Of a stretch of DNA of 64,000 nucleotides, positions 1-64,000 are shown one piece after another; positions within the stretch are counted from its first letter, which is position 1, and each line of letters opens with the position of its first letter. The notes beneath the pieces are model-generated. The model searched no databases and had not been told where the DNA came from. It saw only the letters and a program-made list of their open reading frames with translations. Position numbers and translations under genes: made by a program. The stretch comes from a virus, in the IMG/VR virus record IMGVR_UViG_3300042332_001215, positions 1 through 64,000 of that record, one strand, 5' to 3'.

Positions 1-97
1 GAGCTTCGGTTTGTTTAGAATACTTATATACAGCAAAATGAGCAAATGCAAGACATTGCATAAGCTCTTTGCCTAAATCCCATTTTTCTAGTGCCAT
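1..97 (-). CDS. Partial hypothetical protein, N-terminus only
   Basis: An ATG at 95-97 directly follows the TAA stop of the upstream 212-aa gene and opens 32 codons (MALEKWDLGKELMQCLAFAH...) that run off the left edge. The adjacent stop and start suggest translational coupling. No family recognised. Confidence 0.55.
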   Translation of the reverse strand, partial: MALEKWDLGKELMQCLAFAHFAVYKYSKQTEA

Positions 98-736
98 TTA
101 CCTTCTTCTACGAATTGTTGGTGATGGATTACGAATCATCTTTTTATCTGCATAATCTGCATCCATTGCAACATGACCAGTTCTTGTATTTTGTACTACT
201 GGCTTTTCCCTTGTAGTTTTTTGTTGTGATGTAAGTCCTTTTGGAATAGTATCAGTTTTAGATACTTTTTTAGCAGGAACTCTATATGATACTACTGCTG
301 GCTTTTTCTTTCTTTGCTTTGAAGTAAACTCTGCATACTTCTCTGCTTTCTTTCTATCTGGTGTGACATAATGACCTGGACCTTCACTTCCTTTTGGTGA
401 TGGTTTTGGACCAGTTCGTTTGATAGATTTTACAGAGTCTTGATCAGACCCATGGTGCAATACTTTGAATCCTATTGTTTTCCCAGTTCTCTTAAATGCT
501 TCATCTAAAAACTGTGAATATGTTTTGCCCTCAGCATAATTTCCAGTAGATTGTGCTCTTTTGCGAAGTGCTTGAATGAGTGGACTATCTCCAGACATTC
601 CTGGTTTTTTACTTAAATTCCTTCTTCTTTCTTTCTCATACTCATATTGTTTAGCAGCAGATCTTTTCTTTTTAGGAACTAGACCACCAGTTTTTGAACC
701 AATTTCTACTTCATCCTTTTCGTAAATTGTATGCAT
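98..736 (-). CDS. Basic late protein, ADP-ribosyltransferase-like fold candidate
   Basis: This 212-aa protein is very rich in Lys and Arg and has no membrane segment. From about residue 93 it reads VLHHGSDQDSVKSIKRTG, then GHYVTPDRKKAEKYAE, then a hydrophobic strand VVSYRVP. That order (strand ending in His, helix, 'xxIxxxG', then 'GxYvTxdxxxAxxYA') resembles the start of ADP-ribosyltransferase-type domains. T4 carries ADP-ribosyltransferases (Alt, ModA/B), one of them packaged in the virion. A perfect TATAAATA late promoter lies 23 bases upstream of the ATG, so late expression and packaging are plausible. The fold call rests on pattern alone; a structural or DNA-binding role is also possible. 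Confidence 0.5.
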   Translation of the reverse strand: MHTIYEKDEVEIGSKTGGLVPKKKRSAAKQYEYEKERRRNLSKKPGMSGDSPLIQALRKRAQSTGNYAEGKTYSQFLDEAFKRTGKTIGFKVLHHGSDQDSVKSIKRTGPKPSPKGSEGPGHYVTPDRKKAEKYAEFTSKQRKKKPAVVSYRVPAKKVSKTDTIPKGLTSQQKTTREKPVVQNTRTGHVAMDADYADKKMIRNPSPTIRRRR

Positions 737-758
737 GGAACAATTGATTGATTTTAAG

Positions 759-766
759 TATTTATA
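759..766 (-). promoter_or_regulatory. T4-type late promoter TATAAATA
   Basis: The minus strand reads TATAAATA, a perfect match to the T4 late -10 consensus (gp55-dependent). It is placed directly after a terminator T-run and 23 bases before the ATG of the 212-aa gene, so a late transcript would start from it and cover 98-736. Confidence 0.8.
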
Positions 767-791
767 AAAAAGAGGGGCTTTTGGCCCCTCT
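766..791 (-). terminator. Rho-independent terminator
   Basis: On the minus strand an 8-bp GC-rich stem (AGAGGGGC / GCCCCTCT) with a 5-base loop is followed by six T. It lies just downstream of the prohibitin-like gene stop (795). Its T-run touches the late promoter at 759-766. Confidence 0.88.
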
Positions 792-794
792 AAA

Positions 795-1205
795 TCACTT
801 ATTCATTTGTAGAGTCGGAACTGGCATTCCTCCTTCTGTTGGTACATAGATGGTTACATTACCATTCTTGCTACCATCTTCAAGTCCAGTGATATACAGA
901 TACTGAAGATACTCACGGTTGTCTTTTAGACTGTTACCAATGATTTGGTTTGCCTTGGCAACACCAGTAGCACGAATGATTTCAGCATCAGCAAGTTGTT
1001 GTGCAGAATCTTTTTTTGCTTGTGCTTCAAGCACTGCTACCTGTCGTGTGTATTCTGCTTTTTGAAGCTCTGCTTTACCAGCAAGAGATTGTTGCCACAC
1101 ATTATATTGTGGACCACCAATGAAGATGAGACCACCAATAACAATAACACCAACTGCTAGGAGAGCAACACCAGCATCAATATAACCATTTTGATTAGTC
1201 TTCAT
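795..1205 (-). CDS. Prohibitin-like (SPFH C-terminal) membrane protein, truncated
   Basis: This 136-aa protein has one transmembrane segment at about residues 10-32 (GVALLAVGVIVIGGLIFIGG). It continues as a charged coiled coil with the prohibitin-type stretch AEYTRQVAVLEAQAKKDSAQ and ADAEIIRATGVAKANQII, and ends in LEDGSKNGNVTIYVP, which is like the C-terminal end of HflC/prohibitin proteins. The beta-rich SPFH head of cellular prohibitins (about 280 aa) is absent, so it is a membrane-anchored C-terminal half. Prohibitin-like genes are known in T4-like cyanophages; a role at the host membrane is inferred. A terminator follows. Confidence 0.72.
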   Translation of the reverse strand: MKTNQNGYIDAGVALLAVGVIVIGGLIFIGGPQYNVWQQSLAGKAELQKAEYTRQVAVLEAQAKKDSAQQLADAEIIRATGVAKANQIIGNSLKDNREYLQYLYITGLEDGSKNGNVTIYVPTEGGMPVPTLQMNK

Positions 1206-1356
1206 AAATCATACCTTCCATTTGATTAGAGAGTTCAAGTAGTTCATTTTTTAGTTGAATATTCTCTTCTTCAAGAGATGCAATTTTACTTTTCAGTTGA
1301 GTATTTTCTGCCGAAAGGCACATCATATTCAGTTCATCATCAGTGTATTGAGTCAT
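1195..1356 (-). CDS. 53-aa coiled-coil protein
   Basis: The ORF starts MTQYTDDELN and continues as leucine-spaced heptads (NTQLKSKIASLEEENIQLKN), a clear parallel coiled coil. It overlaps the upstream stop by ATGA and runs 11 bases into the prohibitin-like gene, so the three are translationally coupled. Function unknown. Confidence 0.7.
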   Translation of the reverse strand: MTQYTDDELNMMCLSAENTQLKSKIASLEEENIQLKNELLELSNQMEGMIYED

Positions 1357-1535
1357 TTCAGACCAACCTCCTTGAGATAATCATGGTAACGCATAAATCG
1401 AGTGAGTGATGGGTGTCCTGGTGGATTCAAGCTCCAACAGCACTCAGTATAGGATAAAAACTCATACCAAGGCGTGGTTGGATCCAGAACATGAACTGGC
1501 ACAGTATCAGAGTTTTCCACCAACAACTCCTTCAT
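1353..1535 (-). CDS. Hypothetical 60-aa protein
   Basis: MKELLVENSD...; contains a short aromatic stretch (PWYEFLSYTECCW). Overlaps both neighbours in the operon (29 bases upstream, ATGA downstream). Not recognised. Confidence 0.6.
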   Translation of the reverse strand: MKELLVENSDTVPVHVLDPTTPWYEFLSYTECCWSLNPPGHPSLTRFMRYHDYLKEVGLK

Positions 1536-1743
1536 GTTTAGTTGCTTCAGGAAAACCTTCCTGTTGCCATTTCAGATATTGTCTGGTAGCAGCAATGCAG
1601 TTATTCTCAGACAATGATGTGATGACTTCTTTACCTTCTTTTGTAAAACTCCTCCATGTTTTCCATCGAGTTTGTTCTACACGAAATGCATCATCAATCC
1701 ACTGCACTTCTGCAATTTCAGGATGCTCGTTTTGGTTTGTCAT
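1507..1743 (-). CDS. Hypothetical 78-aa protein
   Basis: Begins MTNQNEHPEI; soluble, helical and charged, with several Trp. Its start overlaps the stop of the membrane gene above by ATGA. Not recognised. Confidence 0.65.
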   Translation of the reverse strand: MTNQNEHPEIAEVQWIDDAFRVEQTRWKTWRSFTKEGKEVITSLSENNCIAATRQYLKWQQEGFPEATKHEGVVGGKL

Positions 1744-2078
1744 TCAAATTCTCCAGTACGGTTTTTGATTCTACCTGTGTGATAAATGCCCTCAACTCTG
1801 GTGTCTCGGTCCATTCCCAGATTGTGCCGTCTTTCTGGGTATAACTTTTCTGAATAGTCTGAAGTTTCATAAATTTCTACCTGTACATTAATTTCTCTTG
1901 AGTTCCAGTGTCGAATGACACCAGCTACGATGAATAGGTTTGTAGCAAAGTAAGTAATGAAGATGATAGTCCTAACTACTGCTACTTTGTCTGCTACTTG
2001 GTCTTTTTTGTGTGCTTTTTCTCCTAGTGCGAGTGCCCACAGGTGCCACAACGATTTCAGTGGATTCATTTGGTTCAA
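1740..2078 (-). CDS. Small membrane protein
   Basis: 112 aa with a hydrophobic helix at about residues 36-54 (RTIIFITYFATNLFIVAGVI) after an amphipathic N-terminus (MNPLKSLWHLWALALGEKAH). The C-terminal half is polar and probably one-sided. Its first 100 or so bases lie inside the upstream gene in another frame; the second Met (2069) is an alternative start. Function unknown. Confidence 0.65.
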   Translation of the reverse strand: MNQMNPLKSLWHLWALALGEKAHKKDQVADKVAVVRTIIFITYFATNLFIVAGVIRHWNSREINVQVEIYETSDYSEKLYPERRHNLGMDRDTRVEGIYHTGRIKNRTGEFE

Positions 2079-2283
2079 AAAAGGTTTCTAGTGATGAAAA
2101 CAATTCTTGTTTTTGTTTTCGTGGTGTTTTACCAGTAATGGTTCTAATATCACCATCAATTGGTTTATACCTGTCTATGTATTTCTTTAAATGATCTTCA
2201 CAACTAAACCAACAAACTTTACTTTCACCTTTATCGCTGTGCTCCAACCTATAGGGGAATCCTTCATATGGAAAATCTGTCAT
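1972..2283 (-). CDS. Hypothetical 103-aa protein with Ser/Arg tail
   Basis: MTDFPYEGFPYRLEHSDKG..., with CWFSCEDHLKKYIDRYK giving a CxxxC pair in a compact N-terminal part. The last 20 residues are low complexity (Arg, Ser). They coincide with the region overlapped out of frame by the membrane gene, which may explain their composition. Not recognised. Confidence 0.65.
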   Translation of the reverse strand: MTDFPYEGFPYRLEHSDKGESKVCWFSCEDHLKKYIDRYKPIDGDIRTITGKTPRKQKQELFSSLETFFEPNESTEIVVAPVGTRTRRKSTQKRPSSRQSSSS

Positions 2284-2645
2284 CGAATAATTTCTACATG
2301 TGTAATTTTACCATCTTTGAAACAAATACTACATCGTGGCCATTCTTCCCATTTTTGATGTGGATTTTGTTCAGGATAGACTTCAATGCAATCAGTAACA
2401 TACACTGGCTTTACTTTACCGTGCTGACCATTTGAAATCCATTGAAATCGTGCCCATGGTGGAAGAGATTCATCATCAACTTCTACAAAGTCTGCAGTAT
2501 ATGATTCATCAATCTCATATAATTCACCTGCAGGAGTAATCCAGTACTCAGCCATTTTATTGTCCAATCCTTTAGTCTGTAAAGTATTGGTATTGAAGTG
2601 TTCATTGATTGGATATGAACAATGAACTCGGTCAAACATTCCCAT
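2280..2645 (-). CDS. Conserved phage-type hypothetical (MGMFD family)
   Basis: 121 aa starting MGMFDRVHCSYPI with FQWISNGQHGKVKP and WPRCSICFKDGKI. Proteins with an MGMFD start and a C-terminal CxxC recur in cyanophages, but the function is unknown. The ATG overlaps the phosphatase stop (TAATG), and a possible promoter lies inside the phosphatase gene (2682-2710). Confidence 0.7.
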   Translation of the reverse strand: MGMFDRVHCSYPINEHFNTNTLQTKGLDNKMAEYWITPAGELYEIDESYTADFVEVDDESLPPWARFQWISNGQHGKVKPVYVTDCIEVYPEQNPHQKWEEWPRCSICFKDGKITHVEIIR

Positions 2646-3139
2646 TAGAAATCACCTTTGCCTTGGGAGACATCAAAAGTAAATATACCACGCTCTTGCC
2701 ACATTGTCAAGACCCTTTTACGATCATCAAAAACTGCAAAGATTTGATACTGTTCTTCAATAATGTCAGCAATCTCTGCCTTCACAATTGCATCATCACG
2801 ATGGTCTTGATACTTTCTCATATAAAGAGCATTGTAATCATCAGTGAAGATATTGTGCCTTTCAAGCCATTCTACAGTCACATCACGATAATCATCAGAT
2901 CGACCACTCACAAAGAAAACAGGAAAGAAATACTTCAATGAATGAAACATTGCAAGTACTTGCTTTACAGGTTCATCTTGACTGATTCCTTTGTTCCATG
3001 CATCCCAGTTTCTAGGTTTGGTTGCAACAAATTGACGACGATGTTTTACATCACAAAGAGTACCATCAAGGTCAAAAATGATGCACTTGTCTTTAGGAGT
3101 ATTCGTAGAGAAATCCATGATTAGTGGTGTAATGAACAT
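2645..3139 (-). CDS. Polynucleotide 3'-phosphatase (HAD), PseT C-terminal domain type
   Basis: A 164-aa HAD-superfamily phosphatase matching the C-terminal half of T4 Pnkp. Motif I is FDLDGTLCD (about residues 23-31); motif II lies in VFFVSGRSDDY; LYMRKYQDHRDDAIVK supplies the Lys motif; FAVFDDRKRV gives the DD motif. It would remove 2',3'-cyclic or 3'-phosphates from broken RNA (tRNA) ends before ligation. Start choice: ATG at 3139 or ATG at 3118 (MDFSTN); both overlap the deaminase gene. In T4 this domain is fused behind the kinase; here it is a separate gene. Domain identity is firm; substrate is inferred. Confidence 0.88.
   Translation of the reverse strand: MFITPLIMDFSTNTPKDKCIIFDLDGTLCDVKHRRQFVATKPRNWDAWNKGISQDEPVKQVLAMFHSLKYFFPVFFVSGRSDDYRDVTVEWLERHNIFTDDYNALYMRKYQDHRDDAIVKAEIADIIEEQYQIFAVFDDRKRVLTMWQERGIFTFDVSQGKGDF
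2682..2710 (-). promoter_or_regulatory. Possible sigma70 promoter inside phosphatase gene
   Basis: Minus strand TTGACA (2705-2710), 17-base spacer, TATATT (2682-2687). Near-consensus spacing and sequence, pointing at the 121-aa gene 40 bases downstream. It lies in coding sequence, so chance cannot be excluded. Confidence 0.45.
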
Positions 3140-3470
3140 GAGTAATACCAGCTTCTTTCAATGCAAGCTGACAAATAGGACATGGGCGGGCCATTCGTAG
3201 TTTACCTTGTGGATTGACCCTCGCAACGATCACAGTATCAACTTCTTCACGACACTTAACAAGTGCTGCAATCTCTGCATGTAGATAGATTTTCTCTGCA
3301 AGTCCTACACGCTCAGCAAACTTGGCTTGAAGTGGATGTGATTTGGTTTCAAGATTAGTTGCACTTACAATTACTTTGTTCTTGTTCAGTAGGAGTGCTC
3401 CTACCTGTTTTTTGGAAGGAGAGCTTTTTGCAGTTGCAATTACTTGTTCAAATACCGAGTCAGAAATCAT
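3093..3470 (-). CDS. Cytidine/dCMP deaminase-like zinc protein
   Basis: 125 aa with the deaminase zinc signature: HAEIAAL (His and catalytic Glu, about residue 65) and PCPICQLAL (two Cys, about residue 97). It is shorter than T4 dCMP deaminase Cd (193 aa). It sits between kinase and phosphatase with overlaps on both sides (1 base above; 26 or 47 below). In T4, cd also lies near pseT and rnlA, so the synteny is partly old. It may act on dCMP or cytidine for nucleotide supply; RNA editing in the repair operon is only speculation. Confidence 0.8.
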   Translation of the reverse strand: MISDSVFEQVIATAKSSPSKKQVGALLLNKNKVIVSATNLETKSHPLQAKFAERVGLAEKIYLHAEIAALVKCREEVDTVIVARVNPQGKLRMARPCPICQLALKEAGITHVHYTTNHGFLYEYS

Positions 3471-3970
3471 CAGGCCACCTGCAATTTAAGATGCGTACCA
3501 TCATGTGTCATGATGACATCAAAACCTTCATCTTCAGTTGGCATTTGAAATTGGTGATACATGCGAGTGATAACGGATCGTGGAATAAACTTATTCGCTC
3601 TTTGCGAATTGCGAATGATAGCATCTTCCAACTCAATAGGAAGAACCACCACAGTTTTAGTGTATGTGTCTGGAATTTTCTTGAGTTTCTGTTTGCGAGA
3701 CTTCTTGGTTAGATTAGTTTGATCCCAGAGAATTGACTTTTCATGCTGAATGGCATAGTCAAGTTGTTCAAACATCTTAGTAGTTGCTTCAGTAATTACA
3801 TCATCAAATACTTCATTATATGATTTATCTACAGACCTTGCATACTCTTCGATGTAGTCGTCTGTAGATAGAATCACATACTCGTCAAAAGCATCTGTGT
3901 TTTCAGTTCCTCTGCGAATGTAAGTAGATTTACCTGCACAGGGAATACCACACATCATAATCAGTTCCAT
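3470..3970 (-). CDS. Polynucleotide 5'-kinase, PseT N-terminal domain type
   Basis: 166-aa P-loop kinase with Walker A GIPCAGKST (residues 8-16), ILSTDDY (catalytic Asp region) and ILWDQTNLTKKSR, matching the kinase half of T4 Pnkp (about residues 1-150). It would phosphorylate 5'-OH ends of cleaved RNA before ligase sealing. It overlaps the ligase gene by 10 bases and the deaminase by 1, so it is translationally coupled. The fused phosphatase domain of T4 PseT is missing and encoded two genes downstream. Confidence 0.85.
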   Translation of the reverse strand: MELIMMCGIPCAGKSTYIRRGTENTDAFDEYVILSTDDYIEEYARSVDKSYNEVFDDVITEATTKMFEQLDYAIQHEKSILWDQTNLTKKSRKQKLKKIPDTYTKTVVVLPIELEDAIIRNSQRANKFIPRSVITRMYHQFQMPTEDEGFDVIMTHDGTHLKLQVA

Positions 3971-5124
3971 GAAATACCTCCGAACATCCAGCGAGAATCG
4001 TTGAGTTTAGTTTGAGAAGTCAGAGACTTCTCGATTGAATCAGTGAGTAGTTGCTTGCAGTCTTTACCTTGTTTCATGCCAAACATAAATGGACGATGAA
4101 TAGGTAAAAGCATTCGGTTTACAAATTCAACGGCAAACTCCTTTTTGTCTGGATACATCATATCACCACCTTTGAAGATCTTGGTGAGGTCTGAGGACAC
4201 CTCATCAACTGCACACCAGAACTTCTGTTGGAAATCTTTGAGACGCTGGGCATCTTCAGGAGTTAGCAGAGGAATCATATCATCTACAGAATCATTGAGA
4301 ATAACTTGAATGATATTCTTTTCTGAGTTGATTTGTTCCTTTGAACGATGGCGTAGAATGTATTCATCTGCTTTAATCTTAACCATGTGACCGTTATCAA
4401 AACGAATCACTACACCTTCACCATCATCCCATTTACGAATGTGGTCTACAATCTTTTCAATATCAGTTTCATCACCAGCAATAGCTTTTACAACAGGAAT
4501 ATCATAATTTTTTCCTGTTTCAACCATCTGAGAATATGGAATGTAATTTCCACTACGCATATCTCGCACAGCAGTTAGAATTAGATTATCTTCTGAATAA
4601 TCAACTACAATACGATTCTTTCGTGAACACCATTCAAATATAGGTGTTAACCCACATGAAAAACTTGATTTAATAAACTTAGCATATTCTGGTTTATCTG
4701 CAACAAAATACTCTGCATTCATTGCAACATCAGTAATGCCAGCTTTTGTGCCAAGACGAAAACCTTCTGGTGTTGGAATGGGACGAATCATCGAACCATC
4801 TAGCTTTTCTAGAACTACATGAGGTTGAGTTAAATCAATCTTATCTAAATTAGTTTCTTCTCGCTCACCAACATTGAAGAACTTATGGTATGGGCGAGAA
4901 ATTAGATTACCAGTAGCAGTATCAAAGATCATGCCACGACATTCACGACGAATCTTCATATTATAATGACTACGCTCACGAACAAGTGAGAAAGTCTCTT
5001 CAAATGCTACCATGTAATTGATAACAGTGTACCAATCTTTTTGCATCACTTTGAATTCTTGCCAATCCTCAATGTGTGGAATGACATCATCAATGTGATC
5101 AATTTCTGGAAAGTCGTAGTTCAC
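3961..5124 (-). CDS. rnlA: RNA ligase 1 (T4 Rnl1/gp63 family)
   Basis: 387 aa, close to T4 Rnl1 (374). Nucleotidyltransferase motif I EKLDGSMI carries the adenylated Lys107. CRGMIFD precedes it, FEWCSRKNRIV matches motif III/IIIa, DGEGVVIRF motif IV and MVKIKADEYILRH motif V. The reaction is ATP-dependent joining of 5'-phosphate and 3'-OH RNA ends, in T4 mainly repair of tRNAs cut by host anticodon nucleases. It opens a four-gene repair operon (ligase, kinase, deaminase, phosphatase) with overlapping ends. Confidence 0.93.
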   Translation of the reverse strand: MNYDFPEIDHIDDVIPHIEDWQEFKVMQKDWYTVINYMVAFEETFSLVRERSHYNMKIRRECRGMIFDTATGNLISRPYHKFFNVGEREETNLDKIDLTQPHVVLEKLDGSMIRPIPTPEGFRLGTKAGITDVAMNAEYFVADKPEYAKFIKSSFSCGLTPIFEWCSRKNRIVVDYSEDNLILTAVRDMRSGNYIPYSQMVETGKNYDIPVVKAIAGDETDIEKIVDHIRKWDDGEGVVIRFDNGHMVKIKADEYILRHRSKEQINSEKNIIQVILNDSVDDMIPLLTPEDAQRLKDFQQKFWCAVDEVSSDLTKIFKGGDMMYPDKKEFAVEFVNRMLLPIHRPFMFGMKQGKDCKQLLTDSIEKSLTSQTKLNDSRWMFGGISWN

Positions 5125-5303
5125 TGGTAATCTTCCTGTTCAAAGGTGAAGTATTCGTAGATTTGAGACATCACAGCTTCATCAATGTGCTGCATAATGG
5201 CACTTGGCAAAGGATTCTCTACATGTTTGTGTGCAAGATGCCAACCACGACGCACACCTTCTTCAATTGCCATTTCTAGTATAACACGGGTTTTAGGTTT
5301 CAT
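5121..5303 (-). CDS. Hypothetical 60-aa protein
   Basis: MKPKTRVILEMAIEEGVRRG...; helical and acidic at the C-terminus. ATGA overlap with the ligase start makes it the gene directly before the RNA-repair operon. Not recognised. Confidence 0.65.
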   Translation of the reverse strand: MKPKTRVILEMAIEEGVRRGWHLAHKHVENPLPSAIMQHIDEAVMSQIYEYFTFEQEDYQ

Positions 5304-5484
5304 TTGAATGCTTTACAGTTTTTTGCACATCAGCTTTCCATGCTTCAAGTTTCTCAATCCTATTATGAAGTTCGGTGATGATATATATCAAAGAACGATA
5401 ATCAATGCTCTCAACATCATCTCCACCTTCCATATCATTATAATATGAATATAGGAGTTCTTGTGTAAAGTTTCGGTCAGTCAT
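5293..5484 (-). CDS. Hypothetical 63-aa protein
   Basis: Start set at the ATG at 5484 (MTDRNFTQELLY), because it uses the shared ATGACTGA start and overlaps the upstream stop; a longer reading from 5499 is less likely. The C-terminus forms a short coiled coil (ELHNRIEKLEAWKADVQ). Confidence 0.65.
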   Translation of the reverse strand: MTDRNFTQELLYSYYNDMEGGDDVESIDYRSLIYIITELHNRIEKLEAWKADVQKTVKHSNET

Positions 5485-5696
5485 TCTGTTTGCTCCCAAA
5501 GTTTTTCACGCATCATTTTAACACATTTATTCCATTGATAGTCATTTGTGGGATGCTCTGATGGCAACCATTCTTCAACGGCAGACACAATCTCATCACA
5601 CATATCAATAGAAAATCCCAATTGAAACCTCATTACATTCCACAGTGATGGTGGGCGTTTGAAATGTTTTTCAAGTAGTTTATCAAGGTCAGTCAT
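5481..5696 (-). CDS. Hypothetical 71-aa protein
   Basis: MTDLDKLLEKHFKRPPSLWN...; a helical small protein with WLPSEHPTNDYQWNKCV in the second half. Starts with ATGACTGA and overlaps both neighbours. Not recognised. Confidence 0.65.
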   Translation of the reverse strand: MTDLDKLLEKHFKRPPSLWNVMRFQLGFSIDMCDEIVSAVEEWLPSEHPTNDYQWNKCVKMMREKLWEQTE

Positions 5697-5878
5697 AAGT
5701 CATAAGGTTGCTGGGGGTCTTTTTTCCAAACTGCTTTGTAAATAATCCAAGGTTCTTCTTGGTGGGTCATTTGAGCAGACCAATGGTATCCATTTTCATC
5801 AACGGCATCCAGATAATGAATGCGTGTCTTTGGGTCAATCACTCGTGTGATAGTTTTGAATTTTACTCGTTCAGTCAT
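5693..5878 (-). CDS. Hypothetical 61-aa protein
   Basis: MTERVKFKTITRVIDPKTRI...; alternating hydrophobic residues and HWSAQMTH suggest a small beta-rich domain. Starts with ATGACTGA. Not recognised. Confidence 0.65.
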   Translation of the reverse strand: MTERVKFKTITRVIDPKTRIHYLDAVDENGYHWSAQMTHQEEPWIIYKAVWKKDPQQPYDL

Positions 5879-6216
5879 TTTACACCAAGTTGTTTGAGTT
5901 CGTCTTCAGTTAGATTAGCAAGGTCTTTCTTGAGTTGTTGAAGTTTTCGTTCCTTTGCTTTTGCCTTCTCTGCTTTTTCTTTCTCCAGTTGTTTTACTCG
6001 TTTCTCATACTCTTTATCATTTTCTTCCCGATACTTGTAAAGATAAGGAACTTCTTGGTCGTGACAATCACCATAATTTCGTTCATATTCAATTTCAATA
6101 CCTTCCCAACCAGCATCTAATTCTGCTTGAAGTGAAGAAATAATACTCACAAGAGAACTTTCAAAATCTCCCCAGTATCGTTGAGTTTCTTTGACTTGAA
6201 TTCGTTTGATAGTCAT
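5875..6216 (-). CDS. Hypothetical protein with charged coiled coil
   Basis: Start set at ATG 6216 (MTIKRIQVKETQRY, 113 aa), just after the upstream stop; an extension to 6324 overlaps the upstream gene and has unlike composition. Residues 70-105 are a Lys/Glu-rich coiled coil (EKRVKQLEKEKAEKAKAKER). Function unknown. Confidence 0.65.
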   Translation of the reverse strand: MTIKRIQVKETQRYWGDFESSLVSIISSLQAELDAGWEGIEIEYERNYGDCHDQEVPYLYKYREENDKEYEKRVKQLEKEKAEKAKAKERKLQQLKKDLANLTEDELKQLGVK

Positions 6217-6217
6217 T

Positions 6218-6409
6218 TCAGTTCTCCTCTTGATAAAGGAATACTTTAGCAAACTCTTCTGCTGCTTCAAATGAAAGTTCAGCACAAAACTTAAAGATTT
6301 CTCGTCGTTCCTGTTCAGTAGCACTTTGCATATTAGAACAAGTTTTCAACCACTCTGTATAAAGTGTTTGACCCAAATCAACAAATCGTTTTTGAGAGAA
6401 GTCAGTCAT
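6218..6409 (-). CDS. Hypothetical 63-aa protein
   Basis: MTDFSQKRFVDLGQTLYTEW...; an all-helical acidic small protein. First gene after a stem-loop/-10 cassette (6433-6489), so probably the head of an early transcript. Confidence 0.65.
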   Translation of the reverse strand: MTDFSQKRFVDLGQTLYTEWLKTCSNMQSATEQERREIFKFCAELSFEAAEEFAKVFLYQEEN

Positions 6410-6432
6410 CAGGTGTCTGTGTGTATGAGAGT

Positions 6433-6489
6433 ATTATAGACCAAAAGGAGCACCTGTGGGATGCTCCTGTGCCAGTTCGTCAAGTGTCC
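6433..6489 (-). promoter_or_regulatory. Stem-loop plus -10 cassette, copy 1 (PeSL-like)
   Basis: Order on the minus strand: a 23-base conserved block (6467-6489, core ACTTGACGAACTGGCACAG), a hairpin AGGAGCA/TGCTCCT with 9-base loop (6446-6468) followed by TTTT, then TATAAT (6433-6438). A clear -35 is missing. The block recurs at 9457-9513 with the same 39-base distance from TTGA[C/A]G to TATAAT. Terminator followed by promoter matches the mobile early promoter/stem-loop cassettes (PeSL) described for T4-type phages. Confidence 0.6.
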
Positions 6490-6491
6490 AA

Positions 6492-6803
6492 TCAAAACTT
6501 ATGGACATAAACCTCAAAGGTGATTTTTGTTCCATACATCATATCCATTTCCATACTCATACTGGATACTTGTGCCTCACCTTTTTTGACTTGTTCTACG
6601 ACTTGATGAAAAGAAACATTCACACTATTAATGTCATAAGATTTGATTTTACTAACAGGAATAGTTGATGTGTCCCGAAGTTTTTTCAGTTCATCTGCGA
6701 ATGTTTCTTCACCCTCATAATCTTCTATTCTTGGAAGTTTTGGTTTCTCTTTCTTTTCAGGGTATAACTCAAAATATTTGTCTATAAGAGGATTAGTCAT
6801 CAT
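6492..6803 (-). CDS. Hypothetical 103-aa protein
   Basis: Starts MMTNPLIDKYFELYPE; the second ATG (6800) is an equal candidate. The C-terminal half is beta-like with a Met-rich stretch (SSMSMEMDMMYGTK). Last gene before the hairpin at 6446-6468, so probably the end of a transcript. Confidence 0.65.
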   Translation of the reverse strand: MMTNPLIDKYFELYPEKKEKPKLPRIEDYEGEETFADELKKLRDTSTIPVSKIKSYDINSVNVSFHQVVEQVKKGEAQVSSMSMEMDMMYGTKITFEVYVHKF

Positions 6804-7357
6804 ACATCAACCCATACAAAAGAAAGACAATTTTTCATAAACCAACGAGTGATAAAATTAGGTTTATCCGACATATAATACCTAAAATATCCCGAACCAA
6901 ATGTATAATATCCAACTTCTTTACCACCCGTTTTGATTACAAAACTGGAAGTAATATTACTACCAGTCGCAGTAAGTTTAGAGTAATCTAATTTTGCTGG
7001 AAAACTTCCATTCTTGCGAGCATACTCAATATCCTCAATAATTCTGGTAATCTTTTTACTAAACTGATACTCTTGGTAATATTTGAGTTGTGCGAACTTA
7101 TATTCTACATCCTCAATCTGCTTATCAATCTTCTCATCAAACTCTTGTGAGATTTCTTCTAATGACTTGCGTGGTAGTTTGAATCCAGTAAGTTCTTGTG
7201 GTTCGTTTGGAATTGTGAAGTATTCTTTGAGTAGTTTATAATCTTTAGCATCTTCACTAGCAGAAGCATACAAATTCATACACTCAAAGACATTCTTTAC
7301 ATCTGTGAGTGTTTTGATTTTACTTACATCAAGTTTATGGTTTAATGGTTCAGTCAT
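6800..7357 (-). CDS. Hypothetical 185-aa protein
   Basis: MTEPLNHKLDVSKIKTL...; a helical N-terminal half with coiled-coil character at about 75-115 (EISQEFDEKIDKQIEDVEYK), then a compact C-terminal part rich in Gly, Tyr and Phe. Overlaps its neighbours at both ends. Not recognised. Confidence 0.68.
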   Translation of the reverse strand: MTEPLNHKLDVSKIKTLTDVKNVFECMNLYASASEDAKDYKLLKEYFTIPNEPQELTGFKLPRKSLEEISQEFDEKIDKQIEDVEYKFAQLKYYQEYQFSKKITRIIEDIEYARKNGSFPAKLDYSKLTATGSNITSSFVIKTGGKEVGYYTFGSGYFRYYMSDKPNFITRWFMKNCLSFVWVDV

Positions 7358-7784
7358 ACTTCCCCTTCTTCACATCATTAAACCAAACACCTTCAAGCAG
7401 ACGATGAGTTTCACCATCGGTAATGCGTTCCAACTTCAAATCCAAGTAGGTCTCGTGACTAGTTCTCCTATACCAATAAACCTCATCAGGAAATTCAAAA
7501 CGATAATAACTTTTTTTATTATAAGAGACAACCTCACACTTTCCATCAAATAGAAAGTTCATTTTTGGTTGAGATTTATGTGTTTCAATCTCTTTGAGGA
7601 GTTCCAGTTTCTTTTGAAGCACTTTGATTTCTGCTTCTGTTTTTTCAATATCAGTGTTAAAGGTCATTTGTTTAAAATAAGGAGTAGCATCCATCGCACC
7701 ATCTTTGATTGCTTGTCTAAAAGCATTACGCAGACCTTCATCTACTTGCTCTGGTGTTTGTGGTATTGGTTGAAAGTCAGTCAT
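7350..7784 (-). CDS. Hypothetical 144-aa protein
   Basis: MTDFQPIPQTPEQVDEGLRN...; a helical N-terminus, a coiled coil near residues 47-70 (EKTEAEIKVLQKKLELLKEI), then an aromatic beta-rich part (SYYRFEFPDEVYWYRR). Overall architecture is similar to the next gene. Starts with ATGACTGA. Confidence 0.68.
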   Translation of the reverse strand: MTDFQPIPQTPEQVDEGLRNAFRQAIKDGAMDATPYFKQMTFNTDIEKTEAEIKVLQKKLELLKEIETHKSQPKMNFLFDGKCEVVSYNKKSYYRFEFPDEVYWYRRTSHETYLDLKLERITDGETHRLLEGVWFNDVKKGKYD

Positions 7785-7932
7785 TTTTCTCCTGTTCTAA
7801 AACATCACGGGCACGGTCAGCAATCTGTCTCAAACTAATGCGAGGGTCATTGTAAGAATTTGGGGTCCAATTATCACACCAACTATCAAGTTCAATAATA
7901 ACTCGTTCTAATGCTGATTGTGTTTTAGTCAT
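7777..7932 (-). CDS. Hypothetical 51-aa protein
   Basis: MTKTQSALERVIIELDSWCD...ARDVLEQEKND. Its stop TGA is the last three bases of the next gene's ATGACTGA start. Small and helical. Not recognised. Confidence 0.6.
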   Translation of the reverse strand: MTKTQSALERVIIELDSWCDNWTPNSYNDPRISLRQIADRARDVLEQEKND

Positions 7933-8158
7933 ATGCTTTCACGGTATTACAAGGAATTGTTTGTGGTGGAGTGAGAGAATGAAGAGAAGTATAATGAGAA
8001 GGAGTATAAACTAATGGAGATTTACTCAAATACTCTTCAAGGATATTACAATCCCAAGCATACTCATCATAATGCTTTTTACCATAGTCCATAGTATCTT
8101 CCCGATTTGGAAATGCTACTACAAATGTGTCTTTATAATAGAGTGAATAAACTTTCAT
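7925..8158 (-). CDS. Hypothetical 77-aa protein
   Basis: MKVYSLYYKDTFVVAFPNRE...; a beta-hairpin-like N-terminus (YSLYYKDTFVVAF) and a Thr/Pro-rich tail. Overlaps both neighbours. Not recognised. Confidence 0.62.
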   Translation of the reverse strand: MKVYSLYYKDTFVVAFPNREDTMDYGKKHYDEYAWDCNILEEYLSKSPLVYTPSHYTSLHSLTPPQTIPCNTVKAYD

Positions 8159-8433
8159 TTACAATCCTCATTAGGGTCAAAGTTTAGGTATTCTACCACA
8201 GGTTCTCTACAATACTCACAAAGTCGTTTCTTTGCTTCTTCTAGAGTATCATATCCACCATCAAAATAGACATCAAAAGCAAAGATATTAAACCACCGAA
8301 AGAACCATCTCTCTTGTGGGAAATACTTTGTGGCATTACCATAAGTTTCTTTTTTGATACGATACTTTTTCATCGGTTCTGGTAGAAAATCTTCACGGAT
8401 AAGTCGGGGTTTTGGAAACTCTGGTTTTTTCAT
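8155..8433 (-). CDS. Hypothetical 92-aa protein
   Basis: Start set at ATG 8433 (MKKPEFPKPRLIRED), giving an ATGA overlap with the gene above. It has an aromatic core (WFFRWFNIFAFDVYFDGGYD), then CEYC and VVEYLNF, which echoes VLEYLCN of the next gene upstream, so the two may be related. Confidence 0.63.
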   Translation of the reverse strand: MKKPEFPKPRLIREDFLPEPMKKYRIKKETYGNATKYFPQERWFFRWFNIFAFDVYFDGGYDTLEEAKKRLCEYCREPVVEYLNFDPNEDCK

Positions 8434-8642
8434 TTCAGTTCCACCCAATCATCATAATAATACCCATAAGAACCTCCACCACTATGATTTTTACATAGCA
8501 TATTACTACAAGAAACCCAATAATCAAAGTTTTTACTTTCTGGTCGCAATTCCAAAAGAGATTGATTACACAGGTATTCTAACACAGGATTTTCACAGTC
8601 GGTGCATTTACCAACAACACCCAAACAATCTGGTGGTTTCAT
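8430..8642 (-). CDS. Small Cys-rich protein, possible zinc binder
   Basis: 70 aa with CTDCENPVLEYLC and CSNMLC: two Cys pairs about 30 residues apart, as in small zinc ribbons. Gly/Tyr-rich tail (GGGSYGYYYDDW). Function unknown. Confidence 0.62.
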   Translation of the reverse strand: MKPPDCLGVVGKCTDCENPVLEYLCNQSLLELRPESKNFDYWVSCSNMLCKNHSGGGSYGYYYDDWVELK

Positions 8643-8806
8643 CGTATTCCACTGTCAAAAATCTTTTTTAGTTCGTGATAGACAAGCACCAGTTCTTTAT
8701 CAGGTCCAAGATTATTATTCTTTCTTTCATAATCTAAAATCTCATAGAGTTCTTTTGCTTGTTCCTCTGTGAGAGCAAGATGGTAAGTTTTACTGATTTT
8801 AATCAT
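8639..8806 (-). CDS. Hypothetical 55-aa protein
   Basis: MIKISKTYHLALTEEQAKEL...; short beta strand, then helices (ELYEILDYERKNNN, LVYHELKKIFDSG). The pattern resembles small phage regulatory proteins, but no family is recognised. Start and stop overlap neighbouring genes. Confidence 0.6.
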   Translation of the reverse strand: MIKISKTYHLALTEEQAKELYEILDYERKNNNLGPDKELVLVYHELKKIFDSGIR

Positions 8807-9053
8807 TTTTCAACTCCTTGTATTTCATAGCAAAATAACGATATATTTCCATAACAATTTTTACCATATAATCTGTATGATAATGTGGAGGCACTTTTAG
8901 ATTGGAACAAAATGCTCTTGCGTTTTCCCTCAATAAGCAATTTTCAATTTCACCATCACCACTCCACCTTTCATAATCATCAATCATTTCCCACAAACTA
9001 TCTTCGTAGTCGGCAAAGGATTTTACAAATCCTTCAAGTGTGTAGTATTTCAT
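8799..9053 (-). CDS. Hypothetical 84-aa protein
   Basis: MKYYTLEGFVKSFADYEDSL...; a helical acidic protein ending KELKND because its stop lies inside the next start. Not recognised. Confidence 0.63.
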   Translation of the reverse strand: MKYYTLEGFVKSFADYEDSLWEMIDDYERWSGDGEIENCLLRENARAFCSNLKVPPHYHTDYMVKIVMEIYRYFAMKYKELKND

Positions 9054-9220
9054 AGTTTATTCCTGTAAGTGTAGGTAATTTCTCCAGTTTCCTTATTCAT
9101 CAGGTGTGCCCAGTCAGTTGGAAGTGTATCACAACAATCCCGAAACTTTTCAGTTGAAGATACTTCCATCACAATAGGAAGATTTTGAGAGTGATAGTGA
9201 AAGATTGCTACAAGGGTCAT
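9050..9220 (-). CDS. Hypothetical 56-aa protein
   Basis: MTLVAIFHYHSQNLPIVMEV..., with DCCDTLPTDWAHLMN in the middle. ATGA-type overlap with both neighbours. Not recognised. Confidence 0.6.
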   Translation of the reverse strand: MTLVAIFHYHSQNLPIVMEVSSTEKFRDCCDTLPTDWAHLMNKETGEITYTYRNKL

Positions 9221-9432
9221 TGTGGGTCTCCTACAAGTCCAGAATATTTTTCTCTATCCCAACCATCAGTATAACCTCTTTCATATTCAATTTCAGCAAC
9301 TCGTTGGGCAAACTTCATAGCAACCTCACGAAATGCGTTGTTCATAGCACCAGTCATTACACCAGCACCAAGAGTACTCATCCCAAACTCTGTTCCATCT
9401 CCCCAGAGTTCCATTAGTTCTTGTTCAGTCAT
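9217..9432 (-). CDS. Hypothetical 71-aa protein
   Basis: Start set at ATG 9432 (MTEQELMELWGDGTEFGM), which has the shared ATGACTGA context. A longer frame begins with a non-ATG codon inside a conserved cassette and is rejected. The C-terminal helix contains RVAEIEYERGYTDGWDREK. Confidence 0.63.
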   Translation of the reverse strand: MTEQELMELWGDGTEFGMSTLGAGVMTGAMNNAFREVAMKFAQRVAEIEYERGYTDGWDREKYSGLVGDPQ

Positions 9433-9456
9433 TGGAATTGCTTTGCTGTTCCTACT

Positions 9457-9513
9457 ATTATAAAGCATCACAGACCACTCTGGATGCCTACTGTGCCAGT
9501 TCTTCAAGTGTCC
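9457..9513 (-). promoter_or_regulatory. Stem-loop plus -10 cassette, copy 2 (PeSL-like)
   Basis: Contains the same 23-base block as 6467-6489 with one change (9491-9513), then a different hairpin (GCATC/GATGC with inner CAGA/TCTG, 9465-9487), then TATAAT (9457-9462). The distance from TTGAAG to TATAAT is 39 bases, identical to copy 1, although the hairpin sequence differs. It is followed by the ATGACTGA start at 9432. Confidence 0.6.
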
Positions 9514-9641
9514 TCTGCTTTTATAAATGTTTGTTCTGGAAGGTTAGAACCAACACGATTGAAAAAATATTCACTCATATGTGGATTATAGTTATTTTTC
9601 ATAATCCACAACCAAGTTCTAAAATCTTCAAGAATACTCAC
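9504..9641 (-). CDS. Hypothetical 45-aa protein, GTG start
   Basis: A GTG start overlaps the previous TGA (GTGA). It encodes MSILEDFRTWLWIMKNNYNP and ends EDT with its stop inside the conserved cassette block. Small, and the assignment rests on tight packing only. Confidence 0.45.
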   Translation of the reverse strand: MSILEDFRTWLWIMKNNYNPHMSEYFFNRVGSNLPEQTFIKAEDT

Positions 9642-9811
9642 TTTTCAATCTCCTCCACATTTACATAAGGAGCAGTCATCCATTCACTCCACACATACTC
9701 ATATGGAGGTGGGCATAATGCTCCATTTGCATCAACTCTAAGCATATGATGACGATACTGAATGTCTGGTTTCATTCCCAGTTCATTCTCAACGATACGA
9801 AGTTCAATCAT
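9638..9811 (-). CDS. Hypothetical 57-aa protein
   Basis: MIELRIVENELGMKPDIQYR...EYVWSEWMTAPYV. Compact mixed composition. Overlaps the upstream gene by 4 bases. Not recognised. Confidence 0.58.
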   Translation of the reverse strand: MIELRIVENELGMKPDIQYRHHMLRVDANGALCPPPYEYVWSEWMTAPYVNVEEIEK

Positions 9812-10062
9812 TTTTCACTCCAATACTCTTCATAATCATCAAAATCTCTGGGTTCAGTATAAGGGTCTTCACAACCAGTATAGGCATACATTTTGTTATT
9901 CATCTTATACCAATCGTGATTGAGACACCACCAGAAATTCATACAATACCAGTCATAAAAACCCAATCCTTCCTTGTCTCCTTCAAGAGACCATAGATTA
10001 GTTTTTACTGGAACTCGCATCCAGATTTTCCACTTATCAAATATCATTCTTGTGAGTTTCAT
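9808..10062 (-). CDS. Trp/Tyr-rich 84-aa protein
   Basis: MKLTRMIFDKWKIWMRVPVK...; strikingly aromatic (WYCMNFWWCLNHDWY), with an acidic tail (DFDDYEEYWSEK). It shares aromatic, Trp-rich composition with the genes at 12697-13322 and 11655-11834, suggesting a local family of related small proteins. Confidence 0.63.
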   Translation of the reverse strand: MKLTRMIFDKWKIWMRVPVKTNLWSLEGDKEGLGFYDWYCMNFWWCLNHDWYKMNNKMYAYTGCEDPYTEPRDFDDYEEYWSEK

Positions 10063-10274
10063 TTCACAAAATCTCCAATCACAGGAACATCACCACAAAT
10101 CTCATTCACTCGTCCTACTGTTTGGTCTTTGAGTACTTGACGACACTCCAAGTTTTTATTGTATGTTTGTTGAAAGAGTGTTCGTTGTTGTTGGGCATCA
10201 TAGGTAAGCACAGCAGCAGCAACGATTATAAAAACAGGGATAGACAAAAATATCCAATCTGGGTCAAATTTCAT
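10059..10274 (-). CDS. Small membrane protein
   Basis: 71 aa with one N-terminal membrane segment (WIFLSIPVFIIVAAAVLTY, about residues 7-25). The soluble C-terminal part has two Cys (LECRQ and EICGD). Possibly exposed to periplasm. Function unknown. Confidence 0.65.
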   Translation of the reverse strand: MKFDPDWIFLSIPVFIIVAAAVLTYDAQQQRTLFQQTYNKNLECRQVLKDQTVGRVNEICGDVPVIGDFVK

Positions 10275-10474
10275 AGTGCCTCCAATTCATCAGCAAGTTC
10301 ATAAAGCAATCGAGCATCAACTACCATATCTTCTATATCCTGGTCTCTACAACACTGATAGTATTGATGTTCATTCACAATAGCACGAATAACAGCAACA
10401 ACTCCATCTTTTGGAAAGTTGTATGTATCCTCTGCTTCGTATGCTTCCATAATCTTTTTTGCTCGTTCAGTCAT
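10271..10474 (-). CDS. Hypothetical 67-aa protein, small paralogue family
   Basis: MTERAKKIMEAYEAEDTYNF..., ending ELADELEAL. It aligns by eye with the upstream 69-aa gene (ending ELNEIAGDVEAL) and with the 70-aa gene at 12483-12695 (MTQRAQQLMSEIW, ending TNELEQL). All three have a start-proximal helix, a middle 'AIIR/AIVNEH' helix and a C-terminal leucine helix. Confidence 0.63.
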   Translation of the reverse strand: MTERAKKIMEAYEAEDTYNFPKDGVVAVIRAIVNEHQYYQCCRDQDIEDMVVDARLLYELADELEAL

Positions 10475-10680
10475 AATGCCTCCACATCACCAGCAATTTC
10501 ATTTAGCTCTTGAGCAGTATGAGTAAGCCAAGGTTCATTTGCAAGCACTCCATCTCTATAAATGATAGAAGAAATCACACGAATAGAAGATGCTAATGCT
10601 TGTTTCATATCCTCTGTGGGTTCAACAATCAATTCTGCTTTGAATGCTTCCCAAACTTTGTATGCTGCGTCAGTCATCAT
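10471..10680 (-). CDS. Hypothetical 69-aa protein, small paralogue family
   Basis: MMTDAAYKVWEAFKAELIVE...; related to the next gene (same length, 'SSIRVISSIIY' central helix and VEAL end). The second ATG (10677) uses the ATGACTGA context and is the likelier start. Confidence 0.63.
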   Translation of the reverse strand: MMTDAAYKVWEAFKAELIVEPTEDMKQALASSIRVISSIIYRDGVLANEPWLTHTAQELNEIAGDVEAL

Positions 10681-10919
10681 TCCTCACCATAAGCACGCCA
10701 TTCAAGATATTCAATTTGTTCTTCAAGTTCTTTGATTTTTAGTGCTTGTTTATCCATTACCTCATAGCACCATTCACGGTCTTTTCGCAGGTTCTCAATT
10801 GCCCAACGGGCAACTTCGGGTCTCTCATCCTTTGAGTTCTGGTGCCAATCTTTGAAGTCAAGAGGAATGACTGCTGAGAGTTCCTCATCATATTTTTGAA
10901 GTCTTTCTGCGTCAGTCAT
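10677..10919 (-). CDS. Hypothetical 80-aa protein
   Basis: MTDAERLQKYDEELSAVIPL...; a soluble N-terminal part followed by a C-terminal coiled coil (DKQALKIKELEEQIEYLEW). Not recognised. Confidence 0.64.
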   Translation of the reverse strand: MTDAERLQKYDEELSAVIPLDFKDWHQNSKDERPEVARWAIENLRKDREWCYEVMDKQALKIKELEEQIEYLEWRAYGEE

Positions 10920-11127
10920 AGGTATAATCAGTAGGATAAGAGGAGTTCAGTGATACACTTTCTTGGTGACTTTCCCAACCATTTTCATTACCAATTTCAT
11001 AGATTGCTCGGGCAAAGTTTAAAAGAGCATCTTCTTGTAAAGGTTGCCACACTACATTACCAACATCACCAGAATACAGTTCTCTCAAATATGATGAAGC
11101 AAGTTCAAGGATTTGTTCGTCAGTCAT
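10912..11127 (-). CDS. Hypothetical 71-aa protein
   Basis: Start set at ATG 11127 (MTDEQILELASSYLREL), with ATGA overlap. Ends with SYPTDYTYD, the last residues being encoded by the next gene's start region. A helical small protein. Confidence 0.62.
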   Translation of the reverse strand: MTDEQILELASSYLRELYSGDVGNVVWQPLQEDALLNFARAIYEIGNENGWESHQESVSLNSSYPTDYTYD

Positions 11128-11381
11128 TCTTCCCACCCATCAAAGTATTCAGTAAAAAAGTTGAAACTCAAACCAACTTTACCAACTTGAAAATCTACTC
11201 CAAATAAAGAATTAGTAAAGAATGAGAATAGGATGTGTAATCCACCATCACTAAAAACTAAACGACTGGGATTTTCATAATGAACCCAGAGTAATGTTTT
11301 ATTGTTGATGATACCAAACTGCCAGGTGTGGTCAGTATCACCATCATCCCATACTTTTAGGTTGTACTGATAGGGTTTCAT
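11124..11381 (-). CDS. Hypothetical 85-aa protein
   Basis: MKPYQYNLKVWDDGDTDHTW...; beta-rich, with DGDTDHTWQFGIINNKTLLW. The Phe-rich C-terminal half could form a beta sandwich. Not recognised. Confidence 0.63.
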   Translation of the reverse strand: MKPYQYNLKVWDDGDTDHTWQFGIINNKTLLWVHYENPSRLVFSDGGLHILFSFFTNSLFGVDFQVGKVGLSFNFFTEYFDGWEE

Positions 11382-11662
11382 AGCAACTCCAATTTACATT
11401 TACCATTTACATCATACACAACTTTTACTTGATACTCATTGACCATATTTGCTCTCCACATAGCATTTTTGAACTCTTCTGTTTCTTTCTCTGGGTATTT
11501 GGCAACAAGTTTGAAGTTCTCATCATACTCATTACAATTCACATCATTAAGATAATGGAGATTTAGGAAACGATTGAGTTGTTGCTTTTGTTCGTGGTCA
11601 AGTTGAATTCTTACAAATGTGGTGAATTCGTTTGATACTGGGAGTTCTTCTTGATCAGTCAT
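11378..11662 (-). CDS. Hypothetical 94-aa protein
   Basis: MTDQEELPVSNEFTTFVRIQ...; a mixed alpha/beta soluble protein ending in a beta hairpin (YQVKVVYDVNGKCKLELL). Starts with ATGACTGA. Confidence 0.63.
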   Translation of the reverse strand: MTDQEELPVSNEFTTFVRIQLDHEQKQQLNRFLNLHYLNDVNCNEYDENFKLVAKYPEKETEEFKNAMWRANMVNEYQVKVVYDVNGKCKLELL

Positions 11663-11834
11663 AATAAGTGTTTGTGTTGCCGTAGTTTAGATAATACCAG
11701 AACAAGTTTCTCATTCTGGTTTTATTAGGATACCCATCAAGATGGTTCCACATATGATTTCTCCAAGAATACATACAATACTCAAAGAGATGAATAGAAG
11801 TCCAGATAGTCCATTTCTTCCAGGTGTCAGTCAT
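11655..11834 (-). CDS. Trp/Tyr-rich 59-aa protein
   Basis: MTDTWKKWTIWTSIHLFEYC..., with WRNHMWNHLDGYPNK and a YYLNYGNTNTYYD tail. The stop is inside the downstream ATGACTGA. Composition resembles the aromatic small genes at 9808-10062 and 13020-13322. Confidence 0.6.
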   Translation of the reverse strand: MTDTWKKWTIWTSIHLFEYCMYSWRNHMWNHLDGYPNKTRMRNLFWYYLNYGNTNTYYD

Positions 11835-12105
11835 ACTTTGCCTCCACTTCTTTCACTCGTTCCATAAAACTATCGGAACCGTGATCACCACTATAAAGAT
11901 AATCAATATGCCTCATAATCTCTGCCATTTTACGCATCTGAGGCAGATAGGATTCCAGACACTCAATCACTTCTTCTGGAAATCCTTTGTAATATCCCCA
12001 TTCATCATGCATGAAGTTGTTTTGAATCTCTTCTTCCAACTCATCTGCAAACTGTGATACCTTGTAATAATCATAACTGCAGTTACCGAAATGTCCGCCG
12101 CTCAT
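11827..12105 (-). CDS. Conserved hypothetical (SGGHF family)
   Basis: 92 aa starting MSGGHFGNCSYDYYKVSQFA, with MRKMAEIMRHIDYLYSGDHG near the end. Proteins of this pattern (SGGHF... helices ...YLYSGDHGxDSF) occur in many phages and bacteria without known function. All helical, acidic. Confidence 0.68.
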   Translation of the reverse strand: MSGGHFGNCSYDYYKVSQFADELEEEIQNNFMHDEWGYYKGFPEEVIECLESYLPQMRKMAEIMRHIDYLYSGDHGSDSFMERVKEVEAKYD

Positions 12106-12413
12106 GGTTGTGTCTCCTGATTAATTGGGGGTGGGGGAGTTAGTGGGGGAAGAGGTACAGGTGGTGGCGTGGCTGGTTTAACCACTGTAGGTTCTGGAAG
12201 TGGTTCTTCAGGTGGTGGAGTTGTAGCAGTAGTTTGCTCTTTCAGATCAGAGAGTTCTTTTTGTAGTTCGGTGATGTGAGTTTCATACTGCACAGGAACT
12301 TCCACTGCAGGTTTCACATTACTTTCTTGTGCGAGTTTCCAACCTGCAGCACCAGCACCGAAAATACTAGCGAGGGCAGCAACGACAGAAATGGTTGATT
12401 GAAATTTGCTCAT
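12102..12413 (-). CDS. Membrane-anchored proline-rich protein
   Basis: Start set at ATG 12413 (MSKFQSTISVVAALASIFGA), placed after the promoter at 12435-12463; an upstream extension would begin before the -10. A hydrophobic N-terminal helix (residues 7-26) is followed by a short coiled coil (HITELQKELSDLKEQ), then about 45 residues dominated by Pro (PPPVPLPPLTPPPPI). The layout resembles a spanin or other periplasm-crossing linker, but no lipobox or second gene is seen. Function unknown. Confidence 0.65.
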   Translation of the reverse strand: MSKFQSTISVVAALASIFGAGAAGWKLAQESNVKPAVEVPVQYETHITELQKELSDLKEQTTATTPPPEEPLPEPTVVKPATPPPVPLPPLTPPPPINQETQP

Positions 12414-12434
12414 GATTGAATCTTGAACGAATGT

Positions 12435-12463
12435 AGTATAGGACAAAGGACTCAAGAGGTCAA
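12435..12463 (-). promoter_or_regulatory. Sigma70-type promoter
   Basis: Minus strand TTGACC (12458-12463), a 17-base spacer, then TATACT (12435-12440). It starts right at the T-run of the preceding terminator, forming a terminator-plus-promoter unit ahead of the proline-rich gene. Confidence 0.7.
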
Positions 12464-12464
12464 G

Positions 12465-12494
12465 AAAAAATGGACAGCTCAGTTACTGTCCATT
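12465..12494 (-). terminator. Rho-independent terminator
   Basis: 9-bp stem AATGGACAG / CTGTCCATT with an 8-base loop (12469-12494), followed on the minus strand by six T. It overlaps the stop of the 70-aa gene (12483). Confidence 0.85.
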
Positions 12495-12695
12495 CAGCTG
12501 CTCTAGCTCGTTGGTGAGTGCTAGTAAATCAGTTTTATCAATCACAGAAAGATTGTTGAGTTTCTGTGCTGTCATAGTTTTTACATGTTCTGTGGTTTTA
12601 CGAATAATTGCAGCAACTAGCTTTTCTTCTGTATCTGCCCATGCATTGCGTTCTTGCCATATCTCAGACATTAATTGTTGTGCTCTTTGTGTCAT
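12483..12695 (-). CDS. Hypothetical 70-aa protein, small paralogue family
   Basis: MTQRAQQLMSEIWQERNAWA...; third member of the small helical family with the genes at 10271-10680 (shared 'MTxRAxxxM' start, 'AAIIRKTTEH' helix and leucine-rich end). Its stop lies within a terminator hairpin. Confidence 0.63.
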   Translation of the reverse strand: MTQRAQQLMSEIWQERNAWADTEEKLVAAIIRKTTEHVKTMTAQKLNNLSVIDKTDLLALTNELEQLNGQ

Positions 12696-12696
12696 A

Positions 12697-13023
12697 TCAA
12701 TCCCAAGGTGCCGGTTTTTTCATAATCTCTTTTAATCTTTCAACTACTTTAGGGTCTGGTGGTTCATTCAAGCGTTCTACAAGAGCATCAAAATCTTTTT
12801 TTGGTAAAACAATCCTTTCAGGTTTTGCCCCCTTACCCCAGAACTTTTCAAACTCCCATTGGTAATTCATATCTAACCACCCACCATTCAAAGAGTGCCA
12901 AAACTCTTCCCAAACATAATAATCATCAAGGCGAAATCCTTCATGACTGATCAGACGATACCACCACCAGAATGGCGTATAACGGAGAAATCTATTTGAA
13001 ATGATTAATTTATGAAAGTTCAT
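12697..13023 (-). CDS. Trp-rich hypothetical protein
   Basis: Start set at ATG 13023 (MNFHKLIISNRFLRYTPFWW), overlapping the upstream stop by ATGA. 108 aa. The aromatic N-terminal half (TPFWWWYRLISHEGF, WEEFWHSLNGGW) is followed by a charged helical tail (DALVERLNEPPDPKVVERLK). Related in style to the next upstream gene. Confidence 0.63.
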   Translation of the reverse strand: MNFHKLIISNRFLRYTPFWWWYRLISHEGFRLDDYYVWEEFWHSLNGGWLDMNYQWEFEKFWGKGAKPERIVLPKKDFDALVERLNEPPDPKVVERLKEIMKKPAPWD

Positions 13024-13322
13024 TTCTTCGCCCAAGAATACTCATACATATACATCCAACCATCATTCATCTCACTCCACATCGCATAAGGAAGTTTATA
13101 AGAATACTTCTTATCTCTCATCCAATAAGACCACGCCTCCCAAGCATTTGCTATATTTTGAAATCCCCAGATAAAGTGTCTCCACTTCTCATTATCATAC
13201 ACCCAGTCGTTGTTTGTATCAAATGGGTTCCACCTGAAGTGAGGTTCAAAATCACCATCATAGCAGTAACGATTATACTGCTTGCGGGTGTAGTTTTTAT
13301 ATCGTTGTAGGAGATTATCCAC
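13020..13322 (-). CDS. Trp-rich hypothetical protein, GTG start
   Basis: Likely start is the GTG at 13322 overlapping the upstream stop (100 aa); a longer frame to 13427 would overlap the upstream gene by 113 bases. It contains HFRWNPFDTNNDWVYDNEKW and WEAWSYWMRDKKYSYK. Aromatic composition like 9808-10062. Confidence 0.58.
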   Translation of the reverse strand: MDNLLQRYKNYTRKQYNRYCYDGDFEPHFRWNPFDTNNDWVYDNEKWRHFIWGFQNIANAWEAWSYWMRDKKYSYKLPYAMWSEMNDGWMYMYEYSWAKK

Positions 13323-13497
13323 AATTAGGCATCCAAATGGTAGAGAGTTTGTTTTTCTTTGCAGTGATGTTGAAATGATCAATCTGACCATTCTTATGAT
13401 AGATTCCACACCAGAGGAACCCATCATCCATCATCTCAAAGTGTATCATATCAATGTCCCGAATGACAAGTTCATCAGGATTCTTTTCATCGTTCAT
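13315..13497 (-). CDS. Hypothetical 60-aa protein
   Basis: MNDEKNPDELVIRDIDMIHF...; beta-rich (FLWCGIYHKNGQIDHFNIT), a possible small barrel. ATGA overlap with the zinc-type gene above. Not recognised. Confidence 0.62.
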   Translation of the reverse strand: MNDEKNPDELVIRDIDMIHFEMMDDGFLWCGIYHKNGQIDHFNITAKKNKLSTIWMPNCG

Positions 13498-13715
13498 TTT
13501 GCCTCCCAGAATTTACCATCAGGACCACAAGAATAATCAAGTTCTTTCCAACATTTTGCTCTCAACATATCACAAAATCGTTGCTTATAACCACTTACAA
13601 GGTCATCAGTCGTATTTGGAGAGGCACACATATCATATTTGCTAGTTCTAAAAAAGATATGTTCTATCCAAGATTTACGATACCACTTACAATCCTTACA
13701 GAGTTTTTTGGTCAT
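13494..13715 (-). CDS. Small Cys-rich, probable zinc-binding protein
   Basis: 73 aa with CKDCKWYRK at the N-terminus, then single Cys residues at spaced positions (DMC, RFC, KC, SC), ending CGPDGKFWEAK. The CxxCxWY...C...CGxxGkfWE pattern is seen in many phage and proteobacterial small proteins of unknown function. Confidence 0.68.
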   Translation of the reverse strand: MTKKLCKDCKWYRKSWIEHIFFRTSKYDMCASPNTTDDLVSGYKQRFCDMLRAKCWKELDYSCGPDGKFWEAK

Positions 13716-13978
13716 TGATAAGGGTTCTTGAGATTGTTCAGGATAGCATCAAAGAAAGCAATACGATCTTTGTCGTATTCTACATCAACACCATGTTTTT
13801 TGCAATAGTCCATGATAGATTTTTCTGTTTTAGTTGGAGAATAACAATAACGGAACCTAGCAAAAGTAATATGATCCTTGAACTCTTTTTTCATGATCTC
13901 AAAGAGTTGGAAGAGTTCTTGTTGTGTGAGTTCTACTTCCCGTTCAGTTGTTTGATGTCCTTTGAATTTGATGTTCAT
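13712..13978 (-). CDS. Hypothetical 88-aa protein
   Basis: MNIKFKGHQTTEREVELTQQ...; strand-helix-helix layout with EVELTQQELFQLFEIMKKEF. Ends in NNLKNPYQ. Not recognised. Confidence 0.63.
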   Translation of the reverse strand: MNIKFKGHQTTEREVELTQQELFQLFEIMKKEFKDHITFARFRYCYSPTKTEKSIMDYCKKHGVDVEYDKDRIAFFDAILNNLKNPYQ

Positions 13979-14274
13979 GAGTAATTAAAATGATAATGTG
14001 TTTCCCAAGTAAAGATTGGTTGATCACGCTTTTCAACCATAATCTTAACACGATCTGGAATTAGATTGTCATAGCGTTTAAAAAACTCTTCTTCAGTTTG
14101 TTCTTCCGAACATTGAAGATGGTATTCATGACCAACAAACTTTTCCCACTGTTCTTTCTCACGGTCTACACCATCATATGATTGATAGTTACGGCAGATC
14201 TTCAACCAAATAGATCTTCCTTCACCAGTGGCAAGATAATCTACTACAAAGAAGCGATAAAATGGTTCAGTCAT
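13975..14274 (-). CDS. Hypothetical 99-aa protein
   Basis: MTEPFYRFFVVDYLATGEGR...; alpha/beta, with an acidic helical middle (SEEQTEEEFFKRYDNL). Starts with ATGACTGA; upstream gene ends KND within it. Confidence 0.63.
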   Translation of the reverse strand: MTEPFYRFFVVDYLATGEGRSIWLKICRNYQSYDGVDREKEQWEKFVGHEYHLQCSEEQTEEEFFKRYDNLIPDRVKIMVEKRDQPIFTWETHYHFNYS

Positions 14275-14731
14275 TCTTTAAATTCCTCACTCTAACAAGA
14301 AACTCATCACTCTGTTTATATAATCCTGCAATCAAATCCTTGATGTCATCAATTGCAATTGCATTGTACTCCACATTCATGTTTTCACAAATGAGAGCAT
14401 CAATCATACATTCTAGTGCCATTGCTTGCATATGCTCTGGTGTGATTGGTGTGCCATGTGGCATCCCAGAACATTCATCATTGTAGAAAGCATTATATCG
14501 TCGAAGAACAGTTTCACTTCGTTCTTTGCGTTCCCATTCTTCTTTTTCAATTGCTGCAAGTTGTTGAAGTGCATCACCATTTTCATCAGCAAGTTTATCT
14601 AAAGCGGTAAATGCTGCTTCTCGTCTTGCAGCTTCTTCAAGCATTTCTTCATGTGTCATTCGCTTTGCCCATCCTAAATTTGGCCAGGTGTCTCTAAAAA
14701 TTTCGTTTAGTTTCTCGTTTTGGTAATACAT
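14267..14731 (-). CDS. Hypothetical 154-aa helical protein
   Basis: Start set at ATG 14731 (MYYQNEKLNEIFRDTWP) as it minimises overlap with the KOW-like gene; 14776 is possible. All helical with MTHEEMLEEAARREAAFTAL and AAIEKEEWERKERSETV. Ends VRNLKND inside the next ATGACTGA. Function unknown. Confidence 0.63.
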   Translation of the reverse strand: MYYQNEKLNEIFRDTWPNLGWAKRMTHEEMLEEAARREAAFTALDKLADENGDALQQLAAIEKEEWERKERSETVLRRYNAFYNDECSGMPHGTPITPEHMQAMALECMIDALICENMNVEYNAIAIDDIKDLIAGLYKQSDEFLVRVRNLKND

Positions 14732-14921
14732 CAAAGCATACTGAGTTAAATTTACCTCTGACACCACGAAGTTCAATTTTAGTATGTTGCGAATGAACTT
14801 CTACATGCTCAACATAATAGGTATCACCAACAATTAGTATACCAGTAGGGTCATCATTATTGCCCCACTTAACTTGCTCTGGTGTACATCCTAAAAATTT
14901 AACATTGTCTCCTGCTTTCAT
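14694..14921 (-). CDS. Small beta-barrel (SH3/KOW-like) protein
   Basis: 75 aa: MKAGDNVKFLGCTPEQVKWG, then GILIVGDTYYVEHVEVHSQH and TKIELRGVRGKFNSVCF. The 'kaGDxVkflG...Y.VehVev...ielrGv.G.f' rhythm is typical of small SH3-like barrels. Function unknown; cyanophage relatives are likely. Confidence 0.66.
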   Translation of the reverse strand: MKAGDNVKFLGCTPEQVKWGNNDDPTGILIVGDTYYVEHVEVHSQHTKIELRGVRGKFNSVCFDVLPKRETKRNF

Positions 14922-15067
14922 CTTTCTAATTTGGTTTCTATGAACAGATTATTTAAAATGTCATCACAAACACCATACTCTTTACCATTAAGTGGTACTT
15001 TATTCATTTGGTAGTACCGTACAGCGTTAAAGATAATCTTCTTTTGTTCTAGTGTAAATTCAGTCAC
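14918..15067 (-). CDS. Hypothetical 49-aa protein, GTG start
   Basis: The GTG start is in the context GTGACTGA. It encodes MTEFTLEQKKIIFNAVRYYQ and then VPLNGKEYGVCDDILNNLF. Its ordered, non-random composition and overlaps (8 bases upstream, 4 downstream) support a real gene. Confidence 0.65.
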   Translation of the reverse strand: MTEFTLEQKKIIFNAVRYYQMNKVPLNGKEYGVCDDILNNLFIETKLER

Positions 15068-15245
15068 TGGCCCTCCATTGTGTAAGTTTAGTACGAGTAG
15101 ATTGAAACTCTTCTACTGCTTGAAGAATCATTTGTGCAGATTCATTTGCATCTGATTCATCCCATCCATCATGGTTTATACCATGAGAATAGTAACCATA
15201 CAAATGGTCTTTAATAGTATCAATCAGTTTGTCATAGTGTGTCAT
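15060..15245 (-). CDS. Hypothetical 61-aa protein
   Basis: MTHYDKLIDTIKDHLYGYYS..., with DGWDESDANESAQMILQAVE. Helical. Begins only six bases after the T-run of the terminator at 15251-15273. Confidence 0.62.
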   Translation of the reverse strand: MTHYDKLIDTIKDHLYGYYSHGINHDGWDESDANESAQMILQAVEEFQSTRTKLTQWRASD

Positions 15246-15250
15246 AATAG

Positions 15251-15273
15251 AAAAGGGAACTGATTAAGTTCCC
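15251..15273 (-). terminator. Rho-independent terminator
   Basis: 7-bp stem GGGAACT / AGTTCCC with a 5-base loop (15255-15273), followed on the minus strand by TTTT. It ends the two-gene unit at 15283-15639. Confidence 0.72.
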
Positions 15274-15282
15274 ATGGAAAGA

Positions 15283-15465
15283 TCAATACTCGTAATCGTC
15301 ATAATCTCGGAAGGTGGATTCATTACGATTCCAACGCTTCTTTCCAGAAATTTTGTAATTCTGGAATCCTTCATCATATTCAAGATCTTGAAGTGATGCA
15401 TTCTGGCGAAGCTCAGAGAGGCTGCCAGTTTGAGATTTGTTTCCTTTACGAAATGTGCGTCCCAT
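15283..15465 (-). CDS. Basic/polar 60-aa protein
   Basis: MGRTFRKGNKSQTGSLSELR...; polar, with KRWNRNESTFRDYDDYEY at the end. Second gene of a two-gene unit under the promoter at 15665-15693. Low complexity; function unknown. Confidence 0.62.
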   Translation of the reverse strand: MGRTFRKGNKSQTGSLSELRQNASLQDLEYDEGFQNYKISGKKRWNRNESTFRDYDDYEY

Positions 15466-15474
15466 AGTTAGTAA

Positions 15475-15639
15475 TTAGTCTGCGTAGTCGAAAGTGTAAT
15501 CGTAGTCGTGGTCTGTGGCGTAGTCATCATAGGACTCTTCATCGTACTTGTCAAGCCCCTTTTTGCGATAAATCTCATCAAGTTTGATTTCATCACGAAT
15601 TTGATCCAGAATGGATCCTCGGTAACTTAAATAAGCCAT
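15475..15639 (-). CDS. Acidic 54-aa protein with Asp/Tyr tail
   Basis: MAYLSYRGSILDQIRDEIKL..., then a strongly acidic repeat-like tail (YDDYATDHDYDYTFDYAD). First gene after a consensus promoter; GAGGA stands 10 bases before the ATG as ribosome binding site. The shared DYDDYEY-type tail with the next gene suggests a related pair. Confidence 0.66.
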   Translation of the reverse strand: MAYLSYRGSILDQIRDEIKLDEIYRKKGLDKYDEESYDDYATDHDYDYTFDYAD

Positions 15640-15664
15640 AGACGAATCCTCGTTTAACTGTAAT

Positions 15665-15693
15665 AATATATATGAGATTTATGGATTTGTCAA
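15665..15693 (-). promoter_or_regulatory. Sigma70-type early promoter
   Basis: Minus strand TTGACA (15688-15693), exact 17-base spacer, TATATT (15665-15670). Strong host-type promoter 26 bases before the ATG of the acidic 54-aa gene. Confidence 0.85.
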
Positions 15694-15715
15694 GGGGTTC
15701 GGGAATCAGTAAAAC

Positions 15716-15865
15716 TTATGAGTCCAATAAATGAAGATGTTCTTTCAAATCAGTGTCTGCAATATGTGCAATCAAGATTAATTGATTGACAATTGTTTGC
15801 AGAGAGTTAACACGAACCTCTAGAGTTTCTATTCGGTCTGCCAACTCTGACATACTGCTATCCAT
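15716..15865 (-). CDS. 49-aa coiled-coil protein
   Basis: MDSSMSELADRIETLEVRVN...; leucine/valine heptads (TLEVRVNSLQTIVNQLILI) form a short coiled coil. Overlaps the upstream 50-aa gene by 37 bases in another frame; MSELADR (15853) is an alternative start. Confidence 0.55.
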   Translation of the reverse strand: MDSSMSELADRIETLEVRVNSLQTIVNQLILIAHIADTDLKEHLHLLDS

Positions 15866-15981
15866 TCGTCAAATTCCTCTCCAATAGAAATTGCATCTTC
15901 ATAGCGACCTTCTTCAATCAGTTGTTGAAAACGATCACAGCGTTCCTTTAGAATTGCATCTAAAATTTTTGTTTTGTTCAT
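15829..15981 (-). CDS. Hypothetical 50-aa protein
   Basis: MNKTKILDAILKERCDRFQQ...; helical, with RYEDAISIGEEFDEWI. ATGA overlap with the zinc-type gene above. Function unknown. Confidence 0.58.
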   Translation of the reverse strand: MNKTKILDAILKERCDRFQQLIEEGRYEDAISIGEEFDEWIAVCQSWQTE

Positions 15982-16250
15982 GATACTTTACCCCATTTAC
16001 CAATTGGACAAGAACCAACTTTGAGTCTGGTTTTTGCACTCATAAAGCAACCGCAGCGGCGACATTGGGTAGTTTTGGCATTAAAGTCCTCACAGGAACG
16101 ACAGGTAGACATTCTGGCCTCCTGCACTGCTGATTCTACAAAGATGTTGTTGCCCTTGGCAATCTCTCCGAAAGAATCTGTAACAGTTTCAGATAGGTTT
16201 TTTAGTCTACCCATCAATTCGTTTTTAATGTCATTGGAATTGGACATCAC
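15978..16250 (-). CDS. Zinc-knuckle protein
   Basis: 90 aa. A helical N-terminus is followed by a Cys cluster: CRSCEDFNAKTTQC, then CRRCGCFMSAKTRL and SCPIGKW. The C-x2-C-x10-C-x2-C-G-C arrangement with a final CPxxKW is typical of a small phage zinc-ribbon family. Possible nucleic-acid or protein binder; no enzyme motif. Confidence 0.7.
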   Translation of the reverse strand: MMSNSNDIKNELMGRLKNLSETVTDSFGEIAKGNNIFVESAVQEARMSTCRSCEDFNAKTTQCRRCGCFMSAKTRLKVGSCPIGKWGKVS

Positions 16251-16453
16251 TCAGCATCAGTTACTACTTCAGTTTCTGATAGTTCAGATACTTCTTCTGG
16301 GCTGAGTAGAGTTAGACCTTCAATAGCACCTTGAAGCTTAACAAATAGTTCTTTCTTTTGTGCTAGCTCAGTGTCAAGCTTACGAATTTCTTCCATCGTT
16401 TGAGCTTGCTGAGACTTGAAATTTTCTAGTAGTTGTTCGGGAGTCATTGTCAT
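16247..16453 (-). CDS. 68-aa coiled-coil protein
   Basis: MTMTPEQLLENFKSQQAQTM...; heptads through residue 45 (EIRKLDTELAQKKELFVKLQ), then an acidic tail. First gene behind the promoter at 16482-16510. Function unknown. Confidence 0.66.
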   Translation of the reverse strand: MTMTPEQLLENFKSQQAQTMEEIRKLDTELAQKKELFVKLQGAIEGLTLLSPEEVSELSETEVVTDAE

Positions 16454-16481
16454 TTTGGTTACCTAGAATAGTGAAAGGTTA

Positions 16482-16510
16482 ATCGTAACATATTTATCGT
16501 GGTTTGTCAA
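16482..16510 (-). promoter_or_regulatory. Sigma70-type promoter, divergent pair member
   Basis: Minus strand TTGACA (16505-16510), 17-base spacer, TACGAT (16482-16487). GATAAATA (16491-16498), one base off the T4 late consensus, lies within the spacer, so early and late start sites may overlap here. Confidence 0.65.
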
Positions 16511-16515
16511 GGGGG

Positions 16516-16544
16516 TTGACAAGGGTGCTCAAAGTGTGTATAAT
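16516..16544 (+). promoter_or_regulatory. Perfect consensus sigma70 promoter on plus strand
   Basis: TTGACA (16516-16521), 17-base spacer, TATAAT (16539-16544): both hexamers and spacing are exact consensus. Its -35 box is five bases from the opposing -35 at 16505-16510. No plus-strand gene follows; see findings. Confidence 0.8.
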
Positions 16545-16567
16545 AACTCTGTCAGGGTTCAGAAATT

Positions 16568-16592
16568 AGGTCTTTAGAGTACTTAGAGACCT
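16568..16592. terminator. Hairpin at end of adhesin operon
   Basis: Stem AGGTCTTTAG / TTAGAGACCT (10 bp with G-T pairs) and loop AGTAC. It directly follows the stop of the 116-aa gene on the minus strand and lies about 24 bases after the plus-strand -10. The plus side ends in TTT and the minus side has only ATTTC, so efficiency in either direction is uncertain. Confidence 0.5.
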
Positions 16593-16943
16593 TTAAGCAA
16601 AGACTCTGTTGGGAGTGCTTGGAGATGGATCTAGAATATATTCTGTTAGTTCTTCTGGTGCAGATCCTTCAAGAATAATATTTACATGCCAACCATCTTT
16701 TGCAGTTGCTTCAGAGATAACAGTTGGATAACCATCCTCATTCATTTCATAAACTGCATCATTATTATAGATTACACCAACAACATCAATGTCACCATTA
16801 AGTTCTGGTCTCATTGAATAATATGTTGGGGGTTCTTGACCTTCTTGAAATACTGGAGAGGTTCTAATCCAGTTCAAAGATTCAAATACAGTTTTCATTT
16901 CTTCTTCAGAAGAAAACTTTAAGTAATAAGTGGTGTAAGTCAT
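16593..16943 (-). CDS. Hypothetical 116-aa protein at end of adhesin operon
   Basis: MTYTTYYLKFSSEEEMKTVF...; alpha/beta with YSMRPELNGDIDVVGVIYNN and WHVNIILEG. AAGGAG stands seven bases before the ATG. CTAAATA at 16961-16967 could be a cyanophage-type late promoter, giving this last gene its own transcript. Possibly a small fibre chaperone or attachment protein by position; not recognised by sequence. Confidence 0.68.
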   Translation of the reverse strand: MTYTTYYLKFSSEEEMKTVFESLNWIRTSPVFQEGQEPPTYYSMRPELNGDIDVVGVIYNNDAVYEMNEDGYPTVISEATAKDGWHVNIILEGSAPEELTEYILDPSPSTPNRVFA

Positions 16944-16959
16944 AATCTCCTTTTTGTTT

Positions 16960-19509
16960 TTATTTAGTCATATTGATTGCAGTATCAATAGATATTGGAT
17001 ACGGATAATACGAACATTTTACAATTTCTCCATTTGTTTGACTTCCTATTGAATCATTACCTATTAATAGAGCATTAAATTTATCAATTACACTGGCACC
17101 TAAAAATTGTGTATGTCTTCTAGATCCATTACAAATAATTGAAAGTTCTGTGTCATCTATTGACATTACAAATTTATCGTTTGTACCTGTTAATGAAAAT
17201 CCCACAAAATTAGTTATAAATGTTCCACTTATTCTTCCTTCACAATATGCAGTTAAAGTGTTTGGAAGAATACCTATTAAAATGTAATCTGAATTTCCAG
17301 TATTGTATAGTGCAATAATTCTTGTGAAAGATCCTGTACTTGGAACTTGTTTGATATTTTTAGTTTCTATATAAAAACTTCCAAATGAAGTTTTATTGTT
17401 AAACCAAGTACTTGTGTTTATATTGTTTATTTGTGTAATATCCCAATTTCTCGTGGTTGCAGCAGTTGAATAGATATCTGCAGATCTGGTGACATTCAAT
17501 GCCCCAGTTGCAGGAATATATGAAGATGCAGAGGCTCCTGTTTCTAACTGAGCACCCCATAGATATACACCGGAAGTTCCATCTCCTGTATATACTGAAT
17601 TGCCGGAAGAATTTAATATATTAATTAAAGGATTATTAACGGTATTTACTGATCCTTTAGTTGCGGTTAATATACATCTAAACCATCCGTCGTGATATGG
17701 AATAATTTCAGCAGATGCATTTGTATAGTCTGTTCCATTTAATCCAAAAGTTAAAGTTGCAGTTCCAGTTGTTAAGTTATATGATGCTTCAGCAACTTCA
17801 TTTAAAAAATTAGATAATTGCATAGAAATGCTATCTCTTTCTATCCTTTTTGCAAATATGCTAAAAGTTACTGTTTCATTGCTTCCAGTTCTACCGTAAA
17901 AAATTGAATGTGAAACACTTCCACTTGCAGCTGGAGATTCGATTATTCTATCTACAGTTATAGTTCCATTTGGAGCTTGTAGACCAGCAATATTAGATGA
18001 TACTGTCACTCCATTTCCTTTAGACCAATCATTTAATGACTCAGTATAACTTAAAAGATTAGTAGATGCAGGTTCTAATAGTAAAAAGTTCGCATCTAAT
18101 CCTGCAGGAAGGTAATCAAGCCTTGCCTGATTCACTGCAGCGGTATTAATTACATATGACGATCCACCATAGAAAGTTGCAGTACTAGCTCTAGAAATAA
18201 ATGTTTCAGTTGATGGAATATAAGATGTTGCAAATGTATGCACTCCATTAAATCTTTCTACTTGCCATCCCCAAATGAATAAAGAATGACCACGAACATT
18301 TGCAGTTCCTTGGTCTCTTACATATACTCTTGGATATATTGTATTATTTGTTCCGTTATTCGTAATTGCAGTAGAAACTCTAAACCAACCATTACCGTAT
18401 GGTGTTATCGTCGCATTTGCACCAGTATCTCCAATTATTGTTTGAGTTTCCCATCTAATATCAACTACAGTTTGTTGGTATGTTCCACCAGTTAATTGCA
18501 TATTGATTGTGCTTTTTGGAGAAGTTCCTGGTTTTAAAAATATAGAAAATACATAAGTTCCAGTATCTGCAGTAATAGGTTCCCATTTTTGAACAAAACA
18601 AGTATTAGAACCTCCATTTAAAGTTGCAACTAATTCATCTGCACTGAAAGTATTGTCTGGAGCTAATTCAATATTTCTTTTTACTTGTGCATTTTCTACA
18701 AAAAAATTACCCATGTCAGATTTATTTGACATAGTAATTAAATTAGTTGCCCGATACTCCATCAATAGTCCATTTGATGTTATATCATATGAAGGATCTA
18801 TAGTTGTTGTAGTTCTTACATATCTTGAAGGGCCAGAACCAACTTCTAGTTGTCCTCCCCAAACATAAACTCCAGATGTTCCATTCCCAGTATATGTATT
18901 GCTATTATTCCATATAAGAGCATATGCTCTTCCAGTTGTTGATGGAAATCCTCCTGTGATTGAACATCTATACCAGCCATTATCAATTAGTTCCATTCTG
19001 CAGGTAAACCCACCAGTTTGAACTATTGTTCCAGTTCTTAAATTAAATACTGCATATGACCCACCATGCAGAGTTAATGCAAAATTTCTATTATCAGAAT
19101 AATTTTTTGCATAAATTGACCAAGTATAAGTTGCACCTTGAGTTACAGTTCCAATATCTTGAAAGATTAAATGTTGGGTATTTGTACTATCTTCTAGAAC
19201 TAAGTTACCAGTTGTTGATCCATCTGGTGCAGTTATTGCACCTGCATTTCTACTAGAAATTCCACCTGCACTCCAGTTTGCTGTATTTTCACTCCAGGGG
19301 TATAAATTTCTAATTTGTTTTACAGAGTGATTGAATCTTGGATTGTCGAATGAACTGTATACAATTGTTCCGTCAACATTTATTGATGTGGCTCTACCAT
19401 TAGTAGATGCAGATCTAACATAATTTATTTTAGGATCTAATTTTCTAGAATTTGCAAAATCTAGATTTAGAGTTGGAGATTCTGATGGAAAATTTTGTGA
19501 AATACTCAT
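16960..19509 (-). CDS. Tandem adhesin paralogue 3 (849 aa), beta-sandwich repeats
   Basis: The N-terminus PTLNLDFANSRKLDPKINYVR matches the two genes upstream. Three beta-sandwich domains follow, each marked by 'ApdGtttadrlvE', 'YTWSIYAKN' or 'VTFSIFAKR', 'GWYRCSIT' or 'GWFRCIL', and a 'VYVWGGQLEVGS..YI(P)' end. This is the pattern of phage carbohydrate-binding fibre modules. A unique C-terminal domain (about 690-849) resembles a concanavalin-like jelly roll. It has one more repeat than its neighbours. Its ATG overlaps the previous stop by 4 bases. Likely virion-borne receptor binding; sugar specificity unknown. Confidence 0.72.
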   Translation of the reverse strand: MSISQNFPSESPTLNLDFANSRKLDPKINYVRSASTNGRATSINVDGTIVYSSFDNPRFNHSVKQIRNLYPWSENTANWSAGGISSRNAGAITAPDGSTTGNLVLEDSTNTQHLIFQDIGTVTQGATYTWSIYAKNYSDNRNFALTLHGGSYAVFNLRTGTIVQTGGFTCRMELIDNGWYRCSITGGFPSTTGRAYALIWNNSNTYTGNGTSGVYVWGGQLEVGSGPSRYVRTTTTIDPSYDITSNGLLMEYRATNLITMSNKSDMGNFFVENAQVKRNIELAPDNTFSADELVATLNGGSNTCFVQKWEPITADTGTYVFSIFLKPGTSPKSTINMQLTGGTYQQTVVDIRWETQTIIGDTGANATITPYGNGWFRVSTAITNNGTNNTIYPRVYVRDQGTANVRGHSLFIWGWQVERFNGVHTFATSYIPSTETFISRASTATFYGGSSYVINTAAVNQARLDYLPAGLDANFLLLEPASTNLLSYTESLNDWSKGNGVTVSSNIAGLQAPNGTITVDRIIESPAASGSVSHSIFYGRTGSNETVTFSIFAKRIERDSISMQLSNFLNEVAEASYNLTTGTATLTFGLNGTDYTNASAEIIPYHDGWFRCILTATKGSVNTVNNPLINILNSSGNSVYTGDGTSGVYLWGAQLETGASASSYIPATGALNVTRSADIYSTAATTRNWDITQINNINTSTWFNNKTSFGSFYIETKNIKQVPSTGSFTRIIALYNTGNSDYILIGILPNTLTAYCEGRISGTFITNFVGFSLTGTNDKFVMSIDDTELSIICNGSRRHTQFLGASVIDKFNALLIGNDSIGSQTNGEIVKCSYYPYPISIDTAINMTK

Positions 19510-21380
19510 TTTACTTCTCTTAATTCAATGTTAGTTACTCTTCTAGGATAATATGACAATCTAGATATAGATCCATTCAAATAATTGTTATCTCCAAAAG
19601 ATCCAATGTCCATAGAATGTGCATTTACAATGGAATTATTTGTTTGTGCTGCATTGCCGATGGCATTAGATTTAAAAATTGCAGAGATTTCATTTCTTTT
19701 TGTAGAAGATGCTAATGTTAAAGTTTCTCCAGTATTTATTTGTTGAGAAGACGCTGTAGTTTGATATTGATTTAATTTGGAATATACTAAATGTCCATAA
19801 ATTCTAGGACCACTTTCCCACCAAATATTCCAAATCATTCCAGTTCCTACAAGTGTATAATTAGTTCTATTCAAAGTACCTAAAATTGGAAAACTATTAA
19901 ATGTAGATTTAACCACAACAGAATGTTGATCAATGCTATTATTATTTACAAATTTTATATCTGCATAACATCTATCTGCATTCCTGGTAGTTGCAGCACC
20001 ATTACAGAAAATATATGATGTTGGAATACCTAGTGCAATTTTATCTGCATTAGTTGTAATAACTGTTCCTGGTTCAATTGGTTCTAATTGATATCCCCAA
20101 ACATAGGTAAATGCACCAACTGATGCACCATCATAATCTGATCCAGGGAATATCCAGGCATTTCCATTAGTAGTTCCTGGAACAAAAGTTGCAGAAATTC
20201 TATACCAACCGTTTGGATACCTTTCAAATCTGTAGTTTCCGAAGTTACCTGGAGAGCCTGTAGTGAAAGTTTCTGTTGCAAAATTCCATGTAACTCTTCC
20301 TCCTTGAGTCCATGCACCAGTGTGTTCTATAACACAAACATCACTATTTCCTCTTTTTACAAAAAGACTCCATGTATGTGCTTTAGTTGCACCATCTGGA
20401 GTATTAATTCCTTTTGTAATTCTTTGCCAACCAGTGCCATTTTGATAAACTTTTGCTGCAGTATTAGTTCCTTCTGGATCAAATACTTCTGTAGTGTTTG
20501 GGGTATATAATGCAATCCAACCTACACCACCTGCTGTCCAAGATCCTGCAGGGAACTCAGAGAAATCAATTAAATTTGTAGATGGTCCTTCAATGAGTAA
20601 TCCAAGTGATTCTACTTTAGTTTCTGTTTTTGATGATGCAATTGGGCTTGGAATATACTCGGATACTGTAGAATTTCTTTCAAGTTGTGCTCCCCATGCA
20701 AGAATACCAGAAGTTCCATCCCCTGCATAACTGGCCAGTACAGAATTGTTCACGATTACTATCGCAGGGTATACAGTTACAGTACCAGAAATAGTCGTAG
20801 TTATACTACACCTATACCAACCATTTCCAACAGCAGTTATCGTACCTGATGTATTTGTGCCAGTAGTTAAATTTAATGTAGATACAACAGTTCCAGAATT
20901 TAAATTAAAATATACTTGTCCACCATTTACAAATCCTGCTTGTGCAACACTAATTGCTACAAAATATCTTTCCACTGCTTTAAAATATACACTAAATGTA
21001 TAAGTTCCAGATGCATTCTGAATTTCTTGATATCTATCATGAACTCCAGTGAACACTGCTTCATATAATTTTTCTGCAGTTGTTGTGCCGTTGGGAGCTA
21101 TTGCGGCATTAGTAGTAATTAATAAACTAGCTGGTCCAGAAGTTCCCCAAACAGTATTATCTTCAAAATTTTCAGATCTTCTTGTTATATTTGTAATCAC
21201 TGTAGGTTTATGATTAAATCTTGGTTCATTTGCTACAGCTATTTTAATCAGTCCATCACTACCAACATATGTGGCAGAACTTGATCTAGTATATACCAAA
21301 CCAGAGTCTAATTTTTTTGACTTTGCAAAATCAAATTCTAAGGATGGTCCTGATGAAGGAAACTTGTGTGAAATGGCCAT
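19506..21380 (-). CDS. Tandem adhesin paralogue 2 (624 aa)
   Basis: Starts MAISHKFPSSGPSLEFDFAK and carries two beta-sandwich modules (ends 'ILAWGAQLERNSTVSEYIP' and 'YVWGYQLEPIEPG'), linked by SLGLLIEGPSTNLI. A C-terminal jelly-roll-like domain closes with LNGSISRLSYYPRR, also found in paralogue 1. Same layout as its neighbours, so it arose by gene duplication; sequence divergence in the modules suggests different ligands. Confidence 0.72.
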   Translation of the reverse strand: MAISHKFPSSGPSLEFDFAKSKKLDSGLVYTRSSSATYVGSDGLIKIAVANEPRFNHKPTVITNITRRSENFEDNTVWGTSGPASLLITTNAAIAPNGTTTAEKLYEAVFTGVHDRYQEIQNASGTYTFSVYFKAVERYFVAISVAQAGFVNGGQVYFNLNSGTVVSTLNLTTGTNTSGTITAVGNGWYRCSITTTISGTVTVYPAIVIVNNSVLASYAGDGTSGILAWGAQLERNSTVSEYIPSPIASSKTETKVESLGLLIEGPSTNLIDFSEFPAGSWTAGGVGWIALYTPNTTEVFDPEGTNTAAKVYQNGTGWQRITKGINTPDGATKAHTWSLFVKRGNSDVCVIEHTGAWTQGGRVTWNFATETFTTGSPGNFGNYRFERYPNGWYRISATFVPGTTNGNAWIFPGSDYDGASVGAFTYVWGYQLEPIEPGTVITTNADKIALGIPTSYIFCNGAATTRNADRCYADIKFVNNNSIDQHSVVVKSTFNSFPILGTLNRTNYTLVGTGMIWNIWWESGPRIYGHLVYSKLNQYQTTASSQQINTGETLTLASSTKRNEISAIFKSNAIGNAAQTNNSIVNAHSMDIGSFGDNNYLNGSISRLSYYPRRVTNIELREVK

Positions 21381-23245
21381 TATTGTGTTAGCGATTTTAA
21401 CTGTAGACTATTTAATTTTTTGGGATAATATGATACTTTTGATAGTACTAGATTTCCAAAACTACCCGAAGTATAAAAATTTCTCCCCAAAATAAATGAA
21501 TCAAAATCATAAACCAATGCATTCACATTAATTGCTGGAGTAGTTCCAATGCCATTAAAAAAGGATTCATATGAATTGATTGAGTATGAACCAGCAAGTT
21601 TATTTTTAACATTTACTGCGGAATTAAATGTGCCTATTGAACTTGAATTTATAGTTTGCGATCTAGTTGCAACATATTGTCCATATGCATTGTATGGATT
21701 TAAAATTAGGAAATTAAATGGTGCTGGATCAGTTTGAGAAGAAACTCCAAATACTCCTCCAAATAAATCATTGCCCAAAGTTCCCTTTGGAGTAAATTCT
21801 GCAAAGAAAGTTCCTTCATATGGATTATAAGTTCTAGTAAACCCAGAACCAATAATACTTGCAAGGTCTCCTCCTGTACTTACAGTTGAACCTGTAGTTT
21901 TTTTGTATGATGTTGGGTATGAATGATTTTCAAATTGATCTCCCCATATTAATATATCTACATCATTTTCATTAAATCGTATTTCTGATAATGTTGAAAG
22001 TAAAGTTCCTGCACCATTATAAGTTCTAAATGAAAGTGAAACTCTATACCAATTGTTCAGTAGTGGTTCTATAGTTGCAAATCCATATGGAGATACAGTT
22101 GCATCTGTATTTGCAGTTATTATTGGAGTATCAAACGATCCATTTCCAGTCAGATGAAATGTACCACTTACTCTATATGTGTAGTTGTCTCCAGAACCAA
22201 TATTTACATTATTTACTAAATCAAGTCTAACTTTACTAGTGCCATTTGGTTTAACAAATACAGAATAACACATTGGAGTTGCTTTTGTAGTTCCAGGTGC
22301 AGCACTTAATATAGTAGTAATTCTTGCAGCACCTTGACTAGCCACCATTCGTGTTGCAGTATTAGTTCCGTCTGGAGTGACTCCAGCACTACTTGTAAGT
22401 GTAGGAGAATTATTTAAATATTTTGTACCAGACCCACCCGCACCATTCGACCAACTATCAGTAAAAGTTTCACTAAATCTTGAAAAATTAGTAGATGGTG
22501 GTTCTATCAATAGACCAGATGATGTTGGTTTTCTTACATTACTTGTAGTTGTATGTACATATTCAGTTACTGTAGAACCTTCTTCTAGCTGTGGTGCCCA
22601 GAGAAACACAGTTCCAGAAGTTTGGAAATAAACTTGAAATCTTAAATAGTCATTCCCTGCAACTGTTCCAGTAAAAGTAAAATAAATTCTGTACCAATCA
22701 TTTGGATATCTAACTACAGTATGATTTGATCCTCCATTGGTTGATATAATAGTACCAGTTACTGGATTAAATCTGAAATTAAATCCTTGCTGTTGATCAT
22801 ATAAGAAAAATCCTGATAATACTACAGAAGTTTGAGTTCCTGCCTTTACAAAAATGGATGCAGTATATGTACCATTGCCTCTAGCAAAAACATCCTGATA
22901 AATTGACTCTGCACCAGATCCTCCTGCAGTTGCAGTCACTAAAGATGCAGTGGTAGTTCCATCTGGTGCAGTTGCATTAAACCCAGTGGTAGTTACAGAA
23001 CCACCTACTTCAATTTCACTCCAAGGAACAAATGTTTCTGTAAATGGTAATAAATTTCGTTGGGTTCTAAAGTCAAAACAAAACCTTGGAGTATCTGCTG
23101 GAAGAGTTTTTAACTGTCCAGTTTCATCAATAAATGAACCAGAAGTACTTCTAGTAAATAATATTCTTGGATCTAATTTTTGAGACTTTGCAAAGTCTAT
23201 AGACAAAGATGGATATTCGTCTGTGAAATTTTGAGAGATTGCCAT
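21380..23245 (-). CDS. Tandem adhesin paralogue 1 (621 aa)
   Basis: Starts MAISQNFTDEYPSLSIDFAK. Two carbohydrate-binding-like sandwich modules ('TYTASIFVKAG', 'DWYRIYFTF', 'FLWAPQLEEGSTVTEYV'), a GLLIEPPSTN linker, and a C-terminal domain ending GNLVLSKVSYYPKKLNS. It stands first in the three-gene array, three bases after the Peptidase_G2-type gene, and is probably cotranscribed late. Confidence 0.72.
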   Translation of the reverse strand: MAISQNFTDEYPSLSIDFAKSQKLDPRILFTRSTSGSFIDETGQLKTLPADTPRFCFDFRTQRNLLPFTETFVPWSEIEVGGSVTTTGFNATAPDGTTTASLVTATAGGSGAESIYQDVFARGNGTYTASIFVKAGTQTSVVLSGFFLYDQQQGFNFRFNPVTGTIISTNGGSNHTVVRYPNDWYRIYFTFTGTVAGNDYLRFQVYFQTSGTVFLWAPQLEEGSTVTEYVHTTTSNVRKPTSSGLLIEPPSTNFSRFSETFTDSWSNGAGGSGTKYLNNSPTLTSSAGVTPDGTNTATRMVASQGAARITTILSAAPGTTKATPMCYSVFVKPNGTSKVRLDLVNNVNIGSGDNYTYRVSGTFHLTGNGSFDTPIITANTDATVSPYGFATIEPLLNNWYRVSLSFRTYNGAGTLLSTLSEIRFNENDVDILIWGDQFENHSYPTSYKKTTGSTVSTGGDLASIIGSGFTRTYNPYEGTFFAEFTPKGTLGNDLFGGVFGVSSQTDPAPFNFLILNPYNAYGQYVATRSQTINSSSIGTFNSAVNVKNKLAGSYSINSYESFFNGIGTTPAINVNALVYDFDSFILGRNFYTSGSFGNLVLSKVSYYPKKLNSLQLKSLTQ

Positions 23246-23248
23246 AAT

Positions 23249-24547
23249 TTACCTCACTAACCACTCTTCTACAGTTGCACTAATATCTCGCATTTTGATC
23301 CACCTTTCTGCTACTGGTTGCCCTTTACGAAGTCTGAGTTTACCAACTAATCCAACTGGAGACCATTCAGGCCTATCTTCTCTAGAAATATATTCCTGAG
23401 TTGCATCATACTCGGGATTTAATTTGCGATGCATAAATCTTTTTCCATTATCTTCATGAGTTTTAACTATTGCATCTTCTGGAACTATAACACCTTCTGG
23501 AATATTCCAATCTTCAATAGTTTTTGTAACTTCCATTGGAGTTCCAGATTCATCTGTAATAATTTCTTTCCATTCTAAAACATTATGTTCTTCCCAAATA
23601 TAACAATTAAATTCATCTTTTAAATACTTATCTGCCCAGTGATTCCATGCATTATCTGCAAGAACTGCAGGATTTCCAGATACAACTCCAATAATATTTT
23701 CATCTCCTTCAATAGATTTACGAATTTGTGTGCCAACTAAAGTTACACTATATCCTCTGCGGTCTTCATTATTGGGATTGCCATCTTCCCATTCAAACAT
23801 CTCAGCATAGTCTGCAGGACTGGACATGGTTGTGCCACCGTCACTGAAAACTACTCCATCGCCTCTAACTGTAAATTCATTATCTGAATAGGCTCCAGAA
23901 GCATATAACACAAAAGTATATCCATTACTGGCAGATCTATACACTGTGTTTTGAGATAATGTTGAACCATAACTAAAATTACGATTTTCTACAATTAAAC
24001 TAGGATGTGCAGAATTTGCAACAAATTCATTGGTCAATAATGCACTATTAACATAAGACCCATCAGTAGTTACCTTTAAAGCTCCACCATTCATCAACCT
24101 CATTCTTTCATTGTTATTGCCAGTCCAAACATAAGTTCCAGTAGTATCACTATTTCCAAATCTTAAACGATTTCCACCTTCAACATCAATAAAATATCCT
24201 ACATTACCATTGATATAATCAAATTGAAGTTCTCCACCTTCAGTTGCAGCATTAGGTTTTAATCTAAGTTCTCTTCCAACATGTATTGGGCCAGAAGTTT
24301 GACTTCCTAATGTTAATGGTTGAGCACTCCCAGGTAAAATGGATCCTGCTCTTTCAAATCTTAAGTTAACATTATTAATACCATCACCAATATAAACATC
24401 AGCTGCAGTATTACCGACAGATAAACTACCTCCAGTATTGGTAATGGCTAAATTGCCATTGGCATCTATTCTCATTAATGCCTTTGATGAATTATTATCT
24501 TGAAAATCTATTTGGCCAGAAGCTGGCGTTATGATTACATCAGGCAT
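23249..24547 (-). CDS. Fibre protein with Peptidase_G2-type autocleavage domain
   Basis: 432 aa. The N-terminal half is fibre-like beta repeats (SGQIDFQDNNSSKALMRIDA, LRFGNSDTTGTYVW). From about residue 239 the sequence SPADYAEMFEWEDGNP, GYSVTLVGTQIRK, IIGVVSGNPAVLADNAWNHW and WSPVGLVGKLRLRKGQPV matches the Peptidase_G2 intramolecular-chaperone family known from phi29 gp12-type appendages. That domain helps fold the trimeric fibre and then cuts itself off. Overlaps the G8-type gene by one base. Confidence 0.8.
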   Translation of the reverse strand: MPDVIITPASGQIDFQDNNSSKALMRIDANGNLAITNTGGSLSVGNTAADVYIGDGINNVNLRFERAGSILPGSAQPLTLGSQTSGPIHVGRELRLKPNAATEGGELQFDYINGNVGYFIDVEGGNRLRFGNSDTTGTYVWTGNNNERMRLMNGGALKVTTDGSYVNSALLTNEFVANSAHPSLIVENRNFSYGSTLSQNTVYRSASNGYTFVLYASGAYSDNEFTVRGDGVVFSDGGTTMSSPADYAEMFEWEDGNPNNEDRRGYSVTLVGTQIRKSIEGDENIIGVVSGNPAVLADNAWNHWADKYLKDEFNCYIWEEHNVLEWKEIITDESGTPMEVTKTIEDWNIPEGVIVPEDAIVKTHEDNGKRFMHRKLNPEYDATQEYISREDRPEWSPVGLVGKLRLRKGQPVAERWIKMRDISATVEEWLVR

Positions 24548-27033
24548 TAGATAAACCTCCCTCCGATACGAGTAATTAATGCACCAAATACACTTCTAAT
24601 ACTATAATTTAGTCTAGGTTGGCTGCCACAATTGGCAACATCAAAAGCAGAATTTGGATATGTTCTGTCTAGATAAAGTTCGATATTTTTCATCCAGAAT
24701 CCTTCTGCAGTATCAGTATTGCTCCCAGCAGTAATACCAACTTGAATATTTCTTGCGAAATTAACTGGGTTAATTGTAATTCGTCTTTCTTCATAATTTG
24801 ATACCGACGCTGCAGTAAATGCAATTGATGTCTGCCCACCTGCAAGTCTTGTACTCCACTGGCCACCAGAGTTACTTAATTGATTTGGTGAAATTGCCAG
24901 TTGAAGATCTCTTGCTTCTAAAGTTGGATAGTTAGAGCCAGACCAACCAGTTGCAAGTTTAATATTTGCACTAATTCTAAGTGTAGCTCCTGCAGGAACT
25001 AATATAGTTTCTGTAAATGCATATCCGTATTCATTATAATCATATCTGAATAATACTCTCCATGCATTTTCAGTATTATCCCAAAATCTTTCACAACCAG
25101 TTGCATATTGTCTGACTGCATCATACTCAAAATTATCTTCAAAAATAGTAAATGAACTATACCCAAGATTGCCACGATCTTGTTGCCTAAGACCAGGACC
25201 AGCTTGAGCAGTTCCTAATTGTGGATTGATTAATCCCGAAAGATATCTACTACTTGAATAGTATATTGAGTTTACAATAGTTTCAAAATTATGTCCGTAT
25301 CTCAACCCAGTAAATTTAAATTTATACCCTCCAAGTGCGGCTTGTTGACTATTAAAGTGTGATACTCCATAAGCACCGGCATCAGCAATGAAATCATGAT
25401 ATCCTAAACCATATTCATATGGATGTAACCATCTCATATGGTTGTCTGCTCTACTTGAATAATTGTATGCAAATTCTCCAAGTTCATGGAGTCCTTCGGA
25501 TCTATAATTTGTAGATTGATTTCTAGTTGATATGCAGTTATACACAGCTTGTCCTGGTTGATACCAAGGTGCATTAAAACCATTCCAAGTATTTGCACAA
25601 AAACAGTTTCGTAGTTTTACATATCTACAGTCCCAAGAAAATACTCCACCAATATCAATTACTGCAAGAGTTCCATTTACAGTAAATCCTTCAAACCATC
25701 CATTTCTTTGATGATTTCCAATTGTTTGAGAAATAGTTACTGGAAGTGAGTTTGAACTACACCAGCCTCTAAAACTCACTCCTCTTGCATTACCATCTAC
25801 TGAGTTTCCGACTCTTCTGAACTGAACATCTTTAATAACTATTTTTTTATTGAAATTGGCAATTGTGTTATAATCTCCAGTACCAACATAATAATCAGTA
25901 TGAAAAAAAGCATGGTCACTATCAGTGACTCCTCTAATTTTAATTCTTCTGGTGAGTCTAGTAACTAATGCACCAGACACAACAGTATATGGAAGAGTTG
26001 CACTTAAAGTTATGACATTTCCACTCACCGATGATACTGTACGCATTGTATCATATGCGTTCCATCCAAAATCTGTAGAACCTCCAACTTCACTTCTTGC
26101 TTCTATCCAAATTTCATCTCCAGCAGCAAACCTAGTAGCATCTGCAACTGTAATAGTAGAAGTTCCTGAGTTTGATTGTGCAGTTGTTACTGTTGCAACC
26201 TTTCTGATTTTTTCTCCACTATCATGAAATTTTTCTGTACCTGATAGATAAACTGGCAAGTTTGCAATAGTTCCAGTTGTTGTAGTATCAAATGTTAAAG
26301 TATTGGTTGCATAATCAATTGCAGTAATAAGTTCTGTATTTCTGTTTGTACCTGTTCCAAAAATAACTCTTTGACCTACTCTGAAAACTTTAGCATTTGA
26401 AACTCGAACTATATTGGTTCCAGCTACTGCATTAGATGCTATAGTTGCATCTGGAAATACAAATTGTCTAATAAAGATGGTATTTCCACTAATGTCATGA
26501 ATCCAGAATCCTTCATCACGCATTGTACCATAATATGCTTCATCTGCAGTTGACCCATATGAATTATTGAAAATACTTATCCATTCACCCGCAGCAAATC
26601 CAGTTGAACTTGCTACAGAAAAACCATATGAATTTTCTGCATGTGCAGAAGTTGTGGTAGTAGATGGCATTCCATCTTCACCCTCTGCAATGAAAGCTGC
26701 AGCCGCCTCATTATATACCCACAATCCGTGGTTATCTGCGTTGGTTCCTGTAAATTCACATATTGCATCTCCTCGCATGTGATAAGTTCCCCCACCCCTT
26801 ACATGCAATCTACCATTCATTCTAATAGTGCTTGTACCACTAGAAGTATGTTGAAGAATTCCAAAAATGTTTGAATCTTCAAATCCATTAGTATGTACTG
26901 GAGTAGATGCGTCAACAGTTACAGTATGTCCAGCATTAATTTGAAACCCATCTCTGTTTGCTGGTACTACACCACCACTCCATGTACTGGTTGCACTAAA
27001 GTTTCCTGATTGTGCTGATTGAATATATGCCAT
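24547..27033 (-). CDS. G8-domain-like virion protein (828 aa)
   Basis: The N-terminus TSTWSGGVVPANRDGFQINA, then HTVTVD, follows the G8 domain pattern (W-G-VP---G--V-I--G--V--D). G8 domains occur in eukaryotic hyaluronidase-like proteins and in phage surface proteins. The middle is right-handed beta-helix-like (residues 330-560) and the C-terminal 200 residues form a jelly roll (LRISANIKLATGWSGSNYPT). A sugar-binding or depolymerase role is inferred from fold and location; no catalytic residues can be named. Confidence 0.65.
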   Translation of the reverse strand: MAYIQSAQSGNFSATSTWSGGVVPANRDGFQINAGHTVTVDASTPVHTNGFEDSNIFGILQHTSSGTSTIRMNGRLHVRGGGTYHMRGDAICEFTGTNADNHGLWVYNEAAAAFIAEGEDGMPSTTTTSAHAENSYGFSVASSTGFAAGEWISIFNNSYGSTADEAYYGTMRDEGFWIHDISGNTIFIRQFVFPDATIASNAVAGTNIVRVSNAKVFRVGQRVIFGTGTNRNTELITAIDYATNTLTFDTTTTGTIANLPVYLSGTEKFHDSGEKIRKVATVTTAQSNSGTSTITVADATRFAAGDEIWIEARSEVGGSTDFGWNAYDTMRTVSSVSGNVITLSATLPYTVVSGALVTRLTRRIKIRGVTDSDHAFFHTDYYVGTGDYNTIANFNKKIVIKDVQFRRVGNSVDGNARGVSFRGWCSSNSLPVTISQTIGNHQRNGWFEGFTVNGTLAVIDIGGVFSWDCRYVKLRNCFCANTWNGFNAPWYQPGQAVYNCISTRNQSTNYRSEGLHELGEFAYNYSSRADNHMRWLHPYEYGLGYHDFIADAGAYGVSHFNSQQAALGGYKFKFTGLRYGHNFETIVNSIYYSSSRYLSGLINPQLGTAQAGPGLRQQDRGNLGYSSFTIFEDNFEYDAVRQYATGCERFWDNTENAWRVLFRYDYNEYGYAFTETILVPAGATLRISANIKLATGWSGSNYPTLEARDLQLAISPNQLSNSGGQWSTRLAGGQTSIAFTAASVSNYEERRITINPVNFARNIQVGITAGSNTDTAEGFWMKNIELYLDRTYPNSAFDVANCGSQPRLNYSIRSVFGALITRIGGRFI

Positions 27034-27209
27034 TATACCACACTCCTATCAGTAATCAATTGCTCATATACATTTGGCATAGAGTACTCTGGCTTTACAA
27101 CTTCTACCACGATCTCTCCATCATTTTCATAAACTTCATTAATAAGAACTGATGAATCATCACAGGTTACATCCAAAGTTGTTTTGTTTATCGTTAAACG
27201 AATATTCAT
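27033..27209 (-). CDS. 58-aa protein at head of adhesin operon
   Basis: MNIRLTINKTTLDVTCDDSS...; beta-rich and acidic. AGAGGT precedes the ATG as a good ribosome binding site, the late promoter is at 27230-27237, and the stop overlaps the next ATG (TAATG). Function unknown; the position suggests a small fibre-associated or regulatory protein. Confidence 0.7.
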   Translation of the reverse strand: MNIRLTINKTTLDVTCDDSSVLINEVYENDGEIVVEVVKPEYSMPNVYEQLITDRSVV

Positions 27210-27229
27210 TGATAATTACCTCTTCTTAG

Positions 27230-27237
27230 TATTTATG
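27230..27237 (-). promoter_or_regulatory. Late promoter CATAAATA
   Basis: Minus strand CATAAATA, one base from TATAAATA, 21 bases before the 58-aa gene. It overlaps the last codons of the 2699-aa fibre gene and would drive the seven-gene adhesin operon down to 16593. Confidence 0.7.
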
Positions 27238-30200
27238 ATTCATATTCAGTAATGAGTTTATCAACATCTTTTCTTTCTGCAAATACAGTGAAGAAACAGT
27301 TGATAACATCATTAGAAGATTCGATAACAATACTATTATTTGAGATATCAATCACACTATGAATACCTGGATTTCTTCCGATTGGAGTAAGGTTTACTGT
27401 GATTGAGTCTTCAGCTACCAACTCAGTCCAGTATTCTGGAAGTTCAATAGTATTACTTTCAGACAGTCTTCCTCTGATATAGACTCCGTTTTCTGGACCT
27501 TCTAGAGATCCATAACGAAGTTTGAATCCTGGTTTTGTTGGGTGATCAATTACGAATGACTTGGTGGTTGCAGCAAATGAACCGTTGACTTGTAATTTAA
27601 ATGTTGGAGATGCAGTATCAATACCAACATTTCCAGTGGTAGCTTTAATTATAATTCCAGTAGCAGACATTGCCTGAAGTCTTAAGTCTCCAGAATCATT
27701 CCTGACAGTAGCTGTTCTAGTTCCACCATCTGCAGATCTGTTTTGGCTATTGAGGAAGAAATATGCATTCGCATCACCAGTATTTAAATGGAATGCAGAA
27801 TATGCAGAAACTCCAGTACTAGCGTTTTGAGTGAATGTATGTATTGCTCCATCAGCATTTGTATAATTTGTAAACCTCTGTCCTGGACTATTTGTGTTGA
27901 TGCCAACATTTCCAGTATTTGCAAATGTGTGAAGTATGTTTGGTGCGGATGCTGTGTCACCAAGAGCAGGCATTCTTGCGAAAATTAAGTTTCCTCCTCC
28001 ATTCACCATTGCCCATGGATTACTATTAGTGGAATCTAAAATACCAATGGCATTATTTCTACTTCCACCAACAATAATATTTGCACCATAGTTAAATGCT
28101 GACCATTGAGGGGCATTTGTTCTTACATCAAGTGTTGCTACTGGGCCTGCACTTCCAATTCCAATCCTTCCATCACTTGTGATAGTAAATCTAGGACCAA
28201 CACCAGCACCCCAGTTGCCATTCCAAAAATTGAAAGATCCGTTTCCTTCAGAACCAAAGTGGAAGTTGTTAGTTGCAGTTGCACTTCTACCTAACTGAAT
28301 AAATCCATATCCACTTGTTTGAGATTGTGCAATTGTTAACTGTGCAGTTGTCGTGGATGGATTATAAATCTGAGTAGGACTATAATCATCCATGAATGCC
28401 AACTGACCTAGATATTGGTTCAGTGGAATTTGGTTTGGATTGAAACCAACATCTCGTTGAGTTACTACATTATAAAAAGTTCCATCACCAGGATTCTCTG
28501 TAATATAACCATTAACTGCTAGCGGAGAAGGAGGAGTTGTTAATCCTCCAATTCCTACATGACCAGTTTGGTGATGAATAAAGAATGGACTTCTATTGAT
28601 ATTTGCTTGATATATAGAAAAATCTTCATTTCCATTACCATTGGCATCAATCAAAATCTGATGAGATGCACCATTGCCAAATGCAATTGAAGCTCGTTTT
28701 GAAGTTGCATGTGAAGTATTTTGGATTCTTAATGAATATGGGAATTGTGAAGTTTCTCCGCCAATATCTAATTTAACTAATGCATTTGTGGTGCCTATGC
28801 CAACATTTCCTCCAGATGGATTTAATAAAGTTTGTGCAGTGGTAAATCCAGATCCTCTTTTTGCCCATAAAATATAATTTTCAGTAGAAAATGCATCATT
28901 AATAAATGATATTCTGAAATCATTTGATGTATCATGATAAATTCTAGATTTTTTCTGGTCTGTTCCAGCACCCATGTTTTCCAGAACAATATTAGATTCT
29001 CCAGCTGCAGCTATATGCAATTGTCTGTTTGCATTTGTGGTGCCGATGCCAACATTTCCAGTTGAATTAATTACAAATCTATAAAGAGCTGTTGCATTAT
29101 CATAAATGTAGAATGAATTCGCTGGAGATGATGCAGAACCTCTTGCACCTACTTCCCAATCATTACCATTTGTGAGTAATCTTAAAGTTGCTCTGCCAGT
29201 ATTTACTTGACTTTCTAAAGCAAGTGTATCACCATCTTGAACAACATGTAATTTATATTGAGGATTTGTGGTGCCTATTCCCAGGTTCCCATTGTTATCA
29301 ATTCTTAATTTTTCTCCATTAACATCAAATACAATTTTAGAACTTGCATTAATATATAAACCTGCAGGAATAGAACCAGCACCGATAGTTCCTTCAGCTT
29401 TTGCAGAAATGCTAGCAAATGAATTTTGAATAGTATTATTAGAATCTACTCCTCTCCATAATAAAGTGCCTAATGTATCTCCATTCTGAACAGATAGGTT
29501 ATTTCTACTTTTTTCTAAAATAAAATATCCAGAATTTACATCATTTGAATCATTTCTTGAAATAATTTGAGATTCAAATGATGTGCCACTAGACATTCTC
29601 AATGAACCAAATCCATCAAATGCAAAAGCTGGATTTATATTATTTCCAACTGCAACTCTACCTTGGCGATTAACAAAAAGACCTACAAGTAATTGATTGG
29701 AGGAATTTAATGTAGGAATAGTTGGTGCAGTTCCTATTGAAAAATCCCCCATATTTGAGATAGTTGTAATATCAAATCTAATGTCATTGATAGTGTTTAT
29801 TGGAACTTGTGCAGCATAAGTATAGTTTACAAACAAATAATAACTATCATTATCAATTGTTTGATGGTGGAAAGTTATTTCTCCAGGTAATGCACCTAAA
29901 ACAGTATTAAGAATTGGAATTGAAGCGGTTCCCCAATCTCTATGTAAAGTTACCTCAAATCCTTCTTCAGCGTTATTTCCTCCAGCATAGATGAGTAATT
30001 TAGCAGTTCCATTAAAAAATCTACCAACATAAAGTGGTTTTGCAGTATCTGCGACACCACCTGCAGTTGCTTTTGCTGGAACTGCAATATATCTGTAAAA
30101 TCTTGATACTGAACCAGCACCACCAACTTTTAGATAAGTTACACTTTCATTATGTACACTATTAATATGCAATTTTGCAGTTGCATTAGTATTACCAATA

Positions 30201-33200
30201 CCTACATTTCCAGCAGCTGTAATACGAACTGCTTGAACATTACCATTACTTGTTCTAAAATTGATATAATTTGTTGAAACTATTGTGGCGTTTGCAGCTC
30301 TAAAAGCTACTTCATTTTCTGGAGTAATTGTGAAAGAAAATAGTCTTGCATCTGCACCACTATAAGTTACTCCGTCTAATGGAGTAGTTCTTGAAAATGT
30401 CAGCAAACTATGCACATCCATGTTTGCTGGAGACCCACCATAAGTTACAGTAAAGTTTGTTTGTCCGTTGGTAGCTATTGCAAGTCTATTACTTGTACCA
30501 AGATCTGCCCAGTTGTTTGAAATTTTAAATATATCATTATCAGAATTATCAATACCAGCAGACCAACCAATTACACCTCCAATATCAAAAGAAATAAATG
30601 GATCTCCTGAGTTAGCTCCATTTGTTCTAACTGCTACTGTAGAATGTGCAGTTGTAGAATTAGAATTTCCATTAAGTAGATATATTGATGGAGTATTAGT
30701 ATCTCCAGGACTTGTAAAAGCAGTATTACTGTTTTCAATATGTATCCTGGCTGATGGATTTGTAATTCCAATGCCAATATTTCCAGAAGAAAGAATTGTG
30801 AATCTATCTACAAAAGTTGTAGTTCCGCCATGATTAAATGTATAGTGCAATGCAGAAGTGTTTGTACCACCAGTCTGAACAAATTTCATGTCCAACATAG
30901 CGTTGGTAGTTGGAGTACCTGGATTTACTCTAAATCCAAGAATACTCATAGCATTTGTAGTGGCGCTTTCATTTATAAGAGAAATCGTCCTATTAACATC
31001 GCCAACATCTGTATTCGTTGCAAATGCAGTGTTAGATGTAAACCCTACTGTAAGGCCATTTACAGATCTAGGAGCAGCTCCACCAATTCTTGCGTTTCCA
31101 ATTACATCAAATTTTGTAGTTGGATTGGTGGTGCCTATACCGACATTTCCATTGGCAAGAATACTAAGTCTTTCTGTACTACCTGTAGCAAATGACATTC
31201 TTCCAGTAGTGGAAGTTCCCCAAATTCCATAGTTATCATTTCCATGGAATATGTCTATATAAGTTGCTACTCCGCCACCTTGCACTCTTATATCGGCATT
31301 TCCAACAGGTCTGTATATGTGAAGTTCTTGCTGCGGATTTGTTATGCCAATACCAATAAATCCGTCAGAGTTGATAATCAAGTCGTTTGTTCCGCCACCA
31401 CTTCTTCTAAGAGCAAATGGAGCATAATCATCCATGAATGCAAGTTGACCAAGATACTGGTTCAGTGGTACTTGGTTTGGATTAAACCCAATATCTCTTT
31501 GAGTTACTACATTATAATATATTCCATCTCCAGGATTCTCTGTGATGTATCCATTAACTGCAAGAGTTGATCCTGGATTTGTGGTACCTATGCCGACATT
31601 TCCAGCTGCATCAATTCTTACTCTTTCTTGGTTAGTTCCTGTAGAGTCTGCAAGAACAAATCTCATTGTTGCACCAGTTGCATAATAAGATGTTATGGAA
31701 TATGCCCCAGTATCGGATACAGAAAGAGTTCCAACCGTAGCAATATTTGCGGAAAGTAAGGAAATATTGCCAACGACTTCTAATTTATTTGATGGATTTG
31801 TTCTACCAATACCAACATTTCCACTTATATACGCACCACCACTAACTTGAAGAGATTGAGATGCAGTACCCGTTGCAGAACCTGTGTCAATCAATACTGC
31901 AGCATTTGCACCTGGATCCAAATATATATGACCAGATCCATCAGAAATTTGGTTTGTTATGGTAAACATATTTGAATCTGCATTACCAAAACCAGTCCAA
32001 GCTTTTCTTCCCGCAGCAGATCCATCTGGGAACCATTGAATATAACTATGAGTTCCTCCAACTAAATTCAATGTAGCTCCATCAGCTGTAAATTGACCTA
32101 TGCCAACTACATCAAAAGTATTTAATGGATTTGTTGTGCCAATTCCAACATTTCCACCAGCAGGATTTAATACTAAAGACCTGTATGCAATTCCATTTTC
32201 AGTTGATTGAAGTTGCCATGCAGTATTAGTTAAATTACTAAATGCCAACTCCATAGAGTTTGCATCTGAAGATCTCAGACTCAAATAAGTATTGGATCCA
32301 GACTTACCTCCAGTCATTACAAAAGCTTGACCTGAGACATGAAGTTTTGCAGATGGATTTGTTAAACCAATGCCGACATTACCACTTGGAGTCCAAATGA
32401 GTGCGTCTGTATTTACTGTATCGGAAGATGTTCGACTTCCAATAGCACCGATATCTGAAGAAGAATCTCCTCGCAAATAAACAAATCTAGAACCAAATGA
32501 ACTAAATGCTCTAATAGATCCTGTTGATTGAATGTTCCCACTAACTTCAAATCTCTGACCTGGATTTGTGATGCCGATGCCAACATTTCCATCAGAAATT
32601 CTCATCCATTCGGTATCAGTAGATTCACCAAATCTAATAGTGTTTTCGGATGTTACTGAACTTGTATTGAAGAAACTAATCCAACTTCTCTTAAAACCAT
32701 CCTCATCTACATTATATTGTATTCTAGTTTCTGATGTAACCCAATTTGATCCATTAGATGTTCTTCTAGATAAAATATCTAAGTTTGATTTATTACCAGT
32801 TAAACTCGTAAATCTTGCAACGGTATCAACATCTCCAGATGTCAAACCTAAACTAGATCCAAAAACATGCAATTTTCTTTCTGGAATTGTGGTGCCAATT
32901 CCCACCGAGTTATGAACTACTATATTTCCATTTCCTTCAATGGATAGTCTTTCCGTTCCGTTAGTTCCAAAAGATATAGGTCTATTACCTTCCGCATCAA
33001 TATATGCCCCAGCGAACACACCTGCTCTTCCGCTCCTAGAGACATTTTGAGCTACACCAAAAGAGAGATTTGTTGAGAATGCAGCATTTCCTTTAATTTC
33101 TAACCCTGTGTATGCGCCACCTAGTGCTGTTCCAAAATCAACAGTAATTTTGCCAGTTGTTTTTAAGTCTCCAGATACATCTAATTTTGTCGCTGGATTT

Positions 33201-35332
33201 GTGGTGCCTATACCGACATTACCACCTGGTAAAATATTAACTCTATCATCAACCCCACTTTCTCTAATGACAAAACCATTATCATTGTTAAAGTTTGATG
33301 TAAGACTCCATTTATCTGTTCCATTTTGTGTCAACCAGAGTGCTGGATATTCAGTTAATGCATCAATTCTTATTCCACCGTATTCTGGTGTTTGCACTTC
33401 TAGTTTAGATGTTGGTTGTGGATTTGCGGTGCCTATGCCAACTATTCCATTTGCAATAATTTTTGTCCCTGTTGAACTTCCTTCTAAGTAAAATGCTCCA
33501 GAAGATGAAGTATCAGTAAATACTCCATTTGATAATACTCTAAATGCAGTTCTAGAGTTTAGAAAATCTGTGCCAATTCTTTGTGATGAAACTCCGCCAA
33601 TGAAAACTGCATCTATACTTTGATTTAAATTTGTGGTTGCTGAAAACACCATTCCAGAACCAGCAATCGCAGAAGAATTATTGTTCCACATGTTAAGTGG
33701 AGAATTCACTTCTGTAGATGTTGTCTCGATTACAAATCTGCTGGATGATCCTACAACTGCATGAACTTTAGATACTGGGGTTGTTGTTCCGATGCCAAAA
33801 TTGCCAATATTATTAAACCATACATTACCAGTTGATGTATCTTCAATATAAAATTTATCTAGAGAATTTAAATGATCTCGGATTTTAAATCCATCTGCTT
33901 CACCAGTAAATCTCCATGCCCAGGTTCCATCAGATTTACGAATATCAAATCCTGCACCACCAACTCCACTATTTTGAATAAAAATTCTTGGATCACTTGC
34001 AGTAGTAAGGTAAATATCTCCACCTTGTACATCTAATTTTCCTGTTGGATTTGTGGTGCCAATACCAATACTATTTGTAGTAGTAATTTTACCAGTAGTA
34101 TTAAACTCTGCAGTTACACCAGTTCTTGTAGTAGTTGTATGGAGATACTGTAGATGATCATCATCGGTAAGACCAGTGAGTAATCCATGGTCGGATACTG
34201 CAACACCACCAATACCAACAGAACTTAATTGACGAATATCATAAACGCCTGCAATTCTAGCCTTTGGAGCATTTGCATAGGTAGCATTAGTCTGCCAAAT
34301 AATCTTCCAAAGTGGTCTAAATTCTACAACTGGAAAATTAGTTAATGTTAAATCTGAGAATGAAATAGATTCTTGATCACTAATTTTATTGGATTCACTC
34401 TGTCCCATAATTGCAAGGACAGGATAATTAATATTATTAGTTGCAATAATCCAAGAAGTCGTATAATGAGTATTTGTTGGAACATCAACAGTAGACCAAG
34501 TTCCTGTATTTAATAGGTTATATTGAATTCTTGCAGTTCCTTGTTTCAATGCGTAATCAGTTGGATTATCACGAACCCATCCAGTACCACTGAGATAAAA
34601 CACTGGAATTCTTGCTGGACCTTGTAGATCTTGTTGCCAAGTATTTGCAGTTGGAGTGTTGCTGTGAACAATATCTACTTCTAAATCCTCATCAAAGAAT
34701 GTACCACCCCCAAGATCAAATTGAGAATCTGCGTTGGTAGATCCAGTTCCAGTAGTTGTAAAGTTGCCAAGAGAGAAACCATTGGCAATTACTGCACCAC
34801 GGGTTCTATGAAGATACTCATGAGTTGCCCAGTCTAGAGTAATCCCGTGTCTTTCATCTGCAACAAATGGAGCAGTGCCTGCAGTTGCATTCCAATACAC
34901 ATATGCAGTAGGTGCCTCGTTTTCCCAGTCAAAGTAGGTTGTTCTACTAGAAAGAACTCCACTTGCATTGAAGAAAATATAGTAAAGTCCAGTGGTATTT
35001 GGAATAGTTAAAGTTTGGGCAGTAGTAAAATTATATTTTATTCCCTTAACCCACACATTGAAACTTGTTGATGCGGGTTGAATTGTAAAGACTCTAGTTG
35101 ATGCGTTAAAAGATATAGTACTTTGAGACTTGTCTTCATGTCCCATAGGCTCACTAGTAGCCTGTAGGTGGGCAGTTACATCAATAATTCTATCCGATGC
35201 ACTTCCATCACCTTTTCTAAGGAACAGTTTACCATCAGCAGTGTTTACTGCTAGTTCTCTTAAAGATAAGTCTGAAAGTGTAGGAGTTTTTCCAGCAACT
35301 GAACTGGACTTTAACTTGATGTTTGTTGCCAT
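27233..35332 (-). CDS. Giant tail fibre with GIGTTNP repeats (2699 aa)
   Basis: The N-terminal MATNIKLKSSSVAGKTPTLS and LRELAVNTADGKLFLRKGDG is the capsid/tail-attachment type start common in cyanophage fibres. A long rod of about 23 units follows, each closed by a GNVGIGTTNP-like turn and a 'xxLxV' strand, 60-130 residues apart. The C-terminal domain (about 2590-2699: KSFVIDHPTKPGFKLRYGSL, EGPENGVYIRG) is the conserved tip seen in other cyanophage fibres. Two long units near residues 1260 and 2270 are near-duplicates (YNVVTQRD, MDDYAP/MDDYSP). Likely host-range determinant. Confidence 0.82.
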   Translation of the reverse strand: MATNIKLKSSSVAGKTPTLSDLSLRELAVNTADGKLFLRKGDGSASDRIIDVTAHLQATSEPMGHEDKSQSTISFNASTRVFTIQPASTSFNVWVKGIKYNFTTAQTLTIPNTTGLYYIFFNASGVLSSRTTYFDWENEAPTAYVYWNATAGTAPFVADERHGITLDWATHEYLHRTRGAVIANGFSLGNFTTTGTGSTNADSQFDLGGGTFFDEDLEVDIVHSNTPTANTWQQDLQGPARIPVFYLSGTGWVRDNPTDYALKQGTARIQYNLLNTGTWSTVDVPTNTHYTTSWIIATNNINYPVLAIMGQSESNKISDQESISFSDLTLTNFPVVEFRPLWKIIWQTNATYANAPKARIAGVYDIRQLSSVGIGGVAVSDHGLLTGLTDDDHLQYLHTTTTRTGVTAEFNTTGKITTTNSIGIGTTNPTGKLDVQGGDIYLTTASDPRIFIQNSGVGGAGFDIRKSDGTWAWRFTGEADGFKIRDHLNSLDKFYIEDTSTGNVWFNNIGNFGIGTTTPVSKVHAVVGSSSRFVIETTSTEVNSPLNMWNNNSSAIAGSGMVFSATTNLNQSIDAVFIGGVSSQRIGTDFLNSRTAFRVLSNGVFTDTSSSGAFYLEGSSTGTKIIANGIVGIGTANPQPTSKLEVQTPEYGGIRIDALTEYPALWLTQNGTDKWSLTSNFNNDNGFVIRESGVDDRVNILPGGNVGIGTTNPATKLDVSGDLKTTGKITVDFGTALGGAYTGLEIKGNAAFSTNLSFGVAQNVSRSGRAGVFAGAYIDAEGNRPISFGTNGTERLSIEGNGNIVVHNSVGIGTTIPERKLHVFGSSLGLTSGDVDTVARFTSLTGNKSNLDILSRRTSNGSNWVTSETRIQYNVDEDGFKRSWISFFNTSSVTSENTIRFGESTDTEWMRISDGNVGIGITNPGQRFEVSGNIQSTGSIRAFSSFGSRFVYLRGDSSSDIGAIGSRTSSDTVNTDALIWTPSGNVGIGLTNPSAKLHVSGQAFVMTGGKSGSNTYLSLRSSDANSMELAFSNLTNTAWQLQSTENGIAYRSLVLNPAGGNVGIGTTNPLNTFDVVGIGQFTADGATLNLVGGTHSYIQWFPDGSAAGRKAWTGFGNADSNMFTITNQISDGSGHIYLDPGANAAVLIDTGSATGTASQSLQVSGGAYISGNVGIGRTNPSNKLEVVGNISLLSANIATVGTLSVSDTGAYSITSYYATGATMRFVLADSTGTNQERVRIDAAGNVGIGTTNPGSTLAVNGYITENPGDGIYYNVVTQRDIGFNPNQVPLNQYLGQLAFMDDYAPFALRRSGGGTNDLIINSDGFIGIGITNPQQELHIYRPVGNADIRVQGGGVATYIDIFHGNDNYGIWGTSTTGRMSFATGSTERLSILANGNVGIGTTNPTTKFDVIGNARIGGAAPRSVNGLTVGFTSNTAFATNTDVGDVNRTISLINESATTNAMSILGFRVNPGTPTTNAMLDMKFVQTGGTNTSALHYTFNHGGTTTFVDRFTILSSGNIGIGITNPSARIHIENSNTAFTSPGDTNTPSIYLLNGNSNSTTAHSTVAVRTNGANSGDPFISFDIGGVIGWSAGIDNSDNDIFKISNNWADLGTSNRLAIATNGQTNFTVTYGGSPANMDVHSLLTFSRTTPLDGVTYSGADARLFSFTITPENEVAFRAANATIVSTNYINFRTSNGNVQAVRITAAGNVGIGNTNATAKLHINSVHNESVTYLKVGGAGSVSRFYRYIAVPAKATAGGVADTAKPLYVGRFFNGTAKLLIYAGGNNAEEGFEVTLHRDWGTASIPILNTVLGALPGEITFHHQTIDNDSYYLFVNYTYAAQVPINTINDIRFDITTISNMGDFSIGTAPTIPTLNSSNQLLVGLFVNRQGRVAVGNNINPAFAFDGFGSLRMSSGTSFESQIISRNDSNDVNSGYFILEKSRNNLSVQNGDTLGTLLWRGVDSNNTIQNSFASISAKAEGTIGAGSIPAGLYINASSKIVFDVNGEKLRIDNNGNLGIGTTNPQYKLHVVQDGDTLALESQVNTGRATLRLLTNGNDWEVGARGSASSPANSFYIYDNATALYRFVINSTGNVGIGTTNANRQLHIAAAGESNIVLENMGAGTDQKKSRIYHDTSNDFRISFINDAFSTENYILWAKRGSGFTTAQTLLNPSGGNVGIGTTNALVKLDIGGETSQFPYSLRIQNTSHATSKRASIAFGNGASHQILIDANGNGNEDFSIYQANINRSPFFIHHQTGHVGIGGLTTPPSPLAVNGYITENPGDGTFYNVVTQRDVGFNPNQIPLNQYLGQLAFMDDYSPTQIYNPSTTTAQLTIAQSQTSGYGFIQLGRSATATNNFHFGSEGNGSFNFWNGNWGAGVGPRFTITSDGRIGIGSAGPVATLDVRTNAPQWSAFNYGANIIVGGSRNNAIGILDSTNSNPWAMVNGGGNLIFARMPALGDTASAPNILHTFANTGNVGINTNSPGQRFTNYTNADGAIHTFTQNASTGVSAYSAFHLNTGDANAYFFLNSQNRSADGGTRTATVRNDSGDLRLQAMSATGIIIKATTGNVGIDTASPTFKLQVNGSFAATTKSFVIDHPTKPGFKLRYGSLEGPENGVYIRGRLSESNTIELPEYWTELVAEDSITVNLTPIGRNPGIHSVIDISNNSIVIESSNDVINCFFTVFAERKDVDKLITEYES
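27600..34100. repeat. About 23 degenerate coding repeats (GNVGIGTTNP)
   Basis: On the plus strand the block 'GGATTTGTGGTGCC' followed by 'TATGCCAACATTTCC' recurs with small changes (examples near 28790, 29030, 31130, 31580, 32140, 33210, 34050). On the coding strand it reads GNVGIGTTNP. Spacing is about 180-500 bases. The near-identical DNA makes recombination between repeats, and so fibre length change, likely. Confidence 0.85.
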
Positions 35333-35364
35333 ATGGCTAGAGTCTCCAATGGTATATACCTATT

Positions 35365-35389
35365 AAAAAAGAGGGATAGATATCCCTCT
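35365..35389 (-). terminator. Rho-independent terminator
   Basis: Perfect 9-bp stem AGAGGGATA / TATCCCTCT with a minimal loop (35370-35389), followed on the minus strand by six T. It lies between the 158-aa gene and the 2699-aa fibre, which therefore needs its own promoter. Confidence 0.88.
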
Positions 35390-35399
35390 AGTTATTTAT

Positions 35400-35876
35400 T
35401 TAATTTGATGATGGAGGTGCAGCAGACATCATATTTTGCATCATTTGTTCTGCATCAATATTATACTGCATTGTTGGAAGTTGTAATTGTTCAAATGGAT
35501 TTTTGGGATCATTCATTAAATCTTGAGTTTCATCTTTAACATCATCTTTAATTACATTTACCAATGTATCTTTTGCATTAAAAGGATCTGAAACATTCTG
35601 AGAAGGATCAAAAATAACTTCAGATTTATCAGAAATATGATGATGAATATAAACTCTATTGCCATACTCACATGGAGTAAATGAAATGGAATAATATCCA
35701 AATCGTGTATCAAAATAAGGAACTGGACTTCCTGATTCAATTGTTTTTCTAATCATTTCTTTGAACTCAGGTAGAATATCTGGAGATTCTAACTGAGCTT
35801 TACAAATTTGTTCATTTTCTGTGTTGAGGAACAGATTAATCTGTTCCTCCATTTCTTCAGTCAAAAAGAATGACAT
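35400..35876 (-). CDS. Hypothetical 158-aa protein behind giant gene
   Basis: MSFFLTEEMEEQINLFLNTE..., with a central strand region (FGYYSISFTPCEYGNRVYIH) and an acidic Met/Gln/Pro-rich tail. It lies 14 bases after the giant structural gene and before a terminator, so it is a late gene. It may be an assembly chaperone for the giant protein by position only. Confidence 0.66.
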   Translation of the reverse strand: MSFFLTEEMEEQINLFLNTENEQICKAQLESPDILPEFKEMIRKTIESGSPVPYFDTRFGYYSISFTPCEYGNRVYIHHHISDKSEVIFDPSQNVSDPFNAKDTLVNVIKDDVKDETQDLMNDPKNPFEQLQLPTMQYNIDAEQMMQNMMSAAPPSSN

Positions 35877-35890
35877 AAGGTTTCTCCAAA

Positions 35891-38800
35891 TTAAATATAA
35901 ATTGTGTTAACTCCAAGGTTTGAGAAATTGGAATTGGAAATAACAGATTCTTCGTTATGAATCTTTCTGTTGTATTTAGTAACCACCAAGTTCATTGGAG
36001 ACCACTCAAAGTTACATAGATCACCCATTCTTAGTTTGATAATTCTGTAACCGAACCAGTTTCTTGCAATTGGCTTGGAAATTCCTTCAGTAGACAGTTG
36101 AGTGGTATTGTTGTAACCTCTTCTATCAATTCTGAATGCGAAGTTATAGTGTCTATTGAATGGAATTCCTCCAGATTGAGTTCCTTGTGCAGACCATCCG
36201 TTATTTCCAACAATATTTTGCTGGTTTGGAGGTAGAACATAAGGAGTTGTAGCACTTCCACCACTTGTACTTGAGAGGAATACTTTGCCACCATTTCTAA
36301 TTCCTGATGCAGTTGTAGCATCAAGTTGCATTTCATCCGAATCTACAGTTGAAAGTAGAATTGAAGCTGCAGGGTGGAATACTCTGAATTCAGCAGTAGT
36401 CCAGTTTGTTGGTAGTTCAGTATTGACTTCCATCAATTCAATATATAGAGCTTCATCATACTTTCTACCATATGGAGCACCCCAGAACCAATCCGCAAAG
36501 TGTCCAATAAATCTGTTTTGATCATCATAAATTGCACATGATACATCCATATATTGCCATACATCAAACCAGTTAGGAACTCTGATATACTTTCTTCCAA
36601 TTGCAGTTTGTGATGTAGTATCTCCAAATCCAACTGGTGAGTTGGAACCAAACTGTGATTGTGATAGAATCATTCTAGTGATCGCTGTATCTGGAGTTCC
36701 AGAAGCCAATTGATCTTTATGTCTGTATGCAGTATTGGTTGTCAGTAAATTATCAACTAAACATGGTCTGTAATGTTGTACATACTTAACACGAACTTGT
36801 TCGGATGTGATGGTATTATTACCCTTACCCCAGTTTGGCCAACCACTATTGTAGATCTCAAAATCTTGTAGATCACAGCCTAGAATAATTCTAGTTGCAG
36901 TTTCTCTGTCTCCACCTGTTGGCCACCATTCGTTTGCAGTTGATGCTGGTGATGGATATCTATAGTTTTGAATGTCATATGCACCAACTCCACTTCTCCA
37001 GAATCCAGGACCACCCCACCATTCTCTTCTGTTACGAAGAATACTTGTATTGAAGAATGCATATACTGAATCAGAGTCTCTTGAGATATGCTTGACTGGG
37101 TTATAGAACATCCAACCATCTCTCTCAAGATGTGGAACATTCCACCATCTGTTATATGTAATATCATAACCAACTGCATGATATTCTGCAAGAATTGGTT
37201 GTAGATTAGATACTTGTCTTGCCCAATCCCACTGCCAGAGTGACCAAGATGGTCTGACTGGAGAAGAAACTGCCCAAATTGAGTTGTTTCTTTGTGAGTT
37301 CCATGATAGTTCTAGTGAACCATTTGATGCAGAACCAACAGTCTTAGAACCGTCTAGTTTGGAACCAAAGTTTCCAGTCCAACCAAGTCTTCCATAAGGA
37401 CCATAACCCTTAGCAATACCGAAGTAATTTCCAAACCAAGTATTATTGATGGAGAAATCTCTGAAGGATAGCTTACCACCATTTCTGGAGTATAGGAATG
37501 TATTTAGTGTAGGACCACCAAACTTGACTCTATCTGATAGGTGTGAAACGATAACATCGGAAACACTGAAGAAGTCTTGCTTGGTTGGGTGTGCAGTATA
37601 TAGAATATTATTTGGAGTATCTAATGTAATAGTCACATATCCATCAGAGTCAGCAGATGAAACTGATACGATTGAAGACTTAACTTGCTTGAGATCTGGA
37701 TTTCCAGATATAGAAATTGGTGATCTTCTACCCAAATCATTTCTAAGTGCAGTAGGTTCAATTTGACCACTTCCACTTAAATTATTCTCATTAAATCTTC
37801 CTAATTGTAGTGTACTACCGTCAATAGATCTAATAATTGTCTTAACTTCAAGCATCATGTAGTCAGGAACATTAGATGGAATTATATCTGCAGCTCCAGT
37901 TCCAGCATCCCATGTTGCAGTTGATGTTGGCCAATTATCAAGAGAACTTCTCAGATAGAATTGATTTGGATTTGTTGGGACTACCCAAGCATAGTAAATT
38001 TTTCCATCATTCGCATCTGTAACACCTGTCTTCTGCTGCAATCTTCTGTAAGTAACTGCTTCCTTATCAGTTAATCCATGACCATTAATAGTGAATCTCT
38101 TAGAAGTTGAATTATATACTGCAGTGTCAGTTGCATCTAGAACCAATGAAGCAGTAGAAATTGAATTTCTAACTAATCTTTGATTAGTAAATGTTGCATT
38201 GGTAACAGTTACACGATTTGCAGTAGTTCTATCATATGCAGAGGTTTGGTTGGTATAAAGTTCAAATTCTCCAGTGCTTAGAGATCTTACAAAATATGCA
38301 GTTTTATGAGTTAGTCCCGTAACTTGTTGTAAATTATTGGATGCATCTCTACCTGCTACATAGAAAATCTCATCTCCAGTTTGTAGTCCATGACCAGCAA
38401 TTGCTATACTAGTTGCATTTGATAATCCACTTGGAATAGTTAGTAAAGTATAGTTAGAAAGTGCATCCCCAACAGATAGGCCAGATGTATCACTAATATA
38501 AATGAATGGCTCTCCTGCTCTTGCAATATAATTTTGAGTAGGTAAGTTGGATGATCCAGATTCATATGAGTATGAAAGAATATCACCCTTCTTAATTCTT
38601 GAAGATCTATTTGGAAGCTTAATTTCATACTTACCATCACCTAATTTAATGTTATTAGTTCTATATGCACTGTAGTTTTGTCTTGGGAATGACCAACCAC
38701 CATTATTAATGTTTAGGAAACCAAAGTGCCTTGCAGTATTATCTGCACTTGCAGTCAATTCAAATGGAAGCTCTTCTGCAAGATAAAGTTTGATCTTGCT

Positions 38801-41800
38801 ATTAACTGAATCCTTCTCAACATCAATAATTCTTGACTTAAAGATTCCAGCCATATGGAATCTTTCTTGAGTAAATCCAGGAACCATCTTAAACTTAGTA
38901 CCTGATGCAATGTTTCCAATAAGAGCTTGGTCAAAGTACAGAGTAATTCCACTAATTCCAGTAGAACCAACAGTAATATAATCAACACCCTGCTTAGATC
39001 TAAAAGTAGATAGTGGGTTAATTGCATTAAATACAGTTGTATCAGCTGCAGTCTCAGACGCAACCATGTGTGGTTGCCAAGCTAGATTCCAGAAAATTCT
39101 AACTCTCTGTAGATTAATGGTATGAGTGCCAGTGCCTTGTGAAGTAATATCAATTGCAATGCCATTTTCCGCATTCTCAAGACTTGTTGCAAGACGGAAT
39201 GACCAGTAATCATTTTTGATGATGTAGTAATCTGTTCCAGCGGTCAATCCAGCAGGAATTGTTCCTGTAGATGTAATTCTCACCATATCAGAAGTATGAT
39301 ATGGGTGGTTTGCAAGGACAAAATTATTGTCTGCAACATTAACCTTACCTGAAACTATCTCCATATTCATATTCATTGGAGAAGTAGCACTAGATGTAAT
39401 CTTACCTACAATTTCCTGACTTCCTGCAGTTGCAGCAGAAGTTACTTCAAATGTAATATTTGAATATGGACCATAACCACCATAGTATCTTGCATCTCCA
39501 TAACCATCTCTGAAGATTAGATCACGATATGGAATAGTTACAATTTGTCCAATATCAAATTTCTCAAAGTCTGAATTTACATCTCCAGATGGAACTTCGA
39601 CAACACTAATCTTATTAGTGTAATTACCATAGGGATCCATGTAGCTTCCACCAACCAAAGTAGTATTATAAAGTCCACTTGTAGAATTGGCTAAGGATGG
39701 AAGAATTCTCTTGAAAGTATTAGCAGAAATATCTACTGGATCTGCAAGTCTGATTTCTGTTTTTTGTAGATCACCAACAGTAACATTAGCATCAGAACTA
39801 TCAGTAATATCAAGACCTTCCCAGTCATGAACATATGATGGATAATACTTAGTATTAGATCTTAATAGAGTTAAAGTATAAGTATCGTTTGCAGATGTTA
39901 GAGTGTAATCACAAGTTTCAAGGTTGCCAATAGTAATTCTACCAGTTGTTGGCCAGTAATCTAGAATATTTTCTTTATCATATAGATCAAATCTTTGGTT
40001 TGAAACATATGCAGGTGATGCAGTAGTTTCTTCTAGAATTACTACAATTGCAGTTCTAATATCTGCCTTGTTATTTGGATTTAGATATCTGTAAATGCCA
40101 ATATAAGGCTGATTGGTTGAACTTGTAGCAACTTTATAGAAAATTTGTGATCCACCAGCATACTTAATGAATGAACCTGGCTTATAGGTCATCTTAGCAC
40201 GCTGTAGTTCAGACTTAATTCCAGAAATTGTTCCAGCATTAATATTATTTAAGATGAAACAGTTTCTTGGTGCGACTGCAAGATATTCGCCAGCTTCAAA
40301 GATTGATAGATCATCACTAGTTGTTCTATTTACTTTGAATGAATATCCATTTACAGCTGTTCCAATTGCACCAGAACCACTTAGTGTAAGTGTGTCATTT
40401 TCCTGATGGCCAGATCCAAGACTAATTAAAGCCATTCTGGTGATATTTCCTTGAGAATCTGTGGAGAACCTAATTCTAGCGTTGGTTGTACCAGTTCTGC
40501 TATTTACTAGTTCTCTTTCGGTTCCGTAGGAAACATTAGCTACACCGTTGCCAACTTTTGAAACAACAACATCAGAATGTTGTGCAATAGTATTAGTATT
40601 GCCATCAGCACTTAGAATTAAATATGAACTTGCAGAGTTTGCAACTGCCTTCTGATATCTTGAGGTTGCTCCACCAGTGTAAGTATATCTTTCACTATCA
40701 ATAAACTGAGTTGAGAACTTAATACTTAATTCTGCAAAAACAGTAGAAAGATCAGTTACATTTTCTGGTTTTGTGCTCGTGTAACCATTGAAGTTTAGAT
40801 TTCCTTCATATTCAATTGTAGCAATTTTAGTTGCTCCAGATGTTGTTTTAGTTACTTTAGTCACTGTAGCATAAACAGTAGTCTTGTTATCACTCTTGAC
40901 AATTGATGTGAAGTTGGGGAAGATTTGTGCAACTACAGAATCATCAGTGTAATTAAATTGTAGAGACTTCTTAGGAAGTGCAGCAGAACCAGCTGAACCA
41001 CCAGCAGCAATTGCAAATTGAGTATCATTATATCTTAGATTCCAGCCAGATTTTCCAGTTGTAGTTGAGCTATATTCAATATTATTTGCAGTTAGCTCAG
41101 TTTCTTTTAGTTCAACAGAAGAGTTTAAACTTCCATTATCTAATAGTCTTGGAATTCTTTGAATGGTTTTAATTGGAAGTACACGATAATCATAGTCTAC
41201 CTTCTTATTGTCGGCAGTATAATTTGGTTCAAGATAATTTAGACCACTAGGATTATATTCAGAGACATATTTAAATAGTTCATCATTTTTACCTACATTT
41301 AACTGTTTTGCAGGTGCTTCTTCTGGCAGTCTTTCAAAATAGTTACCTTCTTCATGCTGAAGGAAGTCTACAGAGTGACCATATGTAAATCTCTGATTTT
41401 CATTTAATCTTCTAGCAGATGGAAGAATTCTGGTTACGGTATTGTATGCATCACCACCAACAAAGACTAGTGAACTCCAGTTGGTGCTTATATTACCTCG
41501 TATTCTATTACCAATGAATCTAATTGAAGAACCTCTTGCCTTAATTAGACCACCGAAATATCCACCTCCATAGGTATTATTTTGTCTATTAAATGGTGAG
41601 ATTGCTCCGATGGTTGTATCTTGAATCCAGAGAGGAACATTTGAACCAGGAACTGCATCTACTTCAAAGAATGGAGTGCTAATATTACCAATTGATGGAG
41701 AGTGAGCAGTAGCAATCTTTCTTCTCATAGACTTATAACTATGAGGCCAGTTGATTGTTAGCTTCTTACCTCTAACTTTAACAGCATTTACAAGACCAGC

Positions 41801-44800
41801 GGGTGTAGTATTGATAGTATCAGTTGATTGGGTAGTAGCTCTATAAGGATTATCTGCATTTGCTAGAAGATTTAGATTTTTCTTAGCTGCTACGATAAAT
41901 GCTTCATCAGTGGCAAAGTTGGTCTCTGCATCAAATCCTGAAGTTAGTAAGCCATAGTTTAAAATAACAGAGTTGATACCCATATTATAATTGTCATCAA
42001 AATTACCAATATCTTCTGGTACAAATTCAATTAGATAGAATCTAGTAGTTGCTTTACCAAATAGTGACTTGAATCCATTAGGGAAGTATGGAAGTGAAAC
42101 CGCAGTTTCTTCATTTTGTGTGGAACTATACTGGAATTGTGCAGCAGATTGTCTTCCATACCAAGTAGCAAATGGATATTCAGCTTTTGGAGTTACTGTA
42201 ATTGAAGTTCCAGATGGAATAAGTTCAGTATGATTAATGTTTGTTCCCTTCGCATTCTTGATAGTAATTGTGGTATTTGTTCCATCAGTGGTAATATCAG
42301 AAATTAAAGCTTCAAAACCAATTCCACTTCCAGATAGCTTTTGACCTACTCTTATATTGTTGATGTTAGTGTCAGTATTTGCAATTCTAATAGTATTAGT
42401 TCCAGAAGTTTTCTGTTGGTTTAAAATAATTGTGAATTGATTAATTCCAACATCAAGTGGTTGAGTTGGATTGCTATCAATTACTAAGTTCACAGTACCT
42501 CTTCTATAACCAGCAACTACACCAAAGATTTCTGGAGTATCGAAGTCTTGCTCGTCATAACCATACTTGTCTCCGCCACCATTTAGAGTGTATGATGAAG
42601 GCATGAACTGAGTTCTATAATATATACCCAGATTAAAGACAAGAGTTACAAACTCATCTCCATCAACATTTGCAAACTTAATAGTATAATCAGTGGAGTT
42701 TGAATAGTTTGATGGTAATACTAGATCTTCAGCCTTGTTTTGCTTGAAGTCATTATCGCTGGTATATAATGCACAAGTGTATGTTAGAGTTTCTACACCT
42801 GTAGATTCATTCTTATTATAAATTCTGCTTAGAACTTTTGTTTCTTGATCATCTGCACCAAAATACAGTGTAGTACCAGGAATTACATATTCTTTTAGCC
42901 AACCAAACTTAATTAGATTTGATGGAGTTCCAGTCGCATCAGTGAAGTTAGATGATGTAAATGTGAATTCAATGAATCTTGCGTTGGAACTAGTTGCAGT
43001 ATTTGTGACTCCTGCTACAGTTAGTACTTCATCATTTCTAATTTTGAATGAAATGCCTGCCTTTCCAGCTGCGACTGTACCATTTGCAGTAAATGATAGT
43101 CTGCCATCTGTTGGGAAGTTAGTTTGCTTCTTGACATACCAAGCTTTTCTAACATCTCTTCTAGCTCTTTGAATGAATGGATCACTGCTATAGCTACTAT
43201 CAAGAATTTCATTGACAGTAATTGCCTCATTTAATCCTAGGAAGTTTACATTAGAAATCTTGACACCACCATTAAATTGTGGATAACCATCAGTAGTAAT
43301 ATAAAGTCTATCAGTTCTTTGTACATACTGTGGGGTATAATGAATAGTTTTATAGAAGTTTACACTATCAGCTCTCTTGGTTAGATCATTTGAATATCCA
43401 CCAATTTTTCCTGCAGAAGTATTTGCAGTCTCTTTACCATAAGCTTCATTTGTTCTTTCAATACCACTACCATTGATCTTGATTACAGGAGTAAATTTAT
43501 GACGGCTACCATCACTTTCATTTAGTTTATAATATCCTGGTTTAAATAGTAGTTCAACTTCATCAGATGATGTAAATCCAATCTTATTGCAATATTGTGA
43601 AATTTGACCGAAGCTTGTGAGTGGGGCAAACTTCTTAATTGCTTGCCTGGTTTGTAAGTTAATACCTAAAGCTTTTGATGTAATTGGGTTTGGCACATTA
43701 TTATTAATGTACTCATCATTCACTGTAGATACAAATGGAATTGGCTTCTCATATGGAGTAAATAGAGTTGCACTCTCAAGATCTACATCCTCAGTAATTT
43801 GATCTGTGCTTGGAATAAATGGACCTTCAGCCGCCCATCTGTCGGCATAAGTTACAGAAGTGCTACAGCCAGCAAAGAAAATAGTTGTTCCATTTGGATA
43901 TGTGCTGGATGACAATTGCTGATCGGAACTAAATCCAGTTACCTTTCTAATAGCGTTAATTCCATTGTTCTTATAGTATACAAATGTACTATAGTAAACA
44001 GTTGTGTTTACTTTATATCTTAGTACAACAGCTCCCCTATCTGGAAGTTTATTATAAAAATCACTTGCAGTATTTACAGGAATTATCTGTGGAGTGGTTT
44101 CATTAATAGTTGAGGAAATATTAAATGTATTATTAATAGTTCCTTTTAGGAACTTAGAATCAAATAAAACTCCGTCACTTACAATTCCCTCATTGGATTC
44201 AACAACTCCATTTCTATTTGGATCGTAGTCAAATGGTGATGACCAATTTGCTACAACTGCTTTATGAGTTCCTGTTGGGAGAATATTGCTGATATATGTA
44301 GATAATGTATTTGATCCTAGTTTATTTTGATTTGATTTAAATGTGACGGTGTTATTTGTGTAGTCAATAGTATCATATTCAAGTGTTATTGAGATAGATG
44401 GATTTAGATATTGTCTAGCTCCATTTAGAACATAATAAGCATCTTGACTTACTGCCTTCATGGTCATTTCGATATCAATCTTTCCATTTGATGGAATGCC
44501 AACTGTATCGACAACTTTAATTTGAGATGTTGAAGTAGTTAGTCCAACAGAGCTTGTAGATCCAGAATCTGGAGTTGATAGTGCAGTTCTGTTTAGTGAT
44601 GAAACATAAATTCTGTTGTTGTCAAGATTGATATTTGAAGCAGAAACTAGCTGCCTCTTGAGTCTCCAAGCATCAAGGAATTTAGGTGATACATAGAGTC
44701 TATCATTAGTATCAGTTGAAATGAAACCAGTTTTTTCTGGTTTTGCACCCTTAGTGAAGCCAAATCCATCTGGGCTACCTTCTGGGAACTTTTCTCCATT

Positions 44801-47800
44801 TGCAATCTTAGAGTTTGCAATAGCAAAGGTATCACTAATGAATACGCTTTGGATGTTAGCTCTATCAGTAACACTAAGCTTAGAAGTTGTGAAGAAATTA
44901 GATAGACCCTTGAGGAATGCTTGAGCAGCAGAATTCTTCTTCTCTGATGCAGTTACATTGACAACAGCGTTAGAAATTCTATTTTCAATATTATGAAGAA
45001 TTTCATCAGTAGTTCCATTTGAATTTGTATCGGAATATGAAATAATTTCTAGGAAGTTAGATTCGGAGGACTTACGAACCTTAGGTACATTTAGAGTAAA
45101 TGTTGACTGACCACCTGCCTGTACAACTTGATTTCCTACATACTGGTCTCCGTTGGAGTTAGTACCAGTAGATGCAACGAAACCACCTCCATTCTCATAG
45201 CTTTGCAGAATGAACTGCTCATATCCTTTGAGTACTCTGGTTTGTAGATTTGGGAAGCCAGTTGAATAGTTACCAGAACCTAGACCGATGTATTCCCAGG
45301 TATGTGAAGATGCACGAAGAATAGATGGTCTGTATAGAGGTAGTTTCGGACACTTATCAAGTAGAGATTCTAAAGTTCTTCCAGCAATTGTATTTGCTCC
45401 AAATGATTCTGCTTGAGGAGAAATTACAGGAATTCTTCTGGAATTAGTTCCATCATTAATACCAAATTGGTTGTTGGCAAATACTTCTTCTAGGCTTGGA
45501 GCAGGAGCACCTTCTCTTGGGCCATATACATATTTTCCATTACCATATACTGGAAGACCTTCCCATGAAGTATAGCCTCTATCATCCCAATAAGTTGTTG
45601 GGGCAACATTAACTCTGCCAGCAGAATTGAGTTTTGTTGATACATTTTTATCAATACGAACATATCTTAGATCCAATGCTTCCACTAGTCTATGTACTGC
45701 TTCTGCAGTTACAGACAGCATTGATGGAACATCTGCAAATGGTTTTCTATGGACATAGCCCATTTGACCATTAGTTCCTAGTTCTAGGAAATAAACTGTA
45801 ACTGGAGTTTCTGGATCGAATGCAGTATTAAAATCTGCAGCATTTGATCCAGTAGCTAGAGTAATGGTATTACCACTTACACTTTGAACTCTTGCAGTGT
45901 CTGTAATTCCTGCATCTGCAGAAATATATTGTCCTGCTACAATATTAGATGGATCTGATACAACTAATTTATAAGTAGATCCATCTACAATCTTATTGGT
46001 TACAGTTTTTGCAATAAATGTTGATGGATTTGTTACATTGATCTTAAATTGTGTTCTACCACTTACAGTAGTTAAATTATAAATCCCATGAATATTATTG
46101 ATTATATCTCCACTATTTCCAGAAATTTGAATGGAAGAACCATCTTGTATGTTTGCAGTTACATCAGAATCTAATACTACAGTTACATCTATTCTTTCTG
46201 AAGTTGCACTACCTGCAGCGAATGTGCCAGATTCAAATTCGTCTTCATAGATTGTAAATGTAGTAGGAGATGGTACAGTAGAAATATCTCTATACCCATC
46301 AATATTTGAATTAGTTCCTCTTACATAAACTACTGAATCAGTAGTGTAACCATGGGACTGAGATGTAGTTACTGTTACTAGTTGAGTTTGAGTAGAATGT
46401 GAAATTGATTGAATTGTAATTTTTTTGTGAGTTGGATTAGCTGGAGTAATAGAGAAGATATTTGAAATCTTGGATACAAACTCTGCCTTGTTTGGAACAG
46501 ATAAATCCTTCGGTCTGAATCCATTTGCAATTTTCTCTACAAGAACTCTGGAATCCATTTGTGGTGGGTTCCAGATCTGTCTTACTCTATGACTTAAACC
46601 TTCCTCGTCAGTTGATGGATATAGGTAGTTAATGTTTGATGAAGATCTGAAGTTAATATTGTTATTATTAAATTCACTGATACTATCATACTTAGCATAG
46701 CTACCTCTTTGAATATTGATAGCTTTATTAAGATATGATCCCTCATACCAGTCCACAAACTTGTCAACATCAGCTCGGATAACAGTTAGGTAGTAAACAC
46801 CATTCTTAGATCCTTTCTCCCAAGCCTGAACTTCTTCTACATCAAGAACACTAAATCTGTAATTAGTAAATGGAACTCCATCTAGACCATTAGATGGTCT
46901 AGTTCCTTTGATAATAAATCTCTTTTCAGGTGGCTTTGGAGTGACTGGACAATTCTTGTCAATTGTATACTCAACTCTCCAGATTAAATCACTTGGAGTA
47001 GAACCTCTAGAGTCTACATACTTTCTAGTTACAATTGGAGCTGGGAATGAAGTTGAATACTCAAGAACCTGAGTAGTTGCTGGGCCACTTACTACAGTAA
47101 GAGTTCCATCTGGTTCTGTTTGAGTGGTGGTTTTGAAGATATTCTTGGTAGTTGTTTTAAATAGGAAATTGAAAATGAAGTTTTTGGTATTTCCAAAAGA
47201 GTTATCTAGAATTAGATAGATTCCTCCATCATCAAAGAAATATCCTTGTCTCTCAGCGTTTGCAGTTCCTGTTTCTCCATTAGAGAGTTTTACAGTTGCA
47301 CTATAAGTTGTTTGTCCACCAGATTCGTTATCTACAACTATTTGGATTGTGCAATTGTCTTTCTTGGTGGTGCCAGTTACAGAGTAATAATCCCTGAATA
47401 GTGCAAGATTTCCATTATTGTATAGGAAATATCTCTTAGTCTGTTGAGTTCCATTTAGATTATCTTTAGCAGAAATTTCTAGTTCTGGAATATCATCTTC
47501 AGAATTAATACTAGCAATATCTAGGTATAGTTTGAATTCAGTTTGCTGGTTGTTTACAAAATTATTTCTTGCTTCTGCAGAAAATTCAATATAGTTTAGT
47601 GATGGATCAATTGGATATCCATTCTTTTGCCAAGTAGTTCTAGCATCAATGCCAGAAATTTCAAATGTTTGTAGAGAATTATCAATACCTCTTGGTGGAA
47701 CAAGTGCGGTAATTCTACCTTGATTTGCTGGTTCAAATGATTCAAACTGATGGCCAACTGCTCTGAGTGAAATTTGACCGAAGTTTGAGTTTGAGTTGGT

Positions 47801-49804
47801 GATAGACATGTCTCCACCAGACTCGGCAAGGAATTGGTCAGCATAACCAACTGCGAAAACAGAAACTACCTGAATGAATGCAGAATCAGTTGCTTTGATA
47901 TGGAAGTGTCTGCACCCTTGCTTGTATTCTGCATCTGGGTCTGCATAAATTGGAAGCTGAGTTTTCTCTTCGCCAGTAGTTGGGTTTGTTGTTTGAGTAG
48001 CAACTCCATCTGCAGCTTTTGGTTGCCAGAAGCAATTGGAATCTCTTTGCAGAGAGATACCAGTAAACTGTGCAACAACCATGGACTTGAAGGACTTGGG
48101 CTGAACCTTACTTCCATCAGCCCACATACCATTAAGACCAAGAACTGAACGAAGTGAACAGTTAAAGATGTATGGTGATGCAGAGTTTACCGTATCAATC
48201 TGAGTTCTTAATGTAGAATTACCTACAATTTCATATTCTTCTCTTCTAACCTGTCTTGGATCACCGTATGCAGTATCCCAAGCATCAATCTTGCTGTAAT
48301 ATGTCTCTAGTTCTCCTTCTTCAGTTCTCTGGTCTGCATATGTAAATGCAATTACTCTATGGTGAGAATAGTTTACTTGACCTTTATCATTATATTCGGA
48401 CTGAGATAGGACAGAGTGTGTTGGAACTCCGTTACTGAAGCTTGTATTCTTGAAAATTCCAGAATATGAACCTAGGGATCCTGCAGTTGCTTTAGCATCC
48501 TTAAAGGTCATCTGCCAGAAATAGCAACCACCAGTTACCTTAAAGATAGCAGTTGGCTCATATACTCCAAGAGTCTTCTTAATAAGAGAAGAATAATTTG
48601 AAGGATTGTTGATAATTGTTGTAATAACTGCAGTTAGCTGATTTACTGCAGATGCGGCATCTGCACAATCTCCTACAGTGAAATCTACACCAGATGTAAA
48701 AGTAGTTCTGGAAATAGTGCCAGATCTTTGAGTAAATGTAAATCCTACTGGTTGAGTTGAAGGCCAATTGTAGAGTGCATTGATTGCAATGTTTCTTGCA
48801 TATTCAAATGCTGCTACAGTTAGAGGCTTTTCATTTCCTGGTAAATTGATATTAGCAGTTCCATCAGTGTAGAACTGACCTGCATTATATGAATTAGCAT
48901 TGCCGCCATTTCTAAGGTCAGCAATGATAGCATCTACAATATATCCGAGATCTCTAACACAAAGATCTTTCTTTTCTTGAGTTAGAGTTGCATAAATTGC
49001 ACTTACAGTAGAACCTGCTAGTGCAGCAGTAGATTGTTCTAGATATAGTCTGGTTTGCTCTTGAATATAACCACGATTCTTTTCAATCATGTTTGCAGAA
49101 TCAAACATGATTTGAGTTAGTTTATAAGTTCCATCATTAATAATGGAACCATCATCTGAAGTTGTATTGGTTAGATTATAAACTGGCTTGGGTACATACT
49201 TTGGACGAACTACGGTTTTTCTTAAATCGTAACCGATTACAGAAGTACCTCTAGGAATGATTACACCACCATTTCTTGGGTTAAATCTCCAAAGATTTGA
49301 CTCAAAATTATCACTACCAATTGGGTTGGTTAGTACATCATATCCTGGTCTGTTATCAATGGTGTAATCACCCGGCATTACTAGAACAGTAAATGCCTCA
49401 AACTTATCGTTTGTATCACCAGAGACATAGCTTCTTCTTGCTGCTTCTAATAGAGCCCTCTCAATGGTCTTAAATGGTCTGTTTAGATTAGTACCATCGT
49501 TATCAGCAGCATCGGATGAGTTTGCATCTGACTGGTTTACATATAACGCAACATTTACTGCACCTGCTGCAGTAGAGTTAGTTACTGGAAGAAATGTTCC
49601 TGAGGAAAGACTTAGCTTTCCAGCTCCATCAATAGAAAGTCTTTTCTGACCTCCTGTAGCGATAGAAATTTCTCCACCTGAGCTAAGAATACCTGAATTG
49701 CTATCGTCAAAACCAATAGCAGGAGTTGCTGGATTATTATTACTATCAAACTTAATTACAACACCTTCCGCAATGCCACCAGATGTAATTCTAGTTAGAG
49801 CCAT
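35891..49804 (-). CDS. Giant virion structural protein (4637 aa)
   Basis: The N-terminus MALTRITSGGIAEGVVIKFD with SNSGILSSGGEISIATGGQK is a fibre-attachment style start. It is followed by a pectin-lyase-like section (about 95-160: NLNRPFKTIERALLEAARRS, FTVLVMPGDYTIDN). The rest is thousands of residues of beta-rich modules, many Ig- or helix-like, with recurring 'GHGLxTGDEIFYV' or 'GHGLTDKEAVTYR' turns. No transmembrane or catalytic motif was seen. Very large proteins of this type occur in several T4-like cyanophages and are found in virions. It would span several hundred nm if extended. Expressed from the TATAAATA promoter just upstream. Confidence 0.75.
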   Translation of the reverse strand: MALTRITSGGIAEGVVIKFDSNNNPATPAIGFDDSNSGILSSGGEISIATGGQKRLSIDGAGKLSLSSGTFLPVTNSTAAGAVNVALYVNQSDANSSDAADNDGTNLNRPFKTIERALLEAARRSYVSGDTNDKFEAFTVLVMPGDYTIDNRPGYDVLTNPIGSDNFESNLWRFNPRNGGVIIPRGTSVIGYDLRKTVVRPKYVPKPVYNLTNTTSDDGSIINDGTYKLTQIMFDSANMIEKNRGYIQEQTRLYLEQSTAALAGSTVSAIYATLTQEKKDLCVRDLGYIVDAIIADLRNGGNANSYNAGQFYTDGTANINLPGNEKPLTVAAFEYARNIAINALYNWPSTQPVGFTFTQRSGTISRTTFTSGVDFTVGDCADAASAVNQLTAVITTIINNPSNYSSLIKKTLGVYEPTAIFKVTGGCYFWQMTFKDAKATAGSLGSYSGIFKNTSFSNGVPTHSVLSQSEYNDKGQVNYSHHRVIAFTYADQRTEEGELETYYSKIDAWDTAYGDPRQVRREEYEIVGNSTLRTQIDTVNSASPYIFNCSLRSVLGLNGMWADGSKVQPKSFKSMVVAQFTGISLQRDSNCFWQPKAADGVATQTTNPTTGEEKTQLPIYADPDAEYKQGCRHFHIKATDSAFIQVVSVFAVGYADQFLAESGGDMSITNSNSNFGQISLRAVGHQFESFEPANQGRITALVPPRGIDNSLQTFEISGIDARTTWQKNGYPIDPSLNYIEFSAEARNNFVNNQQTEFKLYLDIASINSEDDIPELEISAKDNLNGTQQTKRYFLYNNGNLALFRDYYSVTGTTKKDNCTIQIVVDNESGGQTTYSATVKLSNGETGTANAERQGYFFDDGGIYLILDNSFGNTKNFIFNFLFKTTTKNIFKTTTQTEPDGTLTVVSGPATTQVLEYSTSFPAPIVTRKYVDSRGSTPSDLIWRVEYTIDKNCPVTPKPPEKRFIIKGTRPSNGLDGVPFTNYRFSVLDVEEVQAWEKGSKNGVYYLTVIRADVDKFVDWYEGSYLNKAINIQRGSYAKYDSISEFNNNNINFRSSSNINYLYPSTDEEGLSHRVRQIWNPPQMDSRVLVEKIANGFRPKDLSVPNKAEFVSKISNIFSITPANPTHKKITIQSISHSTQTQLVTVTTSQSHGYTTDSVVYVRGTNSNIDGYRDISTVPSPTTFTIYEDEFESGTFAAGSATSERIDVTVVLDSDVTANIQDGSSIQISGNSGDIINNIHGIYNLTTVSGRTQFKINVTNPSTFIAKTVTNKIVDGSTYKLVVSDPSNIVAGQYISADAGITDTARVQSVSGNTITLATGSNAADFNTAFDPETPVTVYFLELGTNGQMGYVHRKPFADVPSMLSVTAEAVHRLVEALDLRYVRIDKNVSTKLNSAGRVNVAPTTYWDDRGYTSWEGLPVYGNGKYVYGPREGAPAPSLEEVFANNQFGINDGTNSRRIPVISPQAESFGANTIAGRTLESLLDKCPKLPLYRPSILRASSHTWEYIGLGSGNYSTGFPNLQTRVLKGYEQFILQSYENGGGFVASTGTNSNGDQYVGNQVVQAGGQSTFTLNVPKVRKSSESNFLEIISYSDTNSNGTTDEILHNIENRISNAVVNVTASEKKNSAAQAFLKGLSNFFTTSKLSVTDRANIQSVFISDTFAIANSKIANGEKFPEGSPDGFGFTKGAKPEKTGFISTDTNDRLYVSPKFLDAWRLKRQLVSASNINLDNNRIYVSSLNRTALSTPDSGSTSSVGLTTSTSQIKVVDTVGIPSNGKIDIEMTMKAVSQDAYYVLNGARQYLNPSISITLEYDTIDYTNNTVTFKSNQNKLGSNTLSTYISNILPTGTHKAVVANWSSPFDYDPNRNGVVESNEGIVSDGVLFDSKFLKGTINNTFNISSTINETTPQIIPVNTASDFYNKLPDRGAVVLRYKVNTTVYYSTFVYYKNNGINAIRKVTGFSSDQQLSSSTYPNGTTIFFAGCSTSVTYADRWAAEGPFIPSTDQITEDVDLESATLFTPYEKPIPFVSTVNDEYINNNVPNPITSKALGINLQTRQAIKKFAPLTSFGQISQYCNKIGFTSSDEVELLFKPGYYKLNESDGSRHKFTPVIKINGSGIERTNEAYGKETANTSAGKIGGYSNDLTKRADSVNFYKTIHYTPQYVQRTDRLYITTDGYPQFNGGVKISNVNFLGLNEAITVNEILDSSYSSDPFIQRARRDVRKAWYVKKQTNFPTDGRLSFTANGTVAAGKAGISFKIRNDEVLTVAGVTNTATSSNARFIEFTFTSSNFTDATGTPSNLIKFGWLKEYVIPGTTLYFGADDQETKVLSRIYNKNESTGVETLTYTCALYTSDNDFKQNKAEDLVLPSNYSNSTDYTIKFANVDGDEFVTLVFNLGIYYRTQFMPSSYTLNGGGDKYGYDEQDFDTPEIFGVVAGYRRGTVNLVIDSNPTQPLDVGINQFTIILNQQKTSGTNTIRIANTDTNINNIRVGQKLSGSGIGFEALISDITTDGTNTTITIKNAKGTNINHTELIPSGTSITVTPKAEYPFATWYGRQSAAQFQYSSTQNEETAVSLPYFPNGFKSLFGKATTRFYLIEFVPEDIGNFDDNYNMGINSVILNYGLLTSGFDAETNFATDEAFIVAAKKNLNLLANADNPYRATTQSTDTINTTPAGLVNAVKVRGKKLTINWPHSYKSMRRKIATAHSPSIGNISTPFFEVDAVPGSNVPLWIQDTTIGAISPFNRQNNTYGGGYFGGLIKARGSSIRFIGNRIRGNISTNWSSLVFVGGDAYNTVTRILPSARRLNENQRFTYGHSVDFLQHEEGNYFERLPEEAPAKQLNVGKNDELFKYVSEYNPSGLNYLEPNYTADNKKVDYDYRVLPIKTIQRIPRLLDNGSLNSSVELKETELTANNIEYSSTTTGKSGWNLRYNDTQFAIAAGGSAGSAALPKKSLQFNYTDDSVVAQIFPNFTSIVKSDNKTTVYATVTKVTKTTSGATKIATIEYEGNLNFNGYTSTKPENVTDLSTVFAELSIKFSTQFIDSERYTYTGGATSRYQKAVANSASSYLILSADGNTNTIAQHSDVVVSKVGNGVANVSYGTERELVNSRTGTTNARIRFSTDSQGNITRMALISLGSGHQENDTLTLSGSGAIGTAVNGYSFKVNRTTSDDLSIFEAGEYLAVAPRNCFILNNINAGTISGIKSELQRAKMTYKPGSFIKYAGGSQIFYKVATSSTNQPYIGIYRYLNPNNKADIRTAIVVILEETTASPAYVSNQRFDLYDKENILDYWPTTGRITIGNLETCDYTLTSANDTYTLTLLRSNTKYYPSYVHDWEGLDITDSSDANVTVGDLQKTEIRLADPVDISANTFKRILPSLANSTSGLYNTTLVGGSYMDPYGNYTNKISVVEVPSGDVNSDFEKFDIGQIVTIPYRDLIFRDGYGDARYYGGYGPYSNITFEVTSAATAGSQEIVGKITSSATSPMNMNMEIVSGKVNVADNNFVLANHPYHTSDMVRITSTGTIPAGLTAGTDYYIIKNDYWSFRLATSLENAENGIAIDITSQGTGTHTINLQRVRIFWNLAWQPHMVASETAADTTVFNAINPLSTFRSKQGVDYITVGSTGISGITLYFDQALIGNIASGTKFKMVPGFTQERFHMAGIFKSRIIDVEKDSVNSKIKLYLAEELPFELTASADNTARHFGFLNINNGGWSFPRQNYSAYRTNNIKLGDGKYEIKLPNRSSRIKKGDILSYSYESGSSNLPTQNYIARAGEPFIYISDTSGLSVGDALSNYTLLTIPSGLSNATSIAIAGHGLQTGDEIFYVAGRDASNNLQQVTGLTHKTAYFVRSLSTGEFELYTNQTSAYDRTTANRVTVTNATFTNQRLVRNSISTASLVLDATDTAVYNSTSKRFTINGHGLTDKEAVTYRRLQQKTGVTDANDGKIYYAWVVPTNPNQFYLRSSLDNWPTSTATWDAGTGAADIIPSNVPDYMMLEVKTIIRSIDGSTLQLGRFNENNLSGSGQIEPTALRNDLGRRSPISISGNPDLKQVKSSIVSVSSADSDGYVTITLDTPNNILYTAHPTKQDFFSVSDVIVSHLSDRVKFGGPTLNTFLYSRNGGKLSFRDFSINNTWFGNYFGIAKGYGPYGRLGWTGNFGSKLDGSKTVGSASNGSLELSWNSQRNNSIWAVSSPVRPSWSLWQWDWARQVSNLQPILAEYHAVGYDITYNRWWNVPHLERDGWMFYNPVKHISRDSDSVYAFFNTSILRNRREWWGGPGFWRSGVGAYDIQNYRYPSPASTANEWWPTGGDRETATRIILGCDLQDFEIYNSGWPNWGKGNNTITSEQVRVKYVQHYRPCLVDNLLTTNTAYRHKDQLASGTPDTAITRMILSQSQFGSNSPVGFGDTTSQTAIGRKYIRVPNWFDVWQYMDVSCAIYDDQNRFIGHFADWFWGAPYGRKYDEALYIELMEVNTELPTNWTTAEFRVFHPAASILLSTVDSDEMQLDATTASGIRNGGKVFLSSTSGGSATTPYVLPPNQQNIVGNNGWSAQGTQSGGIPFNRHYNFAFRIDRRGYNNTTQLSTEGISKPIARNWFGYRIIKLRMGDLCNFEWSPMNLVVTKYNRKIHNEESVISNSNFSNLGVNTIYI

Positions 49805-49837
49805 ATATTTACCTTGAGAGAGGCTAAAAACTAGATT

Positions 49838-49845
49838 TATTTATA
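49838..49845 (-). promoter_or_regulatory. Late promoter TATAAATA
   Basis: Exact T4 late consensus on the minus strand, 34 bases before the ATG of the 4637-aa gene. Sits between speD and the giant gene with no other gene between. Confidence 0.82.
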
Positions 49846-49855
49846 AGATTTATTC

Positions 49856-50191
49856 CTATCTATCGAAGCAATTCATGTTATATTCTGTTGGTTTTAGGAA
49901 ATTTATGATGTGTAAAAGAGCTAAATCTGGCTTAGAATTTCCGCAGGTAAAAACATCTAATGCGGCGTTTCCATCCTCTGGCCAAGTATGAATAGAAATA
50001 TGACTTTCTGATAATAGAGCTACAATAGTAACTCCTTGTGGAGTAAATTTATGAGAAGAAATATCTAAAAGAGTTGCTTCAGCAATATCAATAGCTTCTT
50101 TAATTAATTCGATTAAAGTCTTTTCATTATCGAGAATAGAATGGTCGCATCCGTACAATTCTGCGACACAATGTTTTCCTAAATTTTTCAA
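49856..50191 (-). CDS. speD: S-adenosylmethionine decarboxylase proenzyme
   Basis: 111 aa, the size of the bacterial class 1b enzyme. The self-cleavage motif ESHISIHTWPE (from Glu62) contains Ser63, which becomes the pyruvoyl group; His68 and Cys83 (FTCG) stand at the same numbers as in Thermotoga SpeD. It makes decarboxylated SAM for spermidine synthesis. speD is a known auxiliary gene of T4-like cyanophages; polyamines may help pack DNA or support host metabolism. It lies behind two tRNAs and a strong early promoter; AATAAATA (50217-50224) could also allow late transcription. Confidence 0.93.
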   Translation of the reverse strand: MKNLGKHCVAELYGCDHSILDNEKTLIELIKEAIDIAEATLLDISSHKFTPQGVTIVALLSESHISIHTWPEDGNAALDVFTCGNSKPDLALLHIINFLKPTEYNMNCFDR

Positions 50192-50216
50192 TTCTGTATT
50201 TGAAGAAACGATATTT

Positions 50217-50224
50217 TATTTATT
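50217..50224 (-). promoter_or_regulatory. Possible late promoter AATAAATA
   Basis: Minus strand AATAAATA, one base off the T4 late consensus, 26 bases before the speD ATG. Region is AT-rich, so chance is possible. Confidence 0.45.
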
Positions 50225-50244
50225 TCTTATTTTTGCCTTGATAA

Positions 50245-50318
50245 TACCCGAGGTGGGATTTGAACCCACGACTGCTCGATTTTAAGTCGAGAACCTCATT
50301 CCGCTGGGTCACTCGGGC
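50245..50318 (-). tRNA. tRNA-Leu (anticodon UAA), short variable arm
   Basis: Acceptor GCCCGAG / CTCGGGT (one G-U pair) with discriminator A; D-arm ACC/GGT; anticodon stem CTCGA/TCGAG with loop CTTAAAA, giving anticodon UAA; variable loop only 5 bases (CAGTC); T-arm GTGGG-TTCAAAT-CCCAC. CCA is not encoded. UAA reads UUA (Leu), a common codon in this AT-rich genome. Bacterial tRNA-Leu normally has a long variable arm, so charging may be atypical. Confidence 0.85.
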
Positions 50319-50330
50319 ATTTATGCGACA

Positions 50331-50359
50331 ATCATAACACATGGTCAGAGGACTGTCAA
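50331..50359 (-). promoter_or_regulatory. Strong sigma70 promoter between tRNA genes
   Basis: Minus strand TTGACA (50354-50359), 17-base spacer, TATGAT (50331-50336). Drives tRNA-Leu and speD independently of tRNA-Met. Confidence 0.8.
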
Positions 50360-50360
50360 G

Positions 50361-50433
50361 TGCTGGTTGAGGGGATCGAACCCACCTATCTTGTCTTATG
50401 AGGACAGTGCTTTCACCAGAGAGCTAAACCAGC
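50361..50433 (-). tRNA. tRNA with CAU anticodon (Met, possibly Ile2)
   Basis: Acceptor GCTGGTT / AACCAGC with discriminator A; D-stem GCT/AGC with loop GG; anticodon stem CTGTC/GACAA with loop CTCATAA (anticodon CAU); variable loop GATAG; T-arm GTGGG-TTCGATC-CCCTC with one mismatch. CCA is not encoded in place. The loop fits elongator Met or a lysidine-modified Ile; sequence alone does not decide. Confidence 0.85.
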
Positions 50434-50435
50434 AG

Positions 50436-50487
50436 AAAACCCGAAAAACCTATAAAGGCAAAAATTTTGGAGAATTTTTTTTCGGGT
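50436..50487 (-). terminator. Hairpin in leader of tRNA transcript
   Basis: 10-bp stem ACCCGAAAAA / TTTTTCGGGT with a 29-base AT-rich loop that can form an inner hairpin, followed by TTTTC on the minus strand, just before tRNA-Met. It could be an attenuator or a processing guide for the tRNA 5' end. Confidence 0.45.
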
Positions 50488-50530
50488 ATTTTGCAATCAG
50501 CTACGCATTTTCCTTCACACGGACCATGGT

Positions 50531-50559
50531 ATCATAGCACACTGGCTTTGAGTTGTCAA
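50531..50559 (-). promoter_or_regulatory. Strong sigma70 promoter for tRNA-Met unit
   Basis: Minus strand TTGACA (50554-50559), 17-base spacer, TATGAT (50531-50536). Its -35 overlaps the stop of the 61-aa gene. A leader of about 90 bases precedes tRNA-Met. Confidence 0.82.
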
Positions 50560-50741
50560 TACCTGTATTGAATTCTATCCTCGGTTAAAGTTTCGTTAAT
50601 AAACTTACACATATTAGTGAAGTCTTGTGAATCTGGTTCATGTACTTCAAGATATTCTCCATCATAACCATGTAGATGAATCGTTCTTGATAGGACATCA
50701 ACCTCTACTCGTTCTAGAGTTGAATCGCTTCGGATGTTCAT
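50556..50741 (-). CDS. Hypothetical 61-aa early protein
   Basis: MNIRSDSTLERVEVDVLSRT...; small beta-rich domain (IHLHGYDGEYLEVHEP) and a helix (DFTNMCKFINETL). It has its own consensus promoter 22 bases upstream, so probably an early product. Not recognised. Confidence 0.7.
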   Translation of the reverse strand: MNIRSDSTLERVEVDVLSRTIHLHGYDGEYLEVHEPDSQDFTNMCKFINETLTEDRIQYRY

Positions 50742-50762
50742 TGGCAGGGGCTGTAATGCTCA

Positions 50763-50791
50763 ATCATACCACAGGTCGTGTGGCTTGTCAA
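50763..50791 (-). promoter_or_regulatory. Strong sigma70 promoter for 61-aa gene
   Basis: Minus strand TTGACA (50786-50791), 17-base spacer, TATGAT (50763-50768). It lies 12 bases beyond the gp5 stop and separates the late hub operon from the early island. Confidence 0.82.
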
Positions 50792-50802
50792 GCACCTCAG
50801 TA

Positions 50803-53250
50803 TTATGTATCGAAGATCGCTGGTGCTTGTCTCATACATAAAGAACTACTCAAGTCTAACAATGGCCCTTCACTTATTCTTGATTCTGGAGCGGCAACGG
50901 TGCAGAAATTAGCTCCGCCGATAGCTTCAAGTTGAACTGCCAATCTATTTTTAGATGTTGCTCCTACAGTTGTATCATTATTAATTCCCAAACGAGTTGT
51001 ACTATTTGTTCCCATAATCGTAGTATTATACAATCCACCTTTCCAAACATTTTCTGCAGTTGCTTGGAATTTATTTGATATTCCAGATCCAATATCTGTA
51101 TTAGTTCCTGCACGAAGATTAATTTTATTTCCTCCAACCAAACAGAATTTATTCAGTCCAATGTATTTGTTTTCATATGATGTAAATAAGTTCCAAGATC
51201 CAGTGCAAAGATGATTCTGCTCGGTGCAATATGTACTAAATGAAGGTGAATGTAAATCTAGTTGTCCAGATGCACTGAGTCCTAATTTAGATGCTCCAAG
51301 AGCAAATCCATTGGCAGCACTTAGTTTGGCATCGTTACTGTAAATAGTTTCATGTTCACCAGCATAAGTTACTTTACTTTCTCTGTTTGCAAATACATTA
51401 TATTGTCCATCAACTTCTAAATGATAGTTGCCACCAACTTTTAGATGGTAATTGCCTTTAACATTTAAAAATGCATCTCCTTTAATATTAACTTCTTGTT
51501 TTCCAAAAGTAACTTCGGTTTTATTATTGCTGTTGGTAACACGAATATTTCCGGCATCATCTACCTGAAATCCAGTTCTACTTCCACCAGCCTCAATGAC
51601 AAGTCTATTATTGTATGGAGTATCATCCATGATAATAACATGTCCAGTTTCGCTAGCTTGAACAAACTGTTTTGAATATTCTGGATTCCATTTGCCTTGT
51701 ATATTATTAGTAACTCTGAAATTAAATGGGTTACAATTATTACCTGTTAGAGCACACTCATCCCAGTCAATTTGAATTGGAGATTCTGTAGTTCTATTAC
51801 ATCCTACTCCGAGAAGGTTCAAAATAAATGAAACAATGTTTCCAACATTTGCTAACAGATTAGCATTCACATAACCATTTGAATCAAACAATTCACCCAT
51901 CTCTCCTATGGATCCTACACCCTTTATCAAGTCAATAATTCCAGTAATTGCACTTGCAATTTCAGTTCCAACTGATACAATTTCAAATATGGATCCAAAG
52001 ATATTATTGATACACTGCTCTGCAAAATTAATATAATTTTCTGCCATACTGATTAGATCATTTGCAAGATTCTCAACAAAATCTGTTATGAATCCTTCAA
52101 TACCGTTCATTAAAGCATCTACTAATGCTTCATCTAAAGTGCAAGAAATACTTTTTAGTATTTGAATGATTACTTCAGTTACTGTTTTGACGAAATATGG
52201 AATTGGACTACTTGATGCTAAGCCAATTGCATTTAATATCTTGGTGACTTCTGCCATCAACCAAGACTTAACTTTATTAACTACATACCAAACTAAATTT
52301 TTAATTATCTGAATGCACCTATCTACTGCAGATTTTAAATTTACTACCTTATTTGTAAACTTGCCGTAAATTTCAATAGGTGTATCAGTCTTTTTAATAT
52401 AAGTTACCTTAGCTTTGGCCGAATGATTAGCTGGTTTTGTTCCATTCATTCCCCTTTTTAGAAGAATGAGGCTGCTTTCATTCTTTCCATTATATCCTAT
52501 CTGCTCACTTCCAATTTTTATTACGCCAACTGGAGGAAATGAATCGACATTAGCTACAGGAATATAAGCTTGCTCTGACGATATATCATTAGTTAGTGTT
52601 GGATTTGTTGCATTTGGGTCATACACAACACCAGTTTTAAAAATATTTCCAAGCCCTTCAATGCATCTTTTTATGTCTTCAGCTAATGTTTTAGCAGGAC
52701 CATCTTTACCATCTGCGATTGAAGTAGTTCCTAAATTTCCAGATGGATTTGATGCAGATGCAGGGAGAGAAGATGCAGCAACAGATTCAGATACTAATCC
52801 ACCTGCATCATTAGTTCTTTCTGAATCTTGAGGTTGTCCAGTTTCAGTCTTTTTAGGGGTGATTGCATTTACTGCACCTGGGGTTGTTGCCTGAGATTGA
52901 GTTTCTGGAATTACTACAGATTTAATTTGACTGTAGAAAGATCCCATCACAACTGGCTGTTGGCAGTCTGGATAGTCCAGAAAAAATCCCATGACAAAAC
53001 TACCAGCTTTTAGCCCTCCATTTGCAGCATTTCCAACTCCACTGACTGCAGCGTTTGTAGTTGGTTGGAGAACTAAAGCCCAAGGTAAATTCTCTGGCTT
53101 TTCAAATGGATCATGGAATCCAAGAATTTTAACACGAACTCTGCCTAACTTAGCATCTCTATCATCAGCATTTTCTACTGTGCCAAGCCACCAAGTAAAA
53201 TCATTATTACCAAGAAATGCAGAGTTCTGTAATGTAGGATTAATTGACAT
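50803..53250 (-). CDS. 5: Baseplate hub spike protein gp5-like, no lysozyme domain seen
   Basis: 815 aa. The N-terminal OB-fold (about 15-115: WWLGTVENADDRDAKLGRVR, VKILGFHDPF, FFLDYPDCQQPVVMGSF) is the gp5/VgrG type. The last third is the needle: residues 560-720 have short repeats such as NVKGNYHLKVGGNYHLEVDG that form the trimeric beta-helix. Where T4 gp5 has its lysozyme, this protein has Ser/Ala-rich linkers and a long hydrophobic helical section (about 300-500). So it pierces the membrane, but wall cutting must come from elsewhere, probably the hydrolase domains of the two hub proteins upstream. Confidence 0.82.
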   Translation of the reverse strand: MSINPTLQNSAFLGNNDFTWWLGTVENADDRDAKLGRVRVKILGFHDPFEKPENLPWALVLQPTTNAAVSGVGNAANGGLKAGSFVMGFFLDYPDCQQPVVMGSFYSQIKSVVIPETQSQATTPGAVNAITPKKTETGQPQDSERTNDAGGLVSESVAASSLPASASNPSGNLGTTSIADGKDGPAKTLAEDIKRCIEGLGNIFKTGVVYDPNATNPTLTNDISSEQAYIPVANVDSFPPVGVIKIGSEQIGYNGKNESSLILLKRGMNGTKPANHSAKAKVTYIKKTDTPIEIYGKFTNKVVNLKSAVDRCIQIIKNLVWYVVNKVKSWLMAEVTKILNAIGLASSSPIPYFVKTVTEVIIQILKSISCTLDEALVDALMNGIEGFITDFVENLANDLISMAENYINFAEQCINNIFGSIFEIVSVGTEIASAITGIIDLIKGVGSIGEMGELFDSNGYVNANLLANVGNIVSFILNLLGVGCNRTTESPIQIDWDECALTGNNCNPFNFRVTNNIQGKWNPEYSKQFVQASETGHVIIMDDTPYNNRLVIEAGGSRTGFQVDDAGNIRVTNSNNKTEVTFGKQEVNIKGDAFLNVKGNYHLKVGGNYHLEVDGQYNVFANRESKVTYAGEHETIYSNDAKLSAANGFALGASKLGLSASGQLDLHSPSFSTYCTEQNHLCTGSWNLFTSYENKYIGLNKFCLVGGNKINLRAGTNTDIGSGISNKFQATAENVWKGGLYNTTIMGTNSTTRLGINNDTTVGATSKNRLAVQLEAIGGANFCTVAAPESRISEGPLLDLSSSLCMRQAPAIFDT

Positions 53251-53253
53251 TTA

Positions 53254-53469
53254 TCAAACTTCGTATATACGGCATTCAGGGGCGTCTGGATTTTCATCAC
53301 AGAATAGTTCCAATGGACTTGGATTTTTAATTTTAGTTGGGTTATTTTCTTTATATTTTAATAGTGACTCAAGTTCGTTTTCCAGGAAACGACGACGCTG
53401 AGAATTTGTATTTGGATCACAAACCTCGTTACGATTTTTTTCTATGTGGTTGTCTAAAGTGTTATCCAT
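53254..53469 (-). CDS. Small acidic hub-operon protein (71 aa)
   Basis: MDNTLDNHIEKNRNEVCDPN...; polar helical, ending LELFCDENPDAPECRIYEV with three Cys overall. It sits between gp27 (no gap) and gp5 (3-base gap). Similar short proteins occur at this place in cyanophages; it may be a hub assembly factor in the position of gp28, but this is not shown. Confidence 0.68.
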   Translation of the reverse strand: MDNTLDNHIEKNRNEVCDPNTNSQRRRFLENELESLLKYKENNPTKIKNPSPLELFCDENPDAPECRIYEV

Positions 53470-54798
53470 TTAGAATGTTTCTCTAGTTTCTACGGAAATA
53501 GGATTAATTTCATTGCCACCAAAAGAATCTCTAGTTAATGTTGCAATGGTTCTCAATTCAGTTCTATTTAGGATAGTATGCCTAATAGAATGTACTAGAT
53601 ACTTTCCACTTATTCTTTTATCTTCAACAACTTTATTTGTTTTATCTCTCTTGGGAGATGGAATAGAAACATTAATAACATTACCTGCTCTCAGTTTCAG
53701 ATCTCCAGGAATAGCAACCTCCAGTTTATTATACTCCAAGAAATAATATCTGTATATAGATTTTTCAAAAGTCTTATTTACTTCATCAATATTATTTAAA
53801 CTTTCAATTTGAGATGATGACATTGGCTTCCAATTAAAAGTAGAAATAGTAGTAGGTCGGTATACTAATCTGGATGGGTTCTTTAAAAGATCTTCATTTG
53901 GAAATGGAGTCATATTTCCGAGATGAGTCATATCCTTCCAGTAGGTAGATGCATTTGTATTCCAATTCTGATAATTTCTATTATTGATATCCACATATAA
54001 AGCATTATGAGAGAATGCACCATTCCTCAAGTCTTCAAAAATATCAAATGCTTTTGTTGAAGAATAATCCATGATTCTATAATTGTTAGAATCAGATCCT
54101 GTAGAACTAGTATTTCCCTGAATAAATGTATACTTTGTATTCTTGTTTGGATATGGAGTTGTATCAAAGAGAACATCTAAAGATTTAAAATTATATCCAT
54201 CTAGAGTTTCATAGAAAAGATATCCAACAGAATCTTTATACTTTGTTGATACAGATCTTCTAGACATCCATATAGCAGTATCAAATAATCTCCAATTCGT
54301 AACATACATATCGAATGGATGTAGAGTGCTATCAACTCTACCTTCAAAAGTTTTATCGCTGATTAATTCTAGTTTTTCTTTTAGAAAATCTTCTGCTTTC
54401 TTTCCATCTATTCTCTCACGAATTCTGGTATGTTCATTTATCAAAGCTTCTTTACTTACAGCATGAATGACATAGACCTGATTTTTTTCTTTCATCACTC
54501 TACCATCAATCTTGTAGATGTAGAAGTTTAAATTGTAGTCTGCATAAGAAGTTGATATAATTAATTGAATTCTTTCCTGTCCAATTATAGGCAACTCTCC
54601 AATAATATTATTTCCAATATCTTGAATTACTAACTGACAATATAAACTTGTAGAAATAATACTTTCATTGATTGTAACTTCTTGTACTAATTGTTTTATA
54701 TCAATAAACTTTCTATTGCCCGCAAGACCACCTTCGTCTTTTACGGGATACAATTTTACTTCTTTGAGAGAAAAATCTCCAGCAAAAAATTGATTCAT
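53470..54798 (-). CDS. 27: Baseplate hub protein gp27-like
   Basis: 442 aa, near T4 gp27 (391). The first domain has the tail-tube-like pattern (DIKQLVQEVTINESIISTSL, YCQLVIQD, ERIQLIISTSY), and the later part HSIRHTILNRTELRTIATLTR is the second hub domain. gp27 forms the ring joining the tail tube to the gp5 spike; the neighbours fit (gp5 downstream, tape-measure type protein upstream). Overlaps the upstream stop by one base. Confidence 0.82.
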   Translation of the reverse strand: MNQFFAGDFSLKEVKLYPVKDEGGLAGNRKFIDIKQLVQEVTINESIISTSLYCQLVIQDIGNNIIGELPIIGQERIQLIISTSYADYNLNFYIYKIDGRVMKEKNQVYVIHAVSKEALINEHTRIRERIDGKKAEDFLKEKLELISDKTFEGRVDSTLHPFDMYVTNWRLFDTAIWMSRRSVSTKYKDSVGYLFYETLDGYNFKSLDVLFDTTPYPNKNTKYTFIQGNTSSTGSDSNNYRIMDYSSTKAFDIFEDLRNGAFSHNALYVDINNRNYQNWNTNASTYWKDMTHLGNMTPFPNEDLLKNPSRLVYRPTTISTFNWKPMSSSQIESLNNIDEVNKTFEKSIYRYYFLEYNKLEVAIPGDLKLRAGNVINVSIPSPKRDKTNKVVEDKRISGKYLVHSIRHTILNRTELRTIATLTRDSFGGNEINPISVETRETF

Positions 54799-57647
54799 TA
54801 TAGTCTACGCTGTCCTAAGTAAGATGAGCTATCTATGTGTGCAAATGATCCAACTGAATAGTCTGTCCTTTCTAGTGGAGTGACTACATTCAAATTGGAA
54901 ATCATAGTATTTCCTTGGGGTATAATATATGTATCTGATAGAGCCACAGGAAGTTTGGATGCCTGAACAAAATCCATACTGCTTGAAGATAATTGTTCTG
55001 AATTAACTTTTGGTGTAGATGGTAATAGAAGTTCCGCCAGCTGTTTTAATTGTGATCCAATATCAGTCCAAGATGGAGTGGAATCTTGTGTGGAAGTTTC
55101 TGCAGTTCTTGATTCTTGAGTTTGTGAAGGAGAATCTGATGGCCGAATTCCTTGTCCAACAAATTCAAAGTGGCCTCCATGATCTCTGGGACCACCATAT
55201 GGAGCCCAATTCCAACCATACTTAGATCCATTTTTCTTTATCCATTCTTTGGAGGAATTATGAATATCCATTCCAATTCCATATAAATGTTTTGATCTAG
55301 TAGCACCACCTTCACGGTTGTTTTTTGCGATACTTCTTTTGCTGCTTGCAATATCAGTTCCCTTAACTACTCCACCAGAATCTTTCATCATTTTTGCAAA
55401 TGCAGAAGCAGCAGCTTGTGAAAACACTACTGGTCTACCTTGTTGATCTGATGCACCTTGAATTGTATATCCAGGTCCAGTATCGGGAACTCCCTGAGTT
55501 GCAACTACTCCACCAGTTTGATATCTGTCTCTAAACCAGTTTCCTCCATCAGGTCTTCTTCTTCCACCTTTACCTTTATATCCAAGAAAATATTGAGCAC
55601 CACCAACAAACTTCTTTGCCGATTGAGATAAAGGACCATTTTTCTCAAAGTCTGCAAGAACTTGAGCAGCAACTTTAGGATTTCCAGCTTGGAATCTATT
55701 TGTTAGTTGTTGAATGCCATCTGGTTTTGCAGCCAAATCAAATAATTCCTTTTTAGTTAATCCAAGACCACCATATTTTGAATTTGCATTTTCATCCCCA
55801 GGGCTACCGCCATGTAATGCTGCCGAATATGGAGTAAACTGTTCCTTGGCAGTAATTACTGCAGGAATCCCCCCACTTTGTCCTGCAGCCCTGTTTAAAA
55901 TAACTTGATATACATCAGCAACATGCTGTGGTGCTGTAGCTTCCAGTGTTGCTAGATGGGCAGCAGCTCGTTTGTCTGCAGAAGATGCCTTAATAGCATC
56001 CAATTCTGCCGCAGTTAATGATTGATCTGCTCCAGCTCCTCCACCGCCGTCACCACCAGCTCCTCCACCAGCTCCTCCACCAGTATCGCCAGAACTAAAA
56101 TCTAGATTGATAAAATTGTTCAAGATATCTGCAAGAATTTCACGAACACTAGACCCACTGTTATATCTTTCTTTCTTTTCTTGCTCTTTTCTTTGAATAA
56201 TATTCAGTGACAAATCGGATCCTATAATTTTATTTAATTCTTTATCAGTTGATTCAGATACCGATGAAGCTAATATTGAAGGTGACTTTCCAGATTGCTT
56301 AGCTAGATCTGAAGTAAATGCATAATTAGTTTTTCCAAACTCTCTAGTATATGGAGATAGTAACTGTTGTGCAAATGGCCTAATTGCTATTCCAACTGGA
56401 CCCATTGAATTGATCAGTGCATCTATTCCACCAATCATAGAAGACGCAATAATACCAAATGGAGCACTTAATATTCCACCATTGTAAATATGTCCAAGAG
56501 GAATTACTGCCTCTGGTCCAGCCTCACCAATCAAAGCTCTAGTTGGTTTGGTGACAATACCACCAACTGCAAGTGCAGGTTCTTCTTTTTTGGAAACTGC
56601 ACTCTTCATCCAATCATATAAATTTGAAGCTGCCCAATCTCCTACAATTCCACCCAAAGCTCCACCAACAATAGTTCCAGGACCAGGGAATACAGAACCA
56701 ACAACTGCACCCAATCCCATTCCTAAAGTAGATCCAACAGTTTTGACAATTGCTTTGTCTATTGGATCACCTAATAATAAATTAATACCTAAATTGAGTA
56801 AAGGACCTACTACAGGAATTCCAGCAACTGTCTTACTAGCTATTGCTTTTAATGGTCCACCTACAAGTTTTAATATTCCTCCAACTGCAGGTGCGGCAGC
56901 TTTAGCTAGAAACTTAAACCCTCCTTTACCAAATACTTTTAATACTGCTCGGACAAGTCCTTTAGCTAATCCTCTTTTAAAAATACTTGTAGTTTTAGTT
57001 AGACCTTGTGCAAGATTAGCAGCTCCTTCTTTAATGCCAGATTTTTTGAAGGCATTAAATATTTCTCCTATCTTGTCGCCATTTTTAATTACAAATTTTA
57101 AATCTTTAATTAATTTTAAAGGATTTAGTAAATATCGTAATCCAAAAAATCCTACAATAGCAGAAAATAGTCCGAGGATTCTTTCTAATATTGAACCTCC
57201 AAACACCAGACTATGTACACCATTTAATAAATTATTAACTGAGCCAGTTGCAAACCAGTCTATAAATTTAAATACTCCAGATAAACCTTTGACTATAGCT
57301 TGAACTTTCTTTAAATTTTCAGGATCTCCTAGCCACATTAAAGCTTTCAATTTAATGAAAGTCATTAATAAATTTATTATTGTTGTAGACGCTACATCTT
57401 GACCCTTTTTAATTAGTTTAGATTCTCTGGGTTTTTTCTTTTTTGCTTCCTGATTTTTTTCCCTATCTAAAATTGTTTGCCTGGTGGAAAATTTATCTTT
57501 GGTTTCTTGATATTTCTTTTCTAATTTTAATCTATCTTTTTTAAACTTGAGTAGAGTTATTGACGCACTACGAATTTTGGTAAGCTCCTGAAGTCGCTTA
57601 CCTTGAGTTAAAAATGCACCTGTTTTAATTGAAGTGAATGTCTGCAT
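54798..57647 (-). CDS. Tape-measure/hub paralogue B with two wall-hydrolase domains
   Basis: 949 aa. The N-terminal 100 residues are a Lys/Glu coiled coil; about 115-370 has hydrophobic and Gly-rich segments; then the tape-measure motif GGIVTKPTRALIGEAGPEA (about 365-385). The C-terminal half carries a SleB/Hydrolase_2-like part (about 552-640: ADVYQVILNRAAGQSGGIPA, ITAKEQFTPYSAAL) and an M15-type carboxypeptidase part (about 770-830: SKHLYGIGMDIH and HGGHFEF, zinc ligands His/Asp/His). It would cut glycan and peptide of murein during DNA entry. Closely related in its N-terminal half to the gene upstream. Confidence 0.75.
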   Translation of the reverse strand: MQTFTSIKTGAFLTQGKRLQELTKIRSASITLLKFKKDRLKLEKKYQETKDKFSTRQTILDREKNQEAKKKKPRESKLIKKGQDVASTTIINLLMTFIKLKALMWLGDPENLKKVQAIVKGLSGVFKFIDWFATGSVNNLLNGVHSLVFGGSILERILGLFSAIVGFFGLRYLLNPLKLIKDLKFVIKNGDKIGEIFNAFKKSGIKEGAANLAQGLTKTTSIFKRGLAKGLVRAVLKVFGKGGFKFLAKAAAPAVGGILKLVGGPLKAIASKTVAGIPVVGPLLNLGINLLLGDPIDKAIVKTVGSTLGMGLGAVVGSVFPGPGTIVGGALGGIVGDWAASNLYDWMKSAVSKKEEPALAVGGIVTKPTRALIGEAGPEAVIPLGHIYNGGILSAPFGIIASSMIGGIDALINSMGPVGIAIRPFAQQLLSPYTREFGKTNYAFTSDLAKQSGKSPSILASSVSESTDKELNKIIGSDLSLNIIQRKEQEKKERYNSGSSVREILADILNNFINLDFSSGDTGGGAGGGAGGDGGGGAGADQSLTAAELDAIKASSADKRAAAHLATLEATAPQHVADVYQVILNRAAGQSGGIPAVITAKEQFTPYSAALHGGSPGDENANSKYGGLGLTKKELFDLAAKPDGIQQLTNRFQAGNPKVAAQVLADFEKNGPLSQSAKKFVGGAQYFLGYKGKGGRRRPDGGNWFRDRYQTGGVVATQGVPDTGPGYTIQGASDQQGRPVVFSQAAASAFAKMMKDSGGVVKGTDIASSKRSIAKNNREGGATRSKHLYGIGMDIHNSSKEWIKKNGSKYGWNWAPYGGPRDHGGHFEFVGQGIRPSDSPSQTQESRTAETSTQDSTPSWTDIGSQLKQLAELLLPSTPKVNSEQLSSSSMDFVQASKLPVALSDTYIIPQGNTMISNLNVVTPLERTDYSVGSFAHIDSSSYLGQRRL

Positions 57648-57648
57648 T

Positions 57649-60600
57649 TTATGGTGCTAGTGGATAGGTTGCTAGTGGAATTGGTGGAGTTGTTCCTCCC
57701 AATGTTTGTGACATTGGTTGAGTTGATGATTCAGTTATAGTTTTGTTTGGAGAAGGTAATGTAATTACATTACCACCAGTAGATCCAGCAGATCTGCGTT
57801 GAGCTTGAATATTTGAATTTTCTTTTTGTGCTGCCTGTAATTGTTGAGATCTAGCTGGAACAGATCCAGTAACTTGTGCTGCTGGTAGTTGTGTAGGAGC
57901 TGGAGCTGGAGCTGGAGTTGCAGAAGCTCCAGTCAACATTTTAGTTAAGTCTGCAAGATGGGGAATTATTGATGTCAAAGTAGGTTCTGATGTAGAGCCT
58001 GAAGATGATGATGATGTCGATGTATCCGCTCCAGGTCCTACTTCCCCAGATGCACCTAAACGAATTCCAGCAGCAAATGTTTGGCCTCCAGAACTTGTGT
58101 ACATACTAGCTTTTCTAAATCCAGCAGTTCTACCATGATGCCATAAATCATTTCCTTCTCCTTTAATTCCTACATGAGTAATAGCACCTGCAGGATATCC
58201 ATTTCCACCTTTCCACAAAACAACATCTCCAGCTTGAAGATTGGATGCTTGTTTAACCACTGCTCCCATATCACTCCCAGCAAAAGAAGCTGCATATCTT
58301 ACTCCGTTATATTTTGTTCCCTCAGAATCTAGGTCTCCTTTCTGAGTAACTTTTCCTGCAGCAGGATGTCCAGCAGCTCTCAATGCAGCTCTAGTTGTTA
58401 CTGCACACATGTCTCCCTGACCTTTACCCATACCAACTATTTTTTTAGCACCTTCTAATATCGCAGCTCCTCCAATTTGAAACTTTGTTCTTGGTCTTCC
58501 ATCTCCACTAGCTTTATTTTCGTTCCTTGTAATTTGAGACATTTTTGAAGAACCAAATCTAGGGAACATTCCAAAATTAATTTTATCTAATTCTTTTGCT
58601 CCCCCCATACCTGCAACTGCATTTCTATTCAATACATATTCATTATTTTCCAATACTGCAGGATACTTGTCTCCAATCCCAGAACCATGTACATTCCCTC
58701 CACCAATAATAAACTTTGCAGGTTCCCCATATTTTCCATTCTGTGGAGTCTCCCATGCATCCTTTGTATCAGTTCCCCTTCCACTCACTCCTTTAGATTT
58801 TAAAATCTTATTCATCTGATAATTATACATTCCAACTGCAGTTTGATCTCCACCAAACATTCCCTTCAGAATTTTGACCTCTCCACTTGAAGGTATTCTA
58901 ACTAATGTGCCACCTAGAGTTTTAGAATCAAATAATCTGTTTGTAGTAATGTCAGTTAATGGATCTCCTGGTTTTTCCCATCTAAATACATCTCCATGAG
59001 AATTATACCAGTATTTCTTGTTTCCGTTGATGACTGGTTTTAATCCTGCCCCTGGAGAATGTTCTTCTATAGTTCCCCCTCCACGAGTATTTGATACTAC
59101 TTGAGTAGTTCCTTGAACTCCCTTGAGAGTTCCATCTTCTCTAAATCCACCTACTTTTCCAATAGATTGTTTTGCAGTATCTACTGGTGCAGCTGCTCCG
59201 TTTCCATTTCCAGATGCAGAAGGAGAACCAGTGGCTCCAGGATTTCCAGATGCAGCAGGTGAAGTATTAGTTGATTGAGTATTACTTGAAGCATTCTTGC
59301 TAATTAATGCACTTAGAATATCTCCAAGTAATCCTCTAACAGAAGTATCTCCAGATGGTTTAAACTCATCAGCTTTTGATTTTGTAATTTTTGGTTCTTC
59401 CATTCCAAATACTTCTTTCACTGCAGACATTCCTTGCCCCACAGATTTAACTGCAGTTTCAGCAAAATTTGTCATTCCTTTTACCAGTGAGGGAGGAATA
59501 CCAAACATTGAAGCCACATTAGAAATCAATGGCATCAGCATGGGGCCAATCCCAGGAATTTTAGATACACTGGAAGATATTAAAGCTACAATTCCAGCAC
59601 CTACAATTTTAAATGGAAGAGTAAGTAATTTTATAAAACTTGGAATTTGTTTATCTACTCGACCTTTAAACTCATTAACTCCAAAAGATCCAAGTTTATC
59701 TAATGGAAGAATAGCTTCTGGTCCGGCTTCCCCAACAATAGCTTCAGTTGGTTTAGTAACAATTCCTCCCTTTGCAAGCATTGGAAGACCTTGATCCTTT
59801 GCAATATCTCTTCCAATTAAAGCTGCATCAATTCCAAGAGATGCCGCAGTTCCCCATCCAGGAACTAATGATGCAACTCCTGATAATACTTCTCCACCAG
59901 CACCAAGCCAATCTCCTTTGGATGCTCGATCAGCTGCAAAAAATGCACTTGAAACTGCACCAATTACAGGAAGTGCTTTTAATAAAGATTTACCAGTAAT
60001 CTTAGCTCCTCCTTTAGCAGCAGCTCCAGCACCTCTAACAGCAGCACCAGCACCTTCAGTAGCAGCTCCAGCACCTCTAGCAGCAGCTCCCGCACCTCTA
60101 GCAGCAGCTCCAGCACCCTCAGTAGCAGCCCCAGCGCCTTCAGCAGCAGCTCCAGCACCTGCTGAAATCTGTCTACCAGCTTGAGATAAAGCCTCATCTG
60201 CAGCTTCTCCTGCTGCCTTAGGAATCAAATTAGAAAAGAAATTAATTACACCATTAATTGCGTTTGGAATTACCTTTGTAAAAAGGTTTCCAATCATTTT
60301 AATATCTGAAATAATTTTAGTTGGATTCAGTAACCATTTTAAAGTGAAGAATCCAACTACAGCTTCAAGAAATCCAAATACTCTAGTTACACCTTCTCCG
60401 CCAACTAGTTTAGATAATCCACTAAACAATTTATCAATTCCAAACCCAACTATGGCATTTAGAAATTTAAATATATTCCCAAAAAGATTGACAAAATCTT
60501 GAATTTTTTTTACATTCTCTGGATTTCCTGCCCACTCAAGAAATTTATATGCAATGAATGTTTTTATTAAGCCTTGGAAAAAATTTCCTATGCCTTCAAG

Positions 60601-60960
60601 AGTTTTAGCCCCTTGCTTAACTATAGGATTTTTTGATTCATTTTTTCTATTTCTATCTGGTCTTCTTTCTTGCTGAGCTTCTTCATCTCTTGCCTGCTTT
60701 TTCTGTTCAGACAAAACAAATTCTTTGATGGAATCTGTGACCATCTCGTAATGTCTTTTCTCAAGAGTAACGAGAGTTTCAAGTGCTCTTCTAATATAAC
60801 TTAATTCTTTTACTTCTTTAATTGCAGTTGCTTTTTCAGCAACCTCACTCCTTAGTGGTTTTCTTGCACCAGAAACAGTCCCACCAAACTTAGTTGGGTC
60901 TACGAAAGATGATACTTTCTGTGTGGGAGATTTCTTTAAACTAAAGAGTGAGATTGCCAT
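57649..60960 (-). CDS. Tape-measure/hub paralogue A with NlpC/P60-like domain
   Basis: 1103 aa. Charged coiled coil (about 40-95), then FIAYKFLEWAGNPENVKKIQ and FTLKWLLNPTK matching paralogue B, a Gly/Ala 7-residue repeat (264-317), and GGIVTKPTEAIVGEAGPEA (about 398-418). The C-terminal part (about 845-960) looks like an NlpC/P60-type peptidase: GDMCAVTTRAAL (Cys), NLQAGDVVLWKGG, AITHVGIKG (His) and LWHHG. It starts six bases after the gp51 stop, the place of a tape measure behind tail assembly chaperones. Whether A or B sets tail length is open. Confidence 0.75.
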   Translation of the reverse strand: MAISLFSLKKSPTQKVSSFVDPTKFGGTVSGARKPLRSEVAEKATAIKEVKELSYIRRALETLVTLEKRHYEMVTDSIKEFVLSEQKKQARDEEAQQERRPDRNRKNESKNPIVKQGAKTLEGIGNFFQGLIKTFIAYKFLEWAGNPENVKKIQDFVNLFGNIFKFLNAIVGFGIDKLFSGLSKLVGGEGVTRVFGFLEAVVGFFTLKWLLNPTKIISDIKMIGNLFTKVIPNAINGVINFFSNLIPKAAGEAADEALSQAGRQISAGAGAAAEGAGAATEGAGAAARGAGAAARGAGAATEGAGAAVRGAGAAAKGGAKITGKSLLKALPVIGAVSSAFFAADRASKGDWLGAGGEVLSGVASLVPGWGTAASLGIDAALIGRDIAKDQGLPMLAKGGIVTKPTEAIVGEAGPEAILPLDKLGSFGVNEFKGRVDKQIPSFIKLLTLPFKIVGAGIVALISSSVSKIPGIGPMLMPLISNVASMFGIPPSLVKGMTNFAETAVKSVGQGMSAVKEVFGMEEPKITKSKADEFKPSGDTSVRGLLGDILSALISKNASSNTQSTNTSPAASGNPGATGSPSASGNGNGAAAPVDTAKQSIGKVGGFREDGTLKGVQGTTQVVSNTRGGGTIEEHSPGAGLKPVINGNKKYWYNSHGDVFRWEKPGDPLTDITTNRLFDSKTLGGTLVRIPSSGEVKILKGMFGGDQTAVGMYNYQMNKILKSKGVSGRGTDTKDAWETPQNGKYGEPAKFIIGGGNVHGSGIGDKYPAVLENNEYVLNRNAVAGMGGAKELDKINFGMFPRFGSSKMSQITRNENKASGDGRPRTKFQIGGAAILEGAKKIVGMGKGQGDMCAVTTRAALRAAGHPAAGKVTQKGDLDSEGTKYNGVRYAASFAGSDMGAVVKQASNLQAGDVVLWKGGNGYPAGAITHVGIKGEGNDLWHHGRTAGFRKASMYTSSGGQTFAAGIRLGASGEVGPGADTSTSSSSSGSTSEPTLTSIIPHLADLTKMLTGASATPAPAPAPTQLPAAQVTGSVPARSQQLQAAQKENSNIQAQRRSAGSTGGNVITLPSPNKTITESSTQPMSQTLGGTTPPIPLATYPLAP
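60010..60168. repeat. 21-bp coding tandem repeat (Gly-Ala heptapeptide)
   Basis: About seven and a half 21-base units (plus strand form near 'CTCCAGCACCTCTAGCAGCA') encode 7-residue units GAGAAAE, GAGAATE, GAGAAAR and GAGAAVR at residues 264-317 of the 1103-aa protein. GC-rich against the AT-rich surroundings. Unit number could vary by slippage. Confidence 0.85.
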
Positions 60961-60963
60961 TTA

Positions 60964-61152
60964 TTAAAGCGGCTGTGAAGTTTTATTCCGATTATTTTCT
61001 TCTTCAATAAAGTCAATTAACATTTGAATGTAAATATCTCGTTCCCAAGGAAGCATTATTTCAACCTCAGTCAATGACCACTTATGGTGTTGCAATAATA
61101 TAAAGTTAGTCCGAAAATAATTTTCTAGCGTTTGGTGAGCTAGAGCTATGCG
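60964..61152 (-). CDS. 51: gp51-like hub assembly protein, read by -1 frameshift from gp26
   Basis: The frame behind the slippery heptamer reads RIALAHQTLENYFRTNFILL and then QHHKWSLTEVEIMLPWERDI, ending 3 bases before the next ATG. It has no usable start codon: the frame opens only seven codons above the shift site and its first ATG is beyond the middle. Slipping -1 on gp26 gives a fusion of about 297 aa (235+62). In T4, gp51 is a separate catalyst of hub assembly. The sequence 'KWsltEveiMlPWERdiYi' is of the tail-assembly-chaperone extension type, as in lambda G-T. Confidence 0.78.
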   Translation of the reverse strand, partial: RIALAHQTLENYFRTNFILLQHHKWSLTEVEIMLPWERDIYIQMLIDFIEEENNRNKTSQPL

Positions 61153-61158
61153 AAAAAA
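61124..61158 (-). promoter_or_regulatory. Programmed -1 frameshift signal
   Basis: Slippery heptamer T TTT TTC (61152-61158) in the gp26 frame two codons before its TAG; a 7-base spacer; then a 6-bp hairpin TCTAGC / GCTAGA with 9-base loop (61124-61144). Heptamer, spacing and stem match classical -1 frameshift sites. Confidence 0.75.
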
Positions 61159-61856
61159 GATGCAAGACCCTCAATAACAACTTCATTTTCCTTCTTTGTA
61201 TTTGGATTCATAATAGTTACAGTATGACTCAGTTTAGGCATAGTCTCAAAGAACTTCTGAACTTTCAAGAATTGACTGGTATCAAGACTATCCAAAAATT
61301 CATCAATCTCTTTTTTACTAAAGCTCTTAACTTCAAATACATCTTCGCCTTCAATAACTTGATCAATGCAGGAAGTAGCAAGATCAAATACATCTTCAGA
61401 TTTCATGTTTCCAGTAAAATTATTCTGGACAAACATTTCCATACTTGGATATTTCATAACCAAAGAAATAGAATCAGTAAGTGAAATAATTCTTTCATGA
61501 TCATCTGACTTCTTAATTTGAATATCTTCAACATTAAGAGTAACTGGAACTGCAGTCTCACCATCATCTGGACAAGTAATATTCAGTTCGATTTCTTCCC
61601 CAACTGATTTAGCACGAATATTCAGAAACAAATATTCAATATCAAAAACAGCTAGGTCATCAACTTTTAATTTAGTTTGAATGCAATTTTTCAAAATAGC
61701 TTTGACTGCATTGATCATCTGTTTTTCATCTTCAGATTCCATAGCAAGGAGAAGAATTTTTTCTTCTTTAACTAGGAATGGACGATACTTAATTTTTTGA
61801 CCAGTTGAAGGAAGTTCCAACTCATATGTCGGTGCAACTAATTTAGGTAAAGGCAT
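61146..61856 (-). CDS. 26: Baseplate hub subunit gp26 / tail assembly chaperone-like
   Basis: 236 aa, MPLPKLVAPTYELELPSTGQ and KIKYRPFLVKEEKILLLAME, the conserved start of T4-like gp26. Rest: CPDDGETAVPV, then helices with KEIDEFLDSLDTSQFLKVQK. In T4 it acts in assembly of the central hub. It stands directly before the frameshift site, gp51 and a tape-measure type gene, the same order as lambda G, GT, H, so a chaperone role for the tape measure is plausible. Overlaps nothing upstream; 32 bases separate it from the gp54-like gene. Confidence 0.88.
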   Translation of the reverse strand: MPLPKLVAPTYELELPSTGQKIKYRPFLVKEEKILLLAMESEDEKQMINAVKAILKNCIQTKLKVDDLAVFDIEYLFLNIRAKSVGEEIELNITCPDDGETAVPVTLNVEDIQIKKSDDHERIISLTDSISLVMKYPSMEMFVQNNFTGNMKSEDVFDLATSCIDQVIEGEDVFEVKSFSKKEIDEFLDSLDTSQFLKVQKFFETMPKLSHTVTIMNPNTKKENEVVIEGLASFFA

Positions 61857-61888
61857 ATTAAATTATAATATAATTTTGAATTATTTAG

Positions 61889-62725
61889 TTAATCAACAAC
61901 AGTACGCCATTCACTACTAGCTTTAACACTTCCTCCAGTTTGAGATGCAGGGACTGCCATATCATATTCAAAGGTAACTTGAATTTTGACTAATTGAGAA
62001 GATCCACTACTCAAAGGAATAGCAGAGATAGTAGTTGGAAATGCGTTTTTTAATCTTACCGAATACTTCTGGATTGCTTGACCAAAACCAGATTCTACAA
62101 TATCAAATTTAGAAAGGTCAGTTCCAGGAAAAATACTACTGATAGGAACTTGTTTAAATGCTTTTGGTTTATTTGGATCTGATAAATCTCTTATAGAATT
62201 TTGCTTACTACTAGAAAATCTTTCCAATTTTATTACCACAATATCCAAAGTATAATCATCTTTATATCTTGTTCTTCCTAGGTCATTTATAGCATTAATG
62301 TTTGGACCTCTTCTATTTACAGTATTAGATGATACTCCACTATAAATGTAGTTACCCCATGAATCAAATATCTGTCGTATCTCAGAATCTGCATCCGAGA
62401 TAAAAGACATTGTAATTTCATTATTTACAATTCCATATGCATATTTCATATTAGGACTATTTGTAATTCTAAAGTCTCCAGTAGAAATTGAATATCCTGG
62501 AATTGTACACTCATCTGCATATAATCTTAGTAGATTAGTAAGAGAATAAGGTGAGTTTAAATTATTAGAATAGTTTCTAGTAAATACACTTGTCAAAAAA
62601 CTAGAACCTGAGTTTCCAATTAGAAACTGAACATCATAAAAATTTGTTAGCGAGAAGCCGTACTTTGCTACATGAGATCTAAATTGTTGAAAATTATTAA
62701 TGTCTCTATTGATAATATCACTCAT
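61889..62725 (-). CDS. Tail tube initiator, gp54-like (gp19 fold)
   Basis: Start set at ATG 62725 (MSDIINRDINNFQQFRSHVA), ATGA overlap with the gene above; 278 aa. LYADECTIPGYSISTGDFRI, ITMSFISDADSEIRQIFDSW, YTLDIVVIKLE, RLKNAFPTTISAIPLSSGSS and VKIQVTFEYDMAV follow the tail-tube fold (gp19, gp54, gp48). Size fits gp54 (320 aa in T4). It would form the first ring from which the tube polymerises. gp54 against another tube-like protein is decided only by length and context. Confidence 0.65.
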   Translation of the reverse strand: MSDIINRDINNFQQFRSHVAKYGFSLTNFYDVQFLIGNSGSSFLTSVFTRNYSNNLNSPYSLTNLLRLYADECTIPGYSISTGDFRITNSPNMKYAYGIVNNEITMSFISDADSEIRQIFDSWGNYIYSGVSSNTVNRRGPNINAINDLGRTRYKDDYTLDIVVIKLERFSSSKQNSIRDLSDPNKPKAFKQVPISSIFPGTDLSKFDIVESGFGQAIQKYSVRLKNAFPTTISAIPLSSGSSQLVKIQVTFEYDMAVPASQTGGSVKASSEWRTVVD

Positions 62726-63285
62726 CTTTTTGAATCTCCCCAAACATAGGATTTACTTACTTGCTTATATGATCCTCTTTGCCTACTAACAAAACTTTCC
62801 AATGGCAGGAAGATAGATTTTATCCAATCTTCACTATTTATTTTAAATAATGGTGTTTCAAGACCTTCATAAACATAATTATGAAAGCACTGTTTAGGAA
62901 TTGTTGGTCGTCCATCTATAATACTTTGTAATACTTTATACCTAGTAGGATAATTTAGATAATGAAGATTTGCTCCGAAAAATTTTCGCCCCCCTTGTAA
63001 CATATAGACTAAAGGAAACTCATCATAATACGGAAGTTTCTTTGCCCATGTTGCATTGTATTCAAACAGATATAGATTTCCTCCAGATGGAATTAAAGTT
63101 TCATCTAGAGTAACCAGAGTCTTATAGATATCATTTTTTCTCGCTATTTCAGCAACAGTATCCTTATACCAGCTATAAGATAATGTATAAAAACCTTTTT
63201 GTTTTTTCTTTGCTATCTCATCTACTTGTTCAAATATACTGAGATTTGAATCTCTTTTTGTTCTAGCCGATACTTCTCTTCTCAT
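62722..63285 (-). CDS. Conserved T4-like protein, LPYYDxFPLV family
   Basis: 187 aa with GGNLYLFEYNATWAKKLPYY, DEFPLVYML, GANLHYLNYPTRYKVLQSII and IKSIFLPLESFV. The pattern 'LYxFxYxxxxxxxLPYYDxFPLV...GxNLHYL' recurs in T4-like marine phages beside gp4. The place would suit gp53 or gp2, but gp53 hallmarks (the YGDPxLxWVIL type) are missing, so no symbol is given. Late, structural or packaging-related by context. Confidence 0.65.
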   Translation of the reverse strand: MRREVSARTKRDSNLSIFEQVDEIAKKKQKGFYTLSYSWYKDTVAEIARKNDIYKTLVTLDETLIPSGGNLYLFEYNATWAKKLPYYDEFPLVYMLQGGRKFFGANLHYLNYPTRYKVLQSIIDGRPTIPKQCFHNYVYEGLETPLFKINSEDWIKSIFLPLESFVSRQRGSYKQVSKSYVWGDSKR

Positions 63286-63719
63286 ACTTTTAACTCCGAT
63301 TCTGTGAGGATTTTAAATTTCCACATTTTATCATCACAGAATTCTTTAGCAGCTTTCCATTTAGCTTGGTTTTTTACATACTCAGTAACTTCATAGATGT
63401 AACTTTTGGTTTGTCTCTGAGGTTTTTTGGGAGGAACAGTCTGCTTGCTAGGTTTGATTTCGATCAAATACTTTGTTATATCGCCATTTGAATCTTGAAT
63501 TTTCACATAGAAATCTACATAGTATCTATGAATTCTGTTGTCCAATGGAGACCTATATGGAATAACAATTTCTTCAGATCCCCATTCCAGAACATTTGGT
63601 CTTGTGTCACAATACTTCATAAACTTTAGTTCCCAGGAAGACCTATAGATTATATTTCTATAGTTTCCTTTGTACTTATGAATATTCTTTGGGATAAATT
63701 TTCCCTTTAAAGTATTCAT
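63282..63719 (-). CDS. 4: Head completion protein gp4
   Basis: Start set at ATG 63719 (MNTLKGKFIPKNIHKYKGN, 145 aa); the ATG at 63740 adds a hydrophobic stub unlike the family. RSSWELKFMKYCDTRPNVLE, WGSEEIVIPY, YYVDFYVKIQDSNG, YLIEIKPSKQT and KWKAAKEFC are hallmarks of T4 gp4 (gp50/65), which has an endonuclease-like fold (E...D...ExK). It is needed to complete filled heads before tail joining. CATAAATA lies 31-38 bases upstream. Confidence 0.9.
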   Translation of the reverse strand: MNTLKGKFIPKNIHKYKGNYRNIIYRSSWELKFMKYCDTRPNVLEWGSEEIVIPYRSPLDNRIHRYYVDFYVKIQDSNGDITKYLIEIKPSKQTVPPKKPQRQTKSYIYEVTEYVKNQAKWKAAKEFCDDKMWKFKILTESELKV

Positions 63720-63724
63720 AAATA
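63717..63724 (+). promoter_or_regulatory. Late promoter CATAAATA, plus strand
   Basis: CATAAATA on the plus strand, 31 bases before the plus-strand ATG at 63755. Mirror partner of 63750-63757; its bases lie across the gp4 start region. Confidence 0.65.
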
Positions 63725-63749
63725 TTATTATAATGGGCATATCATAAAA

Positions 63750-63757
63750 TATTTATG
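63750..63757 (-). promoter_or_regulatory. Late promoter CATAAATA, minus strand
   Basis: CATAAATA on the minus strand, about 31 bases before the gp4 ATG at 63719. The first three bases are the complement of the opposite gene's ATG. It would start the whole hub operon. Confidence 0.7.
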
Positions 63758-64000
63758 TCAACTAGAGCAAGTAAAGACTATAATACAGAAGATGCCTACA
63801 GTTCCACTGATTTTAAAGAGGGATTATATTGGCCTGATGTAAACAACATGCATGACATGTTAAAAATTAACATTGTTGAATATTTGCCCATCGCAAAATC
63901 TACTGTTGGTGCTACAAGTCAATTCACAAATATTTCAAATATTCAAAGTCAAACTCAAGTATTTGAAATCGGAACTAATGCAAATAAAAGAAATAAAAAA
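63755..64000 (+). CDS. Partial plus-strand gene, possibly gp48 tail tube cap
   Basis: The only plus-strand gene: MSTRASKDYNTEDAYSSTDF, then KEGLYWPDVNNMHDMLKINI and VEYLPIAKS, 82 codons to the right edge with no stop. The early 'DMLKINIVEYLP' strand and the place next to gp4 and the tail genes would fit a gp48-type tail tube cap, whose relatives start similarly; only the N-terminus is seen, so this is a guess. Divergent from the gp4 operon. Confidence 0.6.
   Translation, partial: MSTRASKDYNTEDAYSSTDFKEGLYWPDVNNMHDMLKINIVEYLPIAKSTVGATSQFTNISNIQSQTQVFEIGTNANKRNKK

Follow-up and report, generated by a model that had tools for sequence, protein, structure and literature searches.

Genes and promoters at the window locus

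The window analysed here is a 64-kb (64,000-nucleotide) stretch of viral DNA from IMG/VR. At the locus of interest it passes from a set of small minus-strand genes to a block of tail proteins (phrog_5939), and two promoters stand back to back at this module border. The features are as follows.

16247..16453, minus strand: 68-aa gene (phrog_580, unknown function), which opens the divergent operon and served as the query for relatives
16482..16510, minus strand: divergent back-to-back promoter TTGACA-N17-TACGAT, serving the small minus-strand genes; conserved in L001-L008
16516..16521, plus strand: -35 box TTGACA, exact; invariant in 10/10 aligned loci and perfect in 79/79 copies at gp55 loci
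16539..16544, plus strand: -10 box TATAAT, N17 from the -35 box; TATAAT in 8/10 aligned loci
16545..16559, plus strand: start-site palindrome AACTC-TGTCA-GGGTT (15 bp), proposed operator; nearly invariant at this locus, with arms that covary in gp55-locus copies and variants shared within genomes
16551, plus strand: predicted transcription start, the G of TGT, 7 nt past the -10 box (standard sigma70 spacing)
16562..16565, plus strand: purine tract GAAA, 3' of the palindrome; purine at 89-97% of gp55-locus copies (nucleotides 18-21 after the -10 box)
16568..16592, plus strand: 10-bp hairpin noted by the first-pass annotation; weak, not conserved
16593..16943, minus strand: 116-aa gene (phrog_18574), last of the tail-protein block, its 3' end facing the plus-strand promoter

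The minus-strand promoter consists of TTGACA (16510-16505), 17 nt and TACGAT (16487-16482), the last preceded by TG. Between the two -35 boxes lie 5 bp (GGGGG), within TTGTCAAGGGGGTTGACAA at 16504-16522. The plus-strand TTGACA-N17-TATAAT (16516-16544) is the sole 12/12 sigma70 match in the 64-kb window. It has no plus-strand gene downstream; a minus-strand gene ends at 16593. The promoter points antisense toward the end of the tail-protein operon, in which three tail proteins (phrog_5939) lie upstream of the 116-aa gene. All of this agrees with the first-pass annotation, which had described the five-base back-to-back arrangement, an exact plus-strand promoter that was the best in the window, its antisense orientation and its place at a border. 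The promoter, the architecture and the orientation all recur in relatives. No tRNA was found near this promoter.

By chance, 0.043 exact 12/12 sites would be expected in a shuffled window, with one present in 4% of shuffles, and in 19% of shuffles two TTGACA boxes stand back to back. Such odds, taken from sequence alone, are weak evidence; we judge the promoter to be real on its conservation in relatives.

Some further features of the window deserve mention. On the minus strand, between the -35 and -10 boxes of the divergent promoter, the sequence ATAAATA (16491-16497) resembles the T4-type late promoter motif TATAAATA, and (A/C)TAAATA is retained at this position in 9/10 relatives; it is possible that early and late promoters overlap here. 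Close to the locus a 90-aa zinc-ribbon-like protein (DUF6171, PF19668; 15978-16250, minus strand) has more than 200 IMG/VR relatives, and no known structure matched it. Elsewhere, three TTGACA-N17-TATGAT promoters (11/12) are found within 460 bp (50331-50791, minus strand), adjoined by tRNA-Leu (50244-50319) and tRNA-Met (50360-50433).

Conservation of the promoter and loss of the hairpin

Relatives of the locus were found via the neighbouring 68-aa gene and placed in a ten-sequence alignment. The nine relatives retain the -35 box, most of the -10 box and about 20 nt further, the exceptions in the -10 box being TACAAT in L009 and TAAACT in L010. The sequence is nearly invariant through CAGGG, and conservation fades about 20 nt past the -10 box. 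The conserved unit is larger than first reported: it comprises the promoter, the 15-bp palindrome over the start site and the purine tract. The palindrome, directly 3' of the -10 box, is the most conserved part and had been overlooked.

The first-pass annotation expected the hairpin, ending in TTT, to close an RNA of about 45 nt, and named conservation of promoter and hairpin in relatives as a check. The promoter is indeed conserved. The hairpin is not: the near-identical L001 alone has it whole, L002 has half of it, and the remaining relatives have lost it. A hairpin of 10 bp is present at 16568-16592, although its T tract is poor (just TTTAA follows). It is not unusually stable (-10.7 kcal/mol, z -1.2 to -1.3) and was not reported by a terminator scan of the window. 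The hairpin and weak T tract speak for a short terminated RNA, but there is no conserved hairpin with a T tract to end one. We reject the discrete 45-nt RNA, weakly supported since its hairpin is not conserved, and regard it as highly improbable. Searches with Rfam covariance models gave chance-level matches only, far under the gathering scores, and a known RNA family was likewise rejected.

A repeated family in cyanophage genomes

The unit is a repeated family, a point that the earlier annotation had also missed. The 20-mer AACTCTGTCAGGGTTCAGAA has 36 exact matches in IMG/VR, and a -35/-10 pair precedes every one whose upstream sequence is present; for a degenerate form there are more than 119. 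The nine cyanophage genomes scanned carry 1-3 copies each: two in S-PM2, Syn1, Syn9 and P-RSM1, three in S-SM1, S-H35 and a relative labelled G001, and at least one in P-SSM2 and S-RSM4. The two in Syn9 (DQ149023.2) lie near 123,698 on the complement and 52,776 on the plus strand, those in S-PM2 near 84,439 on the complement and 162,772 on the plus strand. These copies make up 2-3 of the 12-32 strong promoters per genome. The 86-kb record to which the window belongs holds the studied copy only; this record is a fragment, and is also without gp55.

A search of 85,000 genomes of bacteria and archaea gave two occurrences of the full pattern, in a metagenome-assembled genome called Lewinella (CAJXMP010000233.1) and in a Synechococcus single-cell genome (QCSL01000004.1). 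Both contigs are probably phage DNA, since each carries a cyanophage copy of the unit, and a host-derived element was rejected as an explanation.

In T4-like marine cyanophages the unit often points head-on at the end of an adjacent block of genes. Among 107 distinct copies selected by motif, a set dominated by gp55 loci, 87 face the end of an ORF, whereas 17 have a sense ORF that begins 17-89 nt after the start. At position 73188 on the plus strand of G001 (L289), another strong promoter precedes a start-site palindrome that is perfect but differs in sequence, AGGGGAGTTCTCTCCCC.

The copy beside gp55

One copy has a constant place. We picked 80 IMG/VR loci by the gp55 protein alone, blind to the unit, and 79 of them have TTGACA-N17-TAnnnT followed by a similar start-site sequence, 45-97 nt from gp55 and directed away from it; the spacing is N17 in all 79. 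In the 80th, a related site occurs at another position of the contig. The best score in random windows of these loci is 19, so the weakest copies are identified by their place, perfect -35 box and spacing rather than by score. A convergent ORF of 125-167 aa is found at 79/79 unit-bearing loci and ends a median of 22 nt past the predicted start.

In 9/9 genomes inspected this copy lies between gp55, which is divergent, and the end of GC139-uvsW, to which it is antisense (placement was judged from the ORF layout in G001 and from annotation in the others). The gp55 side has its own back-to-back promoter of at least 10/12 at 54/79 loci, against 57/1600 random places; the gp55 loci share this divergent architecture with the window. 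GC139 is Sm-like, with PF16243 in 5/5 and a match to PDB 3by7 at E 0.003. This T4-GC 139 protein is annotated as 'methylamine utilization' (e.g. L247, 4082-4480), and every cyanophage genome inspected has a homologue.

In the antisense gene, the last 12 codons have a synonymous diversity of 0.42 and the first 12 of 0.37, with a mean of 0.48. As diversity is not clearly reduced where the RNA would overlap, the body of the antisense RNA looks unconstrained, and a sequence-constrained antisense RNA body was not seen (0.42 at the 3' end versus 0.48 overall).

The start-site palindrome

In the gp55 set the palindrome takes many forms, for example AACTC-TGTCA-GGGTT, AACAG-TGTCG-CTGTT, AACTG-TGTAG-CAGTT, AACTT-TGTAG-AAGTT, AACCT-TGTAG-AGGTT and AGCG-ATGTCG-CGCT. 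The arms are free of mismatches in 35 of 40 distinct variants if T.G is counted as a pair. With the relatedness of the sequences left in for both tests, none of 200 reshufflings of the right arms reaches the observed arm pairing score, and among 17 equal-length variants, hand-picked to fit one register, the covariation score is 0.300 versus 0.138 ± 0.031 and drops when the partner is slid. The reshuffling of all 40 is the fairer test, because the 17 were chosen for one register. Non-palindromic variants also exist at gp55 loci (L397, L403), and S-H35 and Syn9 have an A.G mismatch.

Copies within one genome tend to share the same variant. In the nine genomes, 15-mers from the same genome differ at a mean of 1.0 positions and those from different genomes at 3.64 (permutation p 5e-5). 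For example, AACCATG occurs three times in S-SM1, a six-base loop twice in S-PM2, and GTAAGGG twice each in Syn1 and P-RSM1. The promoter spacers of the same genomes differ by 8.6 within and 11.0 between, and are much less alike within genomes than the palindromes are. Covarying arms and shared variants together suggest that the copies answer to one trans-acting factor; part of the likeness may come from common descent, as the spacers too are somewhat similar within genomes.

In its frequent T.G stem pair and in its loop lengths, which range over 4-6, the palindrome resembles an RNA hairpin more than a dimer site. With the start expected 7 nt past the -10 box, on the G of TGT, the palindrome straddles the start and its left arm should remain untranscribed, which makes a DNA site the natural reading.

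Proposed mechanism

From its sequence and conservation, the window promoter with its palindrome is probably a virus-controlled early switch and not the gene of a 45-base small RNA. Our preferred reading, to which we give a tentative probability of roughly 0.45, is that the unit represents a class of early host-sigma70 promoters with a start-site operator for a putative phage regulator, firing head-on into a neighbouring operon. The consensus boxes are 17 nt apart and conserved across relatives, as in a host-sigma70 early promoter; the covarying inverted repeat over the predicted start, with variants shared within a genome, is what a repressor operator would look like.

The plus-strand site would then be one copy of a conserved early promoter class of T4-like cyanophages (Kyanoviridae), at which the host sigma70 RNA polymerase would begin transcription on the G of the TGT in the middle of the palindrome. 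The operator would be the palindrome itself, which has this start at its centre, and through it a phage-encoded regulator would govern all copies of a genome jointly. Copies at borders, such as the window copy and the gp55 copy beside the Sm-like and uvsW genes, would fire head-on into the 3' end of the neighbouring operon, which we assume, from T4 and from gene content, to be expressed late. Early in infection, head-on transcription or antisense RNA may suppress leakage of the opposing operon; later, the regulator would close the promoter and opposing transcription could go ahead. We favour the act of transcription over the RNA body, given that the antisense gene shows no clear synonymous constraint. 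Elsewhere the same promoter would simply drive genes, and since some copies do lead into sense genes, interference cannot be the sole role.

A wider version of this proposal is that the element, kept family-wide antisense to the Sm-like/uvsW operon and beside the late sigma factor gene, switches the phage from early to late expression (or governs the use of origins by way of UvsW) under one putative phage regulator that replaces the missing MotA and AsiA. We find this somewhat doubtful.

Alternative explanations

One rival is an ordinary sense early promoter that has been orphaned, its plus-strand gene replaced here by the tail module; the start-site sequence would then only adjust promoter escape or the message's 5' end. 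Such a gene, of 194 aa (MSDF...), does exist in L003-L007, some 50 nt past the start of the same promoter, and the 17 of 107 copies that lead into sense ORFs also speak for this reading. However, several relatives of the window locus that are without the sense gene keep the unit intact, the gp55 copy faces a convergent rather than a sense gene at 79/79 loci, and promoter escape does not need covarying arms. We consider this reading unlikely. A small RNA acting in trans, with the conserved 5' end GUCAGGGUUCARRRR and perhaps bound by the phage Sm-like protein encoded next to the gp55 copy, would account for the conservation of the first 16 or so transcribed nucleotides, for the Sm-like nature of GC139 and for the RNA-like T.G pairs. 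Set against these are a body, hairpin and terminator that are not conserved, the lack of an Rfam family, the left arm, which should not be transcribed, and copies that run straight into genes; we hold this to be improbable.

The main rival is an R-loop replication origin like oriF, oriG or oriE of T4, in which the promoter RNA stays annealed over AT-rich DNA and primes the leading strand, and UvsW, encoded next door, later unwinds it. An early promoter serves oriE in T4, and oriF combines a promoter with an AT-rich unwinding element (PMC3016281). The gp55 loci are AT-rich at +10 to +60 (28% GC versus 36%), the RNA start there is G- and purine-rich, and the copies are few per genome and in fixed places. 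The window copy, though, is not AT-rich downstream (35% GC). GC skew, examined in six genomes for an origin, gave no signal at the copies, nor did these coincide with skew extremes. Furthermore, no sequence motif is shared by the T4 origins (PMC3016281), whereas copies of the unit are nearly identical, and an early claim of a single origin in Syn9 (PMC2984593) sits poorly with its two copies. We therefore see an R-loop origin as quite unlikely, and retain the early promoter with a start-site operator as our preferred reading.

Comparison with known systems

The unit is not described in the papers that we searched, which cover early expression by host sigma70 in cyanophages, their missing MotA/AsiA system, the CfrI antisense RNA and the origins of T4; we regard its novelty as provisional. 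Cyanophages are without MotA, AsiA, Alt and Mod and use the host sigma70 early (PMC2984593), and their early gene control has been attributed to host-sigma70 promoters (PMC2984593, PMC3037559). How genes are timed without these factors in abundant marine T4-like cyanophages is a standing question (PMC2984593). A near-invariant promoter with a proposed operator, at a constant site beside the late sigma factor gene, brings this question within direct reach of experiment, and the palindrome could serve as it is as DNA bait for the putative regulator. The window copy adds that the unit also occupies other module borders.

T4-type early phage promoters likewise have strong -35 and -10 boxes that are read by the host RNA polymerase without phage factors; the unit differs in its fixed, covarying start palindrome and purine tract. 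Operators of the lambda and lac type are short inverted repeats over the start, common to the few promoters of one regulon. The logic of such simple repressor sites is similar here, with a short inverted repeat over the predicted start, but the arms of the unit diverge between lineages, its loop length varies, one copy is retained in antisense orientation to a core operon, and the regulator is putative. The R-loop origins oriE and oriF of T4 place a promoter before AT-rich DNA near uvs genes (PMC3016281), much as at the gp55 copies; they differ in having no common motif, and GC skew gave no origin signal at the unit. Antisense transcription, predicted here, has a precedent in a T4-like cyanophage, the CfrI RNA of S-PM2 (about 225 nt), which is antisense at psbA and a homing endonuclease gene (PMC2984593, PMC5931967). 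The unit differs from CfrI in its location and in being retained by every one of the nine genomes inspected.
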